A stretch of 64,000 nt of DNA, from NCBI RefSeq assembly GCF_900129195.1, contig NZ_FQUY01000005.1, forward strand, positions 62,001-126,000, given 5' to 3'. Source of the DNA: Desulforamulus putei DSM 12395 (GTDB lineage: Bacteria; Bacillota; Desulfotomaculia; Desulfotomaculales; Desulfotomaculaceae). How positions within the stretch are numbered: the first letter of the stretch is position 1; every line of letters starts with the position of its first letter. A program made the translations under genes and the position numbers. The notes below the pieces were generated by a model. That model saw only the letters and a program-made list of their open reading frames with translations. It did no database searches and had not been told where the DNA came from. Of the stretch, positions 1 to 64,000 are shown in pieces.

Positions 1-77
1 CCTTCTTCCCGGGCCTTGAGATACGCCTCAATGGGAAGAACCTTGTTCTCCTGATCATTGAACCTCTCTTCACTCAT
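1..77 (-). CDS. Partial gene translationally coupled to the ECF sigma factor, possible anti-sigma factor
   Basis: Only the first 25 codons lie in the window (the start is at 77, the rest runs off the left edge). The visible protein begins MSEERFNDQENKVLP and is hydrophilic. Its ATG overlaps the sigma-factor stop codon by one base (TGATG), so it is translationally coupled to the ECF sigma gene. That arrangement is typical of a cognate anti-sigma factor, but no zinc-binding or membrane motif is visible in this fragment, so the function is inferred from position only. Confidence 0.55.
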   Translation of the reverse strand, partial: MSEERFNDQENKVLPIEAYLKAREE

Positions 78-613
78 CAGGCGCTTCCCCCTTCCCGAAC
101 ATATTTCTGCCTGAGTTGTTTAAGGGCCCGGTGATGCAGCATGCGGACGGCGGATTCTGTTTTGCCCAGAACCTCGGCAATTTGACCAAAGCGTAAATCG
201 CCGGCATAACGCAACGCCACCACATCCCGGTAATCCGGGGCCAAACCCTTCAATAACCGGCGAAGTTTTTTAACCTCTTCACCCTGCAGGACAGCCTCTT
301 CGGGACCGTCATCGGAACCCGCGACCAGTTCCAGCATGACATCCTGGGTAGCGTACTCTCGGCGGCCTCGCATGTAGTCCACGTATACATTGTGGGCTAT
401 ACGAAAGATCCAGGCCGCAAAGGGCCCATCGGCCCGGTATTTGCTAAAATTTTCCAGCGCCTTCATAAAGACGGCGGTGGTCAGATCGTCAGCATCCCAG
501 GTATTGTCCACCCGGTAGCGGAGATACCGGTTCACCGGTTCAAAGTAACGGTCATAGAGTTCTTCAAAGGGTAAATCCCCGTCCGGATGACGCTGGTTGG
601 TTGCTGGGGTCAT
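77..613 (-). CDS. ECF-type RNA polymerase sigma factor
   Basis: A 178-residue protein with the two-domain layout of extracytoplasmic-function sigma factors. Region 2 lies around residues 18-85 (FEELYDRYFEPVNRYLRYR, then DADDLTTAVFMKALENF and the core-binding/-10 stretch AAWIFRIAHNVYVDYMR). Region 4, a helix-turn-helix for the -35 element, lies around residues 125-170 (DYRDVVALRYAGDLRFGQIA followed by the ESAVRMLHHRALKQL helix). Length is normal for the family. The ribosome binding site GAGGTAG precedes the ATG. It is followed by a coupled gene that may encode its anti-sigma factor. A 12-bp palindrome TTGAGTACTCAA lies about 40 bases upstream and may mark a control region. Target genes are unknown. 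Confidence 0.9.
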   Translation of the reverse strand: MTPATNQRHPDGDLPFEELYDRYFEPVNRYLRYRVDNTWDADDLTTAVFMKALENFSKYRADGPFAAWIFRIAHNVYVDYMRGRREYATQDVMLELVAGSDDGPEEAVLQGEEVKKLRRLLKGLAPDYRDVVALRYAGDLRFGQIAEVLGKTESAVRMLHHRALKQLRQKYVREGGSA

Positions 614-646
614 TTTTCTACCTCATTTCGCGGTTGTACGGTATTT

Positions 647-658
647 TTGAGTACTCAA
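647..658. promoter_or_regulatory. 12-bp palindrome upstream of the ECF sigma gene
   Basis: TTGAGTACTCAA is a perfect palindrome about 35 bases upstream of the sigma-factor start. It is flanked by GGTTG and CAACC in inverted orientation. It could be an operator, but no protein is assigned. Confidence 0.3.
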
Positions 659-702
659 CCATAAAGACGGCAGATGTCAAATAAATGTAACGCCTGGAAC
701 AG

Positions 703-735
703 AAAAGGCCGCCACAATTTGCGGCGGACCTTCTC
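703..735 (-). terminator. Rho-independent terminator after glpX
   Basis: Read on the minus strand, a GC-rich stem (AGG-T-CCGCC / GGCGG-CCT with one bulged base) is followed by TTTTCT. It lies 12 bases past the glpX stop codon. Confidence 0.7.
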
Positions 736-746
736 CGGTTATCAAA

Positions 747-1715
747 TTACTCCATTACTAAATGAGGCTTATTGGGAATGCAGTGCAAGGCCCTAATCCA
801 GCGGACGGTTTTGGTGCGGGCCCGCATAACGATGGAGTGGGTTTCCGCCCGGTCGTTACCCACAAACCGGACACCCCTGAGGAGTTCCCCGTCGGTGACA
901 CCGGTGGCGGCAAAGATGGCGTCTTCCCCCCGTACCATGTCATCCATCATCAGGATCTGCCTGGGATCCTTCAGACCCATTTTTACGCAGCGATCATATT
1001 CTTCCTGATTGGCCGGGGCCAGGCGTCCCTGCATTTCGCCGCCCAGAGCCTTAATGGCGGCGGCGGAGATGACACCCTCCGGTGCTCCCCCGGTGCCGAT
1101 ATAAAGATCAATACCGGTTTCCTCAAAGCAGGTGGCAATGGCAGCCCCCACATCCCCGTCACTGAATAATCTAACCCTGGCGCCGGTACGGCGTACCGCC
1201 TCAATAATTTGGGCGTGTCTCTCCCGCTCCAAAATCATTACGGTGCAATCCTGAATTCTCTTGCGGTTGGCCCGGGCAACAATCTCCAGGGTTCTGGGAA
1301 TGGGGTCGTCGATATGAATCAACCCGGCGGCCCTGGGCCCTACGGCAATTTTCTCCATATACATATCCGGGGCATGCAGCAGGTTGCCCTTGTCGGAAAT
1401 AGCCACCACCGCCAGGGCGTTGTTCAGGCCCTTGGCCACAATGTTGGTGCCTTCCAGGGGATCCACAGCCACGTCAACTTCCGGTCCCTGGCCGGTACCG
1501 ACCTTTTCACCGATATAGAGCATCGGGGCTTCGTCCATCTCCCCTTCCCCTATGACTACGGTGCCATTTATATTGACGGAATCAAACATCGCCCTCATGG
1601 CACTGGTGGCCGCCTGGTCCGCCTCATGTTTCTTGCCTCTTCCCATCCAGCGGGAAGAGGCAAGGGCTGCCACCTCCGTGACCCTGACAATCTCCAGAGC
1701 AAGCTCTCTATCCAC
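747..1715 (-). CDS. glpX: Fructose-1,6-bisphosphatase class II (GlpX)
   Basis: A 322-residue cytoplasmic metal-dependent phosphatase of gluconeogenesis that converts fructose 1,6-bisphosphate to fructose 6-phosphate. The GlpX fold is recognisable from [20 protein letters not shown] near the N-terminus, the metal site [13 protein letters not shown], the signature [15 protein letters not shown], and [18 protein letters not shown] in the C-terminal half. A longer frame opens at 1805, but the GTG at 1715 is preceded at eight bases by a perfect AAGGAGG and gives the family N-terminus ([14 protein letters not shown]), so I chose it. An extended -10 promoter lies just upstream and a terminator just downstream, so it is probably monocistronic. 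Confidence 0.95.
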
Positions 1716-1755
1716 AATAAAGACCTCCTTAGAAATTGAACACTCTTTTGTTACT

Positions 1756-1764
1756 ATTATAGCA
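1756..1764 (-). promoter_or_regulatory. Extended -10 promoter of glpX
   Basis: On the minus strand TGCTATAAT is a perfect extended -10 element about 40 bases upstream of the glpX GTG start. No good -35 is visible at the normal spacing, which is usual for extended -10 promoters. Confidence 0.6.
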
Positions 1765-1796
1765 CCCCCGGAACAAGATAGAACGAATTTTTTCAC

Positions 1797-1825
1797 TTGA
1801 CACAAATACCGATATTATCTAAACT
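1797..1825 (+). promoter_or_regulatory. Sigma-A type promoter for the 49-residue protein gene
   Basis: TTGACA (1797-1802), a 17-base spacer, then TAAACT (1820-1825). It is divergent from the glpX promoter and reads into the small gene starting at 1895. Confidence 0.6.
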
Positions 1826-1894
1826 TAACCCAATATTAATTCCAAATTCATTTTAAGGTGGTAATATAGAAGCAAAGGAAAGGAGGCATCAGAT

Positions 1895-2044
1895 ATGTCC
1901 GAAAAGGAAAAAGCCATTCAGGCGCTCACTCAAATTATTGCGCAGAACGAAGCGCGTCAAGAGAAACAGCAGGAGTTGAAGGATTGGTTCACCCGCTTGA
2001 ACAATGACTTGATGAAAGCAATAAAGTTCCTGCAACAGGCTTAG
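1895..2044 (+). CDS. Small coiled-coil hypothetical protein (49 aa)
   Basis: A short reading frame starting MSEKEKAIQALTQII and ending AIKFLQQA. It has a strong ribosome binding site (AAAGGAGG, seven bases before the ATG) and its own promoter. It is almost entirely helix-forming and rich in Q, E and K, with a heptad-like spacing of I, L and F residues, so a short amphipathic or coiled-coil helix is likely. A T-rich run directly after the stop may be its terminator. I do not recognise a family. The ribosome binding site, promoter and codon use argue that it is a real gene. Confidence 0.7.
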   Translation: MSEKEKAIQALTQIIAQNEARQEKQQELKDWFTRLNNDLMKAIKFLQQA

Positions 2045-2130
2045 GAAGGCCTTTTTTTATTGCCTTTTTGGAGATAGATGCTAAAATAGAACTGTAGGTT
2101 TTGCAATTTTGGTTAACGGAGGATTAAGAA

Positions 2131-3339
2131 ATGCAGGAATACACAGAGGCCCGGCGAAAACGGGACTTTTTTCTTTTTATTTTAACCGGGGCTTTTCTGG
2201 GGCTGTATGCCGGCCTTTATGACCCGTCCTTTAATAACTATTTAAACGATGTATTTCATATCGGCGAGGTGGCCAGGGGAGGCTTGGAGTTTCCCCGGGA
2301 ACTACCCGGGTTTTTAGTGGTGTTTACCACCGGACTTTTGCTTTTTCTGCCCGACGTGCGAATTGCCATGGTGGCAAACCTGATTTTGGCCCTTGGACTG
2401 TTGGGTTTGGGTTTTCTCTCCCCCAGTTTTACCTGGGTGGTTGTCTGGATGATGGTTTGGAGTGTGGGGGCTCACCTCTATATGCCCCTGGAGTCCAGCA
2501 TCGGGGTGGCTTTATCCAAACCCGGCGAGGAAGGCAAGCGTCTGGGCCAACTGGGCGCCGTCAAGACCGCGGCCTCCCTGGGGGGGTTCTTGCTGGTGTG
2601 GTTGGGCTTTCGTTATTTTAATATGAGTTACAGTCTGATCTTTACACTGGCTGGGCTTTGTGCCGTTGCCGCCGCTGTCTGCCTGCTGTTGATGACGCCA
2701 CGACCAAGTAAGACCAGGCGTCAGAGACTGCTCTTTAAGCGCAAATATATGCTTTTTTACTGGCTTAACGTACTTTTTGGCGCCCGTAAACAGGTCTTTC
2801 TTACCTTTGCACCCTGGGTTTTGATTAAAGTCTTTAACCAGCCGGTGACAACCTTTGCGGCGCTGGGACTGGTGTGCACAATAGCGGGTATTCCCTTCCG
2901 GGCTTTGCTGGGCAGAGCCATCGATAAGTTTGGCGAACGGGCCGTCATCGTCACCGAGTCCCTTTTGCTGGCACTGGTATGCCTGGGCTACGGTTTTGCC
3001 AAAGAACTTGGGCTGGGGAGCCTGGCCATCTGGCTTGTCTTTTTGTGCTACGTGGGGGACCAGCTTCTTTTTGCCTGCAACATGGCCCGGGCCACCTATT
3101 TAAATAAAATTGCCGACTCTCCGGACGATTTAACACCCACCCTGTCCATGGGTCTTACCATTGACCATGCCGTATCCATGACCATCCCCTTCTTCGGGGG
3201 CCTGTTGTGGATGAAGCTTGGCTACCAGTATGTTTTCCTGGTGGCAGCGGCCATTGCCCTGCTCAATTTCTTCGCAGCCCTAAAAATTCCTACTGCCAGA
3301 TCTATGGCCCGGCAATCATCTGTAAGCGCTGACTTATAG
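2131..3339 (+). CDS. Major facilitator superfamily transporter
   Basis: A 402-residue integral membrane protein with about 12 hydrophobic segments; examples are FFLFILTGAFLGLYAGLY near residue 15, a paired segment near residues 70-105, and the last helix YVFLVAAAIALLNFFAALKI. A polar central loop (TPRPSKTRRQRLLFKRK, near residue 190) divides the two six-helix halves, as in MFS carriers. The ribosome binding site ACGGAGG precedes the ATG. Substrate cannot be told from the sequence. Its last bases overlap the convergent RluA-type gene by six bases, so the two transcripts meet end to end. Confidence 0.85.
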   Translation: MQEYTEARRKRDFFLFILTGAFLGLYAGLYDPSFNNYLNDVFHIGEVARGGLEFPRELPGFLVVFTTGLLLFLPDVRIAMVANLILALGLLGLGFLSPSFTWVVVWMMVWSVGAHLYMPLESSIGVALSKPGEEGKRLGQLGAVKTAASLGGFLLVWLGFRYFNMSYSLIFTLAGLCAVAAAVCLLLMTPRPSKTRRQRLLFKRKYMLFYWLNVLFGARKQVFLTFAPWVLIKVFNQPVTTFAALGLVCTIAGIPFRALLGRAIDKFGERAVIVTESLLLALVCLGYGFAKELGLGSLAIWLVFLCYVGDQLLFACNMARATYLNKIADSPDDLTPTLSMGLTIDHAVSMTIPFFGGLLWMKLGYQYVFLVAAAIALLNFFAALKIPTARSMARQSSVSADL

Positions 3340-4242
3340 CAAAACCTTCATCACTTTTCTCATATCCGCCGGCAACGGGCAAGCCAGTTTTACAGGTTCA
3401 CCACTGCCAGGATGCCGAAAGGCCAGGTATGCGCAATGCAGAGCCTGGCGTTTTATCTGGCTGTCATCACCTCCATAGAGGGTATCCCCCAGTAAGGGAT
3501 GACCCAGGTGGGCCATATGAACCCGCACTTGATGGGTTCGGCCTGTCTCCAATTCTACACAAACTAGGCTCGCCCCGGCAAATCGGCGCAGTACGGTATA
3601 ACGGCTCAGGGCAGGCTTGCCGGAGGCAGTAACGGCCCGTTTGATAATGCTGCCTTCCGCCAGCCCAATGGGCGCGTTGATAACCCCCCTCGGGGATTGA
3701 CATCGTCCTTCCACCAAAGCCAGGTAGCGGCGTGTAAACAAGCCTTGATTCATCTGCCTTTGCAATTGCTGTTGGGCATAGGGGTTTTTTGCCACCAGAA
3801 CCATGCCGGAGGTATCCCGGTCCAGTCGATGCACCGGCCGGAAACAATCCGTCGCTCCCTGCCCCAGCCAATGATAAAGAACGCCGTTGGCCAGGGTTCC
3901 TGTGGTTTCCGTGGTCAGAGGATGCACCAGCATCCCCGGGGGCTTATTGACGGCCAGAAGATCCTGGTCCTCATAGATAAACTCCAGGACCATCTTCTGG
4001 GGAATGATGCTTGTCCCCCGGGTTACCATTAACAGTTCCAGCACCTCCCCGGGCTTCACAGACACATTGGTTTTGACCGGTATGCCGTTTAGTAAAATAT
4101 TTCCTTTTCTTTTGGCGCTGCGCATTAAACTGCGAGACACCCCTAACCCTTGTCTCAGCACCCTTTCCACTGTCCAACCATCCATATGCTCATCGATACA
4201 CTTTTTAATTCGGGCATCCCCTGGTTTTTGTTCCACCGTCAA
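3334..4242 (-). CDS. RluA-family 23S rRNA/tRNA pseudouridine synthase
   Basis: A 302-residue enzyme that isomerises uridine to pseudouridine in structured RNA. An S4 RNA-binding domain occupies about residues 18-80 (GWTVERVLRQGLGVSRSLM, then GNILLNGIPV). The catalytic domain follows, with the family signature PVHRLDRDTSGMVLVAKN at about 134-151; the Asp of RLD is the catalytic residue. ETGRTHQVRVHMAHLGHPLLGD is the conserved C-terminal motif. RluD-like by domain order, but assignment of the exact RNA target needs comparison. It sits alone between convergent and divergent neighbours. Confidence 0.92.
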   Translation of the reverse strand: MTVEQKPGDARIKKCIDEHMDGWTVERVLRQGLGVSRSLMRSAKRKGNILLNGIPVKTNVSVKPGEVLELLMVTRGTSIIPQKMVLEFIYEDQDLLAVNKPPGMLVHPLTTETTGTLANGVLYHWLGQGATDCFRPVHRLDRDTSGMVLVAKNPYAQQQLQRQMNQGLFTRRYLALVEGRCQSPRGVINAPIGLAEGSIIKRAVTASGKPALSRYTVLRRFAGASLVCVELETGRTHQVRVHMAHLGHPLLGDTLYGGDDSQIKRQALHCAYLAFRHPGSGEPVKLACPLPADMRKVMKVLL

Positions 4243-4505
4243 AGGCCCTCCCAGTCATATTTCATACTATTATAGCCTGAACAGTCTGTAAAAGGGTATT
4301 TTCCAATGTTAAAATTGGCAGCCATCAATTCTTGTTATTTAGGCAATCTGCAAGACGAGGGCGAATAAAAATGAAAACATGATGCTACCCCTGGTTTAAT
4401 ACAAATGTAACATTTTACCGTTGTTTTAAAGGCAGGATTTAAGGGTTCCAAAGTCTAATTATTAATGTTTAGATTGAACTATTCTGTTAAAAGGGGGGAC
4501 CACCA

Positions 4506-5045
4506 ATGCTAGCCAATAGTCTGGCAGAAAAAAGGGAATTGATTGTCTGGTTTCTGCGTACCAACCGGTTGAAAAAACCTGAAGCGGCCCGTATACTGGA
4601 GTACATCAGGGATAACAAGAATTTATTGGCCAGAGTCGAATTCACCAACAAGCTGTCTGACAAAAAGGATGCCCTGCTTGTTTCCGCGGTGTATACCAAC
4701 ACCTTCCCCTTTGATTTCCGATTGAACAATGTCAGTTATGGCTCAGTGGATGAAGTTCTTCATCAGCTAAAAAATAATCCTCCCAAAAAGTTATTTATGT
4801 GGCTTTCCTATGCCAGCCCGCCGGGCTGCAAACTGTGCGCCCGTTCCAATAAAAGACAGGTTAAAGCCATGCCCAACCCGGTCTCGGCAGCCCACAGAAT
4901 GCTGGTGGAGGCAGTACGAACGGTTAACCGCAGAGAGGCCCGCCGGAAAGCGTTAATGGCAAGGATTGACAAGTCTCTGGATGAAAAGAACCTGCAGGAG
5001 TTTAAACGCTTAACCGAGGAACTGCAAAGACTCTCTTATGAATAA
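4506..5045 (+). CDS. ypiB: YpiB family protein (UPF0302 domain plus IDEAL domain)
   Basis: A 179-residue cytoplasmic protein. Residues 1-95 match the UPF0302 pattern (AEKRELIVWFLRTNRLKKPE, then ILEYI and FPFDFRLNN). The C-terminus (ARIDKSLDEKNLQEFKRLTE) matches the IDEAL motif, a short helical module found in Firmicutes proteins including YpiB. It differs from the Bacillus protein by a longer middle section that contains a CxxC pair (PPGCKLCARSN). Role in the cell is poorly known. The ribosome binding site AAAGGGGGG lies close to the ATG and a terminator follows, so it is monocistronic. Confidence 0.75.
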   Translation: MLANSLAEKRELIVWFLRTNRLKKPEAARILEYIRDNKNLLARVEFTNKLSDKKDALLVSAVYTNTFPFDFRLNNVSYGSVDEVLHQLKNNPPKKLFMWLSYASPPGCKLCARSNKRQVKAMPNPVSAAHRMLVEAVRTVNRREARRKALMARIDKSLDEKNLQEFKRLTEELQRLSYE

Positions 5046-5060
5046 AGATATGATTGGCAA

Positions 5061-5085
5061 GCCCCCCGGGAAACCGGGGGTTTGT
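5061..5085 (+). terminator. Terminator after ypiB
   Basis: CCCCGG-GAAA-CCGGGG stem and tetraloop followed by TTTGT, 16 bases after the stop codon. Confidence 0.75.
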
Positions 5086-5184
5086 ATTAATTTGATTCAA
5101 TAAAATACATTGTCATAAAAAGGTAAATGTACCCATTTGTAGTATTTATTAAATATGTTCCATTAATTTATCGAGAGGTTTTTT

Positions 5185-7917
5185 ATGAAACTTCGATTTT
5201 TTATTCGTGTATTTATTACCCGGGCAAAAAAATTAACCTTGCTGCTTTCTAAACCCAAGCATCAGGAACGAGAGTTGAAGGACTATATTGACAACCTGAT
5301 TACTCTCAATGCCAAAGTAGCTCCCGACGGCACTCTGCTACTGGTCAACGAAACGGCAGCAGGGTATATTCATATGCGTCCCGAAGAACTGGTGGGTAAA
5401 AAAATATGGGACACTCCCTGGTGGAATTATGACATTCAAGTCATTGAACAACTGAAAAATGCCGTTCAAAAGGCTGCCTCGGGACAAACCGTCTATTTTG
5501 AAGCTAAGAATTTCATTGGCCCGGATAAATTTATCTATCTGGATTTTACCCTTAACCCTGTTCTTGATAAAAATAATGAAGTGCTTTATCTGGTGGCAGA
5601 GGGCCGGGACATCACCGAGCGAAAATTAATGGAACAGAATCTGATGGCGGCAAACGAAGAACTGGTGGCTATTAATGAAGAACTTGTTGCCATCGAAGAG
5701 GAGCTAAGGATTTCCAATGAAGAAATTTACCGTGCCCACCAAAAACTTTACAACATTTTAGAAAGCATCACCGACGCTTTCTTTGCGGTAAACCACAGAT
5801 GGGAAATAACGTATATGAACAGCGAAGCCGAAAAGTTATTGGAAATAAAGAAAGCGGAGGTCATTGGGAAACACCTGTGGGAGCAGTTCCCCCAGTTAGT
5901 TGACACGTTTCTTTACAAGCAACTCAATAAGGTCATGGCAGAGCAAACCTATGCCCATTTTGAATTTTTCTACATACCCGGGGCAAAGTGGTTTAACATT
6001 CATGTTTATCCTTCACCGGACGGTTTATCCGTTTATTTCCATGATATTACCGAATACAAGCTGGCTCAGGAAAAATTATTCTATCAAAACCAGTACCTGA
6101 CCTCCCTTCACGAGACAGCCCTAGCCTTAATGAACCGGCTGAACCTTGATGAACTGTTGGAAGCCATTGCTTCCCGGGCCGCTGCCCTTCTGGGCACTGA
6201 ACACGGCTGGATTTACCTGGTCACCACTGACCGGTCGGAAATCGTCCTGCGCCTGGGTATTGGGATTTATAAAAAGTTTGCCGGTTTTCGCATGAGAACC
6301 GGGGAAGGCTTGTCCGGCAAAGTCTGGGAAACCGGTGAACCGATCATTATTGATGACTATTCCACCTGGTCCGGCCGTTCACCCAATTTTAACGTCCCGG
6401 ATGTTCACGGCGCAGTGGCAGTGCCGCTAAAATCAGGACAAGAGGTCATCGGGGTTATCGGTATGGCTTTCCTGGAGGAAGAGAAAATAATTGGTTCCGA
6501 ACACTTATCCCTATTAACCGGCTTTGCCCAATTGGCTTCCATTGCCCTGGATAATGCCAGGTTATACAATGCCGCTCAGCAGGAACTGGCTGAACGCAGG
6601 CGGATGGAAGAAATCCTGAGACACATGGCCTACCACGATTCTCTCACCGGGCTGCCCAACCGGCTGCTGTTCAACGACCGTCTTTCGGTGGCAATTATCC
6701 AAGCCGGTCGTAACAGGAAAATGCTGGCCGTTATGTTTTTGGATCTGGACTATTTTAAGCTGGTCAATGATACGCTGGGCCACGATATAGGTGACCGTTT
6801 GTTAAAAGGAATTGCCAACCGGTTGACCCGCCTATTGCGCAAAGGGGATACCATTGCCCGCATCGGTGGGGATGAGTTTGCCATTCTGCTAAATGACATT
6901 ACCAGGCACGAGGGTGCGTCCACAGTGGCGCAAAAAATTATTGATACTCTTAAGGAACCCTGGATTATCGGCAGCCACGAGTTTCATATTACCACCAGCA
7001 TCGGCATCGCCCTGTACCCCAATGACGGGGAGGATGTTGAAACATTAATGAAGAATGCTGATGCCGCCATGTACCATGCCAAGGAAGCGGGGCGCAATAA
7101 TTTCCAGTTTTATACGCCTGCCATGAATGCCAAAACACTAAAACGGCTGGAACTGGAAAACAACCTCCGCCGGGCCTTGGAGCGGGATGAGTTCGTTGTT
7201 TACTACCAGCCCCAGGTAGAAATTCAATCGGGTAAAATCATAGGGATGGAAGCCCTGGTTCGCTGGCAGCACCCCCATTTGGGTATGATTTTCCCCGGAG
7301 AATTTATTCCGGTGGCGGAAGATACCGGGTTGATTGTCTCCATTGGTGAACGGGTGCTGCGCTCCGCCTGTGCACAAAACAAATCATGGCAGGATGCCGG
7401 CTTCCCTCCCCTGCGGGTATCGGTAAACCTTTCCGCCCGTCAATTCCAGCAGCAAAATTTAGTCAAGCATGTGGCCCAGATACTCCGGGAAACAGGCCTG
7501 GATCCCCGGTGGTTGGAGTTGGAAATCACCGAAAGCCTGGCCATGAAGGATGTGGAGTTTACCGGGAAAAACCTGTTTGAGCTGAGAAAGATGGGTATCA
7601 CCATCGCCATCGACGACTTTGGGACCGGCTACTCTTCTTTAAGCTACCTCAAGCGCCTGCCCATCGACACTATCAAAATTGACCGTTCCTTTATCCGCGA
7701 CATTACCAGCGACCCGGATAACGCCTCCATTGTCAGCACCATTATTGTCCTGGCCCATAACCTTAAAATGAAGGTGATAGCTGAAGGGGTTGAAACAGAA
7801 GAACAGTTAAGCTTCCTACGGCAGCAGCAATGTGATGGGATGCAGGGTTATTTGTTTAGCGGTCCCCTGCTGGCAAAAGACCTGGAGGGGCTGTTAGCAG
7901 TTGCCAAGGTACTATGA
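5185..7917 (+). CDS. PAS-PAS-GAF-GGDEF-EAL cyclic-di-GMP signalling protein
   Basis: A 910-residue protein that probably both makes and degrades cyclic di-GMP. Order of domains: a basic N-terminus; PAS about 35-150 (ending VAEGRDITERK); a coiled coil about 150-185 (repeated NEELVAI heptads); PAS about 188-290 (ending YFHDITEYK); GAF about 305-460 (GEGLSGKVWETGEPIIID); GGDEF about 480-640 with an intact RIGGDEFAIL active site; and EAL about 650-905 with intact GMEALVRW, DDFGTGYSS and AEGVET. Both catalytic cores therefore look functional. No clear membrane segment is present, so sensing is cytoplasmic, possibly of a ligand bound by GAF or PAS. Transcribed alone, with a terminator downstream. 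Confidence 0.93.
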   Translation: MKLRFFIRVFITRAKKLTLLLSKPKHQERELKDYIDNLITLNAKVAPDGTLLLVNETAAGYIHMRPEELVGKKIWDTPWWNYDIQVIEQLKNAVQKAASGQTVYFEAKNFIGPDKFIYLDFTLNPVLDKNNEVLYLVAEGRDITERKLMEQNLMAANEELVAINEELVAIEEELRISNEEIYRAHQKLYNILESITDAFFAVNHRWEITYMNSEAEKLLEIKKAEVIGKHLWEQFPQLVDTFLYKQLNKVMAEQTYAHFEFFYIPGAKWFNIHVYPSPDGLSVYFHDITEYKLAQEKLFYQNQYLTSLHETALALMNRLNLDELLEAIASRAAALLGTEHGWIYLVTTDRSEIVLRLGIGIYKKFAGFRMRTGEGLSGKVWETGEPIIIDDYSTWSGRSPNFNVPDVHGAVAVPLKSGQEVIGVIGMAFLEEEKIIGSEHLSLLTGFAQLASIALDNARLYNAAQQELAERRRMEEILRHMAYHDSLTGLPNRLLFNDRLSVAIIQAGRNRKMLAVMFLDLDYFKLVNDTLGHDIGDRLLKGIANRLTRLLRKGDTIARIGGDEFAILLNDITRHEGASTVAQKIIDTLKEPWIIGSHEFHITTSIGIALYPNDGEDVETLMKNADAAMYHAKEAGRNNFQFYTPAMNAKTLKRLELENNLRRALERDEFVVYYQPQVEIQSGKIIGMEALVRWQHPHLGMIFPGEFIPVAEDTGLIVSIGERVLRSACAQNKSWQDAGFPPLRVSVNLSARQFQQQNLVKHVAQILRETGLDPRWLELEITESLAMKDVEFTGKNLFELRKMGITIAIDDFGTGYSSLSYLKRLPIDTIKIDRSFIRDITSDPDNASIVSTIIVLAHNLKMKVIAEGVETEEQLSFLRQQQCDGMQGYLFSGPLLAKDLEGLLAVAKVL

Positions 7918-7967
7918 AAGAGGAGAAAACAAAAGCCTATTCCAACCACTTATATAAGTTATATAAG

Positions 7968-7995
7968 ATGGCCGAATCCCGGCCATTTCTTTTTG
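7968..7995 (+). terminator. Terminator after the GGDEF-EAL gene
   Basis: ATGGCC-gaatccc-GGCCAT stem followed by TTCTTTTTG. Confidence 0.75.
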
Positions 7996-8027
7996 TGTTA
8001 CAATAGGATATAAAGGAGGATCAAGAA

Positions 8028-10031
8028 ATGGAGCAAATCAGAACCAATTGCCCGCTGGACTGTTACGCCCATTGCGGGCTGGTGGCCCATGTGGCGGACG
8101 GTAAAATAATAAAAATTACCGGGGACGAAAAACACCCGGTTAATAAAGGTTTAATTTGTCCGAAAGGCCGTTTCAAGCATCTGCAGCGACTGTACAGCGA
8201 GGAACGCATTACTACGCCCTTGCACAAAACAAGCCGTGGCTGGCAACCCTTGTCCTGGGAAAACGCTTACGAGATGATCGCCGGGGAACTGACAAAAATA
8301 CTGGATGTCTACGGCCCCTTGGCCATTTTACACCATGATAACTGCGGTTCCGAAGGCATCTTGAAAACCCTGTCCCACCGCTTCTTTAACGCTCTGGGGG
8401 GCTGCACCCGCCCCACCGGCAGCATTTGCTGGGGAAGCGGTTACCAGGCCCAGGTTTATGATTTTGGCAAATTGCAGCTGCACAGTTGGGAGGATGTCTT
8501 AAACTCACGGTTAATCCTGCTCTGGGGACGGGATCCGGCCAGCACCAACATTCAAATGATGCCTTTATTGCAGCAGGCCAGGAAAAAGGGAGCCCGGATT
8601 ATTGTGATTAACCCCCTGAAAGTAGCCAGTTGCTCTCTGGCCGATCTGCACATTTCTCCCCGTCCCGGTTCCGATGGGGCACTGGCCCTGGCCGTGGCCC
8701 ATGAAATAATCAAAAATAACCGGGTGAACCAGACCTTTATTGATCAACATGTCTACGGTTTTGACCGGTACTGTGACCTGGTACGGAACTATACACCGGA
8801 AAAGGCTGCCTCCATCACAGGCGTTCCGGCAGAGCAAATTCGCCAACTGGCTGAAATATACGGCACCACCTCCCCCGCCTGTATTTTGTTGGGCTACGGG
8901 TTGCAACGCTATACCAACGGGGGCCAAACGGTGCGGGCCATTGACGCCCTGGCTGCCGTCACCGGCAATATCGGTATAGCGGGAGGCGGCGTCAACTATG
9001 CCGGAGGACACTGGAAAGGATTGTTCACTCCCATAGACGGGCGCGAACTGCCTATGACCACACGTTCGTTGCCCTGGCCTACTCTGGCTGATGCCATCCT
9101 GGAAGCCGGCGACCCCCCTGTGAAAAGCATTTTTGTCACCCGCTCCAACCCGGTAACTCAACTTCCTCACACCGGCCGGGTCAGGGAGGCCTTCGGTCAG
9201 TCCCGGTTTACGGTGGTGGTTGATATGTTTATGACCGATACTGCCGAGATGGCAAATCTGGTGCTGCCCTGCACAACCTTCCTGGAGGAAGAGGACGTGA
9301 TTTATTCCTCCTGGAACCATTACCTGGCCTATTCGCCCCGGGTGGTGCCCCCCGTGGGACAGTGCCGTTCGGATCATCACATCTTCGCCGGGCTGGCAAA
9401 AATGATGGGATTGCCGAATTTTCCCCAGCGAAGCCCGGAGCAATGGCTGGCAGAGGCCCTGACCCCCTTGTCCCGGTATGGCATTAGCCTGGAGCAGTTA
9501 AAGAAAGGGCCGGTCCGGCACCCCTTGGCGCCGGATGTTCCCTGGCAGGACGGCCAATTTGCCACCCCCAGCGGAAAGTTCGAACTGTACTCCCAGCTGG
9601 CGGAGGCAGACGGGGTGAACCCTCTGCCGGTCTATGAGGAACCGGCAGAAAGCCCTTTACGGGATGCTGCACTGGCAGAAAGCTACCCGCTCCACTTAAT
9701 TTCTGCCCACCACCCGGATTATCTGCATTCTCAATTCTGGAACCTCACGGAAAAGGGCCGGCAAATTCAGCCCGTCTACCTGCACCCGGACACCGCAGCC
9801 TCTACGGGAGTCCGGCAGGGCCAGGAAGTGGTGGTGGCAACCCGGCGGGGCGAGGCTGTTTTTAAAGCGGTCATCAGCGACAAAGTACGCCCGGACACGG
9901 CACTGATTCACCAGGGGCACTGGGCACGCCACGGCAACGGGGTAAATCACCTGACTCCCCAATACATCCCGGACATGGGCCTCGGCACCCCCTACTACGA
10001 CTGCCTTTGCCGGGTAACCCCGAAACCCTGA
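8028..10031 (+). CDS. Molybdopterin-dependent oxidoreductase, catalytic subunit (DMSO-reductase family)
   Basis: A 667-residue Mo/W-bisMGD enzyme. The N-terminal [4Fe-4S] site is CPLDCYAHCGL with the fourth Cys in GLICPKGRF (residues about 8-45). The molybdopterin domain follows (LLWGRDPASTNIQ, then INPLKVASCSLAD), and the C-terminal cofactor-binding beta-barrel starts about residue 540 (LHLISAHHPDYLHSQFWN). It has no twin-arginine signal, so it is cytoplasmic. No electron-transfer subunit is next to it, so its partner is elsewhere. The substrate is unknown; formate, thiosulfate/polysulfide and other family reactions cannot be separated by eye. The strong ribosome binding site AAAGGAGG supports the start. 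Confidence 0.88.
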   Translation: MEQIRTNCPLDCYAHCGLVAHVADGKIIKITGDEKHPVNKGLICPKGRFKHLQRLYSEERITTPLHKTSRGWQPLSWENAYEMIAGELTKILDVYGPLAILHHDNCGSEGILKTLSHRFFNALGGCTRPTGSICWGSGYQAQVYDFGKLQLHSWEDVLNSRLILLWGRDPASTNIQMMPLLQQARKKGARIIVINPLKVASCSLADLHISPRPGSDGALALAVAHEIIKNNRVNQTFIDQHVYGFDRYCDLVRNYTPEKAASITGVPAEQIRQLAEIYGTTSPACILLGYGLQRYTNGGQTVRAIDALAAVTGNIGIAGGGVNYAGGHWKGLFTPIDGRELPMTTRSLPWPTLADAILEAGDPPVKSIFVTRSNPVTQLPHTGRVREAFGQSRFTVVVDMFMTDTAEMANLVLPCTTFLEEEDVIYSSWNHYLAYSPRVVPPVGQCRSDHHIFAGLAKMMGLPNFPQRSPEQWLAEALTPLSRYGISLEQLKKGPVRHPLAPDVPWQDGQFATPSGKFELYSQLAEADGVNPLPVYEEPAESPLRDAALAESYPLHLISAHHPDYLHSQFWNLTEKGRQIQPVYLHPDTAASTGVRQGQEVVVATRRGEAVFKAVISDKVRPDTALIHQGHWARHGNGVNHLTPQYIPDMGLGTPYYDCLCRVTPKP

Positions 10032-10216
10032 CAACCCAAATTCAAGTCGGGGACCGCCTGGGCGGCAAATTGATGGTTACAGGTGGACTGATTGCACTGT
10101 TGTCTGTTTTGGCGCCGCCGTCCACCGGTTTTTTTATACTTATGGCCGGCTTGTTCGTCCCCTTAATCGTGACCGTCATTTACTCCTACATGTTATACAG
10201 GAAGCTGGTTAAATAA
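10007..10216 (+). CDS. Small membrane protein resembling the C-terminal half of SdpI/YhfL family
   Basis: A 69-residue reading frame with two hydrophobic segments (LMVTGGLIALLSVLAPP and GFFILMAGLFVPLIVTVIYS). The stretch DRLGGKLMVTGGL resembles the conserved NRLGGKL motif of SdpI/YhfL proteins, which normally have 100 or more residues with another part before this motif. Here the frame begins inside the 3' end of the molybdopterin enzyme gene (25-base overlap) and lacks a clear ribosome binding site. It may be a remnant of a larger gene lost by deletion, or a small translationally coupled protein. Confidence 0.5.
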   Translation: MPGNPETLTTQIQVGDRLGGKLMVTGGLIALLSVLAPPSTGFFILMAGLFVPLIVTVIYSYMLYRKLVK

Positions 10217-10220
10217 ACTA

Positions 10221-10268
10221 AGAGCAGTAACCCCGGCATGCGGTCGGAAGTTACTGCTCTTTATTTTT
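10221..10268. terminator. Bidirectional terminator
   Basis: AGAGCAGTAAC / GTTACTGCTCT stem followed by TTATTTTT on the plus strand, lying between convergent genes; it can serve both. Confidence 0.75.
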
Positions 10269-10278
10269 ACCCCTTCAC

Positions 10279-10575
10279 TTATGCAGACTCATAATCCACA
10301 GCCACCACGGATTCTTTAACCTCTGCAATAAACTTGACAAATTCCTGGTGAGCCGGATGTACTTGATAGCTCTGAAGATCTTCCAAAGAATCAAATTTAG
10401 TAACCAGCGCCAGGTCATAGGATCGTTCCGTGCGGAGGATATCAACCCCCACTTCCAGGTAACGTATCTGTGGGATTTTAGCTTTTAATGCGAGTAAATC
10501 ATTCTTTGCTTTTGCAATATGAGAGGCATCTTTAAATTTAAAAAATACAATATGTGTAATCAATTGTTCCACCAC
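10279..10575 (-). CDS. Dabb-family (stress-responsive alpha/beta barrel) protein
   Basis: A 98-residue protein of the dimeric alpha-beta barrel fold. The Dabb pattern is visible as ITHIVFFKFKD at the start, a middle segment YLEVGVDILRTERSYDLALV, and SYQVHPAHQEFVKFI near the end, where the conserved HP-H residues lie. The biochemical function of most members is unknown. The ribosome binding site is TAGGAGTGG. It is separated from the glycerate kinase gene by about 50 bases in the same direction. Confidence 0.85.
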   Translation of the reverse strand: MVEQLITHIVFFKFKDASHIAKAKNDLLALKAKIPQIRYLEVGVDILRTERSYDLALVTKFDSLEDLQSYQVHPAHQEFVKFIAEVKESVVAVDYESA

Positions 10576-10626
10576 TCCTAATCTTAAAATTTTTTATTAT
10601 CTGATAACGACCAGAAAAATTACTTT

Positions 10627-11793
10627 TCATTCTTCATCATCGCAACAGAAAATCCCTTTCATCTTGTTCGCTACTTTAAATAATCTAAAAGCACGTTCTA
10701 CGGCATCTGCCGTTAAAGCCCCACCGTTGGCCATGGCTTCTTGCAGGCTCACAGGGCCCTTGACAATGGTGATAATAGACTGGATCCCGTAATCAAATAG
10801 CCTTTCAGCTCCCTGTCCGATGCTGCCGGCCACGGCGATGACCGGTACATTGTACCTGGCAGCCCTGGCAGCCACTCCCACGGGCACTTTACCATAAGCA
10901 GACTGACTGTCGATTTGTCCTTCGCCGGTAATAACAAGGTCTACCTGTTCCAGGAAACGGTCGATGTTGATGGTATCCAGCACAATCTCCACACCGGATC
11001 TTAATGCCGCTCCGGTAAAAGCCATCAACCCTGCACCCAATCCGCCTGCCGCCCCGGCACCCGGAATATCTTTCACTTCAATCCCCAGCTGCTCTTTAAT
11101 TTTTTCTGCAAAATGATTTAAATTGGCATCTAATAATTGAACCATCTCCGGAGTTGCTCCCTTTTGAGGACCGTATACCGCAGAGGCACCCCCGGGACCG
11201 CAGAGGGGGTTTTGCACATCGCAAGCTACCAAGATTTGAACCTTTTTTAAGCGCGGGTCCAAACCGGTGGTATCAATTTTATGCAACTTATCTAACTGAC
11301 CACCGCCAAAGCCCAAATCTCTTCCCGTCTCATCCAGTAAACGTCCTCCCAAGGCCTGAAACATACCGGCCCCTCCATCGTTCGTGGCGCTGCCGCCAAT
11401 ACCCATGACAATTTTGGACACTCCCCGGTCAAGGGCCGCTTTGATTAATTCACCGGTGCCAAAGGTTGTGGTGATTGTTGGGTCTCTTTTTTCCTCAGGC
11501 ACCAGTGTCAATCCGGAGGCAGCGGCCATTTCCAATACAGCCGTGCCGTCGGGCAGCCAACCAAACCGGGCTGTTACCGGTGTACCAAGGGGACCGGTGA
11601 CCTTTACATCTACCAGTTTACCACCGGTGGCCGCCACCAGCGCCTGTACGGTTCCCTCCCCGCCGTCAGCCATGGGAACCGCCAGCACCCGGGCCTGGGG
11701 AAAAACCCGGTGTATACCTGTGGTGACAGCCTGCGCCACTTCCATACTGGAAAGACTGCCTTTAAAGGAATCCGATGCCACTAAAATGTTCAT
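10627..11793 (-). CDS. Glycerate kinase (GarK/GlxK family)
   Basis: A 388-residue enzyme that phosphorylates glycerate, feeding it into glycolysis. The family N-terminus MNILVASDSFKGSLSS and the substrate loop VPMADGGEGTVQAL are intact; MGIGGSATNDGGAGMFQALG (about 130-150) and ITGEGQIDSQSAYGKVPVGV (about 295-315) are the other conserved blocks. The length is typical of the family, with a short extra C-terminal tail ending CCDDEE. Its start overlaps the stop of hslO by four bases (ATGA), so the two genes are co-transcribed and translationally coupled. Confidence 0.93.
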   Translation of the reverse strand: MNILVASDSFKGSLSSMEVAQAVTTGIHRVFPQARVLAVPMADGGEGTVQALVAATGGKLVDVKVTGPLGTPVTARFGWLPDGTAVLEMAAASGLTLVPEEKRDPTITTTFGTGELIKAALDRGVSKIVMGIGGSATNDGGAGMFQALGGRLLDETGRDLGFGGGQLDKLHKIDTTGLDPRLKKVQILVACDVQNPLCGPGGASAVYGPQKGATPEMVQLLDANLNHFAEKIKEQLGIEVKDIPGAGAAGGLGAGLMAFTGAALRSGVEIVLDTINIDRFLEQVDLVITGEGQIDSQSAYGKVPVGVAARAARYNVPVIAVAGSIGQGAERLFDYGIQSIITIVKGPVSLQEAMANGGALTADAVERAFRLFKVANKMKGIFCCDDEE

Positions 11794-12701
11794 TTTTCCA
11801 TCCCCGCTTTATTCTCTCTTTCAATTCTCTCTAAAATTTTCTGTAAATCCTCCCGCCCGAAGCGGTACTGCTCAGCGCAAAAGTGACAGCTGATCTCTGC
11901 CCCGCCTTGTTCCTGAAGCATGGAAGCCACTTCATCTTTGCCAATCCCCACCAGTAAATCTTCCAACCTTTCCCGGGAACACTGGCAGCAAAAACAGACC
12001 GGCCTGGTCTCCAGTATCTTCACCTCAAGTCCCCGGGTGACCCGGTGGATGATATCTTCCGGTGTTTCCCCGTCTTTGATCAGAGAACTGAGGTGAGGCA
12101 ACCGGGCCAGGTTTTGTTCCAACTTGTTCAAAACTTCTTCACCGGTATTGGGCAGCAGCTGCAACAACAGGCCCCCGGCAGCTGCCACTGAATTGTCGGT
12201 GTCTACCAAAACCCCGAGGGAAACGGCGGAAGGAGTTTGCTCGGAAGTGGTCAGGTAATGGGCGATATCCTCGGCGATTTCCCCGGATACCAGTTCAACA
12301 CTGCCGGTAAAGGGTTCCCGGAGGCCCAAATCCCTGGTTATGTGCAGGTAACCCTGTCCCACCGCCGCTCCCACCGGCAGTTTCCCTTCGGGGGTGCTGG
12401 GTAAATGCACCTGGGGTTCCTGGACATAACCCCTTACCTCCCCCCTGGCGTTGGCTGTTACGATAATGGCGCCTAGGGGACCGTCACCCAGCACCCGGAT
12501 GGTAAGTATGTCATCTCCTTTTAAATTGGCGCCCAGCAACAACCCTGCGGTCATGGTGCGGCCTAGGGCCGCCGCAGCCACCGGCCAGCAATTATGCCTG
12601 ACCCGTGCTTCTTCAACCGTTTTGGTGGTTCTGGCCGCAAATATACGAAAGCTGCCGTCGGCAGCGACCCCCCTTACTAAGTAATCACTCATATAAATCA
12701 T
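11790..12701 (-). CDS. hslO: Redox-regulated chaperone Hsp33
   Basis: A 303-residue cytoplasmic holdase chaperone activated by oxidative unfolding. The N-terminal domain starts SDYLVRGVAADGSFRI. The C-terminal zinc redox switch is complete: CQC in CFCCQCSRERLED near residue 240 and CHFC near residue 273, giving the CxC...CxxC set. The first codon chosen is the upstream ATG; a second ATG four codons later (MSDYL) is the more usual family start and may be used instead. First gene of a two-gene operon with glycerate kinase. A good sigma-A promoter lies immediately upstream. Confidence 0.94.
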   Translation of the reverse strand: MIYMSDYLVRGVAADGSFRIFAARTTKTVEEARVRHNCWPVAAAALGRTMTAGLLLGANLKGDDILTIRVLGDGPLGAIIVTANARGEVRGYVQEPQVHLPSTPEGKLPVGAAVGQGYLHITRDLGLREPFTGSVELVSGEIAEDIAHYLTTSEQTPSAVSLGVLVDTDNSVAAAGGLLLQLLPNTGEEVLNKLEQNLARLPHLSSLIKDGETPEDIIHRVTRGLEVKILETRPVCFCCQCSRERLEDLLVGIGKDEVASMLQEQGGAEISCHFCAEQYRFGREDLQKILERIERENKAGMEK

Positions 12702-12731
12702 GAACCCCCAATGTTTTTAGAATACAGAGTT

Positions 12732-12761
12732 ATTCTATCAATCACACAGTTTTCATGTCAA
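12732..12761 (-). promoter_or_regulatory. Sigma-A promoter of hslO
   Basis: On the minus strand TTGACA (12761-12756), an 18-base spacer, then TAGAAT (12737-12732), about 30 bases upstream of the hslO start. Confidence 0.65.
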
Positions 12762-12883
12762 TTTTTACCCTTTGATAGAGGGAAAATATAAATCCGTTAT
12801 TTGCATAGTATACAAAGAGGGAATCATACCGGCAAGGTAGAACTAATAGTTATTGATTTCATCCGGGGGATGGTGATTTCGTT

Positions 12884-13591
12884 TTGACCGATATCGATAA
12901 ATCCATTGCTGTTTTAAGCATTATTCGAGAGGCAGACAATGCCCCTTCTTTTCAGGCCATTGCCAGCCGGGGGAATTTTACCGCCGAAGAACTTACCGAT
13001 GTGATTGAAACCCTGAAGGACCAGCAATTAATCTTTTCCCTTGATGAGGAAACCGGAGACCCGCTATCCTGCCGTTACCTTACTTCCAAGGAGAGCAAAC
13101 AAAAGGTTGATTTGATGGTGGCAGATTACCTGGCTGAGTTAGCCGGGGAGGGAAGGTTGTATTTCGCCTACGGGGCCAATCTCAATCCCGACCAGATGTA
13201 TCGTGAACGTTGTCCGGGAAGTCACTTCCTTTGCCGGGGCCTTTTAGAGGGACACAGGCTTGTCTTTAACAGTCGCTCCAGCCAGGGCGGCGGCATCGCC
13301 GGCCTGGAAAGATCCCCCGGGGACTCGGTTTGGGGGGTTGTGTACTGTCTGCCTGTCAACGGTCATACAGTTTTGGATCAGAACCAAAACCAGGCAGGCC
13401 AATACCGCAAGATCCGGACGGCTGTCAAAACATCCTTTGGTACCCTTTGTTGTGACAGTTTCAAAACAACTTCCGAAGGCGCTTTCCTGCCAAGCCGGCA
13501 ATACCTGGAAAAAATGTACAGCGGCGCCCAGTTTTTCGGATTGCCCCAACAATATCTGCGCTGGCTGGTGACCCTCCCCATCGGCAACTGA
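12884..13591 (+). CDS. Gamma-glutamylcyclotransferase-like protein with an N-terminal helical extension
   Basis: A 235-residue protein. The C-terminal 145 residues match the GGCT/AIG2 fold: LYFAYGANLNPDQMYRERCP carries the YGxN substrate loop, and the FNSR, GIAGLERSPGDSVWGVVYCL and YLEKM blocks follow. The N-terminal 80 residues look like a small winged helix (FQAIASRGNFTAEELTDVIE, then LKDQQLIF), an unusual addition. The start is TTG, preceded by GGTGA. The enzyme class forms 5-oxoproline from gamma-glutamyl compounds; the real substrate and the role of the extension are unknown. A terminator follows. Confidence 0.75.
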   Translation: MTDIDKSIAVLSIIREADNAPSFQAIASRGNFTAEELTDVIETLKDQQLIFSLDEETGDPLSCRYLTSKESKQKVDLMVADYLAELAGEGRLYFAYGANLNPDQMYRERCPGSHFLCRGLLEGHRLVFNSRSSQGGGIAGLERSPGDSVWGVVYCLPVNGHTVLDQNQNQAGQYRKIRTAVKTSFGTLCCDSFKTTSEGAFLPSRQYLEKMYSGAQFFGLPQQYLRWLVTLPIGN

Positions 13592-13605
13592 GCCTCATGG
13601 ACACA

Positions 13606-13640
13606 GAACCCCGGTTCACGGAAACCGGGGCTATTTATCT
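13606..13640 (+). terminator. Terminator after the GGCT-like gene
   Basis: AACCCCGGTT / AACCGGGG stem followed by a T-rich tract; it also lies at the end of the convergent membrane-protein gene. Confidence 0.7.
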
Positions 13641-13641
13641 T

Positions 13642-14100
13642 TTAAAAAAGATGTCCTTTATAATACGGAGCCAATCGAAAGGTCTCAGCAAACCATGTCA
13701 ATGCGGTAAACGCTCCGATGTCGACAGTAAAGCTGGCTAAATAATGCCAGTTTCTATACTCTGCAGCATGAGTTTGTAAGATTAAAATCTCCAGTGCCAA
13801 ATACAAAAGGGAAACCACAAAAATATTAATAATTTGCAGAGATTTTTTCCTCGGTAGATACTGGGTAAAAAGTATACCCATGATGAAAACGGGGCCAAAC
13901 TTATAAAAAATTGAACAACCGGCCCAGGGAATGATGACATCATAAAATTTATAAAGATTTAAATGCTGGCCGCCCCAATCTACCAGGGAACCAAGGGTCA
14001 GGGTAAAAATCCCTCCAAATATGGTCCTCTTTAATTGACTTACATCCACCAGAAAGTAAAAAATAACCCACGATACGATTGCTGTAATAACCCAGGGCAC
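13642..14100 (-). CDS. CBO0543-like multi-pass membrane protein
   Basis: A 152-residue protein with about five hydrophobic segments (VPWVITAIVSWVIFYFLV at the start, then IFGGIFTLTLGSLVDW, a FGPVFIMGILFTQYLP segment, and INIFVVSLLYLALEILIL). The WG and YxF positions and overall layout resemble the CBO0543 family of Clostridia and Bacilli, of unknown function. A GTG at 14124 opens the frame, but AAAGGTGG is placed seven bases before the GTG at 14100, so I prefer that one. Confidence 0.6.
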   Translation of the reverse strand: MPWVITAIVSWVIFYFLVDVSQLKRTIFGGIFTLTLGSLVDWGGQHLNLYKFYDVIIPWAGCSIFYKFGPVFIMGILFTQYLPRKKSLQIINIFVVSLLYLALEILILQTHAAEYRNWHYLASFTVDIGAFTALTWFAETFRLAPYYKGHLF

Positions 14101-14275
14101 GGTATCGCCACCTTTCTCTTTCACAAATTTATTGTGGCAATTATTGCCCCCATCTATTCAGTTCCCTACCGGTTTAGAAAAAGGATTTCTGGAATATGAT
14201 GTAGAAGACTTAGTGTTGGCTTGTCTTGATCTACTTCTTTACACTATTCTTGTCAAACATGAGGAGGTCTTTCAT

Positions 14276-15601
14276 ATGGCCTGGCAGGACCGTGGAAATG
14301 TAACCAGCAATCCTGTTTTATTAAGGGATCAGTATAATGCCAAGCTGGTAACCGCAGCTGAAGCCGTAACATGCATTCAATCTGGTAACGACGTGGTGGT
14401 GGCCTTTGGCGTAGCAGAAACCCCTGTGCTTTTGGATGCCATGGTGAGCCGCAAGGATGAACTGAGGGATGTCCGCATTCACCAGATGATCCCCATGCGC
14501 ACGGTAAAATATTTAGAACCCGGTATGGAAGAACATTTCACCCACGTTTCCTGGTTTACCAGCGGCGCCAGCCGCAACGGGGTACAAACCGGGCGTTTTG
14601 ATATCATGCCCAATTATTTTTATCTCTCCCCCCGTCTTTTTGCAGAATACATTGAAGTGGACGTATTGATGGCCACTGTTTCTCCCATGGATAAATACGG
14701 TTTCTTCAGTTTTGGTACTTCCATCGACTATACAACCACCGTGGCCCAAAAGGCCAAAAAGATTATCCTGGTGGTAAACCCCCATATGCCAAGGACCCAC
14801 GGCAATACCTTTATTCACGTTACCCAAGCGGATTATATCGTGGAAGATGATTCCCCGCTACCCGAGTTGCCCGCCAAGGAACCCGGTCCCGAGGATTTGG
14901 CCATCGGGCAATATGTGGCAGAGTTGATTGAAGACGGTTCAACACTGCAGCTTGGCATTGGCAAAATCCCCAACGCTGTGGCCCAGGCACTGTTAAACAA
15001 AAGGAACCTTGGCATTCATTCCGAGATTCTCACAGACGGTATGGTGGATTTAATAGAGGCCGGAGCCGTAACCAATAATGCCAAGTCCATTCACCATGGC
15101 AAAGCTGTGGCCTGTGCCGCCTTAGGAACCAGGAAACTGTATAATTTTATCAACGACAACCCGATGTTTGAATTGCACCCGGTTTCTTATACCAACAACC
15201 CCAATATTATCGGTAAAAATATCAAGATGGTTTCCATTAACGCCACCGTAGAGGTTGACCTGCTGGGCCAATGCGCTTCGGAAACCATCGGGCCTGTTCA
15301 ATACAGCGGTACCGGCGGGCAGGTAGATTTTGTCCGGGGCGCTGTCCAGGCACCCGGCGGCAAAGCCTTTATTGTTCTGCATTCCACTGTTAAGGGCAAG
15401 TCAAAAATTGTTCCTATGTTCAGGGAGGGTACGGTGATCACCACCAGTAAAAACGACGTGGATTATGTGGTGACCGAGTACGGTGTAGCCAAATTATCCG
15501 GCCGGACCTTTAAACAACGGGCGGAGGCGCTGATCAGCATCGCTCACCCGGACCACCGTGCCGAATTACGGGAAGCTGCTAAGAAAATGGGTTTGTTGTA
15601 A
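14276..15601 (+). CDS. Acetyl-CoA hydrolase/transferase family CoA-transferase (paralogue 1)
   Basis: A 441-residue cytoplasmic enzyme of the 4-hydroxybutyrate / butyryl-CoA:acetate CoA-transferase type. Two Rossmann-like halves are visible: SPMDKYGFFSFGTSIDYT with ILVVNPHMPRTHG near residue 160, and the conserved C-terminal blocks GTGGQVDFVRGA, VVTEYGVAKLSGRTFKQRA and ISIAHPDHRAELREAA. The frame opens at 14132, but the ATG at 14276 follows GAGGAGG by seven bases and removes an odd hydrophobic extension, so I chose it. The acyl substrate pair is not decided by sequence. A clear paralogue lies at 50756-52090. Confidence 0.9.
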   Translation: MAWQDRGNVTSNPVLLRDQYNAKLVTAAEAVTCIQSGNDVVVAFGVAETPVLLDAMVSRKDELRDVRIHQMIPMRTVKYLEPGMEEHFTHVSWFTSGASRNGVQTGRFDIMPNYFYLSPRLFAEYIEVDVLMATVSPMDKYGFFSFGTSIDYTTTVAQKAKKIILVVNPHMPRTHGNTFIHVTQADYIVEDDSPLPELPAKEPGPEDLAIGQYVAELIEDGSTLQLGIGKIPNAVAQALLNKRNLGIHSEILTDGMVDLIEAGAVTNNAKSIHHGKAVACAALGTRKLYNFINDNPMFELHPVSYTNNPNIIGKNIKMVSINATVEVDLLGQCASETIGPVQYSGTGGQVDFVRGAVQAPGGKAFIVLHSTVKGKSKIVPMFREGTVITTSKNDVDYVVTEYGVAKLSGRTFKQRAEALISIAHPDHRAELREAAKKMGLL

Positions 15602-15614
15602 GCAAATGGATAGG

Positions 15615-15650
15615 TAAAAGACCCTGTGCCAGGCACAGGGTCCTTTACTG
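15615..15650. terminator. Bidirectional terminator (GTGCCaggcac-type repeat)
   Basis: GACCCTGTGCC-AG-GCACAGGGTC stem with T-rich flanks on both sides, between convergent genes. The core resembles a repeat commonly seen near REP-associated tyrosine transposases in Firmicutes. Confidence 0.75.
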
Positions 15651-15655
15651 ACTTT

Positions 15656-16042
15656 TTAGTGATGGCAGCCGCCGCCGTGATGATGGTGATGGTGGTGGTG
15701 TCCGCCGCCACAGCCACATTGAACAGGGCGGGTTACCAGCGTGCCGGCGGCATAGGCCTCAGCAACACTTTCCAGGGGACCCGTGGCCCCGGTGACAACC
15801 TTCAGGCCCAGCTGCTGCAGAGCCTGTATCATGTGGCCGCCAATACCGCCGCAAATGATCACATCAATTTTTTCATTCTTTAACATATTGGCAATACCGC
15901 CATGATTATGCTGCAGCCCTTCGTTGGAAATAATCCGGGTGTTCTTTACTTTGCCGTTTTCCAGTTCAATAATGGCAAATTCCTGGGTTGTTCCGAAATG
16001 TTCATTCACTTGGCCGTTCCTTGCCGGGATGGCGATTTTCAT
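15656..16042 (-). CDS. NifX/NifB-C-like metal-cluster protein with a His-rich tail
   Basis: A 128-residue protein of the dinitrogenase iron-molybdenum cofactor-binding family. The core is MKIAIPARNGQVNEHFGTTQ, then DVIICGGIGGHMIQALQQ and a C-terminal GTLVTRPVQCGCGGG. The end is unusual: CGCGGG, eight consecutive His, GGG and CHH, which is an obvious metal-binding tail. The family binds FeMo-cofactor precursors or, in the ORP proteins of sulfate reducers, a Mo-Cu cluster. It is the last gene of the DUF134/Mrp operon; its ribosome binding site AAAGGAGG lies within the previous coding sequence. Confidence 0.85.
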   Translation of the reverse strand: MKIAIPARNGQVNEHFGTTQEFAIIELENGKVKNTRIISNEGLQHNHGGIANMLKNEKIDVIICGGIGGHMIQALQQLGLKVVTGATGPLESVAEAYAAGTLVTRPVQCGCGGGHHHHHHHHGGGCHH

Positions 16043-16190
16043 AAGGTTCTCCTCCTTTACTCTGTTCAGAAAGATTATCGATGGGTTTTAATTGCCCGCC
16101 ACAACTACATGCAGAAGACTTGGGGCCCTTGCCGAAAGATTTAAGATACTCGACAATTTTACCGCACTGTTCACATTTATACCTTACCAT
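16002..16190 (-). CDS. Small zinc-ribbon protein
   Basis: A 62-residue protein beginning MVRYKCEQCGKIVEYLKSFG, with a second Cys pair CSCGG, giving a CxxC...CxC zinc or iron-binding knuckle. It starts four bases after the stop of the upstream MinD-like gene and its 3' end overlaps the NifX-like gene by 41 bases, so it is held inside the operon. The overlap is large, but the Cys pairs and GGGAG ribosome binding site support a real gene. It may deliver or hold metal for the operon's cluster chemistry. Confidence 0.65.
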   Translation of the reverse strand: MVRYKCEQCGKIVEYLKSFGKGPKSSACSCGGQLKPIDNLSEQSKGGEPYENRHPGKERPSE

Positions 16191-16194
16191 CTTA

Positions 16195-17055
16195 TCAAAC
16201 TCCCAGCATATTTACCACTTGCTCCCATAGATTTCGAACAGAAGATTGGGCCTCTCCATTTCCTAAGAGCGTTACTGGGATTCCTCTTAATACTGCTTCC
16301 GTGACGATAGGATCAAAGGGAATTTTTCCTAGAATTGGCACACCCAATTGGCCGGCCAAATCTTCGATGTGCCTGCAGTTCGCCTCATCCAAGTCATATT
16401 TGTTAATACACACGGCTGTTTTGCAGCCAAAGGTCCCGGCCACTTTGGCGATCCTTTCTAAATCATGAATACCGGATGCCGTGGGCTCTGAAACAATTAA
16501 AGCCATATCCGTGCCTGCCAGGGAGGAGATAACAGGACATCCGATGCCAGGTGGGCCGTCACTGAGAATCAAGGGAATCCTTTTATCCCTGGCCACCTCT
16601 CTGGCTTTTTTACGTACCACATTGACCAGCAGACCTGAATTGCCCTGGGCAATTCCCAATTTGGCATGAACCATCGGCCCCCATTGGGTATCGGATACAT
16701 ACCAGTGTCCAGACAGATGGTCATGTAATACTACGGCTCCCACCGGACAGACATGCTGGCAAAGAGCGCACCCTTCACAGGCATAGGGGTTGATCTTATA
16801 TTCTTTAATAGCCTGAAATCGGCAAAGGTCTTCACACAATCCGCACTGTGTACAGAGATGGGGTAAAATTTCCGCCTTCTTTTCCCCGTAAAACGGATGG
16901 GTTTCTTTAATGTTTGGTTTAAGAAGAATATGCAGGTTGGCAGCATCCACGTCGCAGTCACAGACCACAGAGTTTTCGGCCAGCGTGGCAAAAGCTCCTA
17001 AAATACTGGTTTTGCCGGTTCCCCCTTTACCACTGATAACGGTTAATTCTTTCAT
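16195..17055 (-). CDS. MinD/ParA-type ATPase with inserted ferredoxin domain (copy 2)
   Basis: A 286-residue P-loop ATPase. The deviant Walker A is SGKGGTGKTS at the start and DGPPGIGCPV is the Walker B/switch region. A two-[4Fe-4S] ferredoxin insert lies at about residues 65-108 (CTQCGLCEDLC and CEGCALCQHVC). Such proteins pair with NifX-like partners in ORP-type clusters of sulfate reducers and are likely cluster-assembly or redox-gated ATPases. Its start overlaps the previous gene by four bases. The neighbour at 17052-17909 is a paralogue, so the pair may form a heterodimer. Confidence 0.9.
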   Translation of the reverse strand: MKELTVISGKGGTGKTSILGAFATLAENSVVCDCDVDAANLHILLKPNIKETHPFYGEKKAEILPHLCTQCGLCEDLCRFQAIKEYKINPYACEGCALCQHVCPVGAVVLHDHLSGHWYVSDTQWGPMVHAKLGIAQGNSGLLVNVVRKKAREVARDKRIPLILSDGPPGIGCPVISSLAGTDMALIVSEPTASGIHDLERIAKVAGTFGCKTAVCINKYDLDEANCRHIEDLAGQLGVPILGKIPFDPIVTEAVLRGIPVTLLGNGEAQSSVRNLWEQVVNMLGV

Positions 17056-17909
17056 TGCTGCACCTCCCTGGCCACCCGGTGGTAGAGATCCCTAAACTTT
17101 TCCCGCCATAGGGGATCGCTTTTTACCAGGGGAATGCCTCTGGCATAGGCCCTGGCAATCTTCGTTTGGAAGGGAATACGCAGCAAGATTTGCAAACCCT
17201 TTTCTTGGCAAAAACGGTCAATGATATCGTTGCCCGGCACATCACGGTTAATTACAACTCCACAGGGCACTCCTAATACTTGAAGCATTTCCACGGCCAG
17301 GGACAAGTCGTTCAAACCAAAGGGAGTTGGCTCTGTGACCAGGATGCAGAAATCGGTGCCTGCCACTGCGGCCATCACCGGGCAAGAACTGCCGGGGGGG
17401 CCGTCTATTATCACAATATTTTCTCGATTTTCTTTCTGCCGCACGGCTTTTACCACCGGAGGACTTATGTGTGTACCCAACTTTAAACTGCCGCTGACAA
17501 TCTCTAAAGAGCCTGCCCGGCTGATTCTGACATTCCCCACTTCCCTGGCCACCGGTTCCAATGCTCCGGCAGGGCAAAGATGCCAGCAACCGCCGCAACT
17601 ATGACAGACGTCCGGAAAAATGACTAGGGTTCTTTTCAGGAGGGCAATGGCTCTAAACTGACAAACTTCAGAGCACTTCCCACAGTACTGGCATCTGGCG
17701 TATTCTACTTGAGGGACGGGAAGCGTAACAACTTCCTCATAGACCGGCTGTGAATTAAAAAAAATATGCGCATTTGGTTCTTCAACGTCACAGTCCAGCA
17801 GTTGAACCTGCTTTTGTTCATCTAATAAAGATAATGCAAGGCTGGTGGCCACCAGCGTCTTGCCAGTGCCCCCTTTGCCGCTGGCAACGGATATGATCAT
17901 TTCCAACAC
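17052..17909 (-). CDS. MinD/ParA-type ATPase with inserted ferredoxin domain (copy 1)
   Basis: A 285-residue paralogue of the next gene. Walker A is SGKGGTGKTLVA, the ferredoxin insert is CQYCGKCSEVC and CHSCGGCWHLC at about residues 63-105, and IIDGPPGSSCPVMAA is the Walker B region. The Cys spacing supports two [4Fe-4S] clusters. It sits three bases after the NifX-like gene at 17913 and overlaps copy 2 by four bases, so translation is coupled. The two copies differ enough to suggest separate roles. Confidence 0.9.
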   Translation of the reverse strand: MLEMIISVASGKGGTGKTLVATSLALSLLDEQKQVQLLDCDVEEPNAHIFFNSQPVYEEVVTLPVPQVEYARCQYCGKCSEVCQFRAIALLKRTLVIFPDVCHSCGGCWHLCPAGALEPVAREVGNVRISRAGSLEIVSGSLKLGTHISPPVVKAVRQKENRENIVIIDGPPGSSCPVMAAVAGTDFCILVTEPTPFGLNDLSLAVEMLQVLGVPCGVVINRDVPGNDIIDRFCQEKGLQILLRIPFQTKIARAYARGIPLVKSDPLWREKFRDLYHRVAREVQQ

Positions 17910-17912
17910 CGC

Positions 17913-18272
17913 CTAACGCCCATGGGGCCCCACATTGGGGCCTTTAGCCTCATTCAACTTACCGTCCTTATAATCTTGCAGCACATCTCTCACCTTGCCG
18001 GACGCCCCGGTGTAAACTTGAATACCGGCGGCTTGAAGCGCAGTAAAAGCATTGGGTCCTACATTGCCTGTAATCAAAACGTCCACACCGTGATCGTTTA
18101 GCAAGCCGACTGTGGCAATACCGGCGGCTCCCACCGAAAAACGTCCGGTGTTTTCTATGGCTAAGGTTTCACCGGTGTCATCATTATAAAGAACAAAATA
18201 CTCACATCTTCCCAGCCGCGGGTTCAATGAATCTTCCAGGGTTTCGCCGGAAGCGGAAATGGCAATTCTCAT
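17913..18272 (-). CDS. NifX/NifB-C-like metal-cluster protein
   Basis: A 119-residue protein: MRIAISASGETLEDSLNPRL at the start, GVDVLITGNVGPNAFTALQ in the middle, GIQVYTGASGKVRDVLQDY near the end. This is the dinitrogenase-cofactor/ORP fold, here without a His-rich tail. In Desulfovibrio the ORP protein carrying a Mo-Cu cluster belongs to this family, so binding of a mixed-metal cluster is possible, but inferred. Its start overlaps the upstream small gene by four bases. Confidence 0.88.
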   Translation of the reverse strand: MRIAISASGETLEDSLNPRLGRCEYFVLYNDDTGETLAIENTGRFSVGAAGIATVGLLNDHGVDVLITGNVGPNAFTALQAAGIQVYTGASGKVRDVLQDYKDGKLNEAKGPNVGPHGR

Positions 18273-18505
18273 TTTTTCTCACTCCTTTGGGTAAGAAAAG
18301 GGCATCGGCCTTTTAACCAACCTACCACTCCCCGCAGTCCTTGATGTCTTTGTCCTTGCAAGCCTAGGTCCCGACCGAAGCCTTGACCCGGTCCCTTTCC
18401 ACAAACAGACATTTCCCGAACTTTTGCCAACCGCCGTCTACCTTTGCCGTTGCCAAATACAGTGGCCCATTGATGGCCACAGGATGATAATCCGCGTTTT
18501 CGCAT
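18269..18505 (-). CDS. Small basic Gly/Arg-rich protein of the Mrp operon
   Basis: A 78-residue basic protein (SVCGKGPGQGFGRDLGLQGQ in the middle). The position between Mrp and the NifX-like gene is where related clusters often carry a short Gly-rich protein (DUF5320 type), but the match is weak. AAGGAGG lies nine bases before the ATG, and the 3' end overlaps the next gene by four bases, which argues for translation. Two Cys are present. Function not recognised. Confidence 0.6.
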   Translation of the reverse strand: MRKRGLSSCGHQWATVFGNGKGRRRLAKVREMSVCGKGPGQGFGRDLGLQGQRHQGLRGVVGWLKGRCPFLTQRSEKK

Positions 18506-18527
18506 CCGGCAACCCTCCTTGTATTTT

Positions 18528-19376
18528 TTAATTTACATTGGCCCGGGTCTTACTCTTTATCAGATTAGGAATATCTTTAAATGCTACCGTGGCAGTATCT
18601 TCAACCAGTCCGTTATCACATAACCTGGTGAATTCCGGGTCAATGGGCAACACCTCAAGAACCGGCAGTTCTTCAAGGGTATCTCCCTTTCGCAGGGACT
18701 TGCCATAAATTTCAAACTTTTCCCCACACTTGGGACAGGTTACATAGGCCATGTTTTGCACAAATCCCAGGATGGGAGTTTCCATAATGCCGGCCATTTT
18801 AACGGCCTTCTTCACCACCATAACGGCCAGGTCCTGGGGAGATGTTACCACCACAATGCCATCTACGGGAATTTGCTGCAACACGGTCAGGGGAATATCC
18901 CCGGTACCGGGCGGCAAATCCAATAACAGGTAGTCCAATTCACCCCAGTTTACATCAGTCCAAAACTGTTTTACCGCACCGGCAAGAATGGGACCCCGCC
19001 AGATAACAGGTTCGTCTTCTTTTTCCAGCAGTAAGTTAAGTGACATAATGGATATCCCGGTGCGGCTTTTGGCCGGCAACAACATCCCTCTGCTTTGAGG
19101 AGCCCTCTTTATCCCGAACATTCTGGGAATACTGGGACCAGTGATATCCGCATCCAAAATTCCTACTTTGTGGCCCATTCTTTGCAAGTTCACTGCCATA
19201 AGAGAGGTTACGGAAGATTTTCCAACGCCTCCTTTGCCGCTCATAACCGCAATGACCCGCCCGATTTTACTCTGGCCGCCGGGGTAAAGTTTGGGCGGGG
19301 GACTGCATTTCTCGCCTCCGCAGGTTCCATCTCTCATTTCTTCACAGGTTGAACATTGTCCGTTGTCTCTACTCAC
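18528..19376 (-). CDS. Mrp/NBP35-type iron-sulfur cluster carrier ATPase
   Basis: A 282-residue P-loop ATPase. SGKGGVGKSSVTS is the deviant Walker A, DADITGPSIPRMFG and LLLDLPPGTGDIPLTVLQQI are the conserved Mrp blocks, and CPKCGEKFEIYG is the C-terminal CxxC that holds a bridging [4Fe-4S] cluster. The N-terminus carries extra Cys (CSTCEEMRDGTCGGEKC), a possible second cluster site. The GTG at 19376 is chosen because the AGGAGG ribosome binding site would otherwise be coding sequence of the frame opening at 19394. Second gene of the DUF134 operon. Confidence 0.92.
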   Translation of the reverse strand: MSRDNGQCSTCEEMRDGTCGGEKCSPPPKLYPGGQSKIGRVIAVMSGKGGVGKSSVTSLMAVNLQRMGHKVGILDADITGPSIPRMFGIKRAPQSRGMLLPAKSRTGISIMSLNLLLEKEDEPVIWRGPILAGAVKQFWTDVNWGELDYLLLDLPPGTGDIPLTVLQQIPVDGIVVVTSPQDLAVMVVKKAVKMAGIMETPILGFVQNMAYVTCPKCGEKFEIYGKSLRKGDTLEELPVLEVLPIDPEFTRLCDNGLVEDTATVAFKDIPNLIKSKTRANVN

Positions 19377-19419
19377 GTGCAACTTCCTCCTCACCTATAA
19401 ACAATTTTGACGGTTATTC

Positions 19420-19821
19420 TTATTCAACCTTTGCCCAGTCGCTTGACTTACAGCTGGGACATTTCGTGTGGCGCCGACAAAAAGTACCTTCCCAAGTATG
19501 GCCGCATTTCTTGCATTCTAACTTTAGTAGAGTAACGCGAAAGTTCCCCCCCTCTACCCGAATGGCCTGACCATTAATCAGGGCGTCTGCGATTTTTTTT
19601 CGAGCCCCTGCAATGATTCGATGGAAAGTAGGCCTGGACACAGCCATTTTTTCCGCACATGCTTCATGCTCCAGACCTTCCAAGTCCCGGAGTCGAATAG
19701 CTTCCAGTTCCTCCACTGTGAGAACAACCTCGGACAGTTGGCTCATGGGAATTCCCTGGGGTTTAAAATATGTAATTGTCGGCAACCTTTCGACCAGGCG
19801 GCACTTGCGGGGTCTGACCAC
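19420..19821 (-). CDS. DUF134 (UPF0251) DNA-binding protein with C-terminal zinc ribbon
   Basis: A 133-residue protein. The DUF134 core is MVRPRKCRLVERLPTITYFK, then IPMSQLSEVVLTVEELEAIR and a sigma-4-like helix-turn-helix (EHEACAEKMAVSRPTFHRII). The tail has CKKCGHTW and CPSC, a zinc ribbon. As a DNA-binding first gene of the operon, with a 56-bp dyad across its own promoter, it is the likely regulator of the metal-cluster operon, perhaps by autoregulation; this is inference. Confidence 0.88.
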   Translation of the reverse strand: MVRPRKCRLVERLPTITYFKPQGIPMSQLSEVVLTVEELEAIRLRDLEGLEHEACAEKMAVSRPTFHRIIAGARKKIADALINGQAIRVEGGNFRVTLLKLECKKCGHTWEGTFCRRHTKCPSCKSSDWAKVE

Positions 19822-19833
19822 TTTTTACACCTC

Positions 19834-19889
19834 TTTATTGACACCTGTTCATAACCATATTATAACCAATTTGAACATATGTCAATAAA
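19834..19889. promoter_or_regulatory. Dyad operator overlapping the DUF134 operon promoter
   Basis: The two arms read TTTATTGACAnnTGTTCA and TGAACAnnTGTCAATAAA, separated by 20 bases of AT-rich sequence. On the minus strand the right arm supplies TTGACA (19885-19880), then 17 bases, then TAATAT (19862-19857), reading into DUF134. The left arm supplies an opposite TTGACA (19838-19843), then 17 bases, then TATAAC (19861-19866) on the plus strand. So a strong promoter, perhaps two divergent ones, sits inside a symmetric protein-binding site. Confidence 0.75.
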
Positions 19890-20225
19890 AATGCTTTGTT
19901 TTTTTAAGAGTATTTTTGGGGTAAACATCAATTCTTCATTGATAATTGCCCAAATCATTCTTTGACAAATTAATACCCCTGCCTATAAAATACCCGGACA
20001 TGAATGCGGGTTTTTTTGCCGCACAATACCCAAAGTTCTGCAATATAAAAATAAAACCCGTCGAGGTTATAAAAACCTGGACGGGGCCCAATTCACCTTT
20101 TTTTATAACAAAAAATGACTCGTTAAAAAATTATTAGACAAAATAAATCATATTACTTTATACTATATTTAATAATTATTTTAATAATTCAATAACTAGT
20201 GATTGGTCGATGAGGAGGGATACGG
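19890..20225. other. Non-coding AT-rich stretch with terminator-like hairpins
   Basis: No convincing gene. It holds a second plus-strand promoter-like pair (TTGACA 19962-19967, 16 bases, TATAAA), a weak CCCG/CGGG hairpin followed by seven T near 19995-20018, and a strong minus-strand terminator-like hairpin at 20052-20087 (CCCGTC-cAGGTT / AACCT-cGACGGG followed by TTTTATTTTT). No annotated gene reads into either, so a short untranslated RNA is possible. The ribosome binding site of the DUF1294 gene (GAGGAGG) closes the stretch. Confidence 0.45.
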
Positions 20226-20483
20226 ATGGAAGTATTACTAATATATCTGATCGGCATCAATATTTTGACTTTCATCATGTTCAATCTGGATAAGTGGTAT
20301 GCCTCCACCGGAGGGTGGCGTATATCCGAAAGAAATCTCTTCATTGCCTGTTTAGCCGGTGGCGCGTTGGGCGGATACCTGGGTATGAAATACGCCCGTC
20401 ACAAAACCAGAAAAGCATTGTTTACCTTTGGCGTACCCGCCCTGGGAATTGTCCAGCTGGTATTTTTTATCTGGGTGCTTTAA
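20226..20483 (+). CDS. DUF1294 family small membrane protein
   Basis: An 85-residue protein with about three hydrophobic segments. The DUF1294 pattern is clear: IMFNLDKWYAS, then WRISERNLFIACLAGGALGG, and KYARHKTRKALFTFGVPALG. The RHKTRK loop is the most conserved part of the family. Function is unknown; it is an inner-membrane protein by composition. GAGGAGG lies seven bases before the ATG, and a terminator follows. Confidence 0.88.
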   Translation: MEVLLIYLIGINILTFIMFNLDKWYASTGGWRISERNLFIACLAGGALGGYLGMKYARHKTRKALFTFGVPALGIVQLVFFIWVL

Positions 20484-20502
20484 CCAAAACGGCTTATCCT
20501 TC

Positions 20503-20537
20503 ACCACACTGCCCAAAGTAGTGGGTTTTTGCTTTTT
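20503..20537 (+). terminator. Terminator after DUF1294 gene
   Basis: CCACACT / AGT-A-GTGG stem (one bulge) followed by GTTTTTGCTTTTTT. Confidence 0.6.
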
Positions 20538-20704
20538 TGGTAATTTAAATTGTCTTTTCCATGTTGTATGTTTATTTTTTTATCCCCCGGCGTCAAGGGT
20601 TGAAATCATTACGTCGAGTTATGATATAACTGGGTTTTAGAAAGAACTCTGGTGTTTTGATAGAAATCATGATTTAAATGCATGTTAATACCGGGAGGAA
20701 AAAA

Positions 20705-21700
20705 TTGGCAGAAATACTGGTAAAAGTTATCCGGGGAGACCTTGTTGAATCCCAGCACCGGGGCCACTTGGTGGTTACCGACAGGGACGGCAAGATCCTC
20801 TTCAGTCTTGGCAACCCCGACCACGTCACTTACTGGCGGTCCGCTGCCAAACCATTTCAGGCGATTCCTTTAATTGAACGGAACGCGGTGGAAAGATTCG
20901 GCTTAACCGGGCCGGAGATTGCCCTCTTCACTTCATCCCACGGCGGGGAAGAACGGCATGTTGAGGCAGTCCGGAACCTCTTGCACAAGCTTGGTCTTGC
21001 GGAATCCAACTTGGACTGCGGCTCCGCCGCTCCCATGCACATCCCCAGCGCCAAAAAGCTTGTGGCTTCCGGCAAAGAATTTGAAGCTTTAAATAATGCC
21101 TGTTCAGGAAAGCACAGCGGGATGCTGGCCCTGTCTCTGCTTCTGGATGCTCCTCTGACCGGATACATCCACAGGGAGCATCCGGTGCAACAGGAAATGC
21201 TGCACACCGTCTGCCAATGCGCTGCCCTCTCTCCTGATCAGGTATATCTGGGCATAGACGGCTGCGGGGTGCCGGTCTTTGGTCTGCCCGTCCGCAATAT
21301 GGCCATGGCCTATGCACGTTTATCCTTACCCGAGGGGTATTTTAACCCGGCCAGGATTAAGGCCCTCCATACCATACGTGACGCCATGACCTCTCATCCT
21401 TATTTTGTGGCCGGCACAGACCGCCTGGATACCGTTCTCATGGAAGTTACCAAAGGCAAAGTTGTGGCCAAGCTGGGTTCCGAAGGCGTTTACTGCATCG
21501 GTATTGTGAACCGGGGTATCGGTCTGGCCCTGAAAATTGAGGATGGGAATTACAGGGCCATTGACCCGGTGGTGATTCAGGCGCTCAAACAATTAAATTA
21601 TATTACCGATGCCGAGTTTGAGGCCCTGCGTCATTTGTGGCGGCCCAAACTAAAAAACCATCGTGGAGACGAAATCGGCCATTTGGAAGCTGCTTTCTAA
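20705..21700 (+). CDS. Asparaginase (AnsA/DUF1113, Rhizobium etli type II)
   Basis: A 331-residue cytoplasmic amidohydrolase of the thermolabile asparaginase family, unrelated to the classical L-asparaginase I/II fold. Conserved blocks: RSAAKPFQAIPLIE, ALFTSSHGGEERHVEAV, NNACSGKHSGMLALSLL, IDGCGVPVFGLP and the C-terminal GSEGVYCIGIVNRGIGLALK. A TTG at 20705, six bases after GGGAGG, is chosen over the ATG at 20678, because that ATG would place the ribosome binding site inside the gene. It probably releases ammonium from asparagine. A terminator follows. Confidence 0.9.
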   Translation: MAEILVKVIRGDLVESQHRGHLVVTDRDGKILFSLGNPDHVTYWRSAAKPFQAIPLIERNAVERFGLTGPEIALFTSSHGGEERHVEAVRNLLHKLGLAESNLDCGSAAPMHIPSAKKLVASGKEFEALNNACSGKHSGMLALSLLLDAPLTGYIHREHPVQQEMLHTVCQCAALSPDQVYLGIDGCGVPVFGLPVRNMAMAYARLSLPEGYFNPARIKALHTIRDAMTSHPYFVAGTDRLDTVLMEVTKGKVVAKLGSEGVYCIGIVNRGIGLALKIEDGNYRAIDPVVIQALKQLNYITDAEFEALRHLWRPKLKNHRGDEIGHLEAAF

Positions 21701-21703
21701 AAC

Positions 21704-21750
21704 AAAGAGGGACATTTCCTGGTTGTAACCCGGAAACATCCCTTTTGTAT
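21704..21750. terminator. Bidirectional terminator between asparaginase and sleB-like gene
   Basis: AGGGA-CA-TTTCC / GGAAA-CA-TCCCTTT stem with a two-base internal loop followed by TGTATTTT. It lies immediately after the position where the original sleB-like frame would end (21752). Confidence 0.7.
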
Positions 21751-21751
21751 T

Positions 21752-22378
21752 TTATTTGGCAAATACATGTCGACCGATTTGACCGGTTACCGGTCTCGAC
21801 CAAACCCAATTACTTTGGGCCATTGCCGGATTCTAGAAATACAGGGCCCCGTTGGTGGGATCCCATCCCTGCAGGGCAGCCTGGGCCGCTTTAATGGATT
21901 CGGTTGTTAAAGGTCGTTTAAACTGGCCGTTCATAACCGACTCAAAGGCCCGGTCCTGATATACAACTCCAGACAAGGTATTTGGAAATTTATCGCTTTC
22001 CATACGGTTTAGAATGACAGCTCCCACCGCCACTTTTCCATTGTAAGGTTCATCAGCTGCTTCGCCCTCAATGACCATAGCCAGCAGGATTACTTCATCA
22101 CGATTTAAGTTTCCCCTGGAGACCCGGGATTTTCTTTCAGGCCTGTGCTTCCATGACAAATCTTTAAAAGAAGTTGTTGCCTCTTGAACTCCCGCTATTT
22201 TTTTAGAGCCTTTTTGTTCCTCAGCCATTTGTATGGTTTTATTGTCAGCTTGCGTTGGCTGGTAAAAAGGGAAAAAGGACATTGTCAGTATAGAAAACGC
22301 CAGCGTTGATGCCATGGCTTTTTTTATAAAGCCTTTTGTTCCTATATATTGCATCAACAACATGATCGACTTTTTCAT
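21752..22378 (-). pseudogene. SleB/CwlJ-type cell-wall hydrolase, interrupted by an in-frame TAG
   Basis: The start to the first stop (21833) gives 181 residues: a signal/anchor segment (ASTLAFSILTMSFFPF), a linker, then the SleB catalytic domain (VILLAMVIEGEAADEPYNGK, VGAVILNRMESDKFPNTLSG, GWDPTNGALYF). In intact family members the last motif runs on as YFYNPA. Here the next codon is TAG (21835-21833) and the same frame continues without any shift NPAMAQSNWVWSRPVTGQIG, ending HVFAK and TAA at 21752, matching the missing family C-terminus. So a single TAC/TAT to TAG change, readthrough, or a sequence error truncates the enzyme. SleB-type enzymes open spore cortex peptidoglycan in germination. 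Confidence 0.85.
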
Positions 22379-22607
22379 TCTGGATTCACTCCTTTCCTGA
22401 AGCTTCTTTTACACAAAGCTTACGTTGTCCGGAGTTTCACCTGTTAACAAGTAAAATTTTTCGGGCGGCGGGTCGGTTTATACACTAACACAGCTTGCCC
22501 ACAGAAATAAACCCACAATTGCTGGCAGCCTTACCATTGCCAGCCTGCCGTATATTCACTTCCTATAAAGGATACATTAACGTTGAAAACTATAGGAGGT
22601 GTAATTT

Positions 22608-22853
22608 GTGCCAAATATCAGTATCCGTCTTGACCGGGTGGATGGTCAAGATGCCTTAAAACAAGTGGAGCATGCCATGAACCAGGTGGGCTTTGCAGAT
22701 GAACTGACCATTATTATGGAGTCTGTGAATGCCCGTCATTCTGATGAAATATCAGATTTGCTGGCAAAAAATCACTTTGATTTCCAGCCCGTTGGCAGCC
22801 ATGACGGTAACGAATACATTCTTAAGGCCAGGAGAACAGCCAAAAGGGTATAA
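22608..22853 (+). CDS. Conserved hypothetical small protein (81 aa)
   Basis: The protein starts MPNISIRLDRVDGQDALKQV at a GTG codon, with a near-perfect ribosome binding site TAGGAGGTG. It looks like a compact alpha/beta fold: a beta strand, a helix, ELTIIMES, a helix, then FDFQPVGSHDGNEYILKA. No Cys and no hydrophobic segment, so cytoplasmic. It is not a family I can name. A long terminator follows directly. Confidence 0.7.
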   Translation: MPNISIRLDRVDGQDALKQVEHAMNQVGFADELTIIMESVNARHSDEISDLLAKNHFDFQPVGSHDGNEYILKARRTAKRV

Positions 22854-22895
22854 TTGAAAGAGGCGGTCTATTTACCGAGACCGTCTCTTTCAATT
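22852..22895. terminator. Long bidirectional terminator overlapping the symporter stop codon
   Basis: GAAAGAGGCGGTCT / AGACCGTCTCTTTC stem with an eight-base loop, flanked by AATT runs. The stop codon of the minus-strand symporter (22868-22870) sits in the loop side, so both genes end inside the same hairpin. Confidence 0.8.
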
Positions 22896-24289
22896 ATTTT
22901 CATGTTCTTTGTGGGGTTGCTATATATGGTCATCCCGCCAATGAAAAGACTTAATAAACTAATCCCCATGCCCAAATACAACGGTTCCACGTGAACCGGC
23001 TTCCAGAAGGGCCAGATGATGGCCGCCGGTGGCGACAGGGCAATGGCCGCCAGGGCTGCCCTTGGTGGGATCTTGCCCGGGTAGAAAACAGCAGCCAATA
23101 AAGGAAAAAATACGGTTACACCCCGCAGGGCCATGGATAAAAAGGCCCATTGCAGGATCAGGGAGTTAAAATTGCTCAAGACCACCAGTAAAACGCCGCC
23201 CGCCACCAGTAAGACCAGCACTCTTGAGATCCGCAACAATTCGTTGTCACAGGCCTCCCGCCGCAACAGTTTTTTGTAAATATCTTGACATAACGTAGTA
23301 CAAACCCCCAGGGTTAAGGAAGCTCCGGTCATGATAAGCGAAATCAGCAACCCGGCCAGTACTACGCCGCCAAACAAGGGGGGCAGGTGATTGATAATAA
23401 ACATTGGCAGGGCCATTGCCCCGTTAATCTCGGGATAGTGAACACGCATAAACATACCGATGACCACACTGGCAGCCCCAATGAAGGGAATTAACAACCC
23501 GGCCAGGTATACCCCGTTTCTGGAGGACCGCACATCCTTACCCGCAAAAACCGCCTGCATGTAAGTCTGGGTTGAAATAAAACCTACTACCACAGAAAAC
23601 ACCGACGCCAGTTCCTTGCTCATGCCCCCTGGGAAAGGACTGAAATACGGAAAAACAGGAAGGTTTTCCTGCAGCCCGGTAAAACCGCCGGCTAACTTGA
23701 GGCTGAAGACTCCGGCCACGCCCAAGGAAGCATAAATTAAAACTGTCTTAAACAGACCTACCAAACTGGTGCCCCAGAATCCGCCAAAGAAAATGTAAAG
23801 AACCATGAAGGCAGTGGCCAGCAGGGCTGCTTCCAGCGAGGTCACGGGCAGCATCACCATTAACAGGGGAATGGCAGCCAAAACCTGCGCAATAATTTGA
23901 ATAAACATGCCCATGGTGGTGTAGATGCTGGACCAGGTAACCGCCTTGGGGCCGTAATATTTACCTAAATACTGCGGAATGGTTTCCACTTCCGCCTGAC
24001 GCATAGGTTTCACCAAAAAGAATCCCATAAACAGGCAGCCGATCCCCGCCCCCAGGGTAAACCATATGCCGCTGAGACCAAATTGGTAAGCCACCTGCGC
24101 CGTTCCCACAGTGGAGGTACCTCCCACAAAGGCGCCAATTAAGGAGCCTGTAACCAACCAGGTGGTTAACTTTCTTCCCCCGACGTTAAAATCCGACGCT
24201 GTTTTTATCAGCCGGAAGGAATATATGCCCACCACGGCAGTTACAGCCAGGGTCATAAGAAAACCAAAATAGTGTTGTGCCGTAATCAT
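22868..24289 (-). CDS. Sodium:solute symporter (SSS) family protein
   Basis: A 473-residue membrane carrier with about 13 hydrophobic segments. The family N-terminus is visible (ASDFNVGGRKLTTWLVTGSL, then GAFVGGTSTVGTAQVAYQFG), as is the Na+-site region QTYMQAVFAGKDVRSSRNG in the middle. This is the pantothenate/proline-type SSS arrangement, but the solute is not clear. It is transcribed alone and divergently from the small gene at 24405. No histidine kinase fusion is present. Confidence 0.88.
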   Translation of the reverse strand: MITAQHYFGFLMTLAVTAVVGIYSFRLIKTASDFNVGGRKLTTWLVTGSLIGAFVGGTSTVGTAQVAYQFGLSGIWFTLGAGIGCLFMGFFLVKPMRQAEVETIPQYLGKYYGPKAVTWSSIYTTMGMFIQIIAQVLAAIPLLMVMLPVTSLEAALLATAFMVLYIFFGGFWGTSLVGLFKTVLIYASLGVAGVFSLKLAGGFTGLQENLPVFPYFSPFPGGMSKELASVFSVVVGFISTQTYMQAVFAGKDVRSSRNGVYLAGLLIPFIGAASVVIGMFMRVHYPEINGAMALPMFIINHLPPLFGGVVLAGLLISLIMTGASLTLGVCTTLCQDIYKKLLRREACDNELLRISRVLVLLVAGGVLLVVLSNFNSLILQWAFLSMALRGVTVFFPLLAAVFYPGKIPPRAALAAIALSPPAAIIWPFWKPVHVEPLYLGMGISLLSLFIGGMTIYSNPTKNMKIIERDGLGK

Positions 24290-24404
24290 GTTGCCATATC
24301 TCCTATTAGTACAGTTTTCTGCAATCCAAAATAGTCTTGCTTTGTAACCTTCCCCGCTTCTCTTGCATATTTTAACACGAGAACGGGTAAAGGAAGTGAA
24401 TTAA

Positions 24405-24587
24405 ATGATCTCCCCTTTCGCCGCCCCATCTGAACTAAAAGAATTCCTGCCGCTCATGACGAAAGATGAGATGGAGGAACTGTTAAAAACAATTAATGAC
24501 TTACTCCGGATAGAACAAGACGGTCAAAAAATTATGCGATTGCTGGATAACCGGGACATTTTGGAAGAAGCCATTGACAACTATTAA
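24405..24587 (+). CDS. Small hypothetical helical protein (60 aa)
   Basis: A 60-residue acidic protein starting MISPFAAPSELKEFLPLMTK, nearly all helix-forming. AAAGGAAGTG precedes the ATG. Start, ribosome binding site and codon use look real, but no family is recognised. The REP-like hairpin at 24613 follows and could end its transcript. Confidence 0.55.
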   Translation: MISPFAAPSELKEFLPLMTKDEMEELLKTINDLLRIEQDGQKIMRLLDNRDILEEAIDNY

Positions 24588-24612
24588 CCTCCCCGCTCCG
24601 AGTGCCTTTTTA

Positions 24613-24691
24613 AAATTCAAGTTGGGGACGGTTCTTGACTTGAATTCGTAATACACGAATTCAAGTCAAGAACCGTCCCCAACTTGAATTT
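24613..24691. repeat. REP-like perfect 36-bp inverted repeat
   Basis: Two perfectly complementary 36-base arms (24613-24648 and 24656-24691) around a seven-base loop. The core is TTGGGGACGGTTCTTGACTT. The GGGGACGGTTCT core is a motif known from dispersed repeats near REP-associated tyrosine (IS200/Y1-like) transposases in Firmicutes. It lies between convergent genes. A shorter relative is at 33131-33164. Confidence 0.8.
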
Positions 24692-24706
24692 CCCCCACTT
24701 GAATTG

Positions 24707-24997
24707 TTATGCCTGGTTGTTTTGGCAGACCTGGAAGGATTCTGGTTGACGGAAATGAATGCTGTCCACGGTAACACCGTGAAGTTCCTTCAGTTCTTGC
24801 TCCATTTTACGGTATTCTTCCTCTGTGGCTTCCATTGTCAGGGTGATAATGCCTCTATCCCTGCTTGGGCTGGGAATACCGTTTCGACATAATATATGAC
24901 TTCCATAACGGGTAATGACTTGCTGCACATCCGGCGCTTTGGTTCCACGTTCATCCACCATCAGGCCCACCACGAAAATATCCTTCTCCTTCTGCAC
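24707..24997 (-). CDS. TM1266-like ACT-domain protein (iron-only hydrogenase system regulator type)
   Basis: A 96-residue protein with the ACT-like pattern of TM1266: FVVGLMVDERGTKAPDVQQVI at the start (without the extension), then YGSHILCRNGIPSPSRDRGI and MEQELKELHGVTVDSIHF. In other Firmicutes this family sits beside [FeFe]-hydrogenase maturation genes. The GTG at 24997, eight bases after AGGAGG, is preferred to the ATG at 25066. No hydrogenase gene is in this window. Confidence 0.8.
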   Translation of the reverse strand: MQKEKDIFVVGLMVDERGTKAPDVQQVITRYGSHILCRNGIPSPSRDRGIITLTMEATEEEYRKMEQELKELHGVTVDSIHFRQPESFQVCQNNQA

Positions 24998-25128
24998 TGT
25001 AAAATCCTCCTTTTTTCTTTCTTCGTTTATTATGTCTGTTTTATGCCTTAAGATTCGCAAGGACATGTGAAAACAGTGTTTTTTCAGGGTTTTACAGATT
25101 ACACTCCCATAAAAAATGCGCCTGTCAC

Positions 25129-26232
25129 TCAGGCGCTGTAATTTTTTCGGAACGTTTTTTGGCAGGCGGCTAAACCTCCGATGTGGTGACAGATGTCATA
25201 ATCGGAATACCCAGCCTTCCTTAAAGGCAGGATGACATTTCTTTCCAGATCGGGCAGATAAGATTTAACTGCCTTAAAATCCCCGTACAGTGTGTATGCC
25301 CCCAGGAAGGCCGGGACCAGGAAAGATTCTACCGCCCGAAAGGCCATCCTCTGCTTGCCGTTAAAAACTATTTCTCCTTCCCCTTCAATAACAGTATAAA
25401 CAAAAAACCTTTCACCCTCTGTATTTTCCTGCATACTGACCCGGACATCATACAGTTCTACAGCAAAGCTCGAACAGGCTGCCAAATATCGGACGGTACA
25501 CTTGTCTCCCTGTGCAATGTGGAGTCCTTTAATTTTACCGGTTGGGCTTGCCTCTTCTGCAAAATGCATGACTTCCAGGGCTCTCTCAATCTGCAGGGGT
25601 CTTTTGGTACCGTCTTCACATACACGGTCATAATCATAAACACGGTACGTGATATTTGAGTTTTGCTGAATCTCCAGCACCAGGAGGCCTTCCCCCAGCG
25701 CATGCACGGTACCCGCAGGGATGTAGACAACATCCCCGGCAGACATCTGAACAGAACGAAGACATTTCTCTAAATCTCCGTCAGTAATGGCTTTTTCAAA
25801 GGTATCTCGTGTTACCCCCGGAGCCAGACCATAAATGATACCGGCGCCCGGTTTTGCCCTCAAGACATACCACATTTCATTCTTGCCGTATGCTTCCCCT
25901 TCACGGGACCTGGCATAGTCATCGTCCGGATGCACCTGCACCGAAAGCCGGTCATTGGCATCAATGAGTTTAACCAGCAGGGGAAATTTAATGGCATACT
26001 TTTCTTCCAGTGCTATTCCTAGCGCCCGTCTCTTGAACTTCTTAAGAAAATGAAGCAATGAAATTCCTTTATAATCGCCGTTGGCAATGGTGCTGAGTCC
26101 GCAGGGGTGGCAGGAAACCTCCCAGCTTTCGGCAATTTTGCCATCGGGTAATTTTCTCCCCAAAAGTTCTAAATTTCTGCCTCCCCAGATATAATTTTTA
26201 TAAACAGGTTCAAACTTCAAAGGATACAACAT
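25129..26232 (-). CDS. manA: Mannose-6-phosphate isomerase, type I
   Basis: A 367-residue zinc enzyme interconverting fructose 6-phosphate and mannose 6-phosphate. Family motifs: YKNYIWGGRNL near the start, SWEVSCHPCG, VKLIDANDRLSVQVHPDDDY (metal ligands QVH), GKNEMWYVL, and IPAGTVHALGEGLLVLEIQQ. It stands after the bL25 gene and its terminator, but its product is the entry step of the mannose-activation pathway encoded upstream (phosphomannomutase, nucleotidyltransferase), so it belongs functionally to that cluster. Confidence 0.93.
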   Translation of the reverse strand: MLYPLKFEPVYKNYIWGGRNLELLGRKLPDGKIAESWEVSCHPCGLSTIANGDYKGISLLHFLKKFKRRALGIALEEKYAIKFPLLVKLIDANDRLSVQVHPDDDYARSREGEAYGKNEMWYVLRAKPGAGIIYGLAPGVTRDTFEKAITDGDLEKCLRSVQMSAGDVVYIPAGTVHALGEGLLVLEIQQNSNITYRVYDYDRVCEDGTKRPLQIERALEVMHFAEEASPTGKIKGLHIAQGDKCTVRYLAACSSFAVELYDVRVSMQENTEGERFFVYTVIEGEGEIVFNGKQRMAFRAVESFLVPAFLGAYTLYGDFKAVKSYLPDLERNVILPLRKAGYSDYDICHHIGGLAACQKTFRKNYSA

Positions 26233-26263
26233 AGAAACGCCTCCTTAAAAGTCCCTGTTTAAG

Positions 26264-26317
26264 GCAAAAAAGAAACTAAATCAAAGGCATGTTTCTTTGC
26301 CAATGATTTAGTTTCTT
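26264..26317 (-). terminator. Terminator after the bL25 gene
   Basis: A 14-base stem (AAGAAACTAAATCA / TGATTTAGTTTCTT) followed by TTTTTTG on the minus strand. Confidence 0.8.
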
Positions 26318-26361
26318 AAATTTTTTATTTCCTAAATATCACAAGCCAATTGACTAAATCA

Positions 26362-26922
26362 TTAGCTCGCAATATCCAGTTCTTTTCCGATGCTGACTAC
26401 AGCCAGGATTTCATCTTCTTCATTGAGAATCTTTATTTCATCATTAACCTTGAGATCTTTCACTGTAATTTTATCCCCGAGTTCTTTGCTTTCCACATCC
26501 ACAGTAATAAACTCGGGCAGCAAATTGACCTTGCCGGCCACCTCCACATCCGGCAAGAACACCTGCAGCAGCAATTTCTTTTCTTCCAACCGGTTCTTGC
26601 CTTTAAACAAAACCGGTATTTTCACCCTGACAGTATCGTTGTCTGTCACTGTCTGCAAATCGATATGCAGAACCTCACCGGTGATAGGATCCCGCTGGAC
26701 CTCCTTGACGATACACTGCTTAATGTGCTCTCCAATTTTCACCTGCACTTTGGCGCCTTCCCGGTGGTTTCTCAACAATCGCAGTAATTTCTTCATTTCA
26801 AACTTGACACAAAGTTCCTCTGCCATTCCTTCTCCATAAATGACTCCCGGCGTAAAACCTTTTCTCCGGGCCTTATTGGCTTTTTCCGTTCTTTCCATGG
26901 CTCTCAGAAGGGATTCACTCAT
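26362..26922 (-). CDS. rplY: Ribosomal protein bL25, long (Ctc/TL5) form
   Basis: A 186-residue 5S-rRNA-binding protein of the large subunit. The N-terminal L25 domain (KANKARRKGFTPGVIYGEG) is followed by the TL5/Ctc C-terminal domain (VKIPVLFKGKNRLEEKKLL, then EFITVDVESKELGDKITVKD). In Bacillus the Ctc form is a general stress protein. The ATG at 26922, eight bases after AAAGGAG, is chosen instead of the frame opening at 27027. Its place at the end of a CIRCE-headed operon fits a stress link, but this is inference. Confidence 0.92.
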   Translation of the reverse strand: MSESLLRAMERTEKANKARRKGFTPGVIYGEGMAEELCVKFEMKKLLRLLRNHREGAKVQVKIGEHIKQCIVKEVQRDPITGEVLHIDLQTVTDNDTVRVKIPVLFKGKNRLEEKKLLLQVFLPDVEVAGKVNLLPEFITVDVESKELGDKITVKDLKVNDEIKILNEEDEILAVVSIGKELDIAS

Positions 26923-27019
26923 ACCATCTACTCCTTTGTTTCTTTTTTGTGCGGGTGCTAAACAACAAGAGTAAATGATGACCGGTTTACAATTGTTGGA
27001 ACAGAACCGTGCAAAGGTA

Positions 27020-28381
27020 TCAGGCAACTTTTAACGGGAATATGGATCGGGCGATTTCCTGCTTGATGGTTTCCAACTGGTCCTGGCTGCATGCTTCACA
27101 CCGGATGATGAGTTCCGGGCCTGTGTTGGAGGCCCGGACAAGCCCCCACCCGTTGGCAAATTGCACCCTGACGCCGTCCACGTCAATAAAGGGATAGCCC
27201 TTGTCTTTAAAATAGTTTTTGGCATGGCTGACATACTGAAATTTCTTGTCTTCCTCGCAGGGAACCCGGATCTCGGGCGTACAGTAGGTTTTTGGCACAT
27301 CCGACAGCAGTTCACTCAAAGGTTTATCGCTGTTAGAAAGGATTCTCAGCAGTCTTGCGGCGGCGTAGAGGGCATCGTCATAGCCGTAATATTCATCTGC
27401 AAAAAACATATGCCCGGACATTTCACCCGTAAAGACCGCATTTAACTCCTTCATCTTGGCTTTAATCAATGAATGGCCTGTCTTGTAAAAGAAAGGCTTC
27501 CCCCCCAGCCGCCGGATTTCATTGACAAGCAGGTCGGAACATTTAACCTCCACAATGGCATCGGCCCCGGGGTATTGGGGCAGAATTTCCCTCCAGAAAA
27601 GGATCATCAGCATATCCCCCCACAGGATGTTGCCCTGCTCGTCCACCACGCCCAGTCGGTCGCCGTCTCCGTCGAAACCAATACCCAGGTCGGCCTTGTT
27701 TTCTTTGACTGCCGCAATCAAGTCCCTCAGATTTTCCGGCTTCACCGGGTCAGGGAAATGGTTGGGAAATGCCGGGTCCGATTCGCAGTACAACGGGATC
27801 ACATCGCATCCCAGCGCCCGGATTACTGTGGGGGCAAAAAGGCCGGCGGTGCCGTTGCCGCAGTCCACCACCACCTTTATCTTTCTGCCTCCCAGGACAA
27901 TTTTCTCTTTCATCATGTTGATGTAGTCTTCAACCGGCCACCGGCAGGTCAACCGGCCGCTACCCTTCTCAAAATCTCCCCGTTCGGCCATTGTTTTTAA
28001 TTGCTGCAGTTCCTCCCCGTAGAGCGTTCTGCCTCCATACTGGACTTTAAACCCGTTATACTTTGCAGGGTTGTGACTGGCGGTGATCATGATGCCGGCA
28101 TTGATTCCGTACAGGTGGGTAGCATAGTAAAAGATGGGAGATATGACCACACCAATGTCTATAACATTGACGCCGGTCTCCAGCAACCCCTTCACCAGAT
28201 GTTCGTGGAGAACCGGAGAAGATTCTCTGTTGTCCCGGCCCACAATGGCGCTGGATTCACCCTTTTGTCTGAGAAAGGTACCGAAGGCCCGACCGATCAA
28301 TGCCGCGTCTTGTACGGTTAAATCTTCGCCAAAAATTCCCCGGATGTCGTATTGCCGAAAAATGCGCTCGTTGACAGCCAT
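27020..28381 (-). CDS. Phosphomannomutase/phosphoglucomutase
   Basis: A 453-residue cytoplasmic alpha-D-phosphohexomutase. The four signature loops are present: FRQYDIRGIFGED at the start, the phosphoserine loop MITASHNPAKYNG (about residue 100), the Mg2+ loop IGFDGDGDRLGVVDE (about 235), and sugar loop FTGEMSGHMFFADEYYG. It converts mannose 6-phosphate to mannose 1-phosphate (or the glucose equivalent). It is in the same operon as the GT4, nucleotidyltransferase and GH130 genes upstream. Confidence 0.93.
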   Translation of the reverse strand: MAVNERIFRQYDIRGIFGEDLTVQDAALIGRAFGTFLRQKGESSAIVGRDNRESSPVLHEHLVKGLLETGVNVIDIGVVISPIFYYATHLYGINAGIMITASHNPAKYNGFKVQYGGRTLYGEELQQLKTMAERGDFEKGSGRLTCRWPVEDYINMMKEKIVLGGRKIKVVVDCGNGTAGLFAPTVIRALGCDVIPLYCESDPAFPNHFPDPVKPENLRDLIAAVKENKADLGIGFDGDGDRLGVVDEQGNILWGDMLMILFWREILPQYPGADAIVEVKCSDLLVNEIRRLGGKPFFYKTGHSLIKAKMKELNAVFTGEMSGHMFFADEYYGYDDALYAAARLLRILSNSDKPLSELLSDVPKTYCTPEIRVPCEEDKKFQYVSHAKNYFKDKGYPFIDVDGVRVQFANGWGLVRASNTGPELIIRCEACSQDQLETIKQEIARSIFPLKVA

Positions 28382-28406
28382 TCCGCTTCATTCCCCCTTG
28401 TCCGGA

Positions 28407-29420
28407 TTATTGATATACATCCAGAGCCAAGCAAGCAATAAAATATGAAATGATGCTTTCCGCTCCCTGATTCAGATTGAGGCCCTTTTCCGTAATGCCG
28501 TCGTAACAGCCGCCGGTTTCCGGATCGATCAGGCACAGGCCCTTTGAATTGTAGCCATGGTACCATGCCAAACACTTGCGGGCCCTATCTAAATACCGCT
28601 TGTGGCTGGTAATGCGGTAGGCCTCCAAATAGGCCAGCAGCATTTCACAGGCCTCCAAGGGCTGCTCGTCATACTCCGCTCTTGGCTGGCCTTTTAAGAA
28701 CCAGCCGTGGCAACCCACCGGTTTAAAATACCCTTCGCCAAAAGTGATCCTTTCCAGAAAGGCCAGGCTTTCCCTGGCGATGTCCAGCAGTCTTTGTTCT
28801 CCCGAAACCCTATATGCTGCCAGCAGGGACCACGGGAGTACCGCATTGCTGTATGTCAACCTGTCCTCAAACCAGTTCCAGTTGTCATCTCGGTGCTCTT
28901 CATACTGTTTTGCCAGGGATGCAGCCAAATTCCGCACATGTTCCTCTGTTTCTTGCATATCCAAACAGGTGAGCCCAATGAGGGAATAGGCTTTGGCCCG
29001 GGGCCAGCGGAGGCTTGCAACATGAGGAAGGGCTTTCTGCAGCAGGTACCTGCAGGTGTCCTTGACATTACGGGGGGTTTTGGCGCTGGCCAAAGTATAC
29101 CCCAGGGCCCACAGGCACCTGCCAAAACAATCTTCGGAACCTGACTCTTCCATAAAGTCCCGGTTATAGCCCATGAAATTTTTAAACCGCCCCTCCCTGT
29201 TTTGGGCATTCAGTACAAAGGACAGGTATCGGTACACCAGAGCCAGGTATTTTTCCTGGCCAAACCTTTCATACAACATCACCGCCATAATCAAGGCCCT
29301 AGCGTTGTCGTCGGTGGTGTAGCCCCTAGTGGGGTCGGGAACACCGTATTTGGCATGCTGGAACATCCCTGTGTCATCGGTAAGCCGGAAGATATGAGAG
29401 TCTCTCAAGGGCTGGCACAT
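28407..29420 (-). CDS. Six-hairpin (alpha/alpha)6 glycosidase-like protein
   Basis: A 337-residue soluble protein with repeated amphipathic helix pairs and aromatic/acidic motifs (GYTTDDNARALIMAVMLYE, GSEDCFGRCLWALGYTLA, DDNWNWFEDRLTYSNAVLPW, EYDEQPLEACEMLLAYLEAY). This is the (alpha/alpha)6 toroid of glycoside hydrolases and epimerases. It is regularly encoded beside GH130 and GT4 genes, and here its start overlaps the GT4 stop by one base, so it probably acts on the same mannosyl glycan. The reaction is not known. Confidence 0.75.
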   Translation of the reverse strand: MCQPLRDSHIFRLTDDTGMFQHAKYGVPDPTRGYTTDDNARALIMAVMLYERFGQEKYLALVYRYLSFVLNAQNREGRFKNFMGYNRDFMEESGSEDCFGRCLWALGYTLASAKTPRNVKDTCRYLLQKALPHVASLRWPRAKAYSLIGLTCLDMQETEEHVRNLAASLAKQYEEHRDDNWNWFEDRLTYSNAVLPWSLLAAYRVSGEQRLLDIARESLAFLERITFGEGYFKPVGCHGWFLKGQPRAEYDEQPLEACEMLLAYLEAYRITSHKRYLDRARKCLAWYHGYNSKGLCLIDPETGGCYDGITEKGLNLNQGAESIISYFIACLALDVYQ

Positions 29421-30595
29421 TACACCGCAACCCCGGCTTTCCGGCTCTTTTCCAGTATGTTAAGAAACAGTCTTGTATACTGGTTGGCGATATTCCCCCA
29501 CATCATGGTCTTACCGATACTTAAGGTTTTCTGCTCCATTTCTTTCTTTTTATCCGGGTTCTCCAATACAAACTTGATGCATTTGGCCAGGGAATCGGCA
29601 TCCTCAAACTCTGCCAGCAGCCCCCTGCCGTCGGCCAGCATTTCCCGGGCATAACTGTAAGGAGTGGCTATAATCACCCTGCCGTACCCCACCGCATAGG
29701 CTAGGGTGCCGCTGACCGCCTGGTCTTTGCCCAGGTAAGGGGTCATGTAGATGTCGGACAACTGGAGATAATGAATGATTTCCTCCTTTGTCAGGTACTT
29801 ATTCACAAACTGAACATGATCTCTGACGCCGAGGCGTTCCACCAGGTCCAGCAGTTTTTCCCGGTAGGCCTCCCCGTATTCCCTTTTTACACAGGGGTGT
29901 GTCTGCCCAAGAATCAGGTAAAGGACATCCTTGTGCTCCCGGGCCACCCTGGCCAGGGCTTCTATACCGTATTCCAGGCCCTTTCCCGGGCTGATCAGTC
30001 CGAAGGTACTGATCACCTGCCTGCCCTGCATGCCGTACTTTTCTTTCAGTTTTTCTCTGGACTCCATTACCCTGAAGGGTACTCCGTGATGGATTACCTC
30101 AATTTTGTCGGGCTGTATTTCATAGACCGTCTTTAACAAGTCCACCGTATTCCTGGCCATGGTTACAACCTTCTGACTCCTGGCGCCTAGGGTTTTAAGA
30201 ATCTCCCGTTGTTTCGGCATGGGGTTCGGCAGTACGGTATGTACCGTGGTGATCAGCGGCACCTGCAGTGCGTCAATGAGATCCAGCAGGTACTCTCCGC
30301 ATTCTCCGCCAAAGATACCGTACTCATGCTGGATAACCAGGAGTTCCAGCCCTGAACGGTTGATCTCCCGTGCGATGTCCCGGTAGCTGTTGCGCTCATG
30401 CTGCTGAAGCTCCATCACGACTGGCTCATCATAGTCATACCGGGCATCGCTAACGGCTATAACTTGCGGCCCGTGGAGAAGTCCTGCCCGGTCAAGTTCG
30501 CTCACAAGATCCTGGGTGAAGGTGGCCAGCCCGCACTCCCTGGGCGGATAGGTGCTGAGAAAGGCCACTTTCCCTATCCTGTTCCTTGAAACCAT
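29420..30595 (-). CDS. Glycosyltransferase family 4
   Basis: A 391-residue GT-B fold enzyme. KVAFLSTYPPRECGLATFTQ begins the N-terminal Rossmann half; VIHHGVPFRVMES and ISTFGLISPGKGLEYGIEAL mark the start of the C-terminal half; the nucleotide-sugar region is YLQLSDIYMTPYLGKDQAVS. Given its neighbours, the donor is likely GDP-mannose or another NDP-hexose and the product a mannosylated glycan or solute, but this is inference from context. AAGGAG lies nine bases before the ATG. Confidence 0.88.
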   Translation of the reverse strand: MVSRNRIGKVAFLSTYPPRECGLATFTQDLVSELDRAGLLHGPQVIAVSDARYDYDEPVVMELQQHERNSYRDIAREINRSGLELLVIQHEYGIFGGECGEYLLDLIDALQVPLITTVHTVLPNPMPKQREILKTLGARSQKVVTMARNTVDLLKTVYEIQPDKIEVIHHGVPFRVMESREKLKEKYGMQGRQVISTFGLISPGKGLEYGIEALARVAREHKDVLYLILGQTHPCVKREYGEAYREKLLDLVERLGVRDHVQFVNKYLTKEEIIHYLQLSDIYMTPYLGKDQAVSGTLAYAVGYGRVIIATPYSYAREMLADGRGLLAEFEDADSLAKCIKFVLENPDKKKEMEQKTLSIGKTMMWGNIANQYTRLFLNILEKSRKAGVAV

Positions 30596-30616
30596 ACCGT
30601 CACACTCCTTAAACCG

Positions 30617-31660
30617 TTACATGGCCATCGGGTGGCTTACCTGTTCGGTATAAACCGTTTTACGGAACTCCATATTCCTGTGAATCCGGCAGTTGGCAGC
30701 CACAATGGTATCAATCAACCTGGCGCCGCTGTCCACTGTTACTTTGTCCCAAACGATACTGCCGGCAACCTTGCTCCCCCTGCCAATCACACAATGGTTC
30801 CCGATTACCGTGTAAGGACCGATGGTGGCAAAGGCGCCGATTTCAGCATGTTCTCCAATGTACACCGGTCCGATAACCCGGGCATGGGGGTGAATCTTAG
30901 AGTTTTTTCCTGTAAAAATTATGTTGCTGGTATAGTCTGCTTCCGGAATTTTGCACCTGCCGCTTAAAATGTCCTTATGGGCCTGCAGATACTTGGCCGG
31001 CGTACCGATATCCATCCAGTAGGAACCGCCCTTATAGACAGCGATTTTATAACCCTTTTGCAGCAGTGAGGGGTAGACTTCCCGCTCCACCGAAACCGCC
31101 CTGCCGGAAGGGATTTCTCGCAGGACCTCCGGTTCAAAAACATAGATACCTGCATTGATATAATTCGATGTAATCTCACTGGGATGGGGTTTTTCCTTAA
31201 AAGAAACAACATAGTCGTCCCGATCAAACTCAATGACTCCGTACATGGAAGGGTTATCCACCTGTGTTACGGCGATAGTGGCAACGGCTGATTTGCTTCT
31301 ATGAAATCTGATTAGCTCCTCAATATTGATATCACAGAGAATATCGGAATTGAACACAATGAAGGGCCCGTGGAAAAATTTTTCGGTGTTTTTAATGGCG
31401 CCACCGGTCCCCAGGGGAATATCCTCCCGAATATACTCAATTTTAAGCCCCAAACGGCCCCCGTCGCCGAAATATTCCTCAATCTGCTGTGGTTGATAGC
31501 AAGTGCTCAAAACGATTTGTTCAATGCCATATCCTTTTAACTCGGTCAGGGTCCTTTCCAGCAGAGGTCTTGCCATGACAGGCACCATGGGCTTGGGAAT
31601 TTGGTTGGTCAGGGGTCGGAGCCTTGTCCCCCTGCCCCCTGCCAGGAATAACGCTTTCAT
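30617..31660 (-). CDS. Sugar-1-phosphate nucleotidyltransferase (mannose-1-phosphate guanylyltransferase-like)
   Basis: A 347-residue two-domain enzyme. The N-terminal nucleotidyltransferase domain has the signature FLAGGRGTRLRPLTNQIPKP and FIVFNSDILCDINIEELI. From about residue 250 a left-handed beta helix begins (IGPVYIGEHAEIGAFATIGP, TVIGNHCVIGRGSKV). This matches GDP-mannose pyrophosphorylases of thermophiles and Clostridia; glucose or other hexose use cannot be excluded. The ATG at 31660 is favoured because it is seven bases after AAGGGGG. Confidence 0.88.
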   Translation of the reverse strand: MKALFLAGGRGTRLRPLTNQIPKPMVPVMARPLLERTLTELKGYGIEQIVLSTCYQPQQIEEYFGDGGRLGLKIEYIREDIPLGTGGAIKNTEKFFHGPFIVFNSDILCDINIEELIRFHRSKSAVATIAVTQVDNPSMYGVIEFDRDDYVVSFKEKPHPSEITSNYINAGIYVFEPEVLREIPSGRAVSVEREVYPSLLQKGYKIAVYKGGSYWMDIGTPAKYLQAHKDILSGRCKIPEADYTSNIIFTGKNSKIHPHARVIGPVYIGEHAEIGAFATIGPYTVIGNHCVIGRGSKVAGSIVWDKVTVDSGARLIDTIVAANCRIHRNMEFRKTVYTEQVSHPMAM

Positions 31661-31802
31661 ATGCATTCCCCCTTCACAACGTTAACTTTGTTTGCCGTGA
31701 AAACCCGCATAAAAGCCAATTGTCAAAGGTTAAACCCTGTTATCCACTTCATGACAAACATCTCTGCGCCGGTAGAATGCTTTATCAGTGATTTGTTTGC
31801 TG

Positions 31803-32804
31803 TTAAAACTCCTCCTCTTTAGTCTCCGGGCATCTTTTAATATACTCCAGGAGATCGCTCAGGGAAGCGGTGGCCAAGGCAATGCAGGTGTCCGCCCCGC
31901 CATAGTACATCTTGATCATCCCCGTCCGGTTGTCCAGTATCCAACCGCAGGGAAACACCACATCGTCTACGTCCCCTTCCCTTTCGTAATACTCGGAAGG
32001 TCCAAATACCCATTCATCACTTCTTCTTAACACCCGGAAAGGATTTTCTAAATCCAACAGGGCTAGCCCCAGGCGGTAAATGGCGCCGGCGGCGGTTTTT
32101 CTGACGCCGTGATAAAGGATCAGCCAGCCTTCCGGCGTCTCCAGCGGCTGTGCGGAAAGGCCCACCTTATTGGCATCCCACCAGCCTCCCCGGCGGGCGT
32201 TGATTAAAATCTGGTGTTCCCCCCAGTATTTTAAGTCCTCGGATCGTGATATCCAGATATGGGCGCTGGGGGCGTGACTGGCGGGGATCGGCCGGTGGAT
32301 CATCACCCATTTGCCGTCAAACTTGCGGGGGAAAAGCGCTGCGTCTTTATCCTCCGGAGGCATAACCGCCCCCAGCTTTTCAAAGGTTTTAAAATCTTTG
32401 GTCAACGCCAGGGACACCAGGGGTCCTCCCCGGGAATAAGCGGTATAAGCCACAGCCCACTGGTTCAGTTCTTCCATCCAGGTAATCCTGGGGTCTTCAA
32501 TCCCCCATTCTTCCTCGGGAAAAAGGTCCGGTTCAGGCATTAGTGTAGGGGAAGAGTCAATCTGCCAGTTGCTCACGCCGTCTTCGCTGATGGCTTTTGT
32601 GAGGTGAGAAAAACCGCGCCTATCTTCCACCCTGGCCAGCAATAGCACCTTATTTTGATAAACCGTTGCCGCAGGGTTAAACACGGTATTGGCCGGGTAA
32701 GGCCAGTCTTTGGAAGTGAGGATGGGGTTGCGGGGATGTCTTTTAAAGAGTTCCCTGTATGTATTGTTTCCGCTTGTTAACTTGCTTTGAAAACCTTTGC
32801 CCAT
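31803..32804 (-). CDS. GH130 mannoside phosphorylase/hydrolase
   Basis: A 333-residue five-bladed beta-propeller enzyme of glycoside hydrolase family 130, whose members phosphorolyse or hydrolyse beta-mannosides. Motifs: FKRHPRNPILTSKDWPY, FNPAATVYQNKVLLLARVED, WGIEDPRITWM (catalytic Asp), and VWFG-like block WVFGPSEYYEREGDVDDVVF. The ATG at 32804 is preferred to the frame start at 32846 because AAGGAGG precedes it; the spacing is long at 11 bases and the site is buried in a hairpin. It is the first gene of the CIRCE-headed operon. Confidence 0.88.
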   Translation of the reverse strand: MGKGFQSKLTSGNNTYRELFKRHPRNPILTSKDWPYPANTVFNPAATVYQNKVLLLARVEDRRGFSHLTKAISEDGVSNWQIDSSPTLMPEPDLFPEEEWGIEDPRITWMEELNQWAVAYTAYSRGGPLVSLALTKDFKTFEKLGAVMPPEDKDAALFPRKFDGKWVMIHRPIPASHAPSAHIWISRSEDLKYWGEHQILINARRGGWWDANKVGLSAQPLETPEGWLILYHGVRKTAAGAIYRLGLALLDLENPFRVLRRSDEWVFGPSEYYEREGDVDDVVFPCGWILDNRTGMIKMYYGGADTCIALATASLSDLLEYIKRCPETKEEEF

Positions 32805-32808
32805 AAAT

Positions 32809-32869
32809 AAAAAAGCCTCCTTCAACCAATTAAAAATGCTGTGCATTTAAAATCAGTGGGAGCTTTTTT
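32809..32869 (-). promoter_or_regulatory. Leader hairpin pairing the ribosome binding site of the GH130 gene
   Basis: On the minus strand AAAAAAGCTCCC (32869-32858) can pair with GGAGGCTTTTTT (32820-32809), with one G-U pair and one mismatch, and an inner hairpin AAATGC-ACA-GCATTT lies in the loop. The pairing covers GGAGG, the Shine-Dalgarno of the GH130 gene. It could act as an RNA thermometer, as an attenuator because the T-run resembles a terminator, or simply as a terminator-like structure. Confidence 0.55.
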
Positions 32870-32883
32870 AATATGGTTTATTG

Positions 32884-32910
32884 TTAGCACTCATGGTTAA
32901 TGAGTGCTGG
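32884..32910. promoter_or_regulatory. CIRCE element (HrcA operator)
   Basis: TTAGCACTC, nine bases, GAGTGCTgg. The consensus is TTAGCACTC-N9-GAGTGCTAA; 16 of 18 arm bases match. It lies just downstream of a sigma-A promoter reading into the mannosyl operon, the classic position for HrcA repression. Confidence 0.85.
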
Positions 32911-32917
32911 TAATTAA

Positions 32918-32947
32918 ATGCTATTTTATGATTTTGTTTCCTGTCAA
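32918..32947 (-). promoter_or_regulatory. Promoter of the mannosyl-glycan operon
   Basis: On the minus strand TTGACA (32947-32942), 18 bases, then TAGCAT (32923-32918). The CIRCE operator begins eight bases past the -10, over the transcription start. Confidence 0.6.
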
Positions 32948-33130
32948 GGATTTTCTCGACTGATAAAAGCACAATTTGGTTAATGTCGCTCAAATGTTTT
33001 AAAAAAGATCCTGTTCACAACAGCGTTGGCGTTTTATCGCGTAAAGAAGATGTCTTTTGCCCATTTTTCATAGTACTTAAAAGCTGTCCCTGTTTGAATT
33101 TTTCCGGATTTATTCAAAAAAACAAAGCTC

Positions 33131-33176
33131 CAATTCAAGTCAAGAACCGTCCCCGACTTGAATTCGATTTGAATTG
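33131..33176. repeat. Partial copy of the GGGGACGGTTCT repeat
   Basis: AATTCAAGTC (33132-33141) and GACTTGAATT (33155-33164) surround AAGAACCGTCCCC, the same core as the perfect repeat at 24613-24691, with a third AATTCAAA-type copy just after. Confidence 0.75.
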
Positions 33177-33199
33177 AGCCACCCCGGAGGGTGGCTCGC
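33175..33199 (-). terminator. Hairpin after the Hdr operon
   Basis: GAGCCACCC / GGGTGGCTC stem with a short loop, ending seven bases from the stop of the FrhB-like gene. There is no T-run, so termination strength is uncertain. Confidence 0.5.
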
Positions 33200-33205
33200 T
33201 CTGGT

Positions 33206-34324
33206 TTAGTGTTTACCGGTATTGAGTTCTTCCAGTTCGTGCTCTTTATAAACGGTGATGGGAATAGGTTCTTCCAGGGAGCGGCCGGGTTCGTATTCAA
33301 AACGATCCTGGTTGGCTTGGGACAGGGCTTGGAACATCAGGCCCACGGGAATATCCATGGGGCAGGCGTTTTCGCACTGGCCGCAACCCACACAGGAGAG
33401 GCCCATATGGTTCAACCTGGTCAGGTGGAATAAAACGGTATCAGTGGGCAGTTCGATGGCGCCCTTTCTCCTGGCATATTCCATGTATTTGTCGCCGTTA
33501 TGGTCGAAAATGGGACCGGCGGACACGCATTCACGGCAGAAGCAGATGGGACAGGCCTGTCGGCAGTTTTGGCATTTGATGCAGGTGGCCAGCACTTCGG
33601 CCAGTTTTTCCATATCAGACACGGCACTCTTAAATTCTGAAACAGCCTTGGCTTTAGCCTGTTTCTTCTCTTCCGCCAGTTTTTCCAGCAGCTTGACCCG
33701 GGTGTCGGGCGTATTGGCGGATTCCAGACCGGCCACACCGGACAGGTCAACACTGTCCTTGGCGGCTATTAGCAGGTTGCCGCCCATACCCAGCCAGCCC
33801 AGGACAATGTCCGCATTGCCGGCTTCGGGATAGGCACATACGGTGCAGGCCCGGCGCAGCTCGACTACGGCGGGGTTCTTGCCGTCGGCGGCCTGGCTTA
33901 CCCATTTCCTGGCATCCACTTTATTTTGCTTTACCATCTCGGCGTAGTCCTTGGCGGCAAAGGTGCCTGCACAGTCTACGCCGATGATGACCAGGTTATC
34001 CAATTTGGCCTGCTGCAGTTTAACCAACTCGTATAAGGCACGAAGTTCACAGGAACGCAGCACCACAGCCACCTTTTCCGGCAGGTTGCGGGAAAGATTG
34101 GCCACCAGTCTGGCAGTATTAAGGCCGCTGACCGGAGCAAAGGGGTTGGCAGCGCCGAACATTTCCGGGTTTTTGATCAGGGCAGGAACAACATTGGTTT
34201 TAGCTGCAACCTCACGGGGGACTAAAACAGCACTAACCTTCCCGGAGGTAATCAATGACTTGAAAAACTCCTGAACGGTACCGAGGGTGTCACCACCGCT
34301 TGGTTTTAACGTGTAAGTTTTCAT
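33206..34324 (-). CDS. FrhB/FdhB-like iron-sulfur flavoprotein subunit (F420 hydrogenase/dehydrogenase beta family)
   Basis: A 372-residue protein. The N-terminal half is the FrhB-like flavin domain (VAVVLRSCELRALYELVKLQ, IIGVDCAGTFAAKDYAEMVK). The C-terminal half has CIKCQNCRQACPICFCREC and, about residue 320, CVGCGQCENACPMDIPVGLM, for two or more [4Fe-4S] clusters. The family hands electrons between a flavin and partners such as F420, formate dehydrogenase or NADH. As the last gene of the Hdr operon next to mvhD it is the likely input module for a soluble donor. The true donor is unknown. Confidence 0.85.
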   Translation of the reverse strand: MKTYTLKPSGGDTLGTVQEFFKSLITSGKVSAVLVPREVAAKTNVVPALIKNPEMFGAANPFAPVSGLNTARLVANLSRNLPEKVAVVLRSCELRALYELVKLQQAKLDNLVIIGVDCAGTFAAKDYAEMVKQNKVDARKWVSQAADGKNPAVVELRRACTVCAYPEAGNADIVLGWLGMGGNLLIAAKDSVDLSGVAGLESANTPDTRVKLLEKLAEEKKQAKAKAVSEFKSAVSDMEKLAEVLATCIKCQNCRQACPICFCRECVSAGPIFDHNGDKYMEYARRKGAIELPTDTVLFHLTRLNHMGLSCVGCGQCENACPMDIPVGLMFQALSQANQDRFEYEPGRSLEEPIPITVYKEHELEELNTGKH

Positions 34325-34342
34325 GCTATAACGCCTCCCACC

Positions 34343-34789
34343 TTAGATTTCCCAGTTCTTACGCAGCGGGTTAGGTCCTAGTTGTTTCAGTTTTTGGGTC
34401 ATTTCTGTGATAACTTCACCAAAGTAGGCACCCTGGGAAGCACTGATGAACCGCAGCCATAACCGCTCATCGGGGATACCTAGCTGTTGGAGCACGTTTC
34501 TAGCAATGGCCACCTTACGACGTGCCTTGTAATTGCCACTACCATAGTGGCAGTCACCTTCGTGTCAGCCACCCACCAAAACGGCGTCGGCACCATCCAG
34601 GATGGGTTTAATCATATACAACGGATCCACCGAACCGCTGCACATAACTCGGATAATCCGCACATTGGGGGGATACTGGATACGGGCTGTGCCGGCCAAA
34701 TCCGCACCGGTGTAGGAACACCAGTTACAGAGTATGGCGATAATTTTGGGTTCGAACTCCGATTGAATTTTTTGTTCAGGAACACTCAT
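34343..34789 (-). CDS. mvhD: MvhD-type hydrogenase/Hdr electron-transfer subunit, selenoprotein (UGA = Sec)
   Basis: A 148-residue [2Fe-2S] protein that passes electrons to HdrA. A normal reading stops at the UGA at 34567-34565 (residue 75) after DGADAVLVGG, but the same frame continues HEGDCHYGSGNYKARRKVAI to TAA at 34343, exactly the conserved MvhD sequence, where the stop position is usually Cys. So the UGA most likely encodes selenocysteine. The other ligands are ILCNWCSYTG and VMCSGS in the N-terminal half. A SECIS-like hairpin follows the UGA. It lies between hdrA and the frhB-like gene, with ribosome binding sites in register. Confidence 0.88.
34527..34564 (-). promoter_or_regulatory. 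Putative bacterial SECIS hairpin of mvhD
   Basis: Starting 12 bases after the UGA, TGCCACTA-TGG-TAGTGGCA forms a perfect eight-base-pair stem with a three-base loop containing G at its second place, about 22 bases from the UGA. This fits the bacterial SECIS pattern read by SelB. Confidence 0.7.
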
Positions 34790-34809
34790 TTCATTACCCT
34801 CCTTTAAGC

Positions 34810-37800
34810 CTAACTGTTACTGGCATCCAACATGGCGATGATTTGCCCTTTTTCGAAGCCCTTTTGCTGACAGGCGCCGCTGGGACAGGTAGCCACACAG
34901 GCGCCGCAGCCCTGGCAAAGCACATCCAGTACTTCCGCTACTCGGGTCAGTTCATTGAGAACCCTCGCCCCGTAGGGACAAGCCTCGACGCACAGGCCGC
35001 ACCCCTTGCACCACTTGGGATTGACCATCGCCACATGACCGAGGGATTCCAGTTTGTCCTTGGACAGCAGGGTCACCGCCCGGATGGCGGCGGCGTTGGC
35101 CTGGGCAATGGATTCTTCAATGAGTTTGGGTGAGTGGGCCAGTCCGCACAGGTATAAACCGTCAGCAGCAAAATCCACCGGACGCAGTTTCATGTGCGCT
35201 TCCAGGAAATAGCCATCGGCGTTCAGGGATACTTTGAAAGTCTGGCTCAGGGCTTCGGTTCCTTTGGCCGGGATAATACCGGTGCTTAATACCAAAAGGT
35301 CGGTATCCAACTGAAGTTCCTTCTTTAAAATATGATCGGTTATGGTTACCTTTAATTTTTCCCCGTTAGCCTCCACCTTGGGTTGTTCCTCCAGGGTGTA
35401 GCGTACAAATACGACCCCTTTCTTTCTGGCCTCGGCGTAATATTTTTCATAGAATCCGTAGGTACGAACATCCCGGTAAAGGATAAATATATTGGCCTCG
35501 GGATTTTGTTCTTTAATTTTGAGGGCATTTTTTACAGCACTGTAACAACAAATACGGCTGCAGTAGGGCCGCTCACTGTTACGGGAGCCCACACACTGAA
35601 TCATCACGATGTTTTTGGCGTTACCAATACCGGGCCCCGCCAATCGGTGCTCCAGTTCTCGCTGGGTTAGCACACCCTTGTGCTGTCCATAGAAGTATTC
35701 GGTGGTGGTGGCAGCCTCGGCGCCGGTGGCAATAACTACTACACCGTGTTCCACCGGTTGGTCGCCGTTGGGCGTGTTCAGCGTGGTCTTATAATTTCCT
35801 AAGTACCCGGACACTTCTTTGACGGTAGAATTGAGGTTCAGGTCTATGTTGGGATGGTTTTGTACCTCTTGAATCAGTTGGTTTACTAACTGGGCGGGAT
35901 CATTACCCTTCATGGTGTACTTTACTTCCAGGGCATTGCCGCCCAGTTTATCGGTTTGTTCCACCAGGATGACCTTAAAGCCCTGACCAGCCAGGTTGAG
36001 GGCAGCCGTCATCCCGGCGATACCGCCGCCAATTACCAGAGCCCGGCGATTAATATCCATAAAAGAGGTATGCACAGGCTTCAGCAATTTTACCTTAGCC
36101 ACCGCCATTTTCACCAGATCTTTGGCTTTTTCAGTGGCAGCATCGGGATGATCTCTATGCACCCAGGATGAATGTTCCCGGATGTTGGCCTGCTCGAACA
36201 GGTAGGGATTAAGCCCGGCTTCTTTCAGGCTACTCATAAACAGGGGGGCGTGGGTTCTGGGCGTGCAGGAGGCCACCACCACCCGGTTTAGTTTATGTTC
36301 GTTGATCCGTTCTTTGATTTTTTCAATGCTGTCCTGGGAACAGCTGAAGAGGAATTCTTCGCTGTGCACCACACCGGGAATGGTCCTGGCAAACTCGGCC
36401 ACTTCCGGTACCCTGACCACACTGCCGATGTTGATACCGCAGTTGCAGACAAACACTCCCACCCGGGGTTCTTCCTGGGTAATATCCCTTTCCGGCGGGT
36501 ATTCCTTCACCTTGCTCAGGGTCCCCCGGACGGCGCTCAGTAAGCGGGAGGCATTGGCTGCGGCGGCGCTGGCATCCACCACGGTTTCCGGGATGTCTTT
36601 GGGGGCACAGAAGGCGCCGCCGGCAAACACCCCGGCCCGGGTGGTCTGACCCGGTATAAATTCGGAAGTCTTGCAGAAGCCGTATTCATCCAGTTCTATG
36701 CCGCAGGCCTTGGCCAGGTCGGCATTGCCTGAGGAGGGTTTCAAACCTACCGACAAAATGACCATATCGAACTCTTCTTCGGTAAAGGAACCATCAGCAT
36801 TTCGGTACTTGATAATCAGATTGTTGGTGGTGGGGTCTTCTTTCACCGAAGAAATCATGGCTTTTTCATATTGCACGCCGTGCTGGATGCGGGCCCGGTC
36901 GTAATATTTCTCAAAGTCTTTACCGTAAGCCCGGACATCCATATAGAAAATTTTAGTTTGCAGACCCGGTTCGTGCTCCTGGGCAATGATGGCATGCTTG
37001 GTGGCATACATGCAGCAAACAGCGGAACAATAGTGGTTGCCCTTGGCGCTGTCACGGGAACCGACGCATTGAATAAAGGCTATTTTCTTGGGCTCCACAT
37101 GATCCGAAGGACGTACCAGGTGACCCATGGTGGGGCCGCTGGCAGAAAGCAGCCGCTCAAACTGCAGGCTGGTGAGCACGTTGGGATAACGTCCCCAGCC
37201 AAATTCTTCCCTGAGGTCGCCGTCCATGGGCTCAAAGCCGGGACTTAAGACCACCGCGCCCACTTCCAGCTCCAGCATAGTGTCAGGCATGCTGTGGTCA
37301 ATGGCCCCCGCAGGGCAGGCCTTGAGACACTTGCCGCAGGCTTTGGGGTTTTTAATCTTCAAGCATTTGCTTTTATCCACGGCGTAGGCGTTGGGAGTAG
37401 CCTGGGCATACAGCTTATAAATGGCCTTGCGCTTGCCTAAACCGCCGTCAAAGTCATCATCCACCTTCACCGGGCATGCCTCGGCACAGGCCCCGCAGCC
37501 GATACATTTTTCCAGGCTGACACAGCGGGCCTGTTGCAGCACCTTGGCCTTAAAGTTACCCGGCTCCCCTTCCAAACTAACCAGTTCAGCCCCGGTGATA
37601 ATTTCAATGTTCAGGTGACGTCCCACGTCAACCAGTTTGGGTGACATGGTGCACATGGCACAGTCGTTGGTGGGGAAGGTCTTATCCAGCCTGGCCATGG
37701 TCCCACCGATGGCGGGTTTCTTCTCCACCAGATATACTCGGTAGCCGGATTCGGCCAGGTCCAGGGCGGACTGCATCCCGGAGATGCCGCCGCCCACAAC

Positions 37801-37833
37801 CAGAACCGCACCGATTTGTTTTTTATCCGTCAT
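34810..37833 (-). CDS. hdrA: HdrA-like flavoprotein with tandem HdrA modules (HdrA1)
   Basis: A 1007-residue FAD/iron-sulfur protein. Residues 1-450 form a first HdrA-like module (VVGGGISGMQSALDLAESG, TFPTNDCAMC, CIGCGACAEACPV, then CGKCLKACPAGAIDH). Residues about 460-1007 form a second one (VFVCNCGINIGSVV, ALVIGGGIAGMTAALNLAGQ), ending with a two-cluster ferredoxin (CKGCGLCVEACPYG, CQGCGACVATCPSG). HdrA is the bifurcating flavin centre of heterodisulfide-reductase-type complexes. The ATG at 37833 (MTDKK) is chosen because AGGAGG would otherwise be coding. Directly followed by mvhD. Confidence 0.9.
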   Translation of the reverse strand: MTDKKQIGAVLVVGGGISGMQSALDLAESGYRVYLVEKKPAIGGTMARLDKTFPTNDCAMCTMSPKLVDVGRHLNIEIITGAELVSLEGEPGNFKAKVLQQARCVSLEKCIGCGACAEACPVKVDDDFDGGLGKRKAIYKLYAQATPNAYAVDKSKCLKIKNPKACGKCLKACPAGAIDHSMPDTMLELEVGAVVLSPGFEPMDGDLREEFGWGRYPNVLTSLQFERLLSASGPTMGHLVRPSDHVEPKKIAFIQCVGSRDSAKGNHYCSAVCCMYATKHAIIAQEHEPGLQTKIFYMDVRAYGKDFEKYYDRARIQHGVQYEKAMISSVKEDPTTNNLIIKYRNADGSFTEEEFDMVILSVGLKPSSGNADLAKACGIELDEYGFCKTSEFIPGQTTRAGVFAGGAFCAPKDIPETVVDASAAAANASRLLSAVRGTLSKVKEYPPERDITQEEPRVGVFVCNCGINIGSVVRVPEVAEFARTIPGVVHSEEFLFSCSQDSIEKIKERINEHKLNRVVVASCTPRTHAPLFMSSLKEAGLNPYLFEQANIREHSSWVHRDHPDAATEKAKDLVKMAVAKVKLLKPVHTSFMDINRRALVIGGGIAGMTAALNLAGQGFKVILVEQTDKLGGNALEVKYTMKGNDPAQLVNQLIQEVQNHPNIDLNLNSTVKEVSGYLGNYKTTLNTPNGDQPVEHGVVVIATGAEAATTTEYFYGQHKGVLTQRELEHRLAGPGIGNAKNIVMIQCVGSRNSERPYCSRICCYSAVKNALKIKEQNPEANIFILYRDVRTYGFYEKYYAEARKKGVVFVRYTLEEQPKVEANGEKLKVTITDHILKKELQLDTDLLVLSTGIIPAKGTEALSQTFKVSLNADGYFLEAHMKLRPVDFAADGLYLCGLAHSPKLIEESIAQANAAAIRAVTLLSKDKLESLGHVAMVNPKWCKGCGLCVEACPYGARVLNELTRVAEVLDVLCQGCGACVATCPSGACQQKGFEKGQIIAMLDASNS

Positions 37834-37852
37834 AGGTTTCTCCAACCTCCTA

Positions 37853-40800
37853 TCACAGAGCCGCATCCATCATGGCCAGCAGCTGATCTTTGGCGAATCC
37901 TTTCTGCTGGGTAGCGCCGCTGGGGCAAGCTGCCACGCAGGCACCGCAGCCCTGACAAAGCACTTCCCGTACATAAGCAACTCCCCTGCGTTCGTCCAAC
38001 ACCCTGGCACCGTAAGCACAGGCGCTTACACAGATGCCGCAGCCCTTGCAGAGTTCCAGGTCCACCTCGGCGGTGATGCCCAGGGATTCCAACCTTCCCT
38101 TGGACAGCAAGGTTACCGCACGGATGGATGCTGCATTGGCCTGGGCAATGGTTTCACTGATGGTCTTGGGCCCGTGGGCCAGACCGCAGAGATAAAGTCC
38201 GTCTGCCGCAAAATCAACCGGCCTTAACTTCATGTGAGCCTCCAGATAGAAACCGTCCGCATTTAAGGGAACTTTAAACATCTGGCTCAGTGTCTCGGTA
38301 TCCGGCCTGGGTTTAATACCGTTGGCCAGGGCCAGAATGTCGGCATCAATTTTAATGGGCTGTTTCAACACATGATCGGTAACGGTAACGGTTACTTTGT
38401 CGCCGTTGGCAACCACTTGCGGTTTATCATCGACGCTGTAGCGGATAAAGATAACGCCCTGCCGCCTTGCCTCGGTGTAATATTCTTCCTTGAAGCCGTA
38501 AGTACGAATGTCACGGTACAGGATTACCACCTGGGCAGCGGGATTCAGCTTTTTCACCTTCAGCGCATTCTTAATAGCTTGGGTACAGCAAACCCTACTG
38601 CAGTACGGTCTGTCCGGTTCCCTTGAACCAACGCAGTTAATCATAACAACCGTCCTGGCATCCCCCAACCCCTGGTCAGCTAATTTTTGCTCCAATTGGG
38701 TCTGGGTCATAACCGCCGGGCTGTTGCCATAGAGGTAGCTGTCCGGTACAACTTCATCGGCGCCGGTAGCAATGACAACCGCACCGTGTTCTACCTCCAG
38801 CTTGTTGCCGCTGTCCTGTACCAGAGTGGTTTTATAGTTGCCCAGATAACCGGACACCTCTGACACCTGGGCGTTGAGAACAACATCAATTAACTGGTTG
38901 GCTGCCACATCGGCTTTTAGTTTAGCCACAAAGGCCGGAATATCTTCACCCTGCAGGCTGTAACGCAGTTCGGTGGCCCGGCCGCCCAAGCTGCCGGTCT
39001 TCTCCACCAGGGTTACGGCATAACCCTGCTCTGCCAGTGACAGGGCATTGGTCATGCCGGCGACGCCACCACCTACCACCAGAACCCGCTGGTTGACATC
39101 AATAAAGGTGGTTTGTACAGGTTTTAATAACCGTACCTTGTATACGGCCATTTTAACCAGATCCTTGGCTTTTTCGGTGGCTTCCTCGGGATGTTCCCTG
39201 TGTACCCAAGAGGACTGCTCACGGATGTTGGCATGCTCATAAAGGTAAGGGTTCAAACCGGCTTCCCGCATGCTGCTTTGGAACAGCGGCGCATGGGTTC
39301 TGGGGGTGCAGGATGCTACTACCAGCCGGTTGAGGTTATGTTCTTGAATCCGTTCTTTAATCTTAATAATGTTGTCCTGGGAACAAGTGAACAGGAATTC
39401 TTCGGTATGAACTACTCCCGGCAGTGTTTTGGCAAATTCCGCTACTTCCGACACTTTTACCACACTGCCGATGTTAATACCACAGTTACAGACGAATACC
39501 CCTATTCTGGGCAGTTGGTTGGTAACATCCTTTTCCGGCGGGAATTCCTGCACAGCTGTCATGGTGCCGCGGGCCGGCGCCAGCAAACGGGAAACCATGG
39601 CGGCTGCCGCACTGGCATCCACTGCCGTTTCGGGAATATCCTTGGGTTCGCCAAAGGCACCACTGACGTAAATACCTTCTCTGGAACTACAACCCGGCGT
39701 AAAAGTACCCGTACGGCAGAAACCGTATTGGTCCAGCTCGATGCCAGCGGCTTGGCCCAGTTCCCTGGCCCCCTCGGGAGCCGACAAACCTACTGACAGA
39801 ACAACCATATCAAAGGTTTCGTGGTAAAGGTTGCCATCTTCGTCGGCGTAACGAATTAATACATCATCACTGCCGTCCCGGGCAGGATCAATACCGTAAA
39901 TACGAGAGCGAATAAACTGAATACCATGCTCTTCCTTGGCCCGGTTCAGATAACGTTCAAAGTCTTTACCGGGGGTCCGCATATCCATATAGAACAATTT
40001 TGCTTCTAGAGGATCGTGGCTATGTTCCTTGGCAATAATGGCCTGCTTAATGGCATACATACAGCATACCGAGGAGCAGTAACCTTTACCGATCCGTTCG
40101 TTACGGGAACCAACGCATTGGATCCAGGCAATCTTGGTGGGTTCTTTATGATCCGAAGGACGTACCATATGTCCGGCGAAGGGACCACTGGCGGATAGAA
40201 TCCGTTCAAACTGGATACTGGTAACCACATTGGGCAATTTACCATAACCATATAGTTGCAATTCTGACGGATCGTAGGGTTTAAAGCCGGGATTCATAAT
40301 TAATGCCCCTACTTCGATGTCAAACTCCCGGTCTTGCATGCTGTGGTCGATGGCCTTGGGCAGGCAGGCATCCACACACTGCAGGCATTCGGAACAAATG
40401 GCACAATTTAGACAGCGGGCTGCTTCTTCTTGAGCTTGTTCCGGTGTGAAACCCAGGCAAACCTCTTCGGTATTGGTGGATCTCCGCTCGGCCGGCGCAT
40501 AAGCCTGCATCACTCGGGGCTGCTTGGTATAGGATTCCACTTGCCGTGGAATAGGCGCTATTTTTTCTTGGGGCACTTTAAATTGACGACCGGTTTTGAG
40601 ATCCTCTCCTTGAATGTAACGATGAATACTTTCAGCGGCTCGTTTACCGGCACCCACTGCATCAATCAACAGGGCCGGGCCGGTGAATGCATCACCACCG
40701 GCAAATATGCCCGGCACGTTGGTGGCCAGGGTATCCGGGTCTGCCGCAATACGGTTGCCCTGCTGATTGGTTAAGGGTTTGTCACCGACAAAGGATAGAT

Positions 40801-42298
40801 CAGGCGTTTGCCCGATGGCCACCACTACCCCGTCAAAGCCATCCCATTGGGTAATAACATCGCCACAACGGGGTGCAAAACGACCTTGTTCATCAAAGAC
40901 GCTGAGTACATTGGCGGTTACCAGGCCGCTGACCTTGCCCTTACTTGCTTTAATTTCTTGTACGCTCTGGGCATAGTGGAAAATAATACCTTCCTCTAAG
41001 GCTTCATGGATTTCTTCCGAACTGGCAGGTAATTTCCCCTCGGATTCCAGGGAAAAAACATGGACTTCGGCACCCAGCCGGCGGGATACACGGGCGGCAT
41101 CCATGGCCACGTTCCCGCCTCCGATGATGGCAACCTTTTTCCCTACGGAAACTTTTTCACCCAGTCCTACTTTGCGCAGCATCTCTACGGCAGTAATTAC
41201 GCCATCCAAATCGCTGCCCGGCACCCGCAGGTTGAATCCCTTCTGGGCGCCAACTCCCAGGAAGATGGCTCGATAACCGTCTTTAAATAAGCCGTCAATG
41301 GTAATGTCTTTACCTAGGGCGGTATTTACCTTGATTTCCACACCCAGGCGCTTAATTAAATCGATTTCCAGGTCAACCCATTTTTTGGGCAGCCGGTATT
41401 CCGGTATACCTACCCGCATCATGCCACCGGTAACCGGCAGCGCTTCAAATATTGTCACTTTGTATCCCTTTAAAGCCAGGAAATAAGCACAGGATAAACC
41501 GGCTGGACCGGAACCGATCACCGCTACCTTTTCATCCCGTTCAGTTTCTTTTTGCGGCAAGGGTAATTCATTGATATCTTTTTGATAAGCATGATCAGCA
41601 GCAAATCTCTTAAGGGTAGCAATTTGGATGGGTTCATCCACCTTGCCCCGGTTGCAGGCGGTTTGGCAGGGATGGGCACAAATGCGGCCGCAAATGGCCG
41701 GGAAGGGCATTTCCTGATAGATCATTTTCCAGGCATCAATGTATTTGCCGGATTTAATTAACTGCACATAACCCTGTACATTAATGCCCGCCGGGCAGGC
41801 AGCTCTACAGGGAGCAACCCCTCGCTTGTCTATGGCAAAGGCGTTTGGTGTAGCCTGAGCATACAGTTTGTAGGTGGCTTTACGGGTATCAATGCCACCA
41901 TTAAATTCGTTGGGCAGTTCAACAGGACAAACCCGGGCGCAATCACCGCAGCCGGTACACTTAGCAATATCGATGTACCGGGCCTTTTGCTGTACCGTCA
42001 CCTTAAAATTGCCCGGTTCACCGGTTACTGCTTTGACCTTGGCACCGGTAATGATTTCAATATTTTTATGCCGGCCGGTATCAACCAGTTTGGGTGACAT
42101 AATACACATGGCACAGTCGTTGGTGGGAAAGGTTTTGTCCAACCGGGCCATGGTGCCCCCAATGGCAGGTTGTTCCTCCAATAAATAAACTTTAAAACCG
42201 GATTCAGCCAGGTCAAGGGCGGATTGCATACCGGAGATGCCGCCGCCCACAACCATCGCCGCACCGGTTAGTTTCTTATCGGTTTGGACGTTGCTCAT
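37853..42298 (-). CDS. hdrA: HdrA fused to an internal GltD/NfnB-like NAD(P)H oxidoreductase domain (HdrA2)
   Basis: A 1481-residue protein. Residues 1-158 match the start of HdrA1. From about 160 to 627 there is an inserted complete NAD(P)H:acceptor domain of the glutamate-synthase small subunit / NfnB type: CRAACPAGINVQGYVQLIK, FPAICGRICAHPCQTACNRG, VAVIGSGPAGLSCAYFLA, VAIIGGGNVAMDAARVSRRL and IFAGGDAFTGPALLIDAVGA. HdrA sequence resumes at CLNCAICSECLQCVDACLPK and runs to the C-terminal ferredoxin (CKGCGICVSACAYG, CQGCGACVAACPSG). The frame is continuous, so this is a true fusion, giving NAD(P)H access to an HdrA core. HdrA1 lies right behind it. Confidence 0.92.
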   Translation of the reverse strand: MSNVQTDKKLTGAAMVVGGGISGMQSALDLAESGFKVYLLEEQPAIGGTMARLDKTFPTNDCAMCIMSPKLVDTGRHKNIEIITGAKVKAVTGEPGNFKVTVQQKARYIDIAKCTGCGDCARVCPVELPNEFNGGIDTRKATYKLYAQATPNAFAIDKRGVAPCRAACPAGINVQGYVQLIKSGKYIDAWKMIYQEMPFPAICGRICAHPCQTACNRGKVDEPIQIATLKRFAADHAYQKDINELPLPQKETERDEKVAVIGSGPAGLSCAYFLALKGYKVTIFEALPVTGGMMRVGIPEYRLPKKWVDLEIDLIKRLGVEIKVNTALGKDITIDGLFKDGYRAIFLGVGAQKGFNLRVPGSDLDGVITAVEMLRKVGLGEKVSVGKKVAIIGGGNVAMDAARVSRRLGAEVHVFSLESEGKLPASSEEIHEALEEGIIFHYAQSVQEIKASKGKVSGLVTANVLSVFDEQGRFAPRCGDVITQWDGFDGVVVAIGQTPDLSFVGDKPLTNQQGNRIAADPDTLATNVPGIFAGGDAFTGPALLIDAVGAGKRAAESIHRYIQGEDLKTGRQFKVPQEKIAPIPRQVESYTKQPRVMQAYAPAERRSTNTEEVCLGFTPEQAQEEAARCLNCAICSECLQCVDACLPKAIDHSMQDREFDIEVGALIMNPGFKPYDPSELQLYGYGKLPNVVTSIQFERILSASGPFAGHMVRPSDHKEPTKIAWIQCVGSRNERIGKGYCSSVCCMYAIKQAIIAKEHSHDPLEAKLFYMDMRTPGKDFERYLNRAKEEHGIQFIRSRIYGIDPARDGSDDVLIRYADEDGNLYHETFDMVVLSVGLSAPEGARELGQAAGIELDQYGFCRTGTFTPGCSSREGIYVSGAFGEPKDIPETAVDASAAAAMVSRLLAPARGTMTAVQEFPPEKDVTNQLPRIGVFVCNCGINIGSVVKVSEVAEFAKTLPGVVHTEEFLFTCSQDNIIKIKERIQEHNLNRLVVASCTPRTHAPLFQSSMREAGLNPYLYEHANIREQSSWVHREHPEEATEKAKDLVKMAVYKVRLLKPVQTTFIDVNQRVLVVGGGVAGMTNALSLAEQGYAVTLVEKTGSLGGRATELRYSLQGEDIPAFVAKLKADVAANQLIDVVLNAQVSEVSGYLGNYKTTLVQDSGNKLEVEHGAVVIATGADEVVPDSYLYGNSPAVMTQTQLEQKLADQGLGDARTVVMINCVGSREPDRPYCSRVCCTQAIKNALKVKKLNPAAQVVILYRDIRTYGFKEEYYTEARRQGVIFIRYSVDDKPQVVANGDKVTVTVTDHVLKQPIKIDADILALANGIKPRPDTETLSQMFKVPLNADGFYLEAHMKLRPVDFAADGLYLCGLAHGPKTISETIAQANAASIRAVTLLSKGRLESLGITAEVDLELCKGCGICVSACAYGARVLDERRGVAYVREVLCQGCGACVAACPSGATQQKGFAKDQLLAMMDAAL

Positions 42299-42318
42299 TT
42301 ACGTTAACCTCCATCCCT

Positions 42319-43176
42319 TTACGAAGTTGCCCCAGCCTGTACAGAATCTGCCAGTTTACTGGGATCCACCAGGTGCTTGCTCCACCAGTCGCGGGTTTCC
42401 GGCAGTCCCAAGGCCAATCCCATTAACTCAGTAAAGTAAAAGACCGGCAAATCCTCTCCCGGGGAACGACGCATCTCCAGGTTGGTTTGGCACAGCGGAC
42501 AGGAGTTCACCACCGCATCAGCCCCTGCTGCACGAGCCTTGGCCAGGATTCTTCCTGACAAATTGGTCACCATGGCCGCCTTGGCTACCGAATGGCCAGC
42601 ACCGCAGCACTCCACTTTATAGGACCAGTTAACCGGCGTAGCCCCCAGAGCTTTCATCAGCTTATCCAGTTGCATGGGGTTTTCGGCGCTGTCGATGCCG
42701 GTTATTTCCCTGGGACGAACGGACAAACAACCATAGTAACAAGCCACCTTTAGATTTTTCAAAGGTTTCTGAACCTTTTTGCTAATGGTGGGCAATCCGA
42801 TTTTTTCCACAAAGTATGCTAACAGGTCGTATACCCTGGGTTGTCCGTCAAATTTAAAATTCAACAGTTCTTCCATTTCCTGCCGGATCCCGGCATCATG
42901 GATCATGTTATACTCCGCTGTTTTTAGGCGGTTGAAACAGGCCGAGCAGGGTACTACACAGTCAAGCCCCATCTTCTGTATTTGCTTAATAGTTAGAGCA
43001 GGCAGACCCACTGACAGGCTGTGATTGGTGGCGTGGGCGGAGGTGGCCCCACAGCAGGTCCATTCCGGGATTTCTACCAATTCCACATCCAGCGCTTTGC
43101 TGACAGCCCGTACCGAGCTGTCAAATTCTTTGGCTGTCGCCTCCAGGGAACACCCCGGATAATAAGCCAGTTTCAT
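42319..43176 (-). CDS. hdrB: Heterodisulfide reductase subunit B (HdrB)
   Basis: A 285-residue catalytic subunit carrying non-cubane [4Fe-4S] clusters. Both CCG domains are intact: the first with YYPGCSLEATAKEF and EWTCCGATSAHATN, the second with ACYYGCLSVRPREITG and VECCGAGHSVAKAA, plus VVNSCPLCQTNLEMRR. It probably reduces a thiol disulfide or another acceptor, the true substrate in this organism being unknown. Gene order hdrC-hdrB-hdrA supports an HdrABC complex. Confidence 0.92.
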   Translation of the reverse strand: MKLAYYPGCSLEATAKEFDSSVRAVSKALDVELVEIPEWTCCGATSAHATNHSLSVGLPALTIKQIQKMGLDCVVPCSACFNRLKTAEYNMIHDAGIRQEMEELLNFKFDGQPRVYDLLAYFVEKIGLPTISKKVQKPLKNLKVACYYGCLSVRPREITGIDSAENPMQLDKLMKALGATPVNWSYKVECCGAGHSVAKAAMVTNLSGRILAKARAAGADAVVNSCPLCQTNLEMRRSPGEDLPVFYFTELMGLALGLPETRDWWSKHLVDPSKLADSVQAGATS

Positions 43177-43224
43177 CTGTTTATCCCCTACCTTCCGCAG
43201 AAACCCATTGGCAATATTTACACT

Positions 43225-43785
43225 CTACTTTTTCTTAGCCCAGTCAAAGATGCGGCGAACTTCTGTCTTACTGGGAACACTATGCGGGAACAGGGCAAGC
43301 TTTCCTTTTAAGAACATTTTTAAACCCACACCCACGTCATCCATTAAATGACCACTTTTCAGTTTGTATCTCATCAGCATGGTACCTTCATGAACTCTGC
43401 CGTGAGATTTTACAGAATCCAAGAAGCACTGGTGGAATAAATAAATATCCTTTTCCGCTGGAGTAACTCCTTCTTCAATGGCCATTTCTCGCAAGGTATC
43501 CATCACGGCGGCAATGCGTATGCCATTGGGACAACGGGCGCCGCATGTTTCACAGCCTACACAAATCCAGATAGCTTTGCTCTTGAGAACTTCATCCTTT
43601 AATCCAAACTGAATCATACGGAGCACTTGATTGGTATCCATATCTCCGTATTCAGCAATGGGGCACCCGGAGGCACATTTCTGGCATTGGTAACAGGCCT
43701 CAATTTCCTGTCCACTACGTTCACTAACCACTTTTGTGAAATTTAGGTCTAGCGCCCTGGGGCCTCCTTCGGTTATAATATACAC
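43225..43785 (-). CDS. hdrC: Heterodisulfide reductase subunit C (HdrC)
   Basis: A 186-residue protein with two [4Fe-4S] clusters (CYQCQKCASGCPIAEYG near residue 35 and CVGCETCGARCPNGIR near 77). It wires HdrB to HdrA. The GTG at 43785 follows AAGGAGG by ten bases and is preferred to the frame start at 43833, which would translate the ribosome binding site. First gene of the Hdr operon. A weak promoter (TTGTTC, 16 bases, TAAACT) is readable just upstream. Confidence 0.9.
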   Translation of the reverse strand: MYIITEGGPRALDLNFTKVVSERSGQEIEACYQCQKCASGCPIAEYGDMDTNQVLRMIQFGLKDEVLKSKAIWICVGCETCGARCPNGIRIAAVMDTLREMAIEEGVTPAEKDIYLFHQCFLDSVKSHGRVHEGTMLMRYKLKSGHLMDDVGVGLKMFLKGKLALFPHSVPSKTEVRRIFDWAKKK

Positions 43786-44234
43786 AGGTCCACCCCTCCT
43801 TGTTTTCGATTTTACTTTAGTTAAGTTTATCACAGGCTATAGTTGGAACAAACCTTCAAAGGTATGGACTAGAACCCATATTTTGTTATAAAATGGGTCC
43901 TGGTTCATTTTATTTTGCCATTCGCTGTCGTTCAATAATTTTCTCGCTCTTACTTTATTTGGCTTAATTAAGAATAATCGACAAATTTTGCGCACCTTGA
44001 TTTTTAAGGCTTTATTAACTGCCGCAGGAATTCTTCGCAATTCATTTCCCTTTGTCCCTGGTGAAAAAAAACGTCTTTTTTCGCTAAAACTAATTTCGCT
44101 GGCGAAATCCAAAGCGGTCGTCCGCATGACAATAGTGCGGCTGTGAAAATGAAATATTTAGGAGCTGGAATTACTGTTTTTTAAAAGATTGATTTTAAGC
44201 CCACTGCTAAAAAATCCGGAAGGTTCCACTCCAG
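43786..44234. other. Upstream region of the Hdr operon
   Basis: No convincing gene. It holds a weak promoter (minus-strand TTGTTC, 16 bases, TAAACT near 43820-43850), a hairpin ACCCAT-rich near 43873-43899, a near-perfect palindrome ATTTCGC-TG-GCGAAAT at 44093-44108 and a small CCGCA...TGCGG hairpin near 44121-44140. The palindrome might be an operator for the hdr genes. Confidence 0.4.
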
Positions 44235-44282
44235 AAAAAGAAGGGGCCAGGCTGATCAATCTGCCTGACCCCTTCTTTTATG
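44235..44282. terminator. Strong terminator downstream of the SASP gene
   Basis: AAGAAGGGGnCAGGC / GCCTGnCCCCTTCTTTT stem with a ten-base loop, T-rich on both sides. The nearest gene reading into it is the minus-strand SASP gene about 430 bases away. Confidence 0.75.
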
Positions 44283-44715
44283 AGATTTATCATCCTTCAT
44301 GCATAAGGACGGCGTAACGGGTTGCTCCCCTTAACTAGCCTTTCAAGAGAAATCCAACCAACGGGAGAACAAAACCAACACCCGTTACGACTAACCAAAA
44401 ACGGAAATGAAAACTATGTTGCTGAGCGTTGGCATATGATTGAAGGTACTGCTCATACTCTCTGCCTATCATTCGGCACCCCCCTGCATCCTGTATACAG
44501 AGAGTATACCTCCTTTTATAATTTTGGTAAAGTGCTTTTTTTCACAAGGCCCCGGCATGAACATTCTTGCACCTTAAATGTTATTATTTTTCTTTATGTT
44601 TTTGGTTTTTTTATATAAAGAAGCCTTTCGCAGGTACTGATGGAATGTGTGCAGAATACCTGCTCCCAAGTTCACAGAAAAACTGGCCCACAAACGTGGA
44701 CCAGCGCCGGGGAAG
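44283..44715. other. Unassigned 430-base stretch after the SASP gene
   Basis: No convincing reading frame. It contains separated inverted repeats CGTAACGGGT (44312-44321) / ACCCGTTACG and GCAGGTA / TACCTGC with an inner CTG/CAG pair near 44630-44665. On the minus strand it would be the 3' untranslated tail of the SASP message up to the terminator. Confidence 0.35.
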
Positions 44716-44874
44716 TTACAACATGCTGCGTTCCGCCCTCTGTATCGCCAGCTTAACGAAGTTACCGCACTCTCGCGAGGTGAGGTTACCATAGTCGTTG
44801 CCTTGGATACGGTCCGCTACGCCCATTTCCCGGGCAAGCTCGTACTTCAGGGCATCACTCATATATTTCGCCAT
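44716..44874 (-). CDS. Small acid-soluble spore protein, alpha/beta type
   Basis: A 52-residue protein starting MAKYMSDALKYELAREMGVA with GNDYGNLTSRECGNFVKLAI following: the alpha/beta SASP pattern that coats and protects spore DNA. The ELA region resembles the GPR protease site used to degrade SASPs at germination. The conserved SREAG motif reads SRECG here, and it is slightly short for the family. The ATG at 44874 follows GGGGGG. The gene is a marker that the organism forms endospores. Confidence 0.85.
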   Translation of the reverse strand: MAKYMSDALKYELAREMGVADRIQGNDYGNLTSRECGNFVKLAIQRAERSML

Positions 44875-45046
44875 GTTTTTACCCCCCTTAACACTTAATT
44901 TGACCGCAAAGAACATTTACTATACCAGGTAAAATGTTTCACTGGACAAATAAAGGGTAAAACATAAATAATATATTATGTACGCGCAGATCCGGACAAA
45001 ATTTACAGTGCATTATCTAAGAGATTTTACAGCAGGAGACATGCCC

Positions 45047-45805
45047 ATGAGCAAAATTTTGCAAAAGACAATGTTAACCCATGTTACCAGAGCCATCACT
45101 CATTTTTCCCTGATTGATCCCGGTGATAAGGTGGTCGTAGGGGTTTCCGGCGGTAAAGACAGCAATTCTTTGTTGTTTTGTCTTAACATGTACCGCCGCA
45201 GGTATTTAAAAAAGGTTCCCTTTGAGCTGCATGCCGTTCACTTGGATATGGGATTGGGGGCAAATTTGGACCCGTTAAAAGAATTCTGCCGGAGGCTGGA
45301 GGTTCCTTTAACCATTAAACCCACAGGTATTGGAGCCATTCTTTTTGACATCAGAAAGGAGACCAATCCCTGTGCCCTGTGCGCCAATCTGCGCAGAGGC
45401 GCCCTTCACAACACGGCCCTGGAACTGGGCTTCAACAAGGTAGCCCTAGCGCACCACCTGGATGATGTGGTGGAAACATTTTTGATGAGCTTAATTTTTA
45501 ACGGCATGATGAAAACTTTCTCTCCCAAGACCTATCTGGACCGCACAAACCTGACTTTGATCAGGCCCTTTGTTTATGTTACCGAGTCTCAGGTACAGCA
45601 ATTGCTGCCGCTGGAAGACATCCCCGTCATCCAGAACCCTTGCCCGGCGAACAAAAAGACAAAACGGGAAGAAATCAAAAGCCTTATCGACAATCTGGCT
45701 CAACAGTACCCGGATATCCGCCAGAAATTTTTAACTTCGCTGCACAACTTTGATGCAAATAACCTCTGGCCTGTGAAGGAAAATAAAAAGGGTCGTTGGG
45801 GATAA
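45047..45805 (+). CDS. TtcA-like PP-loop ATPase (tRNA 2-thiocytidine synthesis type)
   Basis: A 252-residue adenylating enzyme. The PP-loop is VVVGVSGGKDSNSLLF. Cys pairs suited to a [4Fe-4S] cluster or sulfur transfer are NPCALCANLRRG about residue 105, and NPCPANKKTKREEI near the end. KVALAHHLDDVVETFLMSL is the family middle block. It may thiolate tRNA. The ATG at 45047 follows AGGAG; the frame start at 44978 has no ribosome binding site. A terminator overlaps its 3' end. Confidence 0.88.
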   Translation: MSKILQKTMLTHVTRAITHFSLIDPGDKVVVGVSGGKDSNSLLFCLNMYRRRYLKKVPFELHAVHLDMGLGANLDPLKEFCRRLEVPLTIKPTGIGAILFDIRKETNPCALCANLRRGALHNTALELGFNKVALAHHLDDVVETFLMSLIFNGMMKTFSPKTYLDRTNLTLIRPFVYVTESQVQQLLPLEDIPVIQNPCPANKKTKREEIKSLIDNLAQQYPDIRQKFLTSLHNFDANNLWPVKENKKGRWG

Positions 45806-45830
45806 CCTCCCTGCGACCCTTATCTTTTAG
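45793..45830 (+). terminator. Terminator overlapping the 3' end of the TtcA-like gene
   Basis: GGGTCG / CGACCC stem followed by TTATCTTTT; the stop codon sits in the loop. Confidence 0.65.
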
Positions 45831-45835
45831 GACGA

Positions 45836-46309
45836 TTAAGCAGTTTCGGATTTAAACCAGCGGGTCTTTACTTTCTCTTCCACCGGTTCAACGATCTGAC
45901 TAAAGGTCCTTATATCACCCGCACCGACAATATCCACTCCGCTGGGAACAAATAAAAAAATCTCTGCGTTAACCTTCTTGGCCGAACCGTTTAAAGCAAA
46001 GGCCACACCGCTGGCGTAATCCAGAATACGCTGGGCCTCTTCCGGATGAACCTGGGAAAGATTCACGATAACCGGCTGGCCGCCCTTTAAGTGTTCTGCC
46101 ACCACCTGTACATCGGTAAAGGTTCTGGGCTGGGTGGAAACAATTTTGGTTTGCCGGGCTGCAGGTACCGCTGATAATTCAGTGCGAGTTTGATTTTTGC
46201 TGTTTTTAATCTCTCTGGACGAAGACAGTTCAGGCGTCTTTTCGCTTTCTTCTTCCACTTCTTCGAAACCTATAAAATTGAGAAACTTGTCCACGAATCC
46301 TTTAGACAA
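45836..46309 (-). CDS. sepF: Cell division protein SepF
   Basis: A 157-residue FtsZ-binding membrane tether of Gram-positive bacteria. The N-terminal amphipathic helix FVDKFLNFIGFEE is followed by an acidic linker, and then the SepF core (QVVAEHLKGGQPVIVNLSQ, HPEEAQRILDYASGVAFALN, FLFVPSGVDIVGAGD). The TTG at 46309, seven bases after AAAGGAG, gives the usual MSKGFxDKxLNFIG N-terminus and is preferred to the ATG at 46348, which has no ribosome binding site. Confidence 0.93.
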   Translation of the reverse strand: MSKGFVDKFLNFIGFEEVEEESEKTPELSSSREIKNSKNQTRTELSAVPAARQTKIVSTQPRTFTDVQVVAEHLKGGQPVIVNLSQVHPEEAQRILDYASGVAFALNGSAKKVNAEIFLFVPSGVDIVGAGDIRTFSQIVEPVEEKVKTRWFKSETA

Positions 46310-46402
46310 ACTAAAATCTCCTTTCGAATCAACTGAATATATTCCCATAAACTACAAAATAATACTTTATTTTTATTATGCGGAAAATTTTTCTGTTTTT
46401 CT

Positions 46403-46420
46403 ATAGGACCAATGTCCTAT
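46403..46420. promoter_or_regulatory. Inverted repeat between sepF and the glutaredoxin-like gene
   Basis: ATAGGAC-CAAT-GTCCTAT: perfect seven-base arms with a four-base spacer in the divergent intergenic region, in a typical operator position. No regulator is assigned. Confidence 0.45.
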
Positions 46421-46482
46421 TTACAAGTGAAGTTTTTCCTATCTAATGGGTACACTAGTTTTAGCATAAAGGAGGTATTGTT

Positions 46483-46740
46483 ATGGGCGACTATCACGTA
46501 ACACTTTTTGTATCCCCATGGAACAAAACTGCATGTGATGAGGCAAAGAAATACCTTGAGAACAAGGGAATCAACTATGAGTTAAAAAGCACCCGGGATC
46601 ATGGCGCCCGCGGGGAATTAATCAATAAAACCGGCGGCCTGGATACTCCTACCCTTGATGTGAACGGGCACATCGTTGTCGGTTTTCTTCCCAACAAGTG
46701 GGATCACTTATTGAGCAAGGAACCACTGGAACTAACTTGA
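46483..46740 (+). CDS. Glutaredoxin-like protein with an atypical active site
   Basis: An 85-residue thioredoxin-fold protein (HVTLFVSPWNKTACDEAKKY, then GGLDTPTLDVNGHIVVGFLP). The cis-Pro loop (DTPTL) and second helix are preserved, but the CxxC site is replaced by a single Cys in SPWNKTAC, three residues late. It probably does not act as a normal dithiol reductase; a Cys-only or structural role is possible. AAAGGAGG precedes the ATG, and a terminator follows. Confidence 0.75.
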   Translation: MGDYHVTLFVSPWNKTACDEAKKYLENKGINYELKSTRDHGARGELINKTGGLDTPTLDVNGHIVVGFLPNKWDHLLSKEPLELT

Positions 46741-46762
46741 GACGCGAGGAGCAAAAGGTTAG

Positions 46763-46796
46763 AGGTGGGAAGAAAATTTTCCCACCTATTGTTTAT
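46763..46796 (+). terminator. Terminator after the glutaredoxin-like gene
   Basis: AGGTGGGAA / TTCCCACCT stem followed by ATTGTTTATT. Confidence 0.65.
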
Positions 46797-47031
46797 TACT
46801 TTGCAATTCGTTCATTCTTTCCTGCTGCATAAAATACGTATTACTTCCGGTGTACACGAAGAGTCCTCTCATGACCTCAGGTTTTCCTCTCAAGAAATTT
46901 TCAGGTAGAAAAAAAGAGGAATTTGTTATTTTATATCGAACTTTGGGTATTTGGAATTCATCTGGCAACTCCTATCGAGTCTTACACACTGCGTATGGAA
47001 CTGCCGGAATTATAAAGGAGGCAGTCTGGTC

Positions 47032-47670
47032 ATGGAATCAGTAACCGTTCTTCGTCATCCCCTGGTGGATGAACAGCTTCAATTACTCAGAAATAAAGAA
47101 AGCGATATTGCTGTCTTTCGGGCCGCCATGACCCGTTTGGGATATTTACTGGCCGTTGAAGCGACCAAAGATGCACCCGTCACTGAATCCAGGGTAACCA
47201 CACCGATGGAAGTTGAAACTCCCGTTACTGTTCTTCAGGATGATAAAATTTTGCTGGTTCCTATCCTGAGAGCCGGTTTGGGCCTGGTGGACAGCTTTCT
47301 CACTCTCTTGCCAAAGGCCAAAGTTGCTCATATCGGTATGTCACGGGATCATGAAACCCTTAAAGCCAAACTCTACGTCAACAGTCTCCCCAAAAACCTG
47401 GCGGATTTTGAACAGATTTTTGTTTTGGACCCCATGCTGGCCACCGGCAACAGCTGCGTCAAGACCCTGGAAGTTTTAGCAGAGTCCGGAGCCGATCCCG
47501 CCAAGGTGAAAGTCATTTGCGCCTTTGCCGTTAATGAGGGGCTGGGACAGATTGGCAGCAAGTTCCCCCGGGTAAAAGTGATAGCTGCGGTGGTTGACCC
47601 AATTCTTAACAATATTGGATATATTTCCCCGGGTTGCGGAGATGCCGGGGACAGGTTATACTTACTCTAA
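47032..47670 (+). CDS. upp: Uracil phosphoribosyltransferase
   Basis: A 212-residue salvage enzyme making UMP from uracil and PRPP. TVLRHPLVDEQLQLLRNKES at the start, VPILRAGLGLVDSFLTLLP, the PRPP loop FVLDPMLATGNSCVKTLEVL, and GYISPGCGDAGDRLYLL at the end are all conserved. The ATG at 47032 follows AAAGGAGG by ten bases; the frame start at 46951 lies in the leader. The uracil permease gene follows after an attenuator, so uptake and salvage sit together. Confidence 0.95.
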   Translation: MESVTVLRHPLVDEQLQLLRNKESDIAVFRAAMTRLGYLLAVEATKDAPVTESRVTTPMEVETPVTVLQDDKILLVPILRAGLGLVDSFLTLLPKAKVAHIGMSRDHETLKAKLYVNSLPKNLADFEQIFVLDPMLATGNSCVKTLEVLAESGADPAKVKVICAFAVNEGLGQIGSKFPRVKVIAAVVDPILNNIGYISPGCGDAGDRLYLL

Positions 47671-47700
47671 GACAATGGATAATTTCATAGGATATAAGGC

Positions 47701-47806
47701 ACCTTTAAATTAGTACAGAGAGACTAATAAGGTAGCGGCGTAGGATATAGGATAATTGTATCCTTATGGTAATGCGCTCCTTACAGGACTCTGTAAGGAG
47801 CTTTTT
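47701..47806 (+). promoter_or_regulatory. PyrR-type attenuator upstream of the uracil permease
   Basis: A PyrR-binding-like hairpin at 47701-47733 (ACCTT..TTAGT-ACAGAGAG-ACTAA..AGGT) has the CAGAGA loop of the PyrR consensus but with A in place of C and G at the paired positions beside it. It is followed by an antiterminator-like segment and by a true terminator (GCTCCTTACAG-GACT-CTGTAAGGAGC and TTTTTAC, 47775-47806). UMP-loaded PyrR would favour termination. Confidence 0.7.
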
Positions 47807-47832
47807 ACATTTTATGCTATTTTCAGGGAGGA

Positions 47833-49113
47833 ATGATGATGGTTAAACGAGAGATTCAAGTGGAAGAAAGGCTGCCCCTGATGCAAACCCTGCCCCTCAG
47901 CCTGCAGCACTTATTTGCCATGTTTGGGGCCACCGTACTGGTACCGATTTTATTTAAGGTGGATCCCGCCACTGTCTTGTTGTTTAACGGTATCGGCACA
48001 TTATTGTACCTGTTTATATGCAAAGGCCGTATACCCGCCTACTTAGGTTCCAGCTTTGCCTTCCTATCGCCTGTATTTGTAGTCCTGGGCAAGTATGACT
48101 ACAGCGCCGCGCTGGGAGGCTTTATTGTAGTAGGTGTTATCTTCTCGGCTGTGGCATTAATGATCGGTGCGGTGGGAACCAAATGGATTGATGTGGTCTT
48201 TCCGCCGGCAGCGATGGGCGCCATTGTAGCGGTGATCGGTCTGGAACTGGCCCCTGTGGCCGCCCAGATGGCCGGCCTGGCGGCGGAAGCCGGCAAACCC
48301 TATGTGGCTGACCCCAAAGTAATTACCGTATCCCTGTTTACCCTTGGCGTTACCGTCCTGGGCTCTGTAATTTTTCGTGGTTTTCTCGCCATTATTCCCA
48401 TCCTGGTAGGAGTGGTTTCCGGCTATCTCCTTTCTGTCTTCATGGGCCTTGTCAGCACAGAAGCCATTGCCAAAGCCCCCTTGTTTGCCAAACCGACCTT
48501 CTATAGCCCGACCTTTAATTTAGACGCTATTATGATTATCATTCCGGCAGCTCTGGTGGTCATTGCCGAACATGTCGGGCACCTGTTTGTTACCAGCAAC
48601 ATAGTGGGCCGGGATTTAGCCAAAGAACCCGGCTTACACCGCTCACTGCTGGGCAACGGTTTGTCAACCTTATTATCCGGTTTCTTTGGTTCCACCCCCA
48701 ACACCACCTACGGCGAAAACATCGGTGTCATGGCCATTACCAAGGTCTACAGCACCTGGGTCATTGGCGGGGCCGCCATCATCGCCATAGTTCTCTCCTT
48801 TGTGGGCAAACTTTCTGCAGCCATCCAAAGCATTCCCACGCCGGTCATGGGCGGCGTTTCCCTGTTGCTGTTCGGCGTCATCGCCGCTTCCGGTATTCGT
48901 ATGCTGGTGGAAGCCAAAGTGGATTACAGCAAAGCAACCAATTTGATTCTAACCTCTGTGGTTCTGATCATCGGCGTCAGCGGCGCCCAAATTCAGCTGG
49001 GTGCCGTCAGTCTGCGGGGCATGGGTCTGGCAACCGTGGTGGCCATGATCCTTAGTATCTTCTTCCGTCTGCTGGAAAAGGCCAGGTTGAGCAATGAAAG
49101 CGACGGGCACTAA
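47833..49113 (+). CDS. pyrP: Uracil permease (NCS2/UraA-PyrP)
   Basis: A 426-residue 14-segment membrane carrier for uracil. The conserved N-terminus LPLMQTLPLSLQHLFAMFGA, the substrate-site block AEHVGHLFVTSNIVGRDL, and the family signature GLSTLLSGFFGSTPNTTYGE (with ENIGVMAITKVYS after it) are present. GGGAGG precedes the ATG cluster; any of three ATG codons could start it. PyrR attenuator upstream and upp just before. Confidence 0.93.
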   Translation: MMMVKREIQVEERLPLMQTLPLSLQHLFAMFGATVLVPILFKVDPATVLLFNGIGTLLYLFICKGRIPAYLGSSFAFLSPVFVVLGKYDYSAALGGFIVVGVIFSAVALMIGAVGTKWIDVVFPPAAMGAIVAVIGLELAPVAAQMAGLAAEAGKPYVADPKVITVSLFTLGVTVLGSVIFRGFLAIIPILVGVVSGYLLSVFMGLVSTEAIAKAPLFAKPTFYSPTFNLDAIMIIIPAALVVIAEHVGHLFVTSNIVGRDLAKEPGLHRSLLGNGLSTLLSGFFGSTPNTTYGENIGVMAITKVYSTWVIGGAAIIAIVLSFVGKLSAAIQSIPTPVMGGVSLLLFGVIAASGIRMLVEAKVDYSKATNLILTSVVLIIGVSGAQIQLGAVSLRGMGLATVVAMILSIFFRLLEKARLSNESDGH

Positions 49114-49125
49114 AAATTATCCATA

Positions 49126-49162
49126 CAAAAACCACCTGCTGTGGCGGGGGGGTTTTGTATGT
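49126..49162 (+). terminator. Terminator after the uracil permease gene
   Basis: ACAAAAACC / GGTTTTGT stem with inner CC/GG pairs and following T-rich sequence. Confidence 0.6.
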
Positions 49163-49169
49163 CCCCTTT

Positions 49170-50192
49170 TTATTTACTCAGTTGCGTATGATCCGCCGGG
49201 TCGGTCAGCCCGGCCCGGGCCCGCACAGACGTGATTAACATGTAAATGATAATGCCGCTCAGAACCGCTGCAGAACCAAGCATCAGATAACCGGCCAGGG
49301 TGGGTAAAAGCAGTTGTTTAAGGAGAACCGCCGCACCGGCCAGCAATAATGTAATGCCAAAATAAAGGCGTATTTTCATACCCTTGATATAGGCCGTAGC
49401 CACCGATCCGATTTGGGCTCCTACGGCGGCGCCCACCAGCATCACCAGGGCGCCAATGATCTCTACCTTGCCTGCCAGAGCATAAATATAAGCGCCCCAG
49501 GAATTGGTGATGAGAATGGCAAACAGGTCGGTTCCCACAGCCATGACGGTGGGAAGTCCCAGAAAATAAATTAAAATGGGAACCCGGACAAATCCGCCGC
49601 CTACCCCCAGAAAACCGGAGATGAACCCGCTGAAAACGCTCAGGAACACGATCACCCAAATGGAAATGGCCTTCACATTGGAGATTGGAAAACTTATATA
49701 AGGACCCATCCTTAATCCCTGTACCCAGTTGACCAGTTTTGATTTATCTTTTTCGACATTTACCTTTTGCTCTTCATTTAACCGTGAGTAATGGTAATAA
49801 TCCTTAATCATAAAAATTCCCACAGCAAACAGGAGAACAATATAAATGATTCTTACGGTGGGTCCCACCTGCCCGATCTTCTCAAGATACAGAATGGATT
49901 GCTTGCCCAGGGAAACACCATACATACCCAGCAAGCCCATAATCAAACCCAATTTAAAATCCACATGGCGAAGCAGCGCGTGTTTAAAAGTGGCCACAAT
50001 AGACTTGCCAAAAATATGAGCAATATCCGTACCAATGGCAAAGGCCATGGGAAAGCCAAATATATTGAGGGCAGGGGTGACTATGAAGGCCCCCCCGATC
50101 CCGAAAAATCCTCCCAGGATGCCGACAAAAAAGCCAATCATTAACAAAGCCCAACCGTTTACATCGGCATTGGCAATGGGCAAGTGCAGCAT
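49170..50192 (-). CDS. TauE/SafE family membrane protein (copy 1)
   Basis: A 340-residue eight-segment inner-membrane protein of the sulfite-exporter TauE/SafE family. Each half carries the Gly-rich family signature: GFFVGILGGFFGIGGAFIVT near residue 22 and GFISGFLGVGGGFVRVPILI near residue 190. Export or import of sulfite, sulfonates or similar anions is inferred from family only. Its start lies 20 bases after a small membrane protein gene in the same operon. The long hydrophilic middle (NEEQKVNVEKDKSKL) is in the cytoplasm. Confidence 0.88.
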   Translation of the reverse strand: MLHLPIANADVNGWALLMIGFFVGILGGFFGIGGAFIVTPALNIFGFPMAFAIGTDIAHIFGKSIVATFKHALLRHVDFKLGLIMGLLGMYGVSLGKQSILYLEKIGQVGPTVRIIYIVLLFAVGIFMIKDYYHYSRLNEEQKVNVEKDKSKLVNWVQGLRMGPYISFPISNVKAISIWVIVFLSVFSGFISGFLGVGGGFVRVPILIYFLGLPTVMAVGTDLFAILITNSWGAYIYALAGKVEIIGALVMLVGAAVGAQIGSVATAYIKGMKIRLYFGITLLLAGAAVLLKQLLLPTLAGYLMLGSAAVLSGIIIYMLITSVRARAGLTDPADHTQLSK

Positions 50193-50212
50193 GGCTGTGC
50201 CCCCCTCTCCAC

Positions 50213-50371
50213 TTATTGTTCCCCTTTGATCCCCAACGTCCTTAGTATAATTTCTGTAAATAGCCCTACCGAAACGCCCACCACCGACATGAGAGCCACC
50301 ACAAGTAATGCATACTGTGCTTTATTAAGATGATAAATGGCCGCCAGGTATTCATTGATGGATTCAATCAT
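50213..50371 (-). CDS. Small single-pass membrane protein upstream of TauE/SafE
   Basis: A 52-residue protein beginning MIESINEYLAAIYHLNK, followed by one strong membrane segment (QYALLVVALMSVVGVSVGLF) and ending RTLGIKGEQ. GAGGTGA stands before the ATG. It precedes the TauE/SafE gene by 20 bases, so the two are co-transcribed and it may be a subunit or a regulator of the transporter. Not recognised as a named family. Confidence 0.65.
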   Translation of the reverse strand: MIESINEYLAAIYHLNKAQYALLVVALMSVVGVSVGLFTEIILRTLGIKGEQ

Positions 50372-50408
50372 TTTCTCACCTCATTGAATTCCGGTCCCCT
50401 GGAATAAA

Positions 50409-50473
50409 GTAGTGACAAAATAATATTATTGTTAATTAATTTTAAGGCTTTTATTAACTCTTTGTAGTGACAA
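50409..50473. repeat. Direct repeats GTAGTGACAA upstream of the first TauE/SafE operon
   Basis: GTAGTGACAA occurs at 50409-50418 and 50464-50473 (55 bases apart), in the upstream region of the small membrane protein gene. A related GTAATGACAA is at 54022-54031 upstream of the second TauE/SafE operon. Confidence 0.4.
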
Positions 50474-50702
50474 TTTTGTGAATCAATTCACTTTATTTTT
50501 AATAAAGGAGACTCTTTGCTTGTATCACTAAACCCTCTCTTTTTTCACCGCCATGCTAGCATATTTATGTAATATTTTCAATGGATTTAAGCATTTCAGC
50601 ACAAAAATAATCTTGCAACATGGAATCGCTATTGCAAAATCCGCTCATAGTTATTTTTTAGTTTTTGCATAAAAAACCCTTGATAAGTATGACAACACAT
50701 TC

Positions 50703-50731
50703 TTCCATTGCCTAATTTTACGTGATATAAT
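50703..50731 (+). promoter_or_regulatory. Promoter of CoA-transferase paralogue 2
   Basis: TTCCAT (50703-50708), 17 bases, TATAAT (50726-50731). The -10 is perfect. Confidence 0.55.
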
Positions 50732-50755
50732 TCACTTAGTAACGTAGATTGGGAG

Positions 50756-52090
50756 GTGAAGTATTTGGTCTGGTTTAAAGCAGGGCCGCTATTTGAAGAC
50801 TCTGAAAAATTAACCGCCATGTATAGAGAAAAATGTGTTTCAGCTGAAGAAGCTGTTTCTGTTATTTCTTCCGGCGATAATATTGTGGTACCTCCCGGCG
50901 CCGCTGAACCGGAAGTCTTAATGGAAGCCCTGGCAAACCGTCGTGGTGAGCTAAAGGATGTGAGAATTCATCAGATGCTGCCTTTACGGGAGGCCAGTTA
51001 TCTTAAGCCTGGTATGGAACGTCACTTCCGACATGTTTCCTGGTTAACCAGCAGCGTCGTTAAAAGGGGCGTCAAAGAAGGGCGGGCGGGTGTTATGCCC
51101 GGTTACCTGTACGAGTACCCCAAATTTATCCGTGAGATGGAAGTGGATGTTTTTATGGGAACGGTTTCTCCCATGGATGAGCACGGGTATTTCAGTTTCG
51201 GAGTATCCGTTGACTACACCATTGCCGCCGCCGGCTGTGCAAAAAAAGTAATTCTGGTGGTTAACCCCAATATGCCCCGCACCATGGGCTATAGCTTCAT
51301 CCACATTTCCCAGGCGGATATGATAGTTGAGGATCAATCTCCCCTGCTGGAGGTAAAAAAACCCGAATTAAGTAAAGTGGACCAACGAATCGGCGATTAT
51401 GTTTGTGAGCTGGTTGATGACGGTTCCACCATTCAACTGGGCCTGGGCTCGGTGGCCAATGCGGCGGCCCAGTGCTTGAGTGTAAAAAAAGGCCTGGGTG
51501 TCCATACTCACTTCATCACCGATGTCATTGTGGATCTCGTGGAATGCGGCGCGGTGACAAACCGGCGGAAAAACATTCATCAGGGCAAGATTATTTGCAG
51601 TTCTGCTGTGGGGAGCAAACGACTGTATCAGTTTATGAACAATAACCCGTTGTTTGAAATGCATTCCATCTCCTATACCAACGACCCGATGATCATTGCC
51701 AAAAACAACAATATGGTGGCCATTAATTCAGTGGATGAAATTGATCTGTTAGGTCAGTGTGCCTCAGAACCCGTTGGCCCCAAGCTCTATTCCGGCACCG
51801 GAGAACAGGTTGACTTTGCCCGGGGGGCCATGAATTCGAACAACGGCAAAAGCATCGTGGTGCTGCATTCAACCCATAAGGGCAGAACCAAAATTGTCCC
51901 CATGCTGGAAAGCGGTTCTGTGGTCAGTCTCAGTAAAAATGACGTAGACTATGTAGTGACCGAGTACGGCATTGCCAAGTTAAGGGGTAAAACCTACCGC
52001 CAGCGGGCGGAAGCCCTCATTGCCATCGCTCATCCGGACCACCGGGACGGGCTGTCGGAAGCAGCCAAAAAATTCGGTTTAACCAGATAA
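50756..52090 (+). CDS. Acetyl-CoA hydrolase/transferase family CoA-transferase (paralogue 2)
   Basis: A 444-residue cytoplasmic enzyme closely related to the one at 14276-15601: DVRIHQMLPLREASYLKPGM, SPMDEHGYFSFGVSVDY, the C-terminal GTGEQVDFARGA, and VVTEYGIAKLRGKTYRQRAE. It belongs to the 4-hydroxybutyrate/butyryl-CoA:acetate CoA-transferase branch. GTG at 50756 overlaps the GGGAGGTGA ribosome binding site, so the TTG at 50765 may be the real start. Acyl specificity is unknown; it could serve acetate, propionate or butyrate activation. A palindromic terminator follows. Confidence 0.88.
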   Translation: MKYLVWFKAGPLFEDSEKLTAMYREKCVSAEEAVSVISSGDNIVVPPGAAEPEVLMEALANRRGELKDVRIHQMLPLREASYLKPGMERHFRHVSWLTSSVVKRGVKEGRAGVMPGYLYEYPKFIREMEVDVFMGTVSPMDEHGYFSFGVSVDYTIAAAGCAKKVILVVNPNMPRTMGYSFIHISQADMIVEDQSPLLEVKKPELSKVDQRIGDYVCELVDDGSTIQLGLGSVANAAAQCLSVKKGLGVHTHFITDVIVDLVECGAVTNRRKNIHQGKIICSSAVGSKRLYQFMNNNPLFEMHSISYTNDPMIIAKNNNMVAINSVDEIDLLGQCASEPVGPKLYSGTGEQVDFARGAMNSNNGKSIVVLHSTHKGRTKIVPMLESGSVVSLSKNDVDYVVTEYGIAKLRGKTYRQRAEALIAIAHPDHRDGLSEAAKKFGLTR

Positions 52091-52118
52091 GCCGTGATGC
52101 AATTGCATCACGGCTTTA
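52090..52118. terminator. Perfect palindromic terminator
   Basis: AAGCCGTGATGCAA / TTGCATCACGGCTT, a perfect inverted repeat followed by TACC and T runs; serves both the CoA-transferase and the opposite gene. Confidence 0.75.
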
Positions 52119-52940
52119 CCTTTGGCAAATCTCCCTGAGAAGTCTTGCTCTTCTCTCCTGTTCCCTGCGATATTCGATGATCTCCAGAACCTGTGCCACG
52201 GTTAAAAGAAGAATCGGCACCATAAATAAGGAAATGACCATTACTGCGGAAACCGACAATTCCTGGGACCCAAGGGTGAGAATGGAAGATGGTTTCAGGT
52301 GTAAGATTTGTACTTCGGAAGACAGAAGTTTATCATGATCCAGCGCCATAGCAGTAACTTTCATCTGTCCCAGTGGCATACCTGCCACCAGGGGGATTTC
52401 TGCCCAATAATGCCGTCCGTCTATGTTTACCACGCCCTGGCGGATGGAAAACAGGTGTTTTTCATTCTTGATTTTAAGGGCCAGGTTAATATAATCCTGC
52501 TGGTTTTTCTGATACGCCTCTTCGATGTCCTGACGCATTCTTACCCAGGCGCCGGGGACCAAATGCCGGTATTCCGGATCGATCCCCAGCGCTTGCCAAT
52601 GGTTTTCTTTTATCCGATCCGTGGGCACAGAGGTTAAAACCTGGTAAAATCCGGGTAAACCCTGAACTTCCGCTTCGTTAAACTTGATCAAAGAATCATT
52701 TTCATAAAGTGTCACCAGCACCGGCCGGTCCGGTCCTTCCACCTTAACAATGACAGGGGCGTTTTCCGGGGCCTGACCAAACACCGTGACGGTTTCCCGG
52801 GCGGGGTTCAACCCCACTTCGATTTCTTTTTTAGACAGCTGACAGGTCAAATCTGCCGCCCACACGGTGGCAGGAAATAAAAGGGCTAGCGTTAAGCACA
52901 GCACAATGGCCACCTTCACCCTTGAACACCCCCAAACCAA
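52116..52940 (-). CDS. TIGR02186-like exported protein coupled to TauE/SafE
   Basis: A 274-residue protein with an N-terminal signal segment (VAIVLCLTLALLFPATVWA), a large periplasmic-type domain (VTVFGQAPENAPVIVKVEGP is like the TIGR02186 pattern), and a C-terminal membrane anchor (VMVISLFMVPILLLTVAQVL) with a basic tail. This family is often found beside TauE/SafE exporters, as here. Its start overlaps the upstream TauE/SafE gene by 25 bases. It may be an accessory sensor or binding subunit. Confidence 0.6.
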   Translation of the reverse strand: MVWGCSRVKVAIVLCLTLALLFPATVWAADLTCQLSKKEIEVGLNPARETVTVFGQAPENAPVIVKVEGPDRPVLVTLYENDSLIKFNEAEVQGLPGFYQVLTSVPTDRIKENHWQALGIDPEYRHLVPGAWVRMRQDIEEAYQKNQQDYINLALKIKNEKHLFSIRQGVVNIDGRHYWAEIPLVAGMPLGQMKVTAMALDHDKLLSSEVQILHLKPSSILTLGSQELSVSAVMVISLFMVPILLLTVAQVLEIIEYRREQERRARLLREICQR

Positions 52941-53836
52941 CCCAACAGGTTAACAGGGAAACTAAAATGCTGGATCAGTAAATGAAGGCCGGGCTGGCTG
53001 GTTGTGAGAACCCACAGGGTAACCGAAGTAATTAAAACTAAAACTGCGGCCACGGGCACGGGGTAGGGTTTCCTCTGCATGAAGGCAGAGAGAACCAGCA
53101 CGGTAAGGGATGAACCGAGGAATAACCACAACAAAATTTGTAAGTTGATGGGCAGAGCCAGAAAGCCGCTACCCAGGGCCACAGCCAACATGCCGATAAA
53201 GTTTGCCGCCGTAGCGGTCCCTACAGCCATCATTACCGGCATATCCAAACATACGATCAGGAAGGGGCTCACCATAAAAGCGGCCACCGGACCCCATAGT
53301 TTACCGGTAAAGGCAAACACCATGCCTAGGACCACGGGAATGATCAACGGTACCGGCATCATGCTGGCCGGTAAGAAGATTTTTCCCGGCAGCCCACGCA
53401 GGACTTTTACAATCTTTTTTCTGTACCGGTTGTTGGGTTTGGGCAGCAGCGCCAATGGACGAATACGGTGCGCCACCGCTCCCACCAGCAGGAGCAGGTA
53501 AAGACCCAAAAGGATTTCCGACCACCCTGCACCCTCCATAAGCCGGCATACCTTGTTGGCTAACAACATGCCGGGTAGCAGACCCAACAAAAACAGCAGC
53601 AGCAATTTAAAATCCACATTGCCCGCCTGCCATTGGCTGATAGCCGCCGGAACAATCAGGGCGGCCAGATGAGCCAAACCAATGGGGATGGCGATCTCAG
53701 GCGGCAGCCCCGTAAGAATCATCAACAGGGGCACCACCATGAAAGATCCCGCGTTCCCCAAAACAGGAAATAATATGCCCGCAAGGATACCGATTATCAT
53801 AAAGGTCACAGCGCCTGAAAAGAGGATATTTTCCAT
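52916..53836 (-). CDS. TauE/SafE family membrane protein (copy 2)
   Basis: A 306-residue eight-segment membrane protein. Two halves each have the glycine-rich signature (IIGILAGILFPVLGNAGSFM near residue 15 and FAFTGKLWGPVAAFMVSPFL later). It has limited similarity to copy 1, so it is a divergent paralogue. The ATG at 53836 follows GGGGGA; the frame opens at 53932, but the extra residues have no ribosome binding site and would read through the sigma-54 promoter. It sits under a sigma-54 promoter. Confidence 0.85.
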   Translation of the reverse strand: MENILFSGAVTFMIIGILAGILFPVLGNAGSFMVVPLLMILTGLPPEIAIPIGLAHLAALIVPAAISQWQAGNVDFKLLLLFLLGLLPGMLLANKVCRLMEGAGWSEILLGLYLLLLVGAVAHRIRPLALLPKPNNRYRKKIVKVLRGLPGKIFLPASMMPVPLIIPVVLGMVFAFTGKLWGPVAAFMVSPFLIVCLDMPVMMAVGTATAANFIGMLAVALGSGFLALPINLQILLWLFLGSSLTVLVLSAFMQRKPYPVPVAAVLVLITSVTLWVLTTSQPGLHLLIQHFSFPVNLLGWFGGVQG

Positions 53837-53876
53837 TTGGCAGTCCCCCAATTCTAACACTTTACTGGTATTTTTA

Positions 53877-53896
53877 ATTGCAAAATCAATGCCAAA
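53877..53896 (-). promoter_or_regulatory. Sigma-54 (RpoN) promoter of the second TauE/SafE operon
   Basis: On the minus strand TTGGCATTGATTTTGCAA: GG at -24 (53893-53892) and GC at -12 (53881-53880) with the required 12-base offset. It matches TGGCAC-N5-TTGCA except the sixth base. The likely activator gene (NtrC-type) lies immediately upstream. Confidence 0.7.
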
Positions 53897-53967
53897 TGAA
53901 AAAAGGACTTGCCAACCCTTAATGTAAAACACCAGACCCCCTCATTCTGCACCACTGCCAAAGGATT

Positions 53968-53997
53968 TAAAAAAAAAACGGCCTTATGAGCCGTTTA
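53968..53997 (-). terminator. Terminator after the response regulator gene
   Basis: AAACGGC / GCCGTTT stem followed by ten T on the minus strand. Confidence 0.8.
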
Positions 53998-54071
53998 AAT
54001 ATTTGAATTGTACGTAATTTTGTAATGACAAAATGAGATAAAATTACCCGCCGCCGGGCAATTTTTGCCCA

Positions 54072-55433
54072 CTATTCAATGCCCAACTCTTTCATTTTGG
54101 CATAAAGGGACCTCCGGTTAATCCCCAGGGCCCTGGCCGCAGTGGTCCGGCACCAATTGTTTTCTTCCAGGGCCCGCAGGATGGCCTGCCGCTCAACATC
54201 CGCTACAATTTGCTTGAGGGGCAAGTTTTGCTCACCCGGGTTTCCTGGCATGAAGGTTTGTTTTTTCTCCTCACCGGCCAGTTCTATGTCCTCCGGCACA
54301 ATAACGGATCCTCTGGCCATGATAACAGCCCTTTCCACCACATTCTCCAGTTCCCTGACATTTCCCGGCCAATCATAGCTCATTAACATTTTGGTGGCCT
54401 CTTCAGAAAAGCCCTTAACCTGGCGGTTAAATTCTTTATTGTACTTGGACAGGAAATGCGCAACCAGCAGGGGAATATCTTCTTTTCTTTCCCTTAAGGG
54501 CGGTATGACGATGTTTACCACGTTAAGCCTGAAAAACAAATCTTCCCGGAATCCACCTTCCATCACGCTTTGTTTAAGTTTTCTGTTGGTGGCTGCCAGG
54601 ATTCTCACATCCACCTTGATAGTGGCGGTTCCTCCCACACGATCAAATTCCTTTTCTTGAATGGCCCGCAAAAGTTTAGCCTGGGTCGCCAGACTGATTT
54701 CTCCAATCTCATCGAAAAAAATGGTTCCCTCATGGGCCAATTCAAACTTACCCACCTTGGAACTGCTGGCCCCGGTAAAGGCGCCCTTTTCGTAGCCAAA
54801 TAATTCACTTTCTAAAAGACTGTCCGGCAAATTGGCGCAGTTTATTTTTATAAAGGGCTTATTGCGGCGGGAACTGTTATAGTGAATGGCTCTGGCCACC
54901 AGTTCTTTACCGGTACCGCTCTCTCCCTGAATCAAAACTGTGGCATTGCTGTCCGCCACCCGTCCGATGTCCTTATAAACCGCCTGCATGGCAGGGGAAT
55001 TGCCGATAATATTGACGGCGCCGGGCTCCGCGGCTTGATCTTCCGGTCGAAAGGCTGCCACCGTCTCGGTTTGGGCCGCAGCCCTTTGCACCAAATTTAA
55101 AAACTCGTCCAGGTCAAAGGGCTTCACAATATAATCAAAGGCCCCTAATTTCATGGCCCGGATGGCCACCTCGGTGGTGCCAAAGGCAGTCATTAAAATG
55201 ACCGGCGTATTTAACCCTGAAGACTTGACTTGTTCCAGTAAAGAAAAACCGTCTTTCTCCGGCATGCGAATATCGGTAACCAAAACATCCGGTTTCAGTT
55301 TCATTAGTTTTTCCAGGCATTCCCGCCCGTCAACGGCGGTTTCCACCCGGTAATTCGCATCTGTTAACACATCGTAAAGGAACTGTCTTACACTCTCTTC
55401 ATCGTCTACAACCAGTACCAATTTTTGAGCCAT
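54072..55433 (-). CDS. NtrC-family sigma-54-dependent response regulator
   Basis: A 453-residue activator. REC domain about 5-120 with the phosphoacceptor Asp in VLVTDIRMPEKDGFSLLE; AAA+ domain about 145-380 with Walker A GESGTGKELVARAIH, the GAFTGA loop (GYEKGAFTGASSSKV) that contacts sigma-54, and FFDEIGEISLATQ; C-terminal FIS-type helix-turn-helix (ILRALEENNWCRTTAARALG). It needs RpoN, and a sigma-54 promoter is right downstream of it, so it probably switches on the TauE/SafE-TIGR02186 operon. Paired with the kinase gene upstream. Confidence 0.93.
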   Translation of the reverse strand: MAQKLVLVVDDEESVRQFLYDVLTDANYRVETAVDGRECLEKLMKLKPDVLVTDIRMPEKDGFSLLEQVKSSGLNTPVILMTAFGTTEVAIRAMKLGAFDYIVKPFDLDEFLNLVQRAAAQTETVAAFRPEDQAAEPGAVNIIGNSPAMQAVYKDIGRVADSNATVLIQGESGTGKELVARAIHYNSSRRNKPFIKINCANLPDSLLESELFGYEKGAFTGASSSKVGKFELAHEGTIFFDEIGEISLATQAKLLRAIQEKEFDRVGGTATIKVDVRILAATNRKLKQSVMEGGFREDLFFRLNVVNIVIPPLRERKEDIPLLVAHFLSKYNKEFNRQVKGFSEEATKMLMSYDWPGNVRELENVVERAVIMARGSVIVPEDIELAGEEKKQTFMPGNPGEQNLPLKQIVADVERQAILRALEENNWCRTTAARALGINRRSLYAKMKELGIE

Positions 55434-55472
55434 CGCTTACACCTCCGGATACCTATGTTGCCAGTTTTTACT

Positions 55473-57314
55473 CTATGCTGCCGGTAATAAAATTCGTACC
55501 GTTGTGCCTAACCCCTCTTTGCTCTTTATTTCAATGCTGCCGCCATGGGCACGGATGATCTCATCGGCTATGGTCAATCCCAATCCGGTTCCTTTGGCCC
55601 GGGTGGAAAAGAAGGGGTCAAACAGTTTATCCAATAATTCTTCCGGCACGCCGCACCCGGTATCTTTGATATCAATGGCAACCATTTTTTCCTTGACGTC
55701 ATGTCCGGTGCTTAAGGTTACTTCGCCGCCGTCGGGCATGGCCTGGACGGCGTTGTAAATAATATTCATAAGGACCTGCTCCATCTGGTCCGGGTCCATA
55801 TTGACTTCCGGCAGTCCTTGCCCGGGAATGAAGGTAAAACGAACGGTCTCGCCATGGGTCTCTGTAAAAAAGCTTAAAAGCTTGCTCACAAAACCGTTGA
55901 TATCCACCCGGGTCATGACGGTGTTGGTTGGTTTGGCGAAAAACAGCAACTTGTTTACGATGGAATCCAGCCGCTTGACTTCCCGGTAAATGGTGTTGAG
56001 GGATTTCACCGTGGGTGTTTTGCTTTTCATCCAGAACTGAATATAACCGCTGATGGAGGTCAGGGGATTTTTAATCTCGTGGGCCACGCCGGCCACCAGT
56101 TTACCCAGGGAAGCCAGTCTTTCCTGTCTTCTCATCTGTTCTTCCAGGCGCCTCCTGTGGGTAACGTCCCGGCAACTTAACACAGCCCCTACCACTTGTT
56201 TCCTGGCATCATAGAGGATGGACGTATTGGCCAGCAGTTGTCGCTCCTGAACGCCCGGCAGCTTCACCAATACATCCTTGCTTTCCTGTCCCTGTAAGCA
56301 GTCTGTAAGAATTTTTACAATTTCGGAACCCGCCGGAAAAGCCTTCGTTAAGTGGTAACCCAGGACATCTTCTGGTAAGTTGAAAAATTTACGGGCGGTT
56401 GAGCTGACACTGACGATCTTGCCTTTCATATCGACCCCTATGATACCGGCATCGATGTTGGCCATAATAATTTCATTATAATTCTGAACACTGACCAACC
56501 TTGAGGCCAGATCGTTAATGGCCTTTGAGATTTCGCCCAATTCTCCCATGGAGGGAGGGATGACATAGGTCAGGTCAACCTGCATTTTCTGCAGCCCTGC
56601 TTTGATATTGGCCACTGTGTCCAGATAGTTTTTTAATAAAAAGAAGGTACTGCACAGGCCCAGCATAAAGCCGAAGAAAATAACGGTGTAGGCAAAACTT
56701 TCAGCTTGCAGGATTTCTTTATTAATACCTCCCAGTCTTTCCCCGGCCCAAACCACCGCTTCCACCTGCCGCCCGGACATCATGGGCCGGAAAATGATCA
56801 GTTTCTGGTTGCCCGGAGAACCCAGAACAAGCTCCAGGGGTTTTTGCGACCAGATGACTTTCTCAAAGGCGTCTTTCCACTGGGCTTGTTCGGACCACTG
56901 GGTATCTTCGGAAACATCCAAAAACATGTCCTTAAAATCCATGTAGGGGAGGTGGCTGTCCTGGCCCATTTGAACCAGTACCGCCTTCATATCCGTTGAA
57001 TAATAACCCAATTCAATGCCGTGGTGTTTTTGAAACACTTTCATGACGGCCCCGGCCAGTTCCCTGTTCAATACTTTAATTTGTTCATTACGGGGTTTAT
57101 TGGCAATGGCCTGCTTTTTCATCAGGTGGGTTACGTCCGAGGGCACTGTCCTTGACAGTTCTTCCACAGCCAGGGTTAAGGCTTCCCGTTGCTCGTCCAA
57201 CACCACCGGTTTGGTGTGATTTACCATGTATAACATAGCGCCGATAATTAAAACAGGGAGCAGGAGGAGGAGTCCAATTAAAATCATCAGCTGATTTTTA
57301 AATTTGTTGAGCAT
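55473..57314 (-). CDS. Membrane sensor histidine kinase with PAS domain
   Basis: A 613-residue kinase. Two membrane segments (about 8-28 and 205-225) enclose an extracellular sensing domain of about 175 residues; HAMP-like linker; PAS about 285-395 (IGVDMKGKIVSVSSTARKFF); HisKA with VAGVAHEIKNPLTSISGYIQ (phospho-His in HEIKNP); HATPase with DTGCGVPEELLDKLFDPFF and GTGLGLTIADEIIRAHGG. The usual NtrB/AtoS-type partner of the following NtrC-type regulator. The signal is not known; the neighbouring transporter suggests a sulfur or carbon compound. Confidence 0.92.
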   Translation of the reverse strand: MLNKFKNQLMILIGLLLLLPVLIIGAMLYMVNHTKPVVLDEQREALTLAVEELSRTVPSDVTHLMKKQAIANKPRNEQIKVLNRELAGAVMKVFQKHHGIELGYYSTDMKAVLVQMGQDSHLPYMDFKDMFLDVSEDTQWSEQAQWKDAFEKVIWSQKPLELVLGSPGNQKLIIFRPMMSGRQVEAVVWAGERLGGINKEILQAESFAYTVIFFGFMLGLCSTFFLLKNYLDTVANIKAGLQKMQVDLTYVIPPSMGELGEISKAINDLASRLVSVQNYNEIIMANIDAGIIGVDMKGKIVSVSSTARKFFNLPEDVLGYHLTKAFPAGSEIVKILTDCLQGQESKDVLVKLPGVQERQLLANTSILYDARKQVVGAVLSCRDVTHRRRLEEQMRRQERLASLGKLVAGVAHEIKNPLTSISGYIQFWMKSKTPTVKSLNTIYREVKRLDSIVNKLLFFAKPTNTVMTRVDINGFVSKLLSFFTETHGETVRFTFIPGQGLPEVNMDPDQMEQVLMNIIYNAVQAMPDGGEVTLSTGHDVKEKMVAIDIKDTGCGVPEELLDKLFDPFFSTRAKGTGLGLTIADEIIRAHGGSIEIKSKEGLGTTVRILLPAA

Positions 57315-57443
57315 GTTGCACCTGTTAACAAATTAGTTTTGTAATCATCTTAGCATTTCCCACTGATATAGCCAACAGAAAATAATTTCATGGAGTGGAG
57401 CGTATCCGGGCAAAATACAATTATACTTCAGGGAGGTGAAACA

Positions 57444-57665
57444 ATGTCAATCATTGATGAATATCGTAAGGGAATGCAACATGAGTTACCGGAGATACAG
57501 CACTACTTGCACCGTCCGGTTGGCCATACGCAGCCCCGGGAAATTAAGTCTCAAAAGGCACAATTAAACAGCGTCCACCGGCATGGTACGCAAAAAAGTG
57601 TAAAAATGGGCATGGCCTATAAAACGGGCGTCCGGGATATGAAGCACAACATCAATCGAGACTAA
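57444..57665 (+). CDS. Hypothetical small protein (73 aa)
   Basis: A basic, His/Gln-rich protein starting MSIIDEYRKGMQHELPEIQH. GGGAGGTGA precedes the ATG at 57444; the earlier GTG/ATG starts lie in the leader. No membrane segment; no recognisable family. It has its own terminator, so it is likely a monocistronic gene. Confidence 0.6.
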   Translation: MSIIDEYRKGMQHELPEIQHYLHRPVGHTQPREIKSQKAQLNSVHRHGTQKSVKMGMAYKTGVRDMKHNINRD

Positions 57666-57726
57666 ACACATGTTGACAAAGGTCCTTTTGTTTTTCTCTT
57701 TATGTCAAGAGCCTGAGAAAGCACAA

Positions 57727-57757
57727 ACAGGATGGATTTTGCCCATCCTGTTTTCTT
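57727..57757 (+). terminator. Terminator after the 73-residue protein gene
   Basis: CAGGATGG / CCATCCTG stem followed by TTTTCTT; its end reaches the stop of znuB on the other strand. Confidence 0.75.
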
Positions 57758-58607
57758 ATACACTGCTGTCTTCCCTTTGGGGAAGCTTTTCCGCCAACTT
57801 AACCGCTGCACTCCTACGCTGCTGCACAACCAGCGTGACCAGCAGAAGGCATACCGAAGTCATGACAATGGCCCCGCCGGGAGCCAGGTTCATATAAAAG
57901 GAAGCAAACAACCCAACAACCACCGAAGTTTCTGCCATGATCATGGAGATCACCAAGGCTTCTTTAAAACTTCTGGCCATTCGCATGGCAGCCGCCACCG
58001 GCAAGACGATCAGGGAGGAAACCAGCAGGATGCCCACCACCCGAATGGCAACCGCGATGGTCAGCGCTGTTAAGGCGGTAAAGGAAAGGGTAATGATTTG
58101 AACCGGTATACCGCTTAAACGGGCCCCTTCCTCGTCAAAGGAAATGAAAAACAGTTCTTTCCTTAATAACATAATTAAAGCAAATATCGCCAGCCCGGTG
58201 GAAGCGATGATTTTAATGTCGGTTTCATTAATGGCCACAATACTGCCAAAAAGATAGCTCATAAAGTTGGCGTTGTACCCTTTTCCCAGATCCAGCAGAA
58301 TGGCGCCCAGCGCGATTCCTGTGGACAGGATAATGGCGATGGCAATTTCTGAATAATTCTTAAAAACATCCCTTAATTTCTCTATACAGAGGGCGCCGGT
58401 AACAGCAAAGGCCGAAGCCGTAATAATGGGATGCAGACCGGTTAACAGACCCGCAGCAACCCCTGCCAGGCATACATGGGCCAGTGCATCTGAGATCATC
58501 GACATCCTTCTCAAGGAGATAAACAAGCCCACCACGGGACAGATTAAGCCCACAATAATTCCTGCCGTAAAGGCCCTCTGCATAAAGTCATATTGAAAAA
58601 TTTCCAT
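57756..58607 (-). CDS. znuB: Zinc/manganese ABC transporter permease
   Basis: A 283-residue membrane protein of the ABC-3 (ZnuB/TroC) family. Eight to nine segments; landmarks FTAGIIVGLICPVVGLFISL, MSMISDALAHVCLAGVAAGL (the SDALAH loop is characteristic), and GILLVSSLIVLPVAAAMRMA near the end. Pairs with the ATPase gene upstream. The matching solute-binding gene (znuA) is damaged. Confidence 0.9.
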   Translation of the reverse strand: MEIFQYDFMQRAFTAGIIVGLICPVVGLFISLRRMSMISDALAHVCLAGVAAGLLTGLHPIITASAFAVTGALCIEKLRDVFKNYSEIAIAIILSTGIALGAILLDLGKGYNANFMSYLFGSIVAINETDIKIIASTGLAIFALIMLLRKELFFISFDEEGARLSGIPVQIITLSFTALTALTIAVAIRVVGILLVSSLIVLPVAAAMRMARSFKEALVISMIMAETSVVVGLFASFYMNLAPGGAIVMTSVCLLLVTLVVQQRRSAAVKLAEKLPQREDSSV

Positions 58608-58617
58608 GGCTCAACTC

Positions 58618-59364
58618 CTATTCGGCCACCTGAAACACCAGTCTTTTTGTGCAGGTATCCTCCCTAAGCTGCGATAAGGGGGCTGTGCGGCACTGGCAAG
58701 TACAAACATACCTGTCCAGACAAACCTGCCGGGTTATTACCGAGGAAAGTCCCTCCATTTCATGGGAAACGATGAGAAGGGTCATTTGTTCCTTTTGATT
58801 CAGGTGGCGCAGCAGTTTATAGAGGGAGGTCTGGGCTGCCGGGTCAATGCCCACGGTGGGCTCATCCAGAATCAGGATGGCCGGTTCTGCCACCAGAGAG
58901 CGGGCAATAAACACCCTTTGCTGCTGCCCGCCGGAAAGAATGCCCACCGGCTGTTTGCTTAACTCCCTTAAACCCACCAGTTCCAGCGCCCTGTCAACCC
59001 GGCTGTAATCTGTCCGGGTTAAAGGGCGGAAGAGACCGCGCCTGGCCACCCTGCCGGAGGCCACCACTTCTCTGACGGTGGCAGGGAACTGGGGATTAAA
59101 ATGAACCGCCCTTTGGGATACGTAGCCGATTTTGTATCTCTCTTTAAATTTGCTGACGTCCTGGCCAAATAATTGCACCGTTCCCGCCTGGGGCTTCAAC
59201 TGGCCCAGGATGATCTTCAAAAGGGTGGTCTTGCCCGCACCGTTGGGTCCCACCAACCCCACAGCTTCGCCACTCCCGATGGTTAAACTGATATTATCAA
59301 GAACTGGGTGACAACCATAGGTAAAACTAACATTTTTTAATTCAACAACAGGCACATCTCTCAT
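58618..59364 (-). CDS. znuC: Zinc/manganese ABC transporter ATPase
   Basis: A 248-residue ATPase with Walker A GPNGAGKTTLLKI, the signature LSGGQQQRVFIARSL, and Walker B ILILDEPTVGIDPAAQ. The C-terminal tail has Cys residues (CLDRYVCTCQC), unusual for the family and possibly metal-linked. Its start overlaps the znuA pseudogene stop by four bases (ATGA), and znuB follows at once. Confidence 0.92.
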   Translation of the reverse strand: MRDVPVVELKNVSFTYGCHPVLDNISLTIGSGEAVGLVGPNGAGKTTLLKIILGQLKPQAGTVQLFGQDVSKFKERYKIGYVSQRAVHFNPQFPATVREVVASGRVARRGLFRPLTRTDYSRVDRALELVGLRELSKQPVGILSGGQQQRVFIARSLVAEPAILILDEPTVGIDPAAQTSLYKLLRHLNQKEQMTLLIVSHEMEGLSSVITRQVCLDRYVCTCQCRTAPLSQLREDTCTKRLVFQVAE

Positions 59365-59783
59365 AGGTTTACTCCTAAAGCCATTTTAAGGTTCTTTAGA
59401 TTTTCTCGCATAATATAAAGATAGTCACGGCCCGCCGCAATATCTTCCCCGGTTAACCCGTCCATGGGGTTCAAGACCAGGGTTTTGGCACAGCTCACCG
59501 GCCAGGGCCTCCGCCACTTTAGGACTGACAGTAGTTTCCGTGAAAATATACCGGATCTTTTTCTCTCTGGCCAGCTTGACAAGATGGTTTTTATCTTAAT
59601 TTTATCGCCGCCCACCTTGGCAGCAAAGTCATACAGGGGGTAGATGGTGGTATAGACCGTCATTTTATCCCTTGATCCTTTATTTCCTGTGTAATCTTTC
59701 CCGGCGGTACAGCCACCAAGGAACCAGGGACTTAGAATAACCAGAAACAGTGCAAATATATGGATAAACCGGTAGCTTGTCAA
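59361..59783 (-). pseudogene. znuA: Decayed zinc-binding lipoprotein gene (znuA), internal deletion and frameshifts
   Basis: The N-terminus looks like ZnuA: a lipoprotein signal (LFLVILSPWFLGGCTAG) and the start of the binding domain (TVYTTIYPLYDFAAKVGG, KIKIKT). Instead of the His-rich middle, the sequence jumps to the C-terminal part. That C-terminal part is split over two frames: LVKLAREKKIRYIFTETTVS and PKVAEALAGEL in another frame, then in the original frame AKTLVLNPMDGLTGEDIAAG to the end. So about 130-150 residues are lost and there are two frame changes. The ABC transporter therefore has no intact binding protein here. Confidence 0.85.
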
Positions 59784-59801
59784 CTGCTTACCCCCTCACT
59801 C

Positions 59802-60218
59802 TTACTCCATACAGTTTGCACAGATACCAAAAATTTCAAAACAATGTTTCTCTACTTTAAAATTTTTAACCTGTTGACTATCCATAAACTTCAGGGGACA
59901 AAAATCGATTTCCTGGGAATTGCCGCATTTTGTGCAAATCATGTGATGATGGTGCTCGGTATTGTTAAGCTCAAACAAGCTTTTCCGATCACCAAAGTTA
60001 AGCTCTGTTATAATACCCAGATTTATTAAAAGGCTCAGGTTGCGATATACCGTGTCCAGACTCATGCCGGGATATTTCTCGGTTATCTTGTTGTGCACTT
60101 CTTCTGCACTTAAATGGTGATTGCTGCTTTCTAAAAAAACCCGGAGTATTTCCTGTCGCTGGGGCGTGATTTTCAAACCCCGGGCCTGAAGCTTTTTAAT
60201 ATAATAATCCACTTTCAA
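59802..60218 (-). CDS. Fur-family metalloregulator (probable Zur)
   Basis: A 138-residue winged-helix repressor. DNA-binding half: GLKITPQRQEILRVFLESSN and MSLDTVYRNLSLLINLGIIT. Metal site: NTEHHHHMICTKCG and a second Cys pair ICANC near the end, the structural zinc. Placed directly upstream of znuA-znuC-znuB, so a zinc-responsive repressor (Zur) is likely, though iron or peroxide sensing is not excluded. Starts with TTG, nine bases after AGGAGG. Confidence 0.88.
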   Translation of the reverse strand: MKVDYYIKKLQARGLKITPQRQEILRVFLESSNHHLSAEEVHNKITEKYPGMSLDTVYRNLSLLINLGIITELNFGDRKSLFELNNTEHHHHMICTKCGNSQEIDFCPLKFMDSQQVKNFKVEKHCFEIFGICANCME

Positions 60219-60299
60219 AACCTTTAACCTCCTAAATAGGAATAACTACTATTAGATTATAGCATTATTTAAAATTTTAGCACTTAAAAAATTAAAAGA

Positions 60300-60325
60300 G
60301 AGCCCCGACAAGGCTCCCTTTTACT
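60300..60325 (-). terminator. Terminator after the BON-domain gene
   Basis: GGGAGCC / GGGCTC stem (one offset base) followed by TCTTTTAATTTTTT on the minus strand. Confidence 0.6.
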
Positions 60326-60328
60326 GTT

Positions 60329-60358
60329 CTATACTAATCGAATCTATACTAATCGAAT
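60329..60358. repeat. 15-bp tandem duplication over the BON gene stop codon
   Basis: CTATACTAATCGAAT occurs twice in tandem (60329-60343 and 60344-60358); the stop codon of the BON gene is in the second copy. Confidence 0.8.
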
Positions 60359-60885
60359 AGCCCGTCCTTAAAATCAGGATCTTCACGGTCATTATTGACC
60401 TGGCTGTGGAACAGTTCCTTCAGGGTAATGTCATCCACATCCCGATAGCCGGTGCTCAAGGATACCTGACTGATAACGTCCCTGACGCCCCTGGCCCGGG
60501 AGGCTGCCTCGATGGCATTTTGAATCTCTTCCTGGCTGTCCGAACGGCCCCGCAGGTAGACCGTCCCCCCGATACTTTCAGCCCCGATATTTTTTAGATT
60601 AACGCCGCTGTTTTCCAATTCTTCGTATACCTCTGCGGTAACCTCACCGTCATTAATCTGGCCGTCGGTGCTGATGGTGACGCCATTTTCAATGCTCCGG
60701 ATGCCAGGCACCCTGGAAACCAGCTCGTGCAACTGCCTTCTTTCATGGAGTGTGTCCACCAGACCCATGAGATGAACTTCCCCGTTCTGCACTTGAGCTT
60801 TAATGCCATAATCCTTCAGTCCGTTGGTTTTGTCTATCAAGGCCTGGATTTGCCCCTGCAATTCCTTATCATGATTAGATTGCAT
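60349..60885 (-). CDS. BON-domain protein
   Basis: A 178-residue protein with two BON modules: about 8-75 (GIKAQVQNGEVHLMGLVDTL, GIRSIENGVTIS) and about 82-150 (NIGAESIGGTVYLRGRSDSQ, ARGVRDVISQVSLS). No signal sequence, so it is cytoplasmic. BON domains bind lipid or other ligands; the role here is unknown. It stands alone. Confidence 0.85.
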   Translation of the reverse strand: MQSNHDKELQGQIQALIDKTNGLKDYGIKAQVQNGEVHLMGLVDTLHERRQLHELVSRVPGIRSIENGVTISTDGQINDGEVTAEVYEELENSGVNLKNIGAESIGGTVYLRGRSDSQEEIQNAIEAASRARGVRDVISQVSLSTGYRDVDDITLKELFHSQVNNDREDPDFKDGLFD

Positions 60886-61088
60886 TGTCTCATCTCCTTC
60901 AAGGGATCGTTATTGCTATTATTCCCCCAATGGAGAGAGCTATCAGTTTTACTTTTCTATTTTTCGCAGTCCCAGTTCATCTCCCCTCCATATGGTTACT
61001 GTCATTAGCTTAAACCTTATCGGGGGTTCCTATGCTTCCCTGCTTACCAGGCATTAAAAAGGCCAGGCATTGCTGCCGGCCGTCTTTT

Positions 61089-62054
61089 TTAATCTGTAGC
61101 CGGCGCCTGGCAAACCCAGTCCCTCTTTTTGTCATCACTGATAATGCTCACATGCACATGGACAAATTCCTTAAATTTCTCTTTTACTTGAGAAGTCACC
61201 CGCTCATTTATTAAATCGCATTCGGATAGGCAGGTGTTTTCGTTGGCCTCTATCACCAGCTCAACCAGATAACTGTTCGGCCCGATGCACATGGAACGAA
61301 CACTGTGGACATCCTTCACGCCGTCCAGAGAAAGTACAAAATTACCCATTTCCTGAATCAAAGCGGGATCTGCCGCCTCTCCTAAAATGGCGGCCACGTT
61401 TTCCTTGGCCGTGGCCAGGGCGATAATCAGCAAGAGAATGCCGATCAGGATGGATGCCAGGCCGTCAAACAGGACATTTCCTGTGACCACAGATAGCGTG
61501 ATAGCGCCTCCGGCAAGGAGTAAACCTATCAAAGCGGCGGAGTCTTCCAGGAAAATGAAACGAGTGGCCGGCGTAGCCCTGGCCAGGGCAGGAATAACTT
61601 TTAGAAACATCCTTAAACCGGTAGCGGTCTCGCCCACTTCATGCATAATAGCCTTCACAGCCATGGTCATGGAATAGATTTCAAATAAAATACTGAACCC
61701 GATAATTCCCAGGTTTAAGCCAACATACTCCAGGTGTTCCGGGTGGATTATTTTTTGCATGCCCCCGTAAATGGACAGGGCGCCGCCGATAAAAAGCATG
61801 CCCAGACTGGCTACAAAACTCCAAAAGAAAACCCGTTTACCGTGCCCAAACTGGTACTTGTCATCAACGGGCCGTCTGGCCTGTCGAATGCCGATGAGCA
61901 GGAAAAAGCCGTTGGCCCAGTCACCTAAGGAATGCTTGAACTCTGCCATCATGGAAGCGCTGCCGCTCATGACGGCAGCCACCAGTTTCATTAACATGAT
62001 AACCCCGTTAGCCAACAGGGCCGCCTTAATTGCAGATTCACTGTTATGAGCCAT
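61089..62054 (-). CDS. Cation diffusion facilitator family transporter
   Basis: A 321-residue metal exporter. Six membrane segments with the metal site in the second and fifth (SASMMAEFKHSLGDWANGF; then VTGNVLFDGLASILIGILLL), a linker GHGKRVFFWS, and a C-terminal cytoplasmic ferredoxin-like domain (DGVKDVHSVRSMCIGPNSYL). The usual HxxxD position reads HSLGD. It may move zinc, iron or another divalent ion. ATG at 62054 is chosen; the frame opens at 62114. Confidence 0.88.
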   Translation of the reverse strand: MAHNSESAIKAALLANGVIMLMKLVAAVMSGSASMMAEFKHSLGDWANGFFLLIGIRQARRPVDDKYQFGHGKRVFFWSFVASLGMLFIGGALSIYGGMQKIIHPEHLEYVGLNLGIIGFSILFEIYSMTMAVKAIMHEVGETATGLRMFLKVIPALARATPATRFIFLEDSAALIGLLLAGGAITLSVVTGNVLFDGLASILIGILLLIIALATAKENVAAILGEAADPALIQEMGNFVLSLDGVKDVHSVRSMCIGPNSYLVELVIEANENTCLSECDLINERVTSQVKEKFKEFVHVHVSIISDDKKRDWVCQAPATD

Positions 62055-62200
62055 GTTACCGCCCCTTGTTAAAATGTTCCTTTCTATCATAGCATGACTG
62101 TGTCCCATTGGCACTACCTATTTTCCCTTGGAAGCTGCAGGAAAATCCATAAACACCAAGAAATGTATATGAGTTGAAAATCATAAACGGAGGATTTTTC

Positions 62201-63196
62201 ATGACAAACATACTGCTGCTTTTATTGGGACTGGCCATTATCCTGGCCAGTGCGGAACTCTTTACCAACGGCGTGGAATGGCTGGGCAAAAAACTGCAGC
62301 TAAATGAAGGCTCGGTGGGCAGTATCCTGGCTGCCGTAGGGACCGCTCTGCCGGAATCCATTATTCCTGTGATTGCCGTTTTAACAGGGACCGGTCAAAA
62401 TGCCATTGATATCGGCACCGGGGCCATTTTGGGGGCGCCCTTTGTTTTGTCCACCCTTGCCCTGGCCATTGCCGGCGTGGCCGGTCTGCTCTGCAAACGG
62501 AACGGCTGCCGGCGGCAAATTATGCACTGCAACCGGGTGGTAATGACCAGGGATTTGCAGTTCTTCCTGGGAGCCTTCGGATTGGTGATACTGACTTCCT
62601 TTTTACCGCCTTCCGTCAAGCTTTTTATCCCTGCGGTATTGCTCATCCTCTATGTTACCTATGTCATCAAGACATTGAAATGCTCCAGCGATTCAGAGGA
62701 CGACGGGGAAATAAATCCCTTATTTTTCTCCCGCAACAATTCCGCCCCCTCTTTGTTTATGGTCCTGTTGCAAGTGGCGGTGGGCCTGGCCGGTATTGTT
62801 TACGGCGCCCATTTATTTGTTGACGTCATTGAAGAACTGGCAGGACTCCTGGGAATTTCTGCTTTTATTTTGGCCTTTGTCATTTCTCCCATAGCCACCG
62901 AACTGCCGGAAAAAGTAAACAGCCTGATTTGGATTCGCCAGGGCAAGGATACCCTGGCCCTGGGCAATATTACAGGGGCCATGGTCTTTCAGAGCACCGT
63001 CATTCCTGCCATCGGTATCGCTCTGACTCCCTGGAAATTAACACCCTTGGCCTTGAGCAGCGCATTGGTGTCCGTTGCCGCGGCCGGGTTTGTATTGTAC
63101 TGCCTTAAGACCACCGGTCAAATCAAACCAAGTACCCTGGCCTACAACGGGGTACTTTACGGCATTTTCCTTGCCGCCTTGGCGTTTAACTTTTAA
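62201..63196 (+). CDS. Na+/Ca2+ exchanger (CaCA family, YrbG-like)
   Basis: A 331-residue antiporter with ten hydrophobic segments in two inverted halves. The alpha repeats are GSILAAVGTALPESIIPVIA and ISAFILAFVISPIATELPEK, with the acidic ion-binding Glu in each. CGGAGG precedes the ATG at 62201. Divergent from the cation diffusion facilitator. Confidence 0.9.
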   Translation: MTNILLLLLGLAIILASAELFTNGVEWLGKKLQLNEGSVGSILAAVGTALPESIIPVIAVLTGTGQNAIDIGTGAILGAPFVLSTLALAIAGVAGLLCKRNGCRRQIMHCNRVVMTRDLQFFLGAFGLVILTSFLPPSVKLFIPAVLLILYVTYVIKTLKCSSDSEDDGEINPLFFSRNNSAPSLFMVLLQVAVGLAGIVYGAHLFVDVIEELAGLLGISAFILAFVISPIATELPEKVNSLIWIRQGKDTLALGNITGAMVFQSTVIPAIGIALTPWKLTPLALSSALVSVAAAGFVLYCLKTTGQIKPSTLAYNGVLYGIFLAALAFNF

Positions 63197-63218
63197 TAAT
63201 AACAACTGCTGTGATAAA

Positions 63219-63250
63219 TAAAATCCTCAGAGCAACTCTGAGGATTTTAT
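63219..63250 (+). terminator. Terminator after the Na+/Ca2+ exchanger gene
   Basis: AAAATCCTCAGAG / CTCTGAGGATTTT perfect stem with a three-base loop, then TATAAAT. Confidence 0.85.
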
Positions 63251-63578
63251 AAATATTACCCACTTAGCCGTCCACTTGGTGTTTTTAAATACCCGCTTCT
63301 CGCAGGTGGGTGTCAGCTAAACTGTTTCTACCTTCCGCCGGTCAATGCGGCCTGGTATACGCAGTTTAAGACCAACTCCCTCAAAAACACTGTGGGTTTA
63401 AAAATCATCAAGCAACGCACAAAGCAGGATTTGCAGGGCGGGTCGAAAGGACCCACACCGGATTATTTTTTTGATGATTATTTCGGGTCATCTTGTAGAA
63501 GTTATGATACCAGAAAACATGACATTAAGCAAGACCCGGTAGGTATAAACAATTTAACGATAACGGAGGACATAGTTT

Positions 63579-63629
63579 ATGGTGCAAAATCGTTACCAAC
63601 ACCTTCTCAGAATGCCACTAGTGGAGTAA
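63579..63629 (+). CDS. Possible 16-residue peptide
   Basis: ATG at 63579, nine bases after ACGGAGG, encoding MVQNRYQHLLRMPLVE, and followed by a terminator. Too short to judge by codon use; it could be a leader peptide or chance. Confidence 0.3.
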   Translation: MVQNRYQHLLRMPLVE

Positions 63630-63645
63630 AATACCAGACACAGAA

Positions 63646-63678
63646 AAAGACTTCAGGGAAACCCCCGAAGCCTTTTTC
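63646..63678 (+). terminator. Terminator upstream of the tRNA gene end
   Basis: CTTC-A-GGG / CCC-CGAAG stem followed by CCTTTTTC on the plus strand. Confidence 0.6.
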
Positions 63679-63682
63679 GTAG

Positions 63683-63758
<76 letters not shown>

Positions 63759-63869
63759 ATTTTTTGTTTTCAAACTCGGAACCTCGTCCCGACGAATGTT
63801 ATTTTAGCATAGTTTGTTGAAGTGTGCAAGTCCAAATTTAAATTTTTTTAACCTGCTTTATTGTTATAA

Positions 63870-64000
63870 ATTGCCAAAGATACAGCCGTAAGCGAGATTC
63901 TGTTTTAGTAGTCATCTATCTAAGGAGAAGATTCTCCTTCCTCGCCTAGGCGAGGTGCCCCTACCCGCAGGTGACAAAATGTCCCTGCCTATTTGGGTTG
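63870..64000 (-). ncRNA. rnpB: RNase P RNA (rnpB), 3' part
   Basis: The gene continues beyond the right edge. On the minus strand AACCCAAATAGGCAGGGAC, GGGTAGGGGCACCTCGCC, and the 3'-terminal conserved block GATAGATGACTACTAAAACA followed by GAATCTCGCTTAC match bacterial RNase P RNA. The exact 3' end near 63870-63880 is estimated. Confidence 0.8.

Follow-up and report, generated by a model that had tools for sequence, protein, structure and literature searches.

HrcA is commonly regarded as a dedicated chaperone repressor, and groESL and dnaK are the usual targets of the CIRCE/HrcA system. What a CIRCE-like inverted repeat is doing in front of a run of mannose-related genes, and what these genes would produce, are the questions raised by a locus of Desulforamulus putei DSM 12395, which we analyzed within a stretch of 64,000 nucleotides (64 kb, hereafter the window). 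The repeat lies at 32884-32910 (TTAGCACTC-ATGGTTAAT-GAGTGCTGG on the + strand) and had been read in the original prediction as a CIRCE operator sitting over the start region of a promoter that leads into a GH130 gene; both parts of this reading held up. The repeat agrees with the consensus TTAGCACTC-N9-GAGTGCTAA at 16 of 18 arm positions, the two mismatches being the final two bases, and with up to three mismatches allowed it is the sole CIRCE match in the window, against a shuffle expectation of 0.01 per 64 kb. Genome-wide (3.1 Mb) there are three places with the pattern and none with a reversed control pattern, and the other two sites are perfect and located ahead of groES-groEL (L001) and of hrcA (L002), the latter gene being present at 423-1466 on the minus strand of its locus with its own CIRCE at 1501. 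The predicted HrcA target set of this genome thus comprises groESL, the hrcA operon and the GH130 operon, a trio of CIRCE sites that was also recovered in a genome of the same genus (G005) and in one of another family (G069).

The placement of the operator, which is given without strand (TTAGCACTC-N9-GAGTGCTGG, 32884-32910), follows from a pattern search, conservation and promoter geometry, and marks it as a predicted binding site for HrcA at the start of transcription. The best-scoring promoter-like site of the region, a predicted sigma-A promoter on the minus strand, consists of a -35 hexamer TTGACA (32942-32947) and a -10 hexamer TAGCAT (32918-32923) separated by an 18-nt spacer; it ends 7 nt before CIRCE, which puts the predicted +1 at the CIRCE edge. 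The upstream neighbour gene has the same orientation and ends at 33206, which leaves GH130 as the only possible target of the operator among the called genes. Judged against relatives, the GH130 start codon is probably at 32804 (MGKGF...) and not at 32846.

Seven genes follow one another on the minus strand. They encode a GH130 enzyme of 333 aa (31803-32804, Pfam PF04041, E 4.9e-56), a sugar nucleotidyltransferase with a left-handed beta-helix tail, which is a probable mannose-1-phosphate guanylyltransferase (30617-31666, PF00483, E 4.2e-54), a GT4 glycosyltransferase (29420-30595, PF00534/PF13692/PF13439) that is probably GDP-mannose-dependent, judging the donor from the operon, a six-hairpin (alpha/alpha)6-barrel protein (28407-29420, recognized by Foldseek from an AlphaFold2 model with pLDDT 92), a PgmG-like phosphomannomutase/phosphoglucomutase (PMM; 27020-28381, PF02878-PF02880 and PF00408), the Ctc-type ribosomal protein bL25 (26362-27027, TIGR00731 above cutoff), whose start codon may be further in, and a class I mannose-6-phosphate isomerase (PMI; 25129-26232, TIGR00218 above cutoff). 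A terminator-like hairpin (GCGCCTGAGTGACAGGCGC ATTTTTT, 25118-25136, minus strand) stands at the operon end. The gene content given in the original prediction was confirmed from GH130 through bL25; it had omitted PMI, which completes the path from fructose-6-phosphate to mannose-1-phosphate within the operon. Downstream and outside the operon (22868-25066) are a gene for a TM1266-like hydrogenase regulator and a sodium:solute symporter-like gene.

Conservation of the operator was assessed with GH130 orthologues gathered from the same order, from the genomes of 84,980 named species and from additional taxa at the level of order, class and phylum (a plasmid search within the species itself was empty), by searching for CIRCE (≤ 2 mismatches) within 450 nt upstream of GH130 at the 121 non-redundant loci with enough upstream DNA. 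It was present at 22 of these, all of them within a single Bacillota clade that makes up 62 rows of the GH130 tree and where the site, perfect or near-perfect, occupies the same place before the orthologous gene in several major lineages (22 of 62 non-redundant loci), among them Pseudobacteroides cellulosolvens, Thermoclostridium caenicola, Clostridium sp. LS, an Oscillospiraceae MAG, Propionispira and other genomes of the class Negativicutes. Identity across 21 sites (one near-copy omitted) was 94% in the arms, 39% in the spacers and 48% in the nine flanking bases. A recognizable TTGACA/TATAAT-type promoter with 16–18 nt spacing stands before 21 of the 22 sites, with CIRCE 4–15 nt past the -10 (the L043 promoter scores only 7/12), and TTGACA or TTGACG is retained ahead of most relatives' CIRCE sites. 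As a typical genome of the order contains two to four CIRCE sites in total, chance placement before GH130 is excluded. The recurrence in relatives that the original prediction had asked about is found: the site is in the same place in G005, G069 and the 22 Bacillota loci. It has been lost in other relatives that have the operon, for example in G075, and Pelosinus fermentans likewise has the operon but no CIRCE. No CIRCE was detected within 450 nt of GH130 at 40 of the 62 Bacillota loci, several of which have the whole operon, so CIRCE control of the GH130 operon is not universal; by parsimony the CIRCE label needs nine changes on the GH130 tree, at least five of them forced by well-supported branches, which indicates that the site was repeatedly gained or lost before this gene.

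Some other repeats were noted in the course of this survey. About 80 nt upstream of GH130, L049 has a CIRCE-like repeat in a decayed state, its spacer being 10 nt long (TTAGCACTC...AACTGCTAA), which may be a CIRCE site on its way out. Three Sporomusaceae loci (L050, L055, L058) have another inverted repeat in CIRCE's place just past the promoter (ATTGTTAG-N6-CTAACAAT in L050). Two genomes of the same order (G052 and G054) hold 19 and 11 CIRCE-like sites, many of which belong to a variant ending in GTCTGCTAA or GTCTGCCAA in both orientations, and these may be a repeat family or a second CIRCE-derived operator.

The window operon itself encodes no chaperone and is not adjacent to groESL. In Thermoclostridium caenicola (L046), one CIRCE in a 13-kb locus precedes GH130, nucleotidyltransferase, GT4, six-hairpin, groES and groEL, and in Pseudobacteroides (L044) the order is CIRCE, GH130, nucleotidyltransferase, GT4, six-hairpin, PMM, groES and groEL; both genomes have an additional groESL elsewhere behind its own CIRCE (L136 and L135). 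At two further loci (L191, L192) groESL and an operon whose gene order is identical to that of the window operon are transcribed divergently, with a perfect CIRCE on each side, and at L043 a single CIRCE is situated between GH130 and a divergent nucleotidyltransferase-GT4-six-hairpin-bL25 run, bL25/Ctc being found within the corresponding operon in the window, L043, L191 and L192. Outside Bacillota, where the search upstream of GH130 found no CIRCE, the cluster has groESL close by in two MAGs, one of Chloroflexota (L073) and one of Bacteroidota (L111), and in Syntrophaceae (L088) and Desulfatitalea (L096), with DnaJ and HSP20 genes (L088) or two HSP20 genes (L096) between GH130 and groESL; a Pfam sweep of 219 neighbouring proteins from non-Bacillota loci for additional heat-shock genes turned up no more than a few HSP20, along with RelA/SpoT. 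Of the 80 loci from the survey of 84,980 genomes, 6 contain groEL, whereas a density of 1.5 copies per 4 Mb would give 0.33 (P ~1e-6, a rough value as the 80 loci are not all independent). With groESL linked to the cluster across lineages, its tie to the heat-shock response does not rest on the operator alone.

Two further neighbourhoods were observed. RelA/SpoT-family genes are close to the GH130/GT4 cluster in L088 and L096, as well as in two or more other loci outside Bacillota, which suggests a tie of the cluster to the stringent response. In the genome of the window (L002:1-402), as in L207, L208 and L209, hrcA is followed by a thermosome-like chaperonin of group III type that is only ~37% identical to GroEL, which suggests that a second chaperonin is encoded in the hrcA operon.

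As to the product, the GH130 enzyme scores 190 bits in Pfam (cutoff 26) and has a predicted five-bladed propeller fold (pLDDT 87; Foldseek E 6e-30 to TM1225). TM1225, RaMP2 and Uhgb_MP (GH130 group 2) are the closest solved structures by sequence and fold, but these beta-1,4 enzymes (YD and NRN at the aligned positions) are without the Glu beside the catalytic Asp and without the NKD/DKD lysine of beta-1,2 enzymes. The window enzyme has both, as Glu103-Asp104 (GIEDPR) and Lys153 (EDKDA), and the aligned Glu and Lys are alike in the beta-1,2 enzymes Lin0857 and Uhgb_MS (GIED, NKD). K153 is retained in all 121 GH130 rows, E103, D104 and R171 in 120, K213 in 115 and R160 in 71. The published beta-1,2 specificity residue is a lysine, Lys199 of BT3780 (PMC4599007), to which K153 would correspond, and D104, R171 and K213 would be the published catalytic Asp and basic phosphate-binding residues. 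With these residues the enzyme is best read as a beta-1,2-mannoside phosphorylase. Enzymes of family GH130 work in both directions and consume or release alpha-mannose-1-phosphate (PMC4264767), which is the product of the operon's PMM. No NCBIfam equivalog name was reached above cutoff for either GH130 or the nucleotidyltransferase; the latter probably makes GDP-mannose, given that in NCBIfam it fits best to NF052502, the model of a mannose-1-phosphate guanylyltransferase (score below cutoff), and that in related operons a bona fide ManC replaces it, positioned after the six-hairpin gene. The six-hairpin protein, with 7tem as best Foldseek match followed by the AGE (N-acylglucosamine)/cellobiose 2-epimerase family, stays with GT4 across phyla and is fused to it in some. 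Neither a transporter nor a flippase is encoded in the operon, which favours a cytosolic product. The original prediction had left the choice between a mannosylated protectant and an envelope glycan; the lack of an export function in the operon favours a cytosolic protectant or reserve over the envelope glycan. In many genomes of the order (e.g., G106:C174:14263-21272), a GH130 of 320 aa and a protein of ~1200 aa that contains a GH130-like domain form a conserved pair unrelated to the CIRCE operon.

The same enzymes could also serve mannoside salvage or GDP-mannose supply behind a functional CIRCE, with HrcA only boosting a precursor for a glycan or glycoprotein made elsewhere, an explanation that we consider unlikely. 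In Thermoanaerobacter X-514, the genes Teth514_1785-1796 likewise bring together GH130 enzymes, a mannose-1-phosphate guanylyltransferase and a GT4 mannosyltransferase, and this cluster has been read as GDP-mannose salvage (PMC4264767), a use that reactions running both ways would allow. It differs, however, in having an ABC importer, a GH5 enzyme and two GH130s ~32% identical to the window GH130, whereas the window operon has PMI, PMM and CIRCE and no importer. The operon has neither a transporter nor an extracellular hydrolase, and PMI and PMM make salvage unnecessary. The persistence of GT4 and six-hairpin genes beside GH130 across phyla suggests a dedicated product, and a salvage function would not lead one to expect groESL as a neighbour.

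Between CIRCE and the start codon, the minus strand also encodes a structured 5' leader (32809-32869), recognized from folding z, compensatory changes and model R1, with a long hairpin (AAAAAAGCUCC...GGAGGCUUUUUU) that contains the Shine-Dalgarno (SD) sequence GGAGG (32820-32816). Its fold z is −4.2 without and −5.3 with CIRCE, and the leaders of relatives have compensatory changes at four pairs in group A8 and at six in the clostridial group A9. Negativicutes have a different, highly conserved leader, whether CIRCE is present or absent, and only one compensated pair was found in that set, covariation being weak because the leader sequence hardly varies. Model R1 had the window leader as its sole strong genome match (E 3.2e-15; the weak second match was the reverse strand of the same leader), while model R2, built on the Negativicutes leader, found the L163/L194 leader, which was absent from its training set (E 1.8e-8). 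An Rfam search with the leader returned no family at or near gathering score. The leaders did not come together as one family across the lineages, three groups (A2, A8, A9) aligning apart. A leader shared with groES was discarded, for the groES leader of the same genome (AAAAAACC...GGGUUUUUU) is similar by eye only and has a fold z of 0.57, no better than shuffles. An RNA thermometer is not supported: the SD is sequestered, yet in silico the leader does not open in the heat-shock range, the mean unpaired probability of the window leader going from 0.20 (25 °C) to 0.23 (65 °C). We conclude that a conserved, structured leader absent from Rfam probably forms a second control layer beside CIRCE.

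This leader could even be the main regulator, attenuator- or riboswitch-like and answering a sugar or another signal, with CIRCE as a minor addition. It is kept in Negativicutes and Clostridia without CIRCE, and heat alone would not open it, as in most of the leaders tested in silico the pairing of the SD persists to 65 °C. In L067, L151, L041 and L044 the closing stem is apart from the ribosome-binding site and in several loci it ends in a terminator-like U-run, which points to transcription attenuation; L151 (G191) has an entire copy of the terminator that is separate from the ribosome-binding site, a naturally occurring hint of an attenuator. The three leader groups are not mutually alignable and hence do not support a single common ligand, and a leader-based scheme leaves the recurrence of both CIRCE and groESL without an explanation, so that we hold this primacy of the leader to be improbable. 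That the palindrome is a chance occurrence, a relic or a mere RNA hairpin at the mRNA 5' end, outside HrcA control, is very unlikely: the window copy does have two mismatches, many operon-bearing relatives are without CIRCE and the mRNA would form a hairpin in its first 27 nt, but the low chance expectation, the same location at 22 loci and the presence of hrcA in the genome speak against it, and the exact consensus arms are kept while the loop varies, which fits a protein site and not a generic hairpin, whose arms could covary.

We thus consider it probable that the seven genes form a heat-shock operon of class I (HrcA/CIRCE) that yields a mannoside in the cytosol, a beta-1,2-oligomannan similar to Leishmania mannogen being the most likely product. 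At normal temperature, HrcA bound to CIRCE at +1 would block the sigma-A promoter. HrcA repression is lifted once unfolded protein occupies GroESL; heat or unfolded protein would draw GroESL away and leave HrcA inactive, and the operon would be transcribed along with groESL and hrcA. PMI and PMM would then convert fructose-6-phosphate to mannose-1-phosphate, the nucleotidyltransferase would turn this into GDP-mannose, GT4 would build a mannosyl primer or chain, and GH130 would reversibly lengthen or phosphorolyse beta-1,2-mannosides, such that the polymer would be built under stress and recovered afterwards as mannose-1-phosphate. The leader between CIRCE and the start codon would add a second, post-initiation control, and the release of HrcA would couple mannoside synthesis to protein damage.

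Compared with the known class I regulon (groESL, hrcA-grpE-dnaK-dnaJ), the window has the same operator over a sigma-A promoter start and belongs to the same genome-wide site set, and groESL shares the apparent GH130 operon in two relatives; the difference lies in the targets, which are chaperones there and glycan-metabolism genes here. The Leishmania mannogen enzymes of family GT108 (MTPs) resemble the window enzyme in that a five-bladed propeller makes and phosphorolyses beta-1,2-mannan, and the enzymes of this polymer are reported to be essential for thermotolerance and thought to have been transferred from Gram-positive bacteria (Sernee et al. 2019 cited in PMC7817646; PMC8950772). This parallel makes a protectant role plausible. 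The window enzyme was not assigned to GT108 itself, as 6q50 appeared at Foldseek rank 42 (E 5.5e-9, 13% identity) against ~1e-29 to 1e-20 for GH130 structures. An open-access literature search, with RegPrecise and most subscription papers outside its scope, returned no HrcA target of this kind, a mannoside operon linked to groESL and preceded by a structured leader; the operator and the enzyme families are already known, and the HrcA-controlled mannoside operon is, provisionally, apparently new.

Taken across the loci surveyed, these observations suggest that a mannose-based polymer is part of the heat defence in many distantly related bacteria. More tentatively, and as a possibility that we would not yet call likely, a GH130/GT4/six-hairpin module found near groESL across phyla may produce a heat-induced beta-1,2-mannan, a bacterial mannogen, within the HrcA chaperone regulon; the thermotolerance polymer of Leishmania would then be the eukaryotic equivalent of a system of heat protection that is older in bacteria. 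If true, the bacterial heat-shock response would gain a carbohydrate arm through a conserved HrcA target that produces a sugar polymer, present in several Bacillota lineages and in some of them physically fused to groESL, a widespread and uncharacterised GH130/GT4/six-hairpin cluster would gain a function, and the link to the thermotolerance role of Leishmania mannogen would become directly testable.
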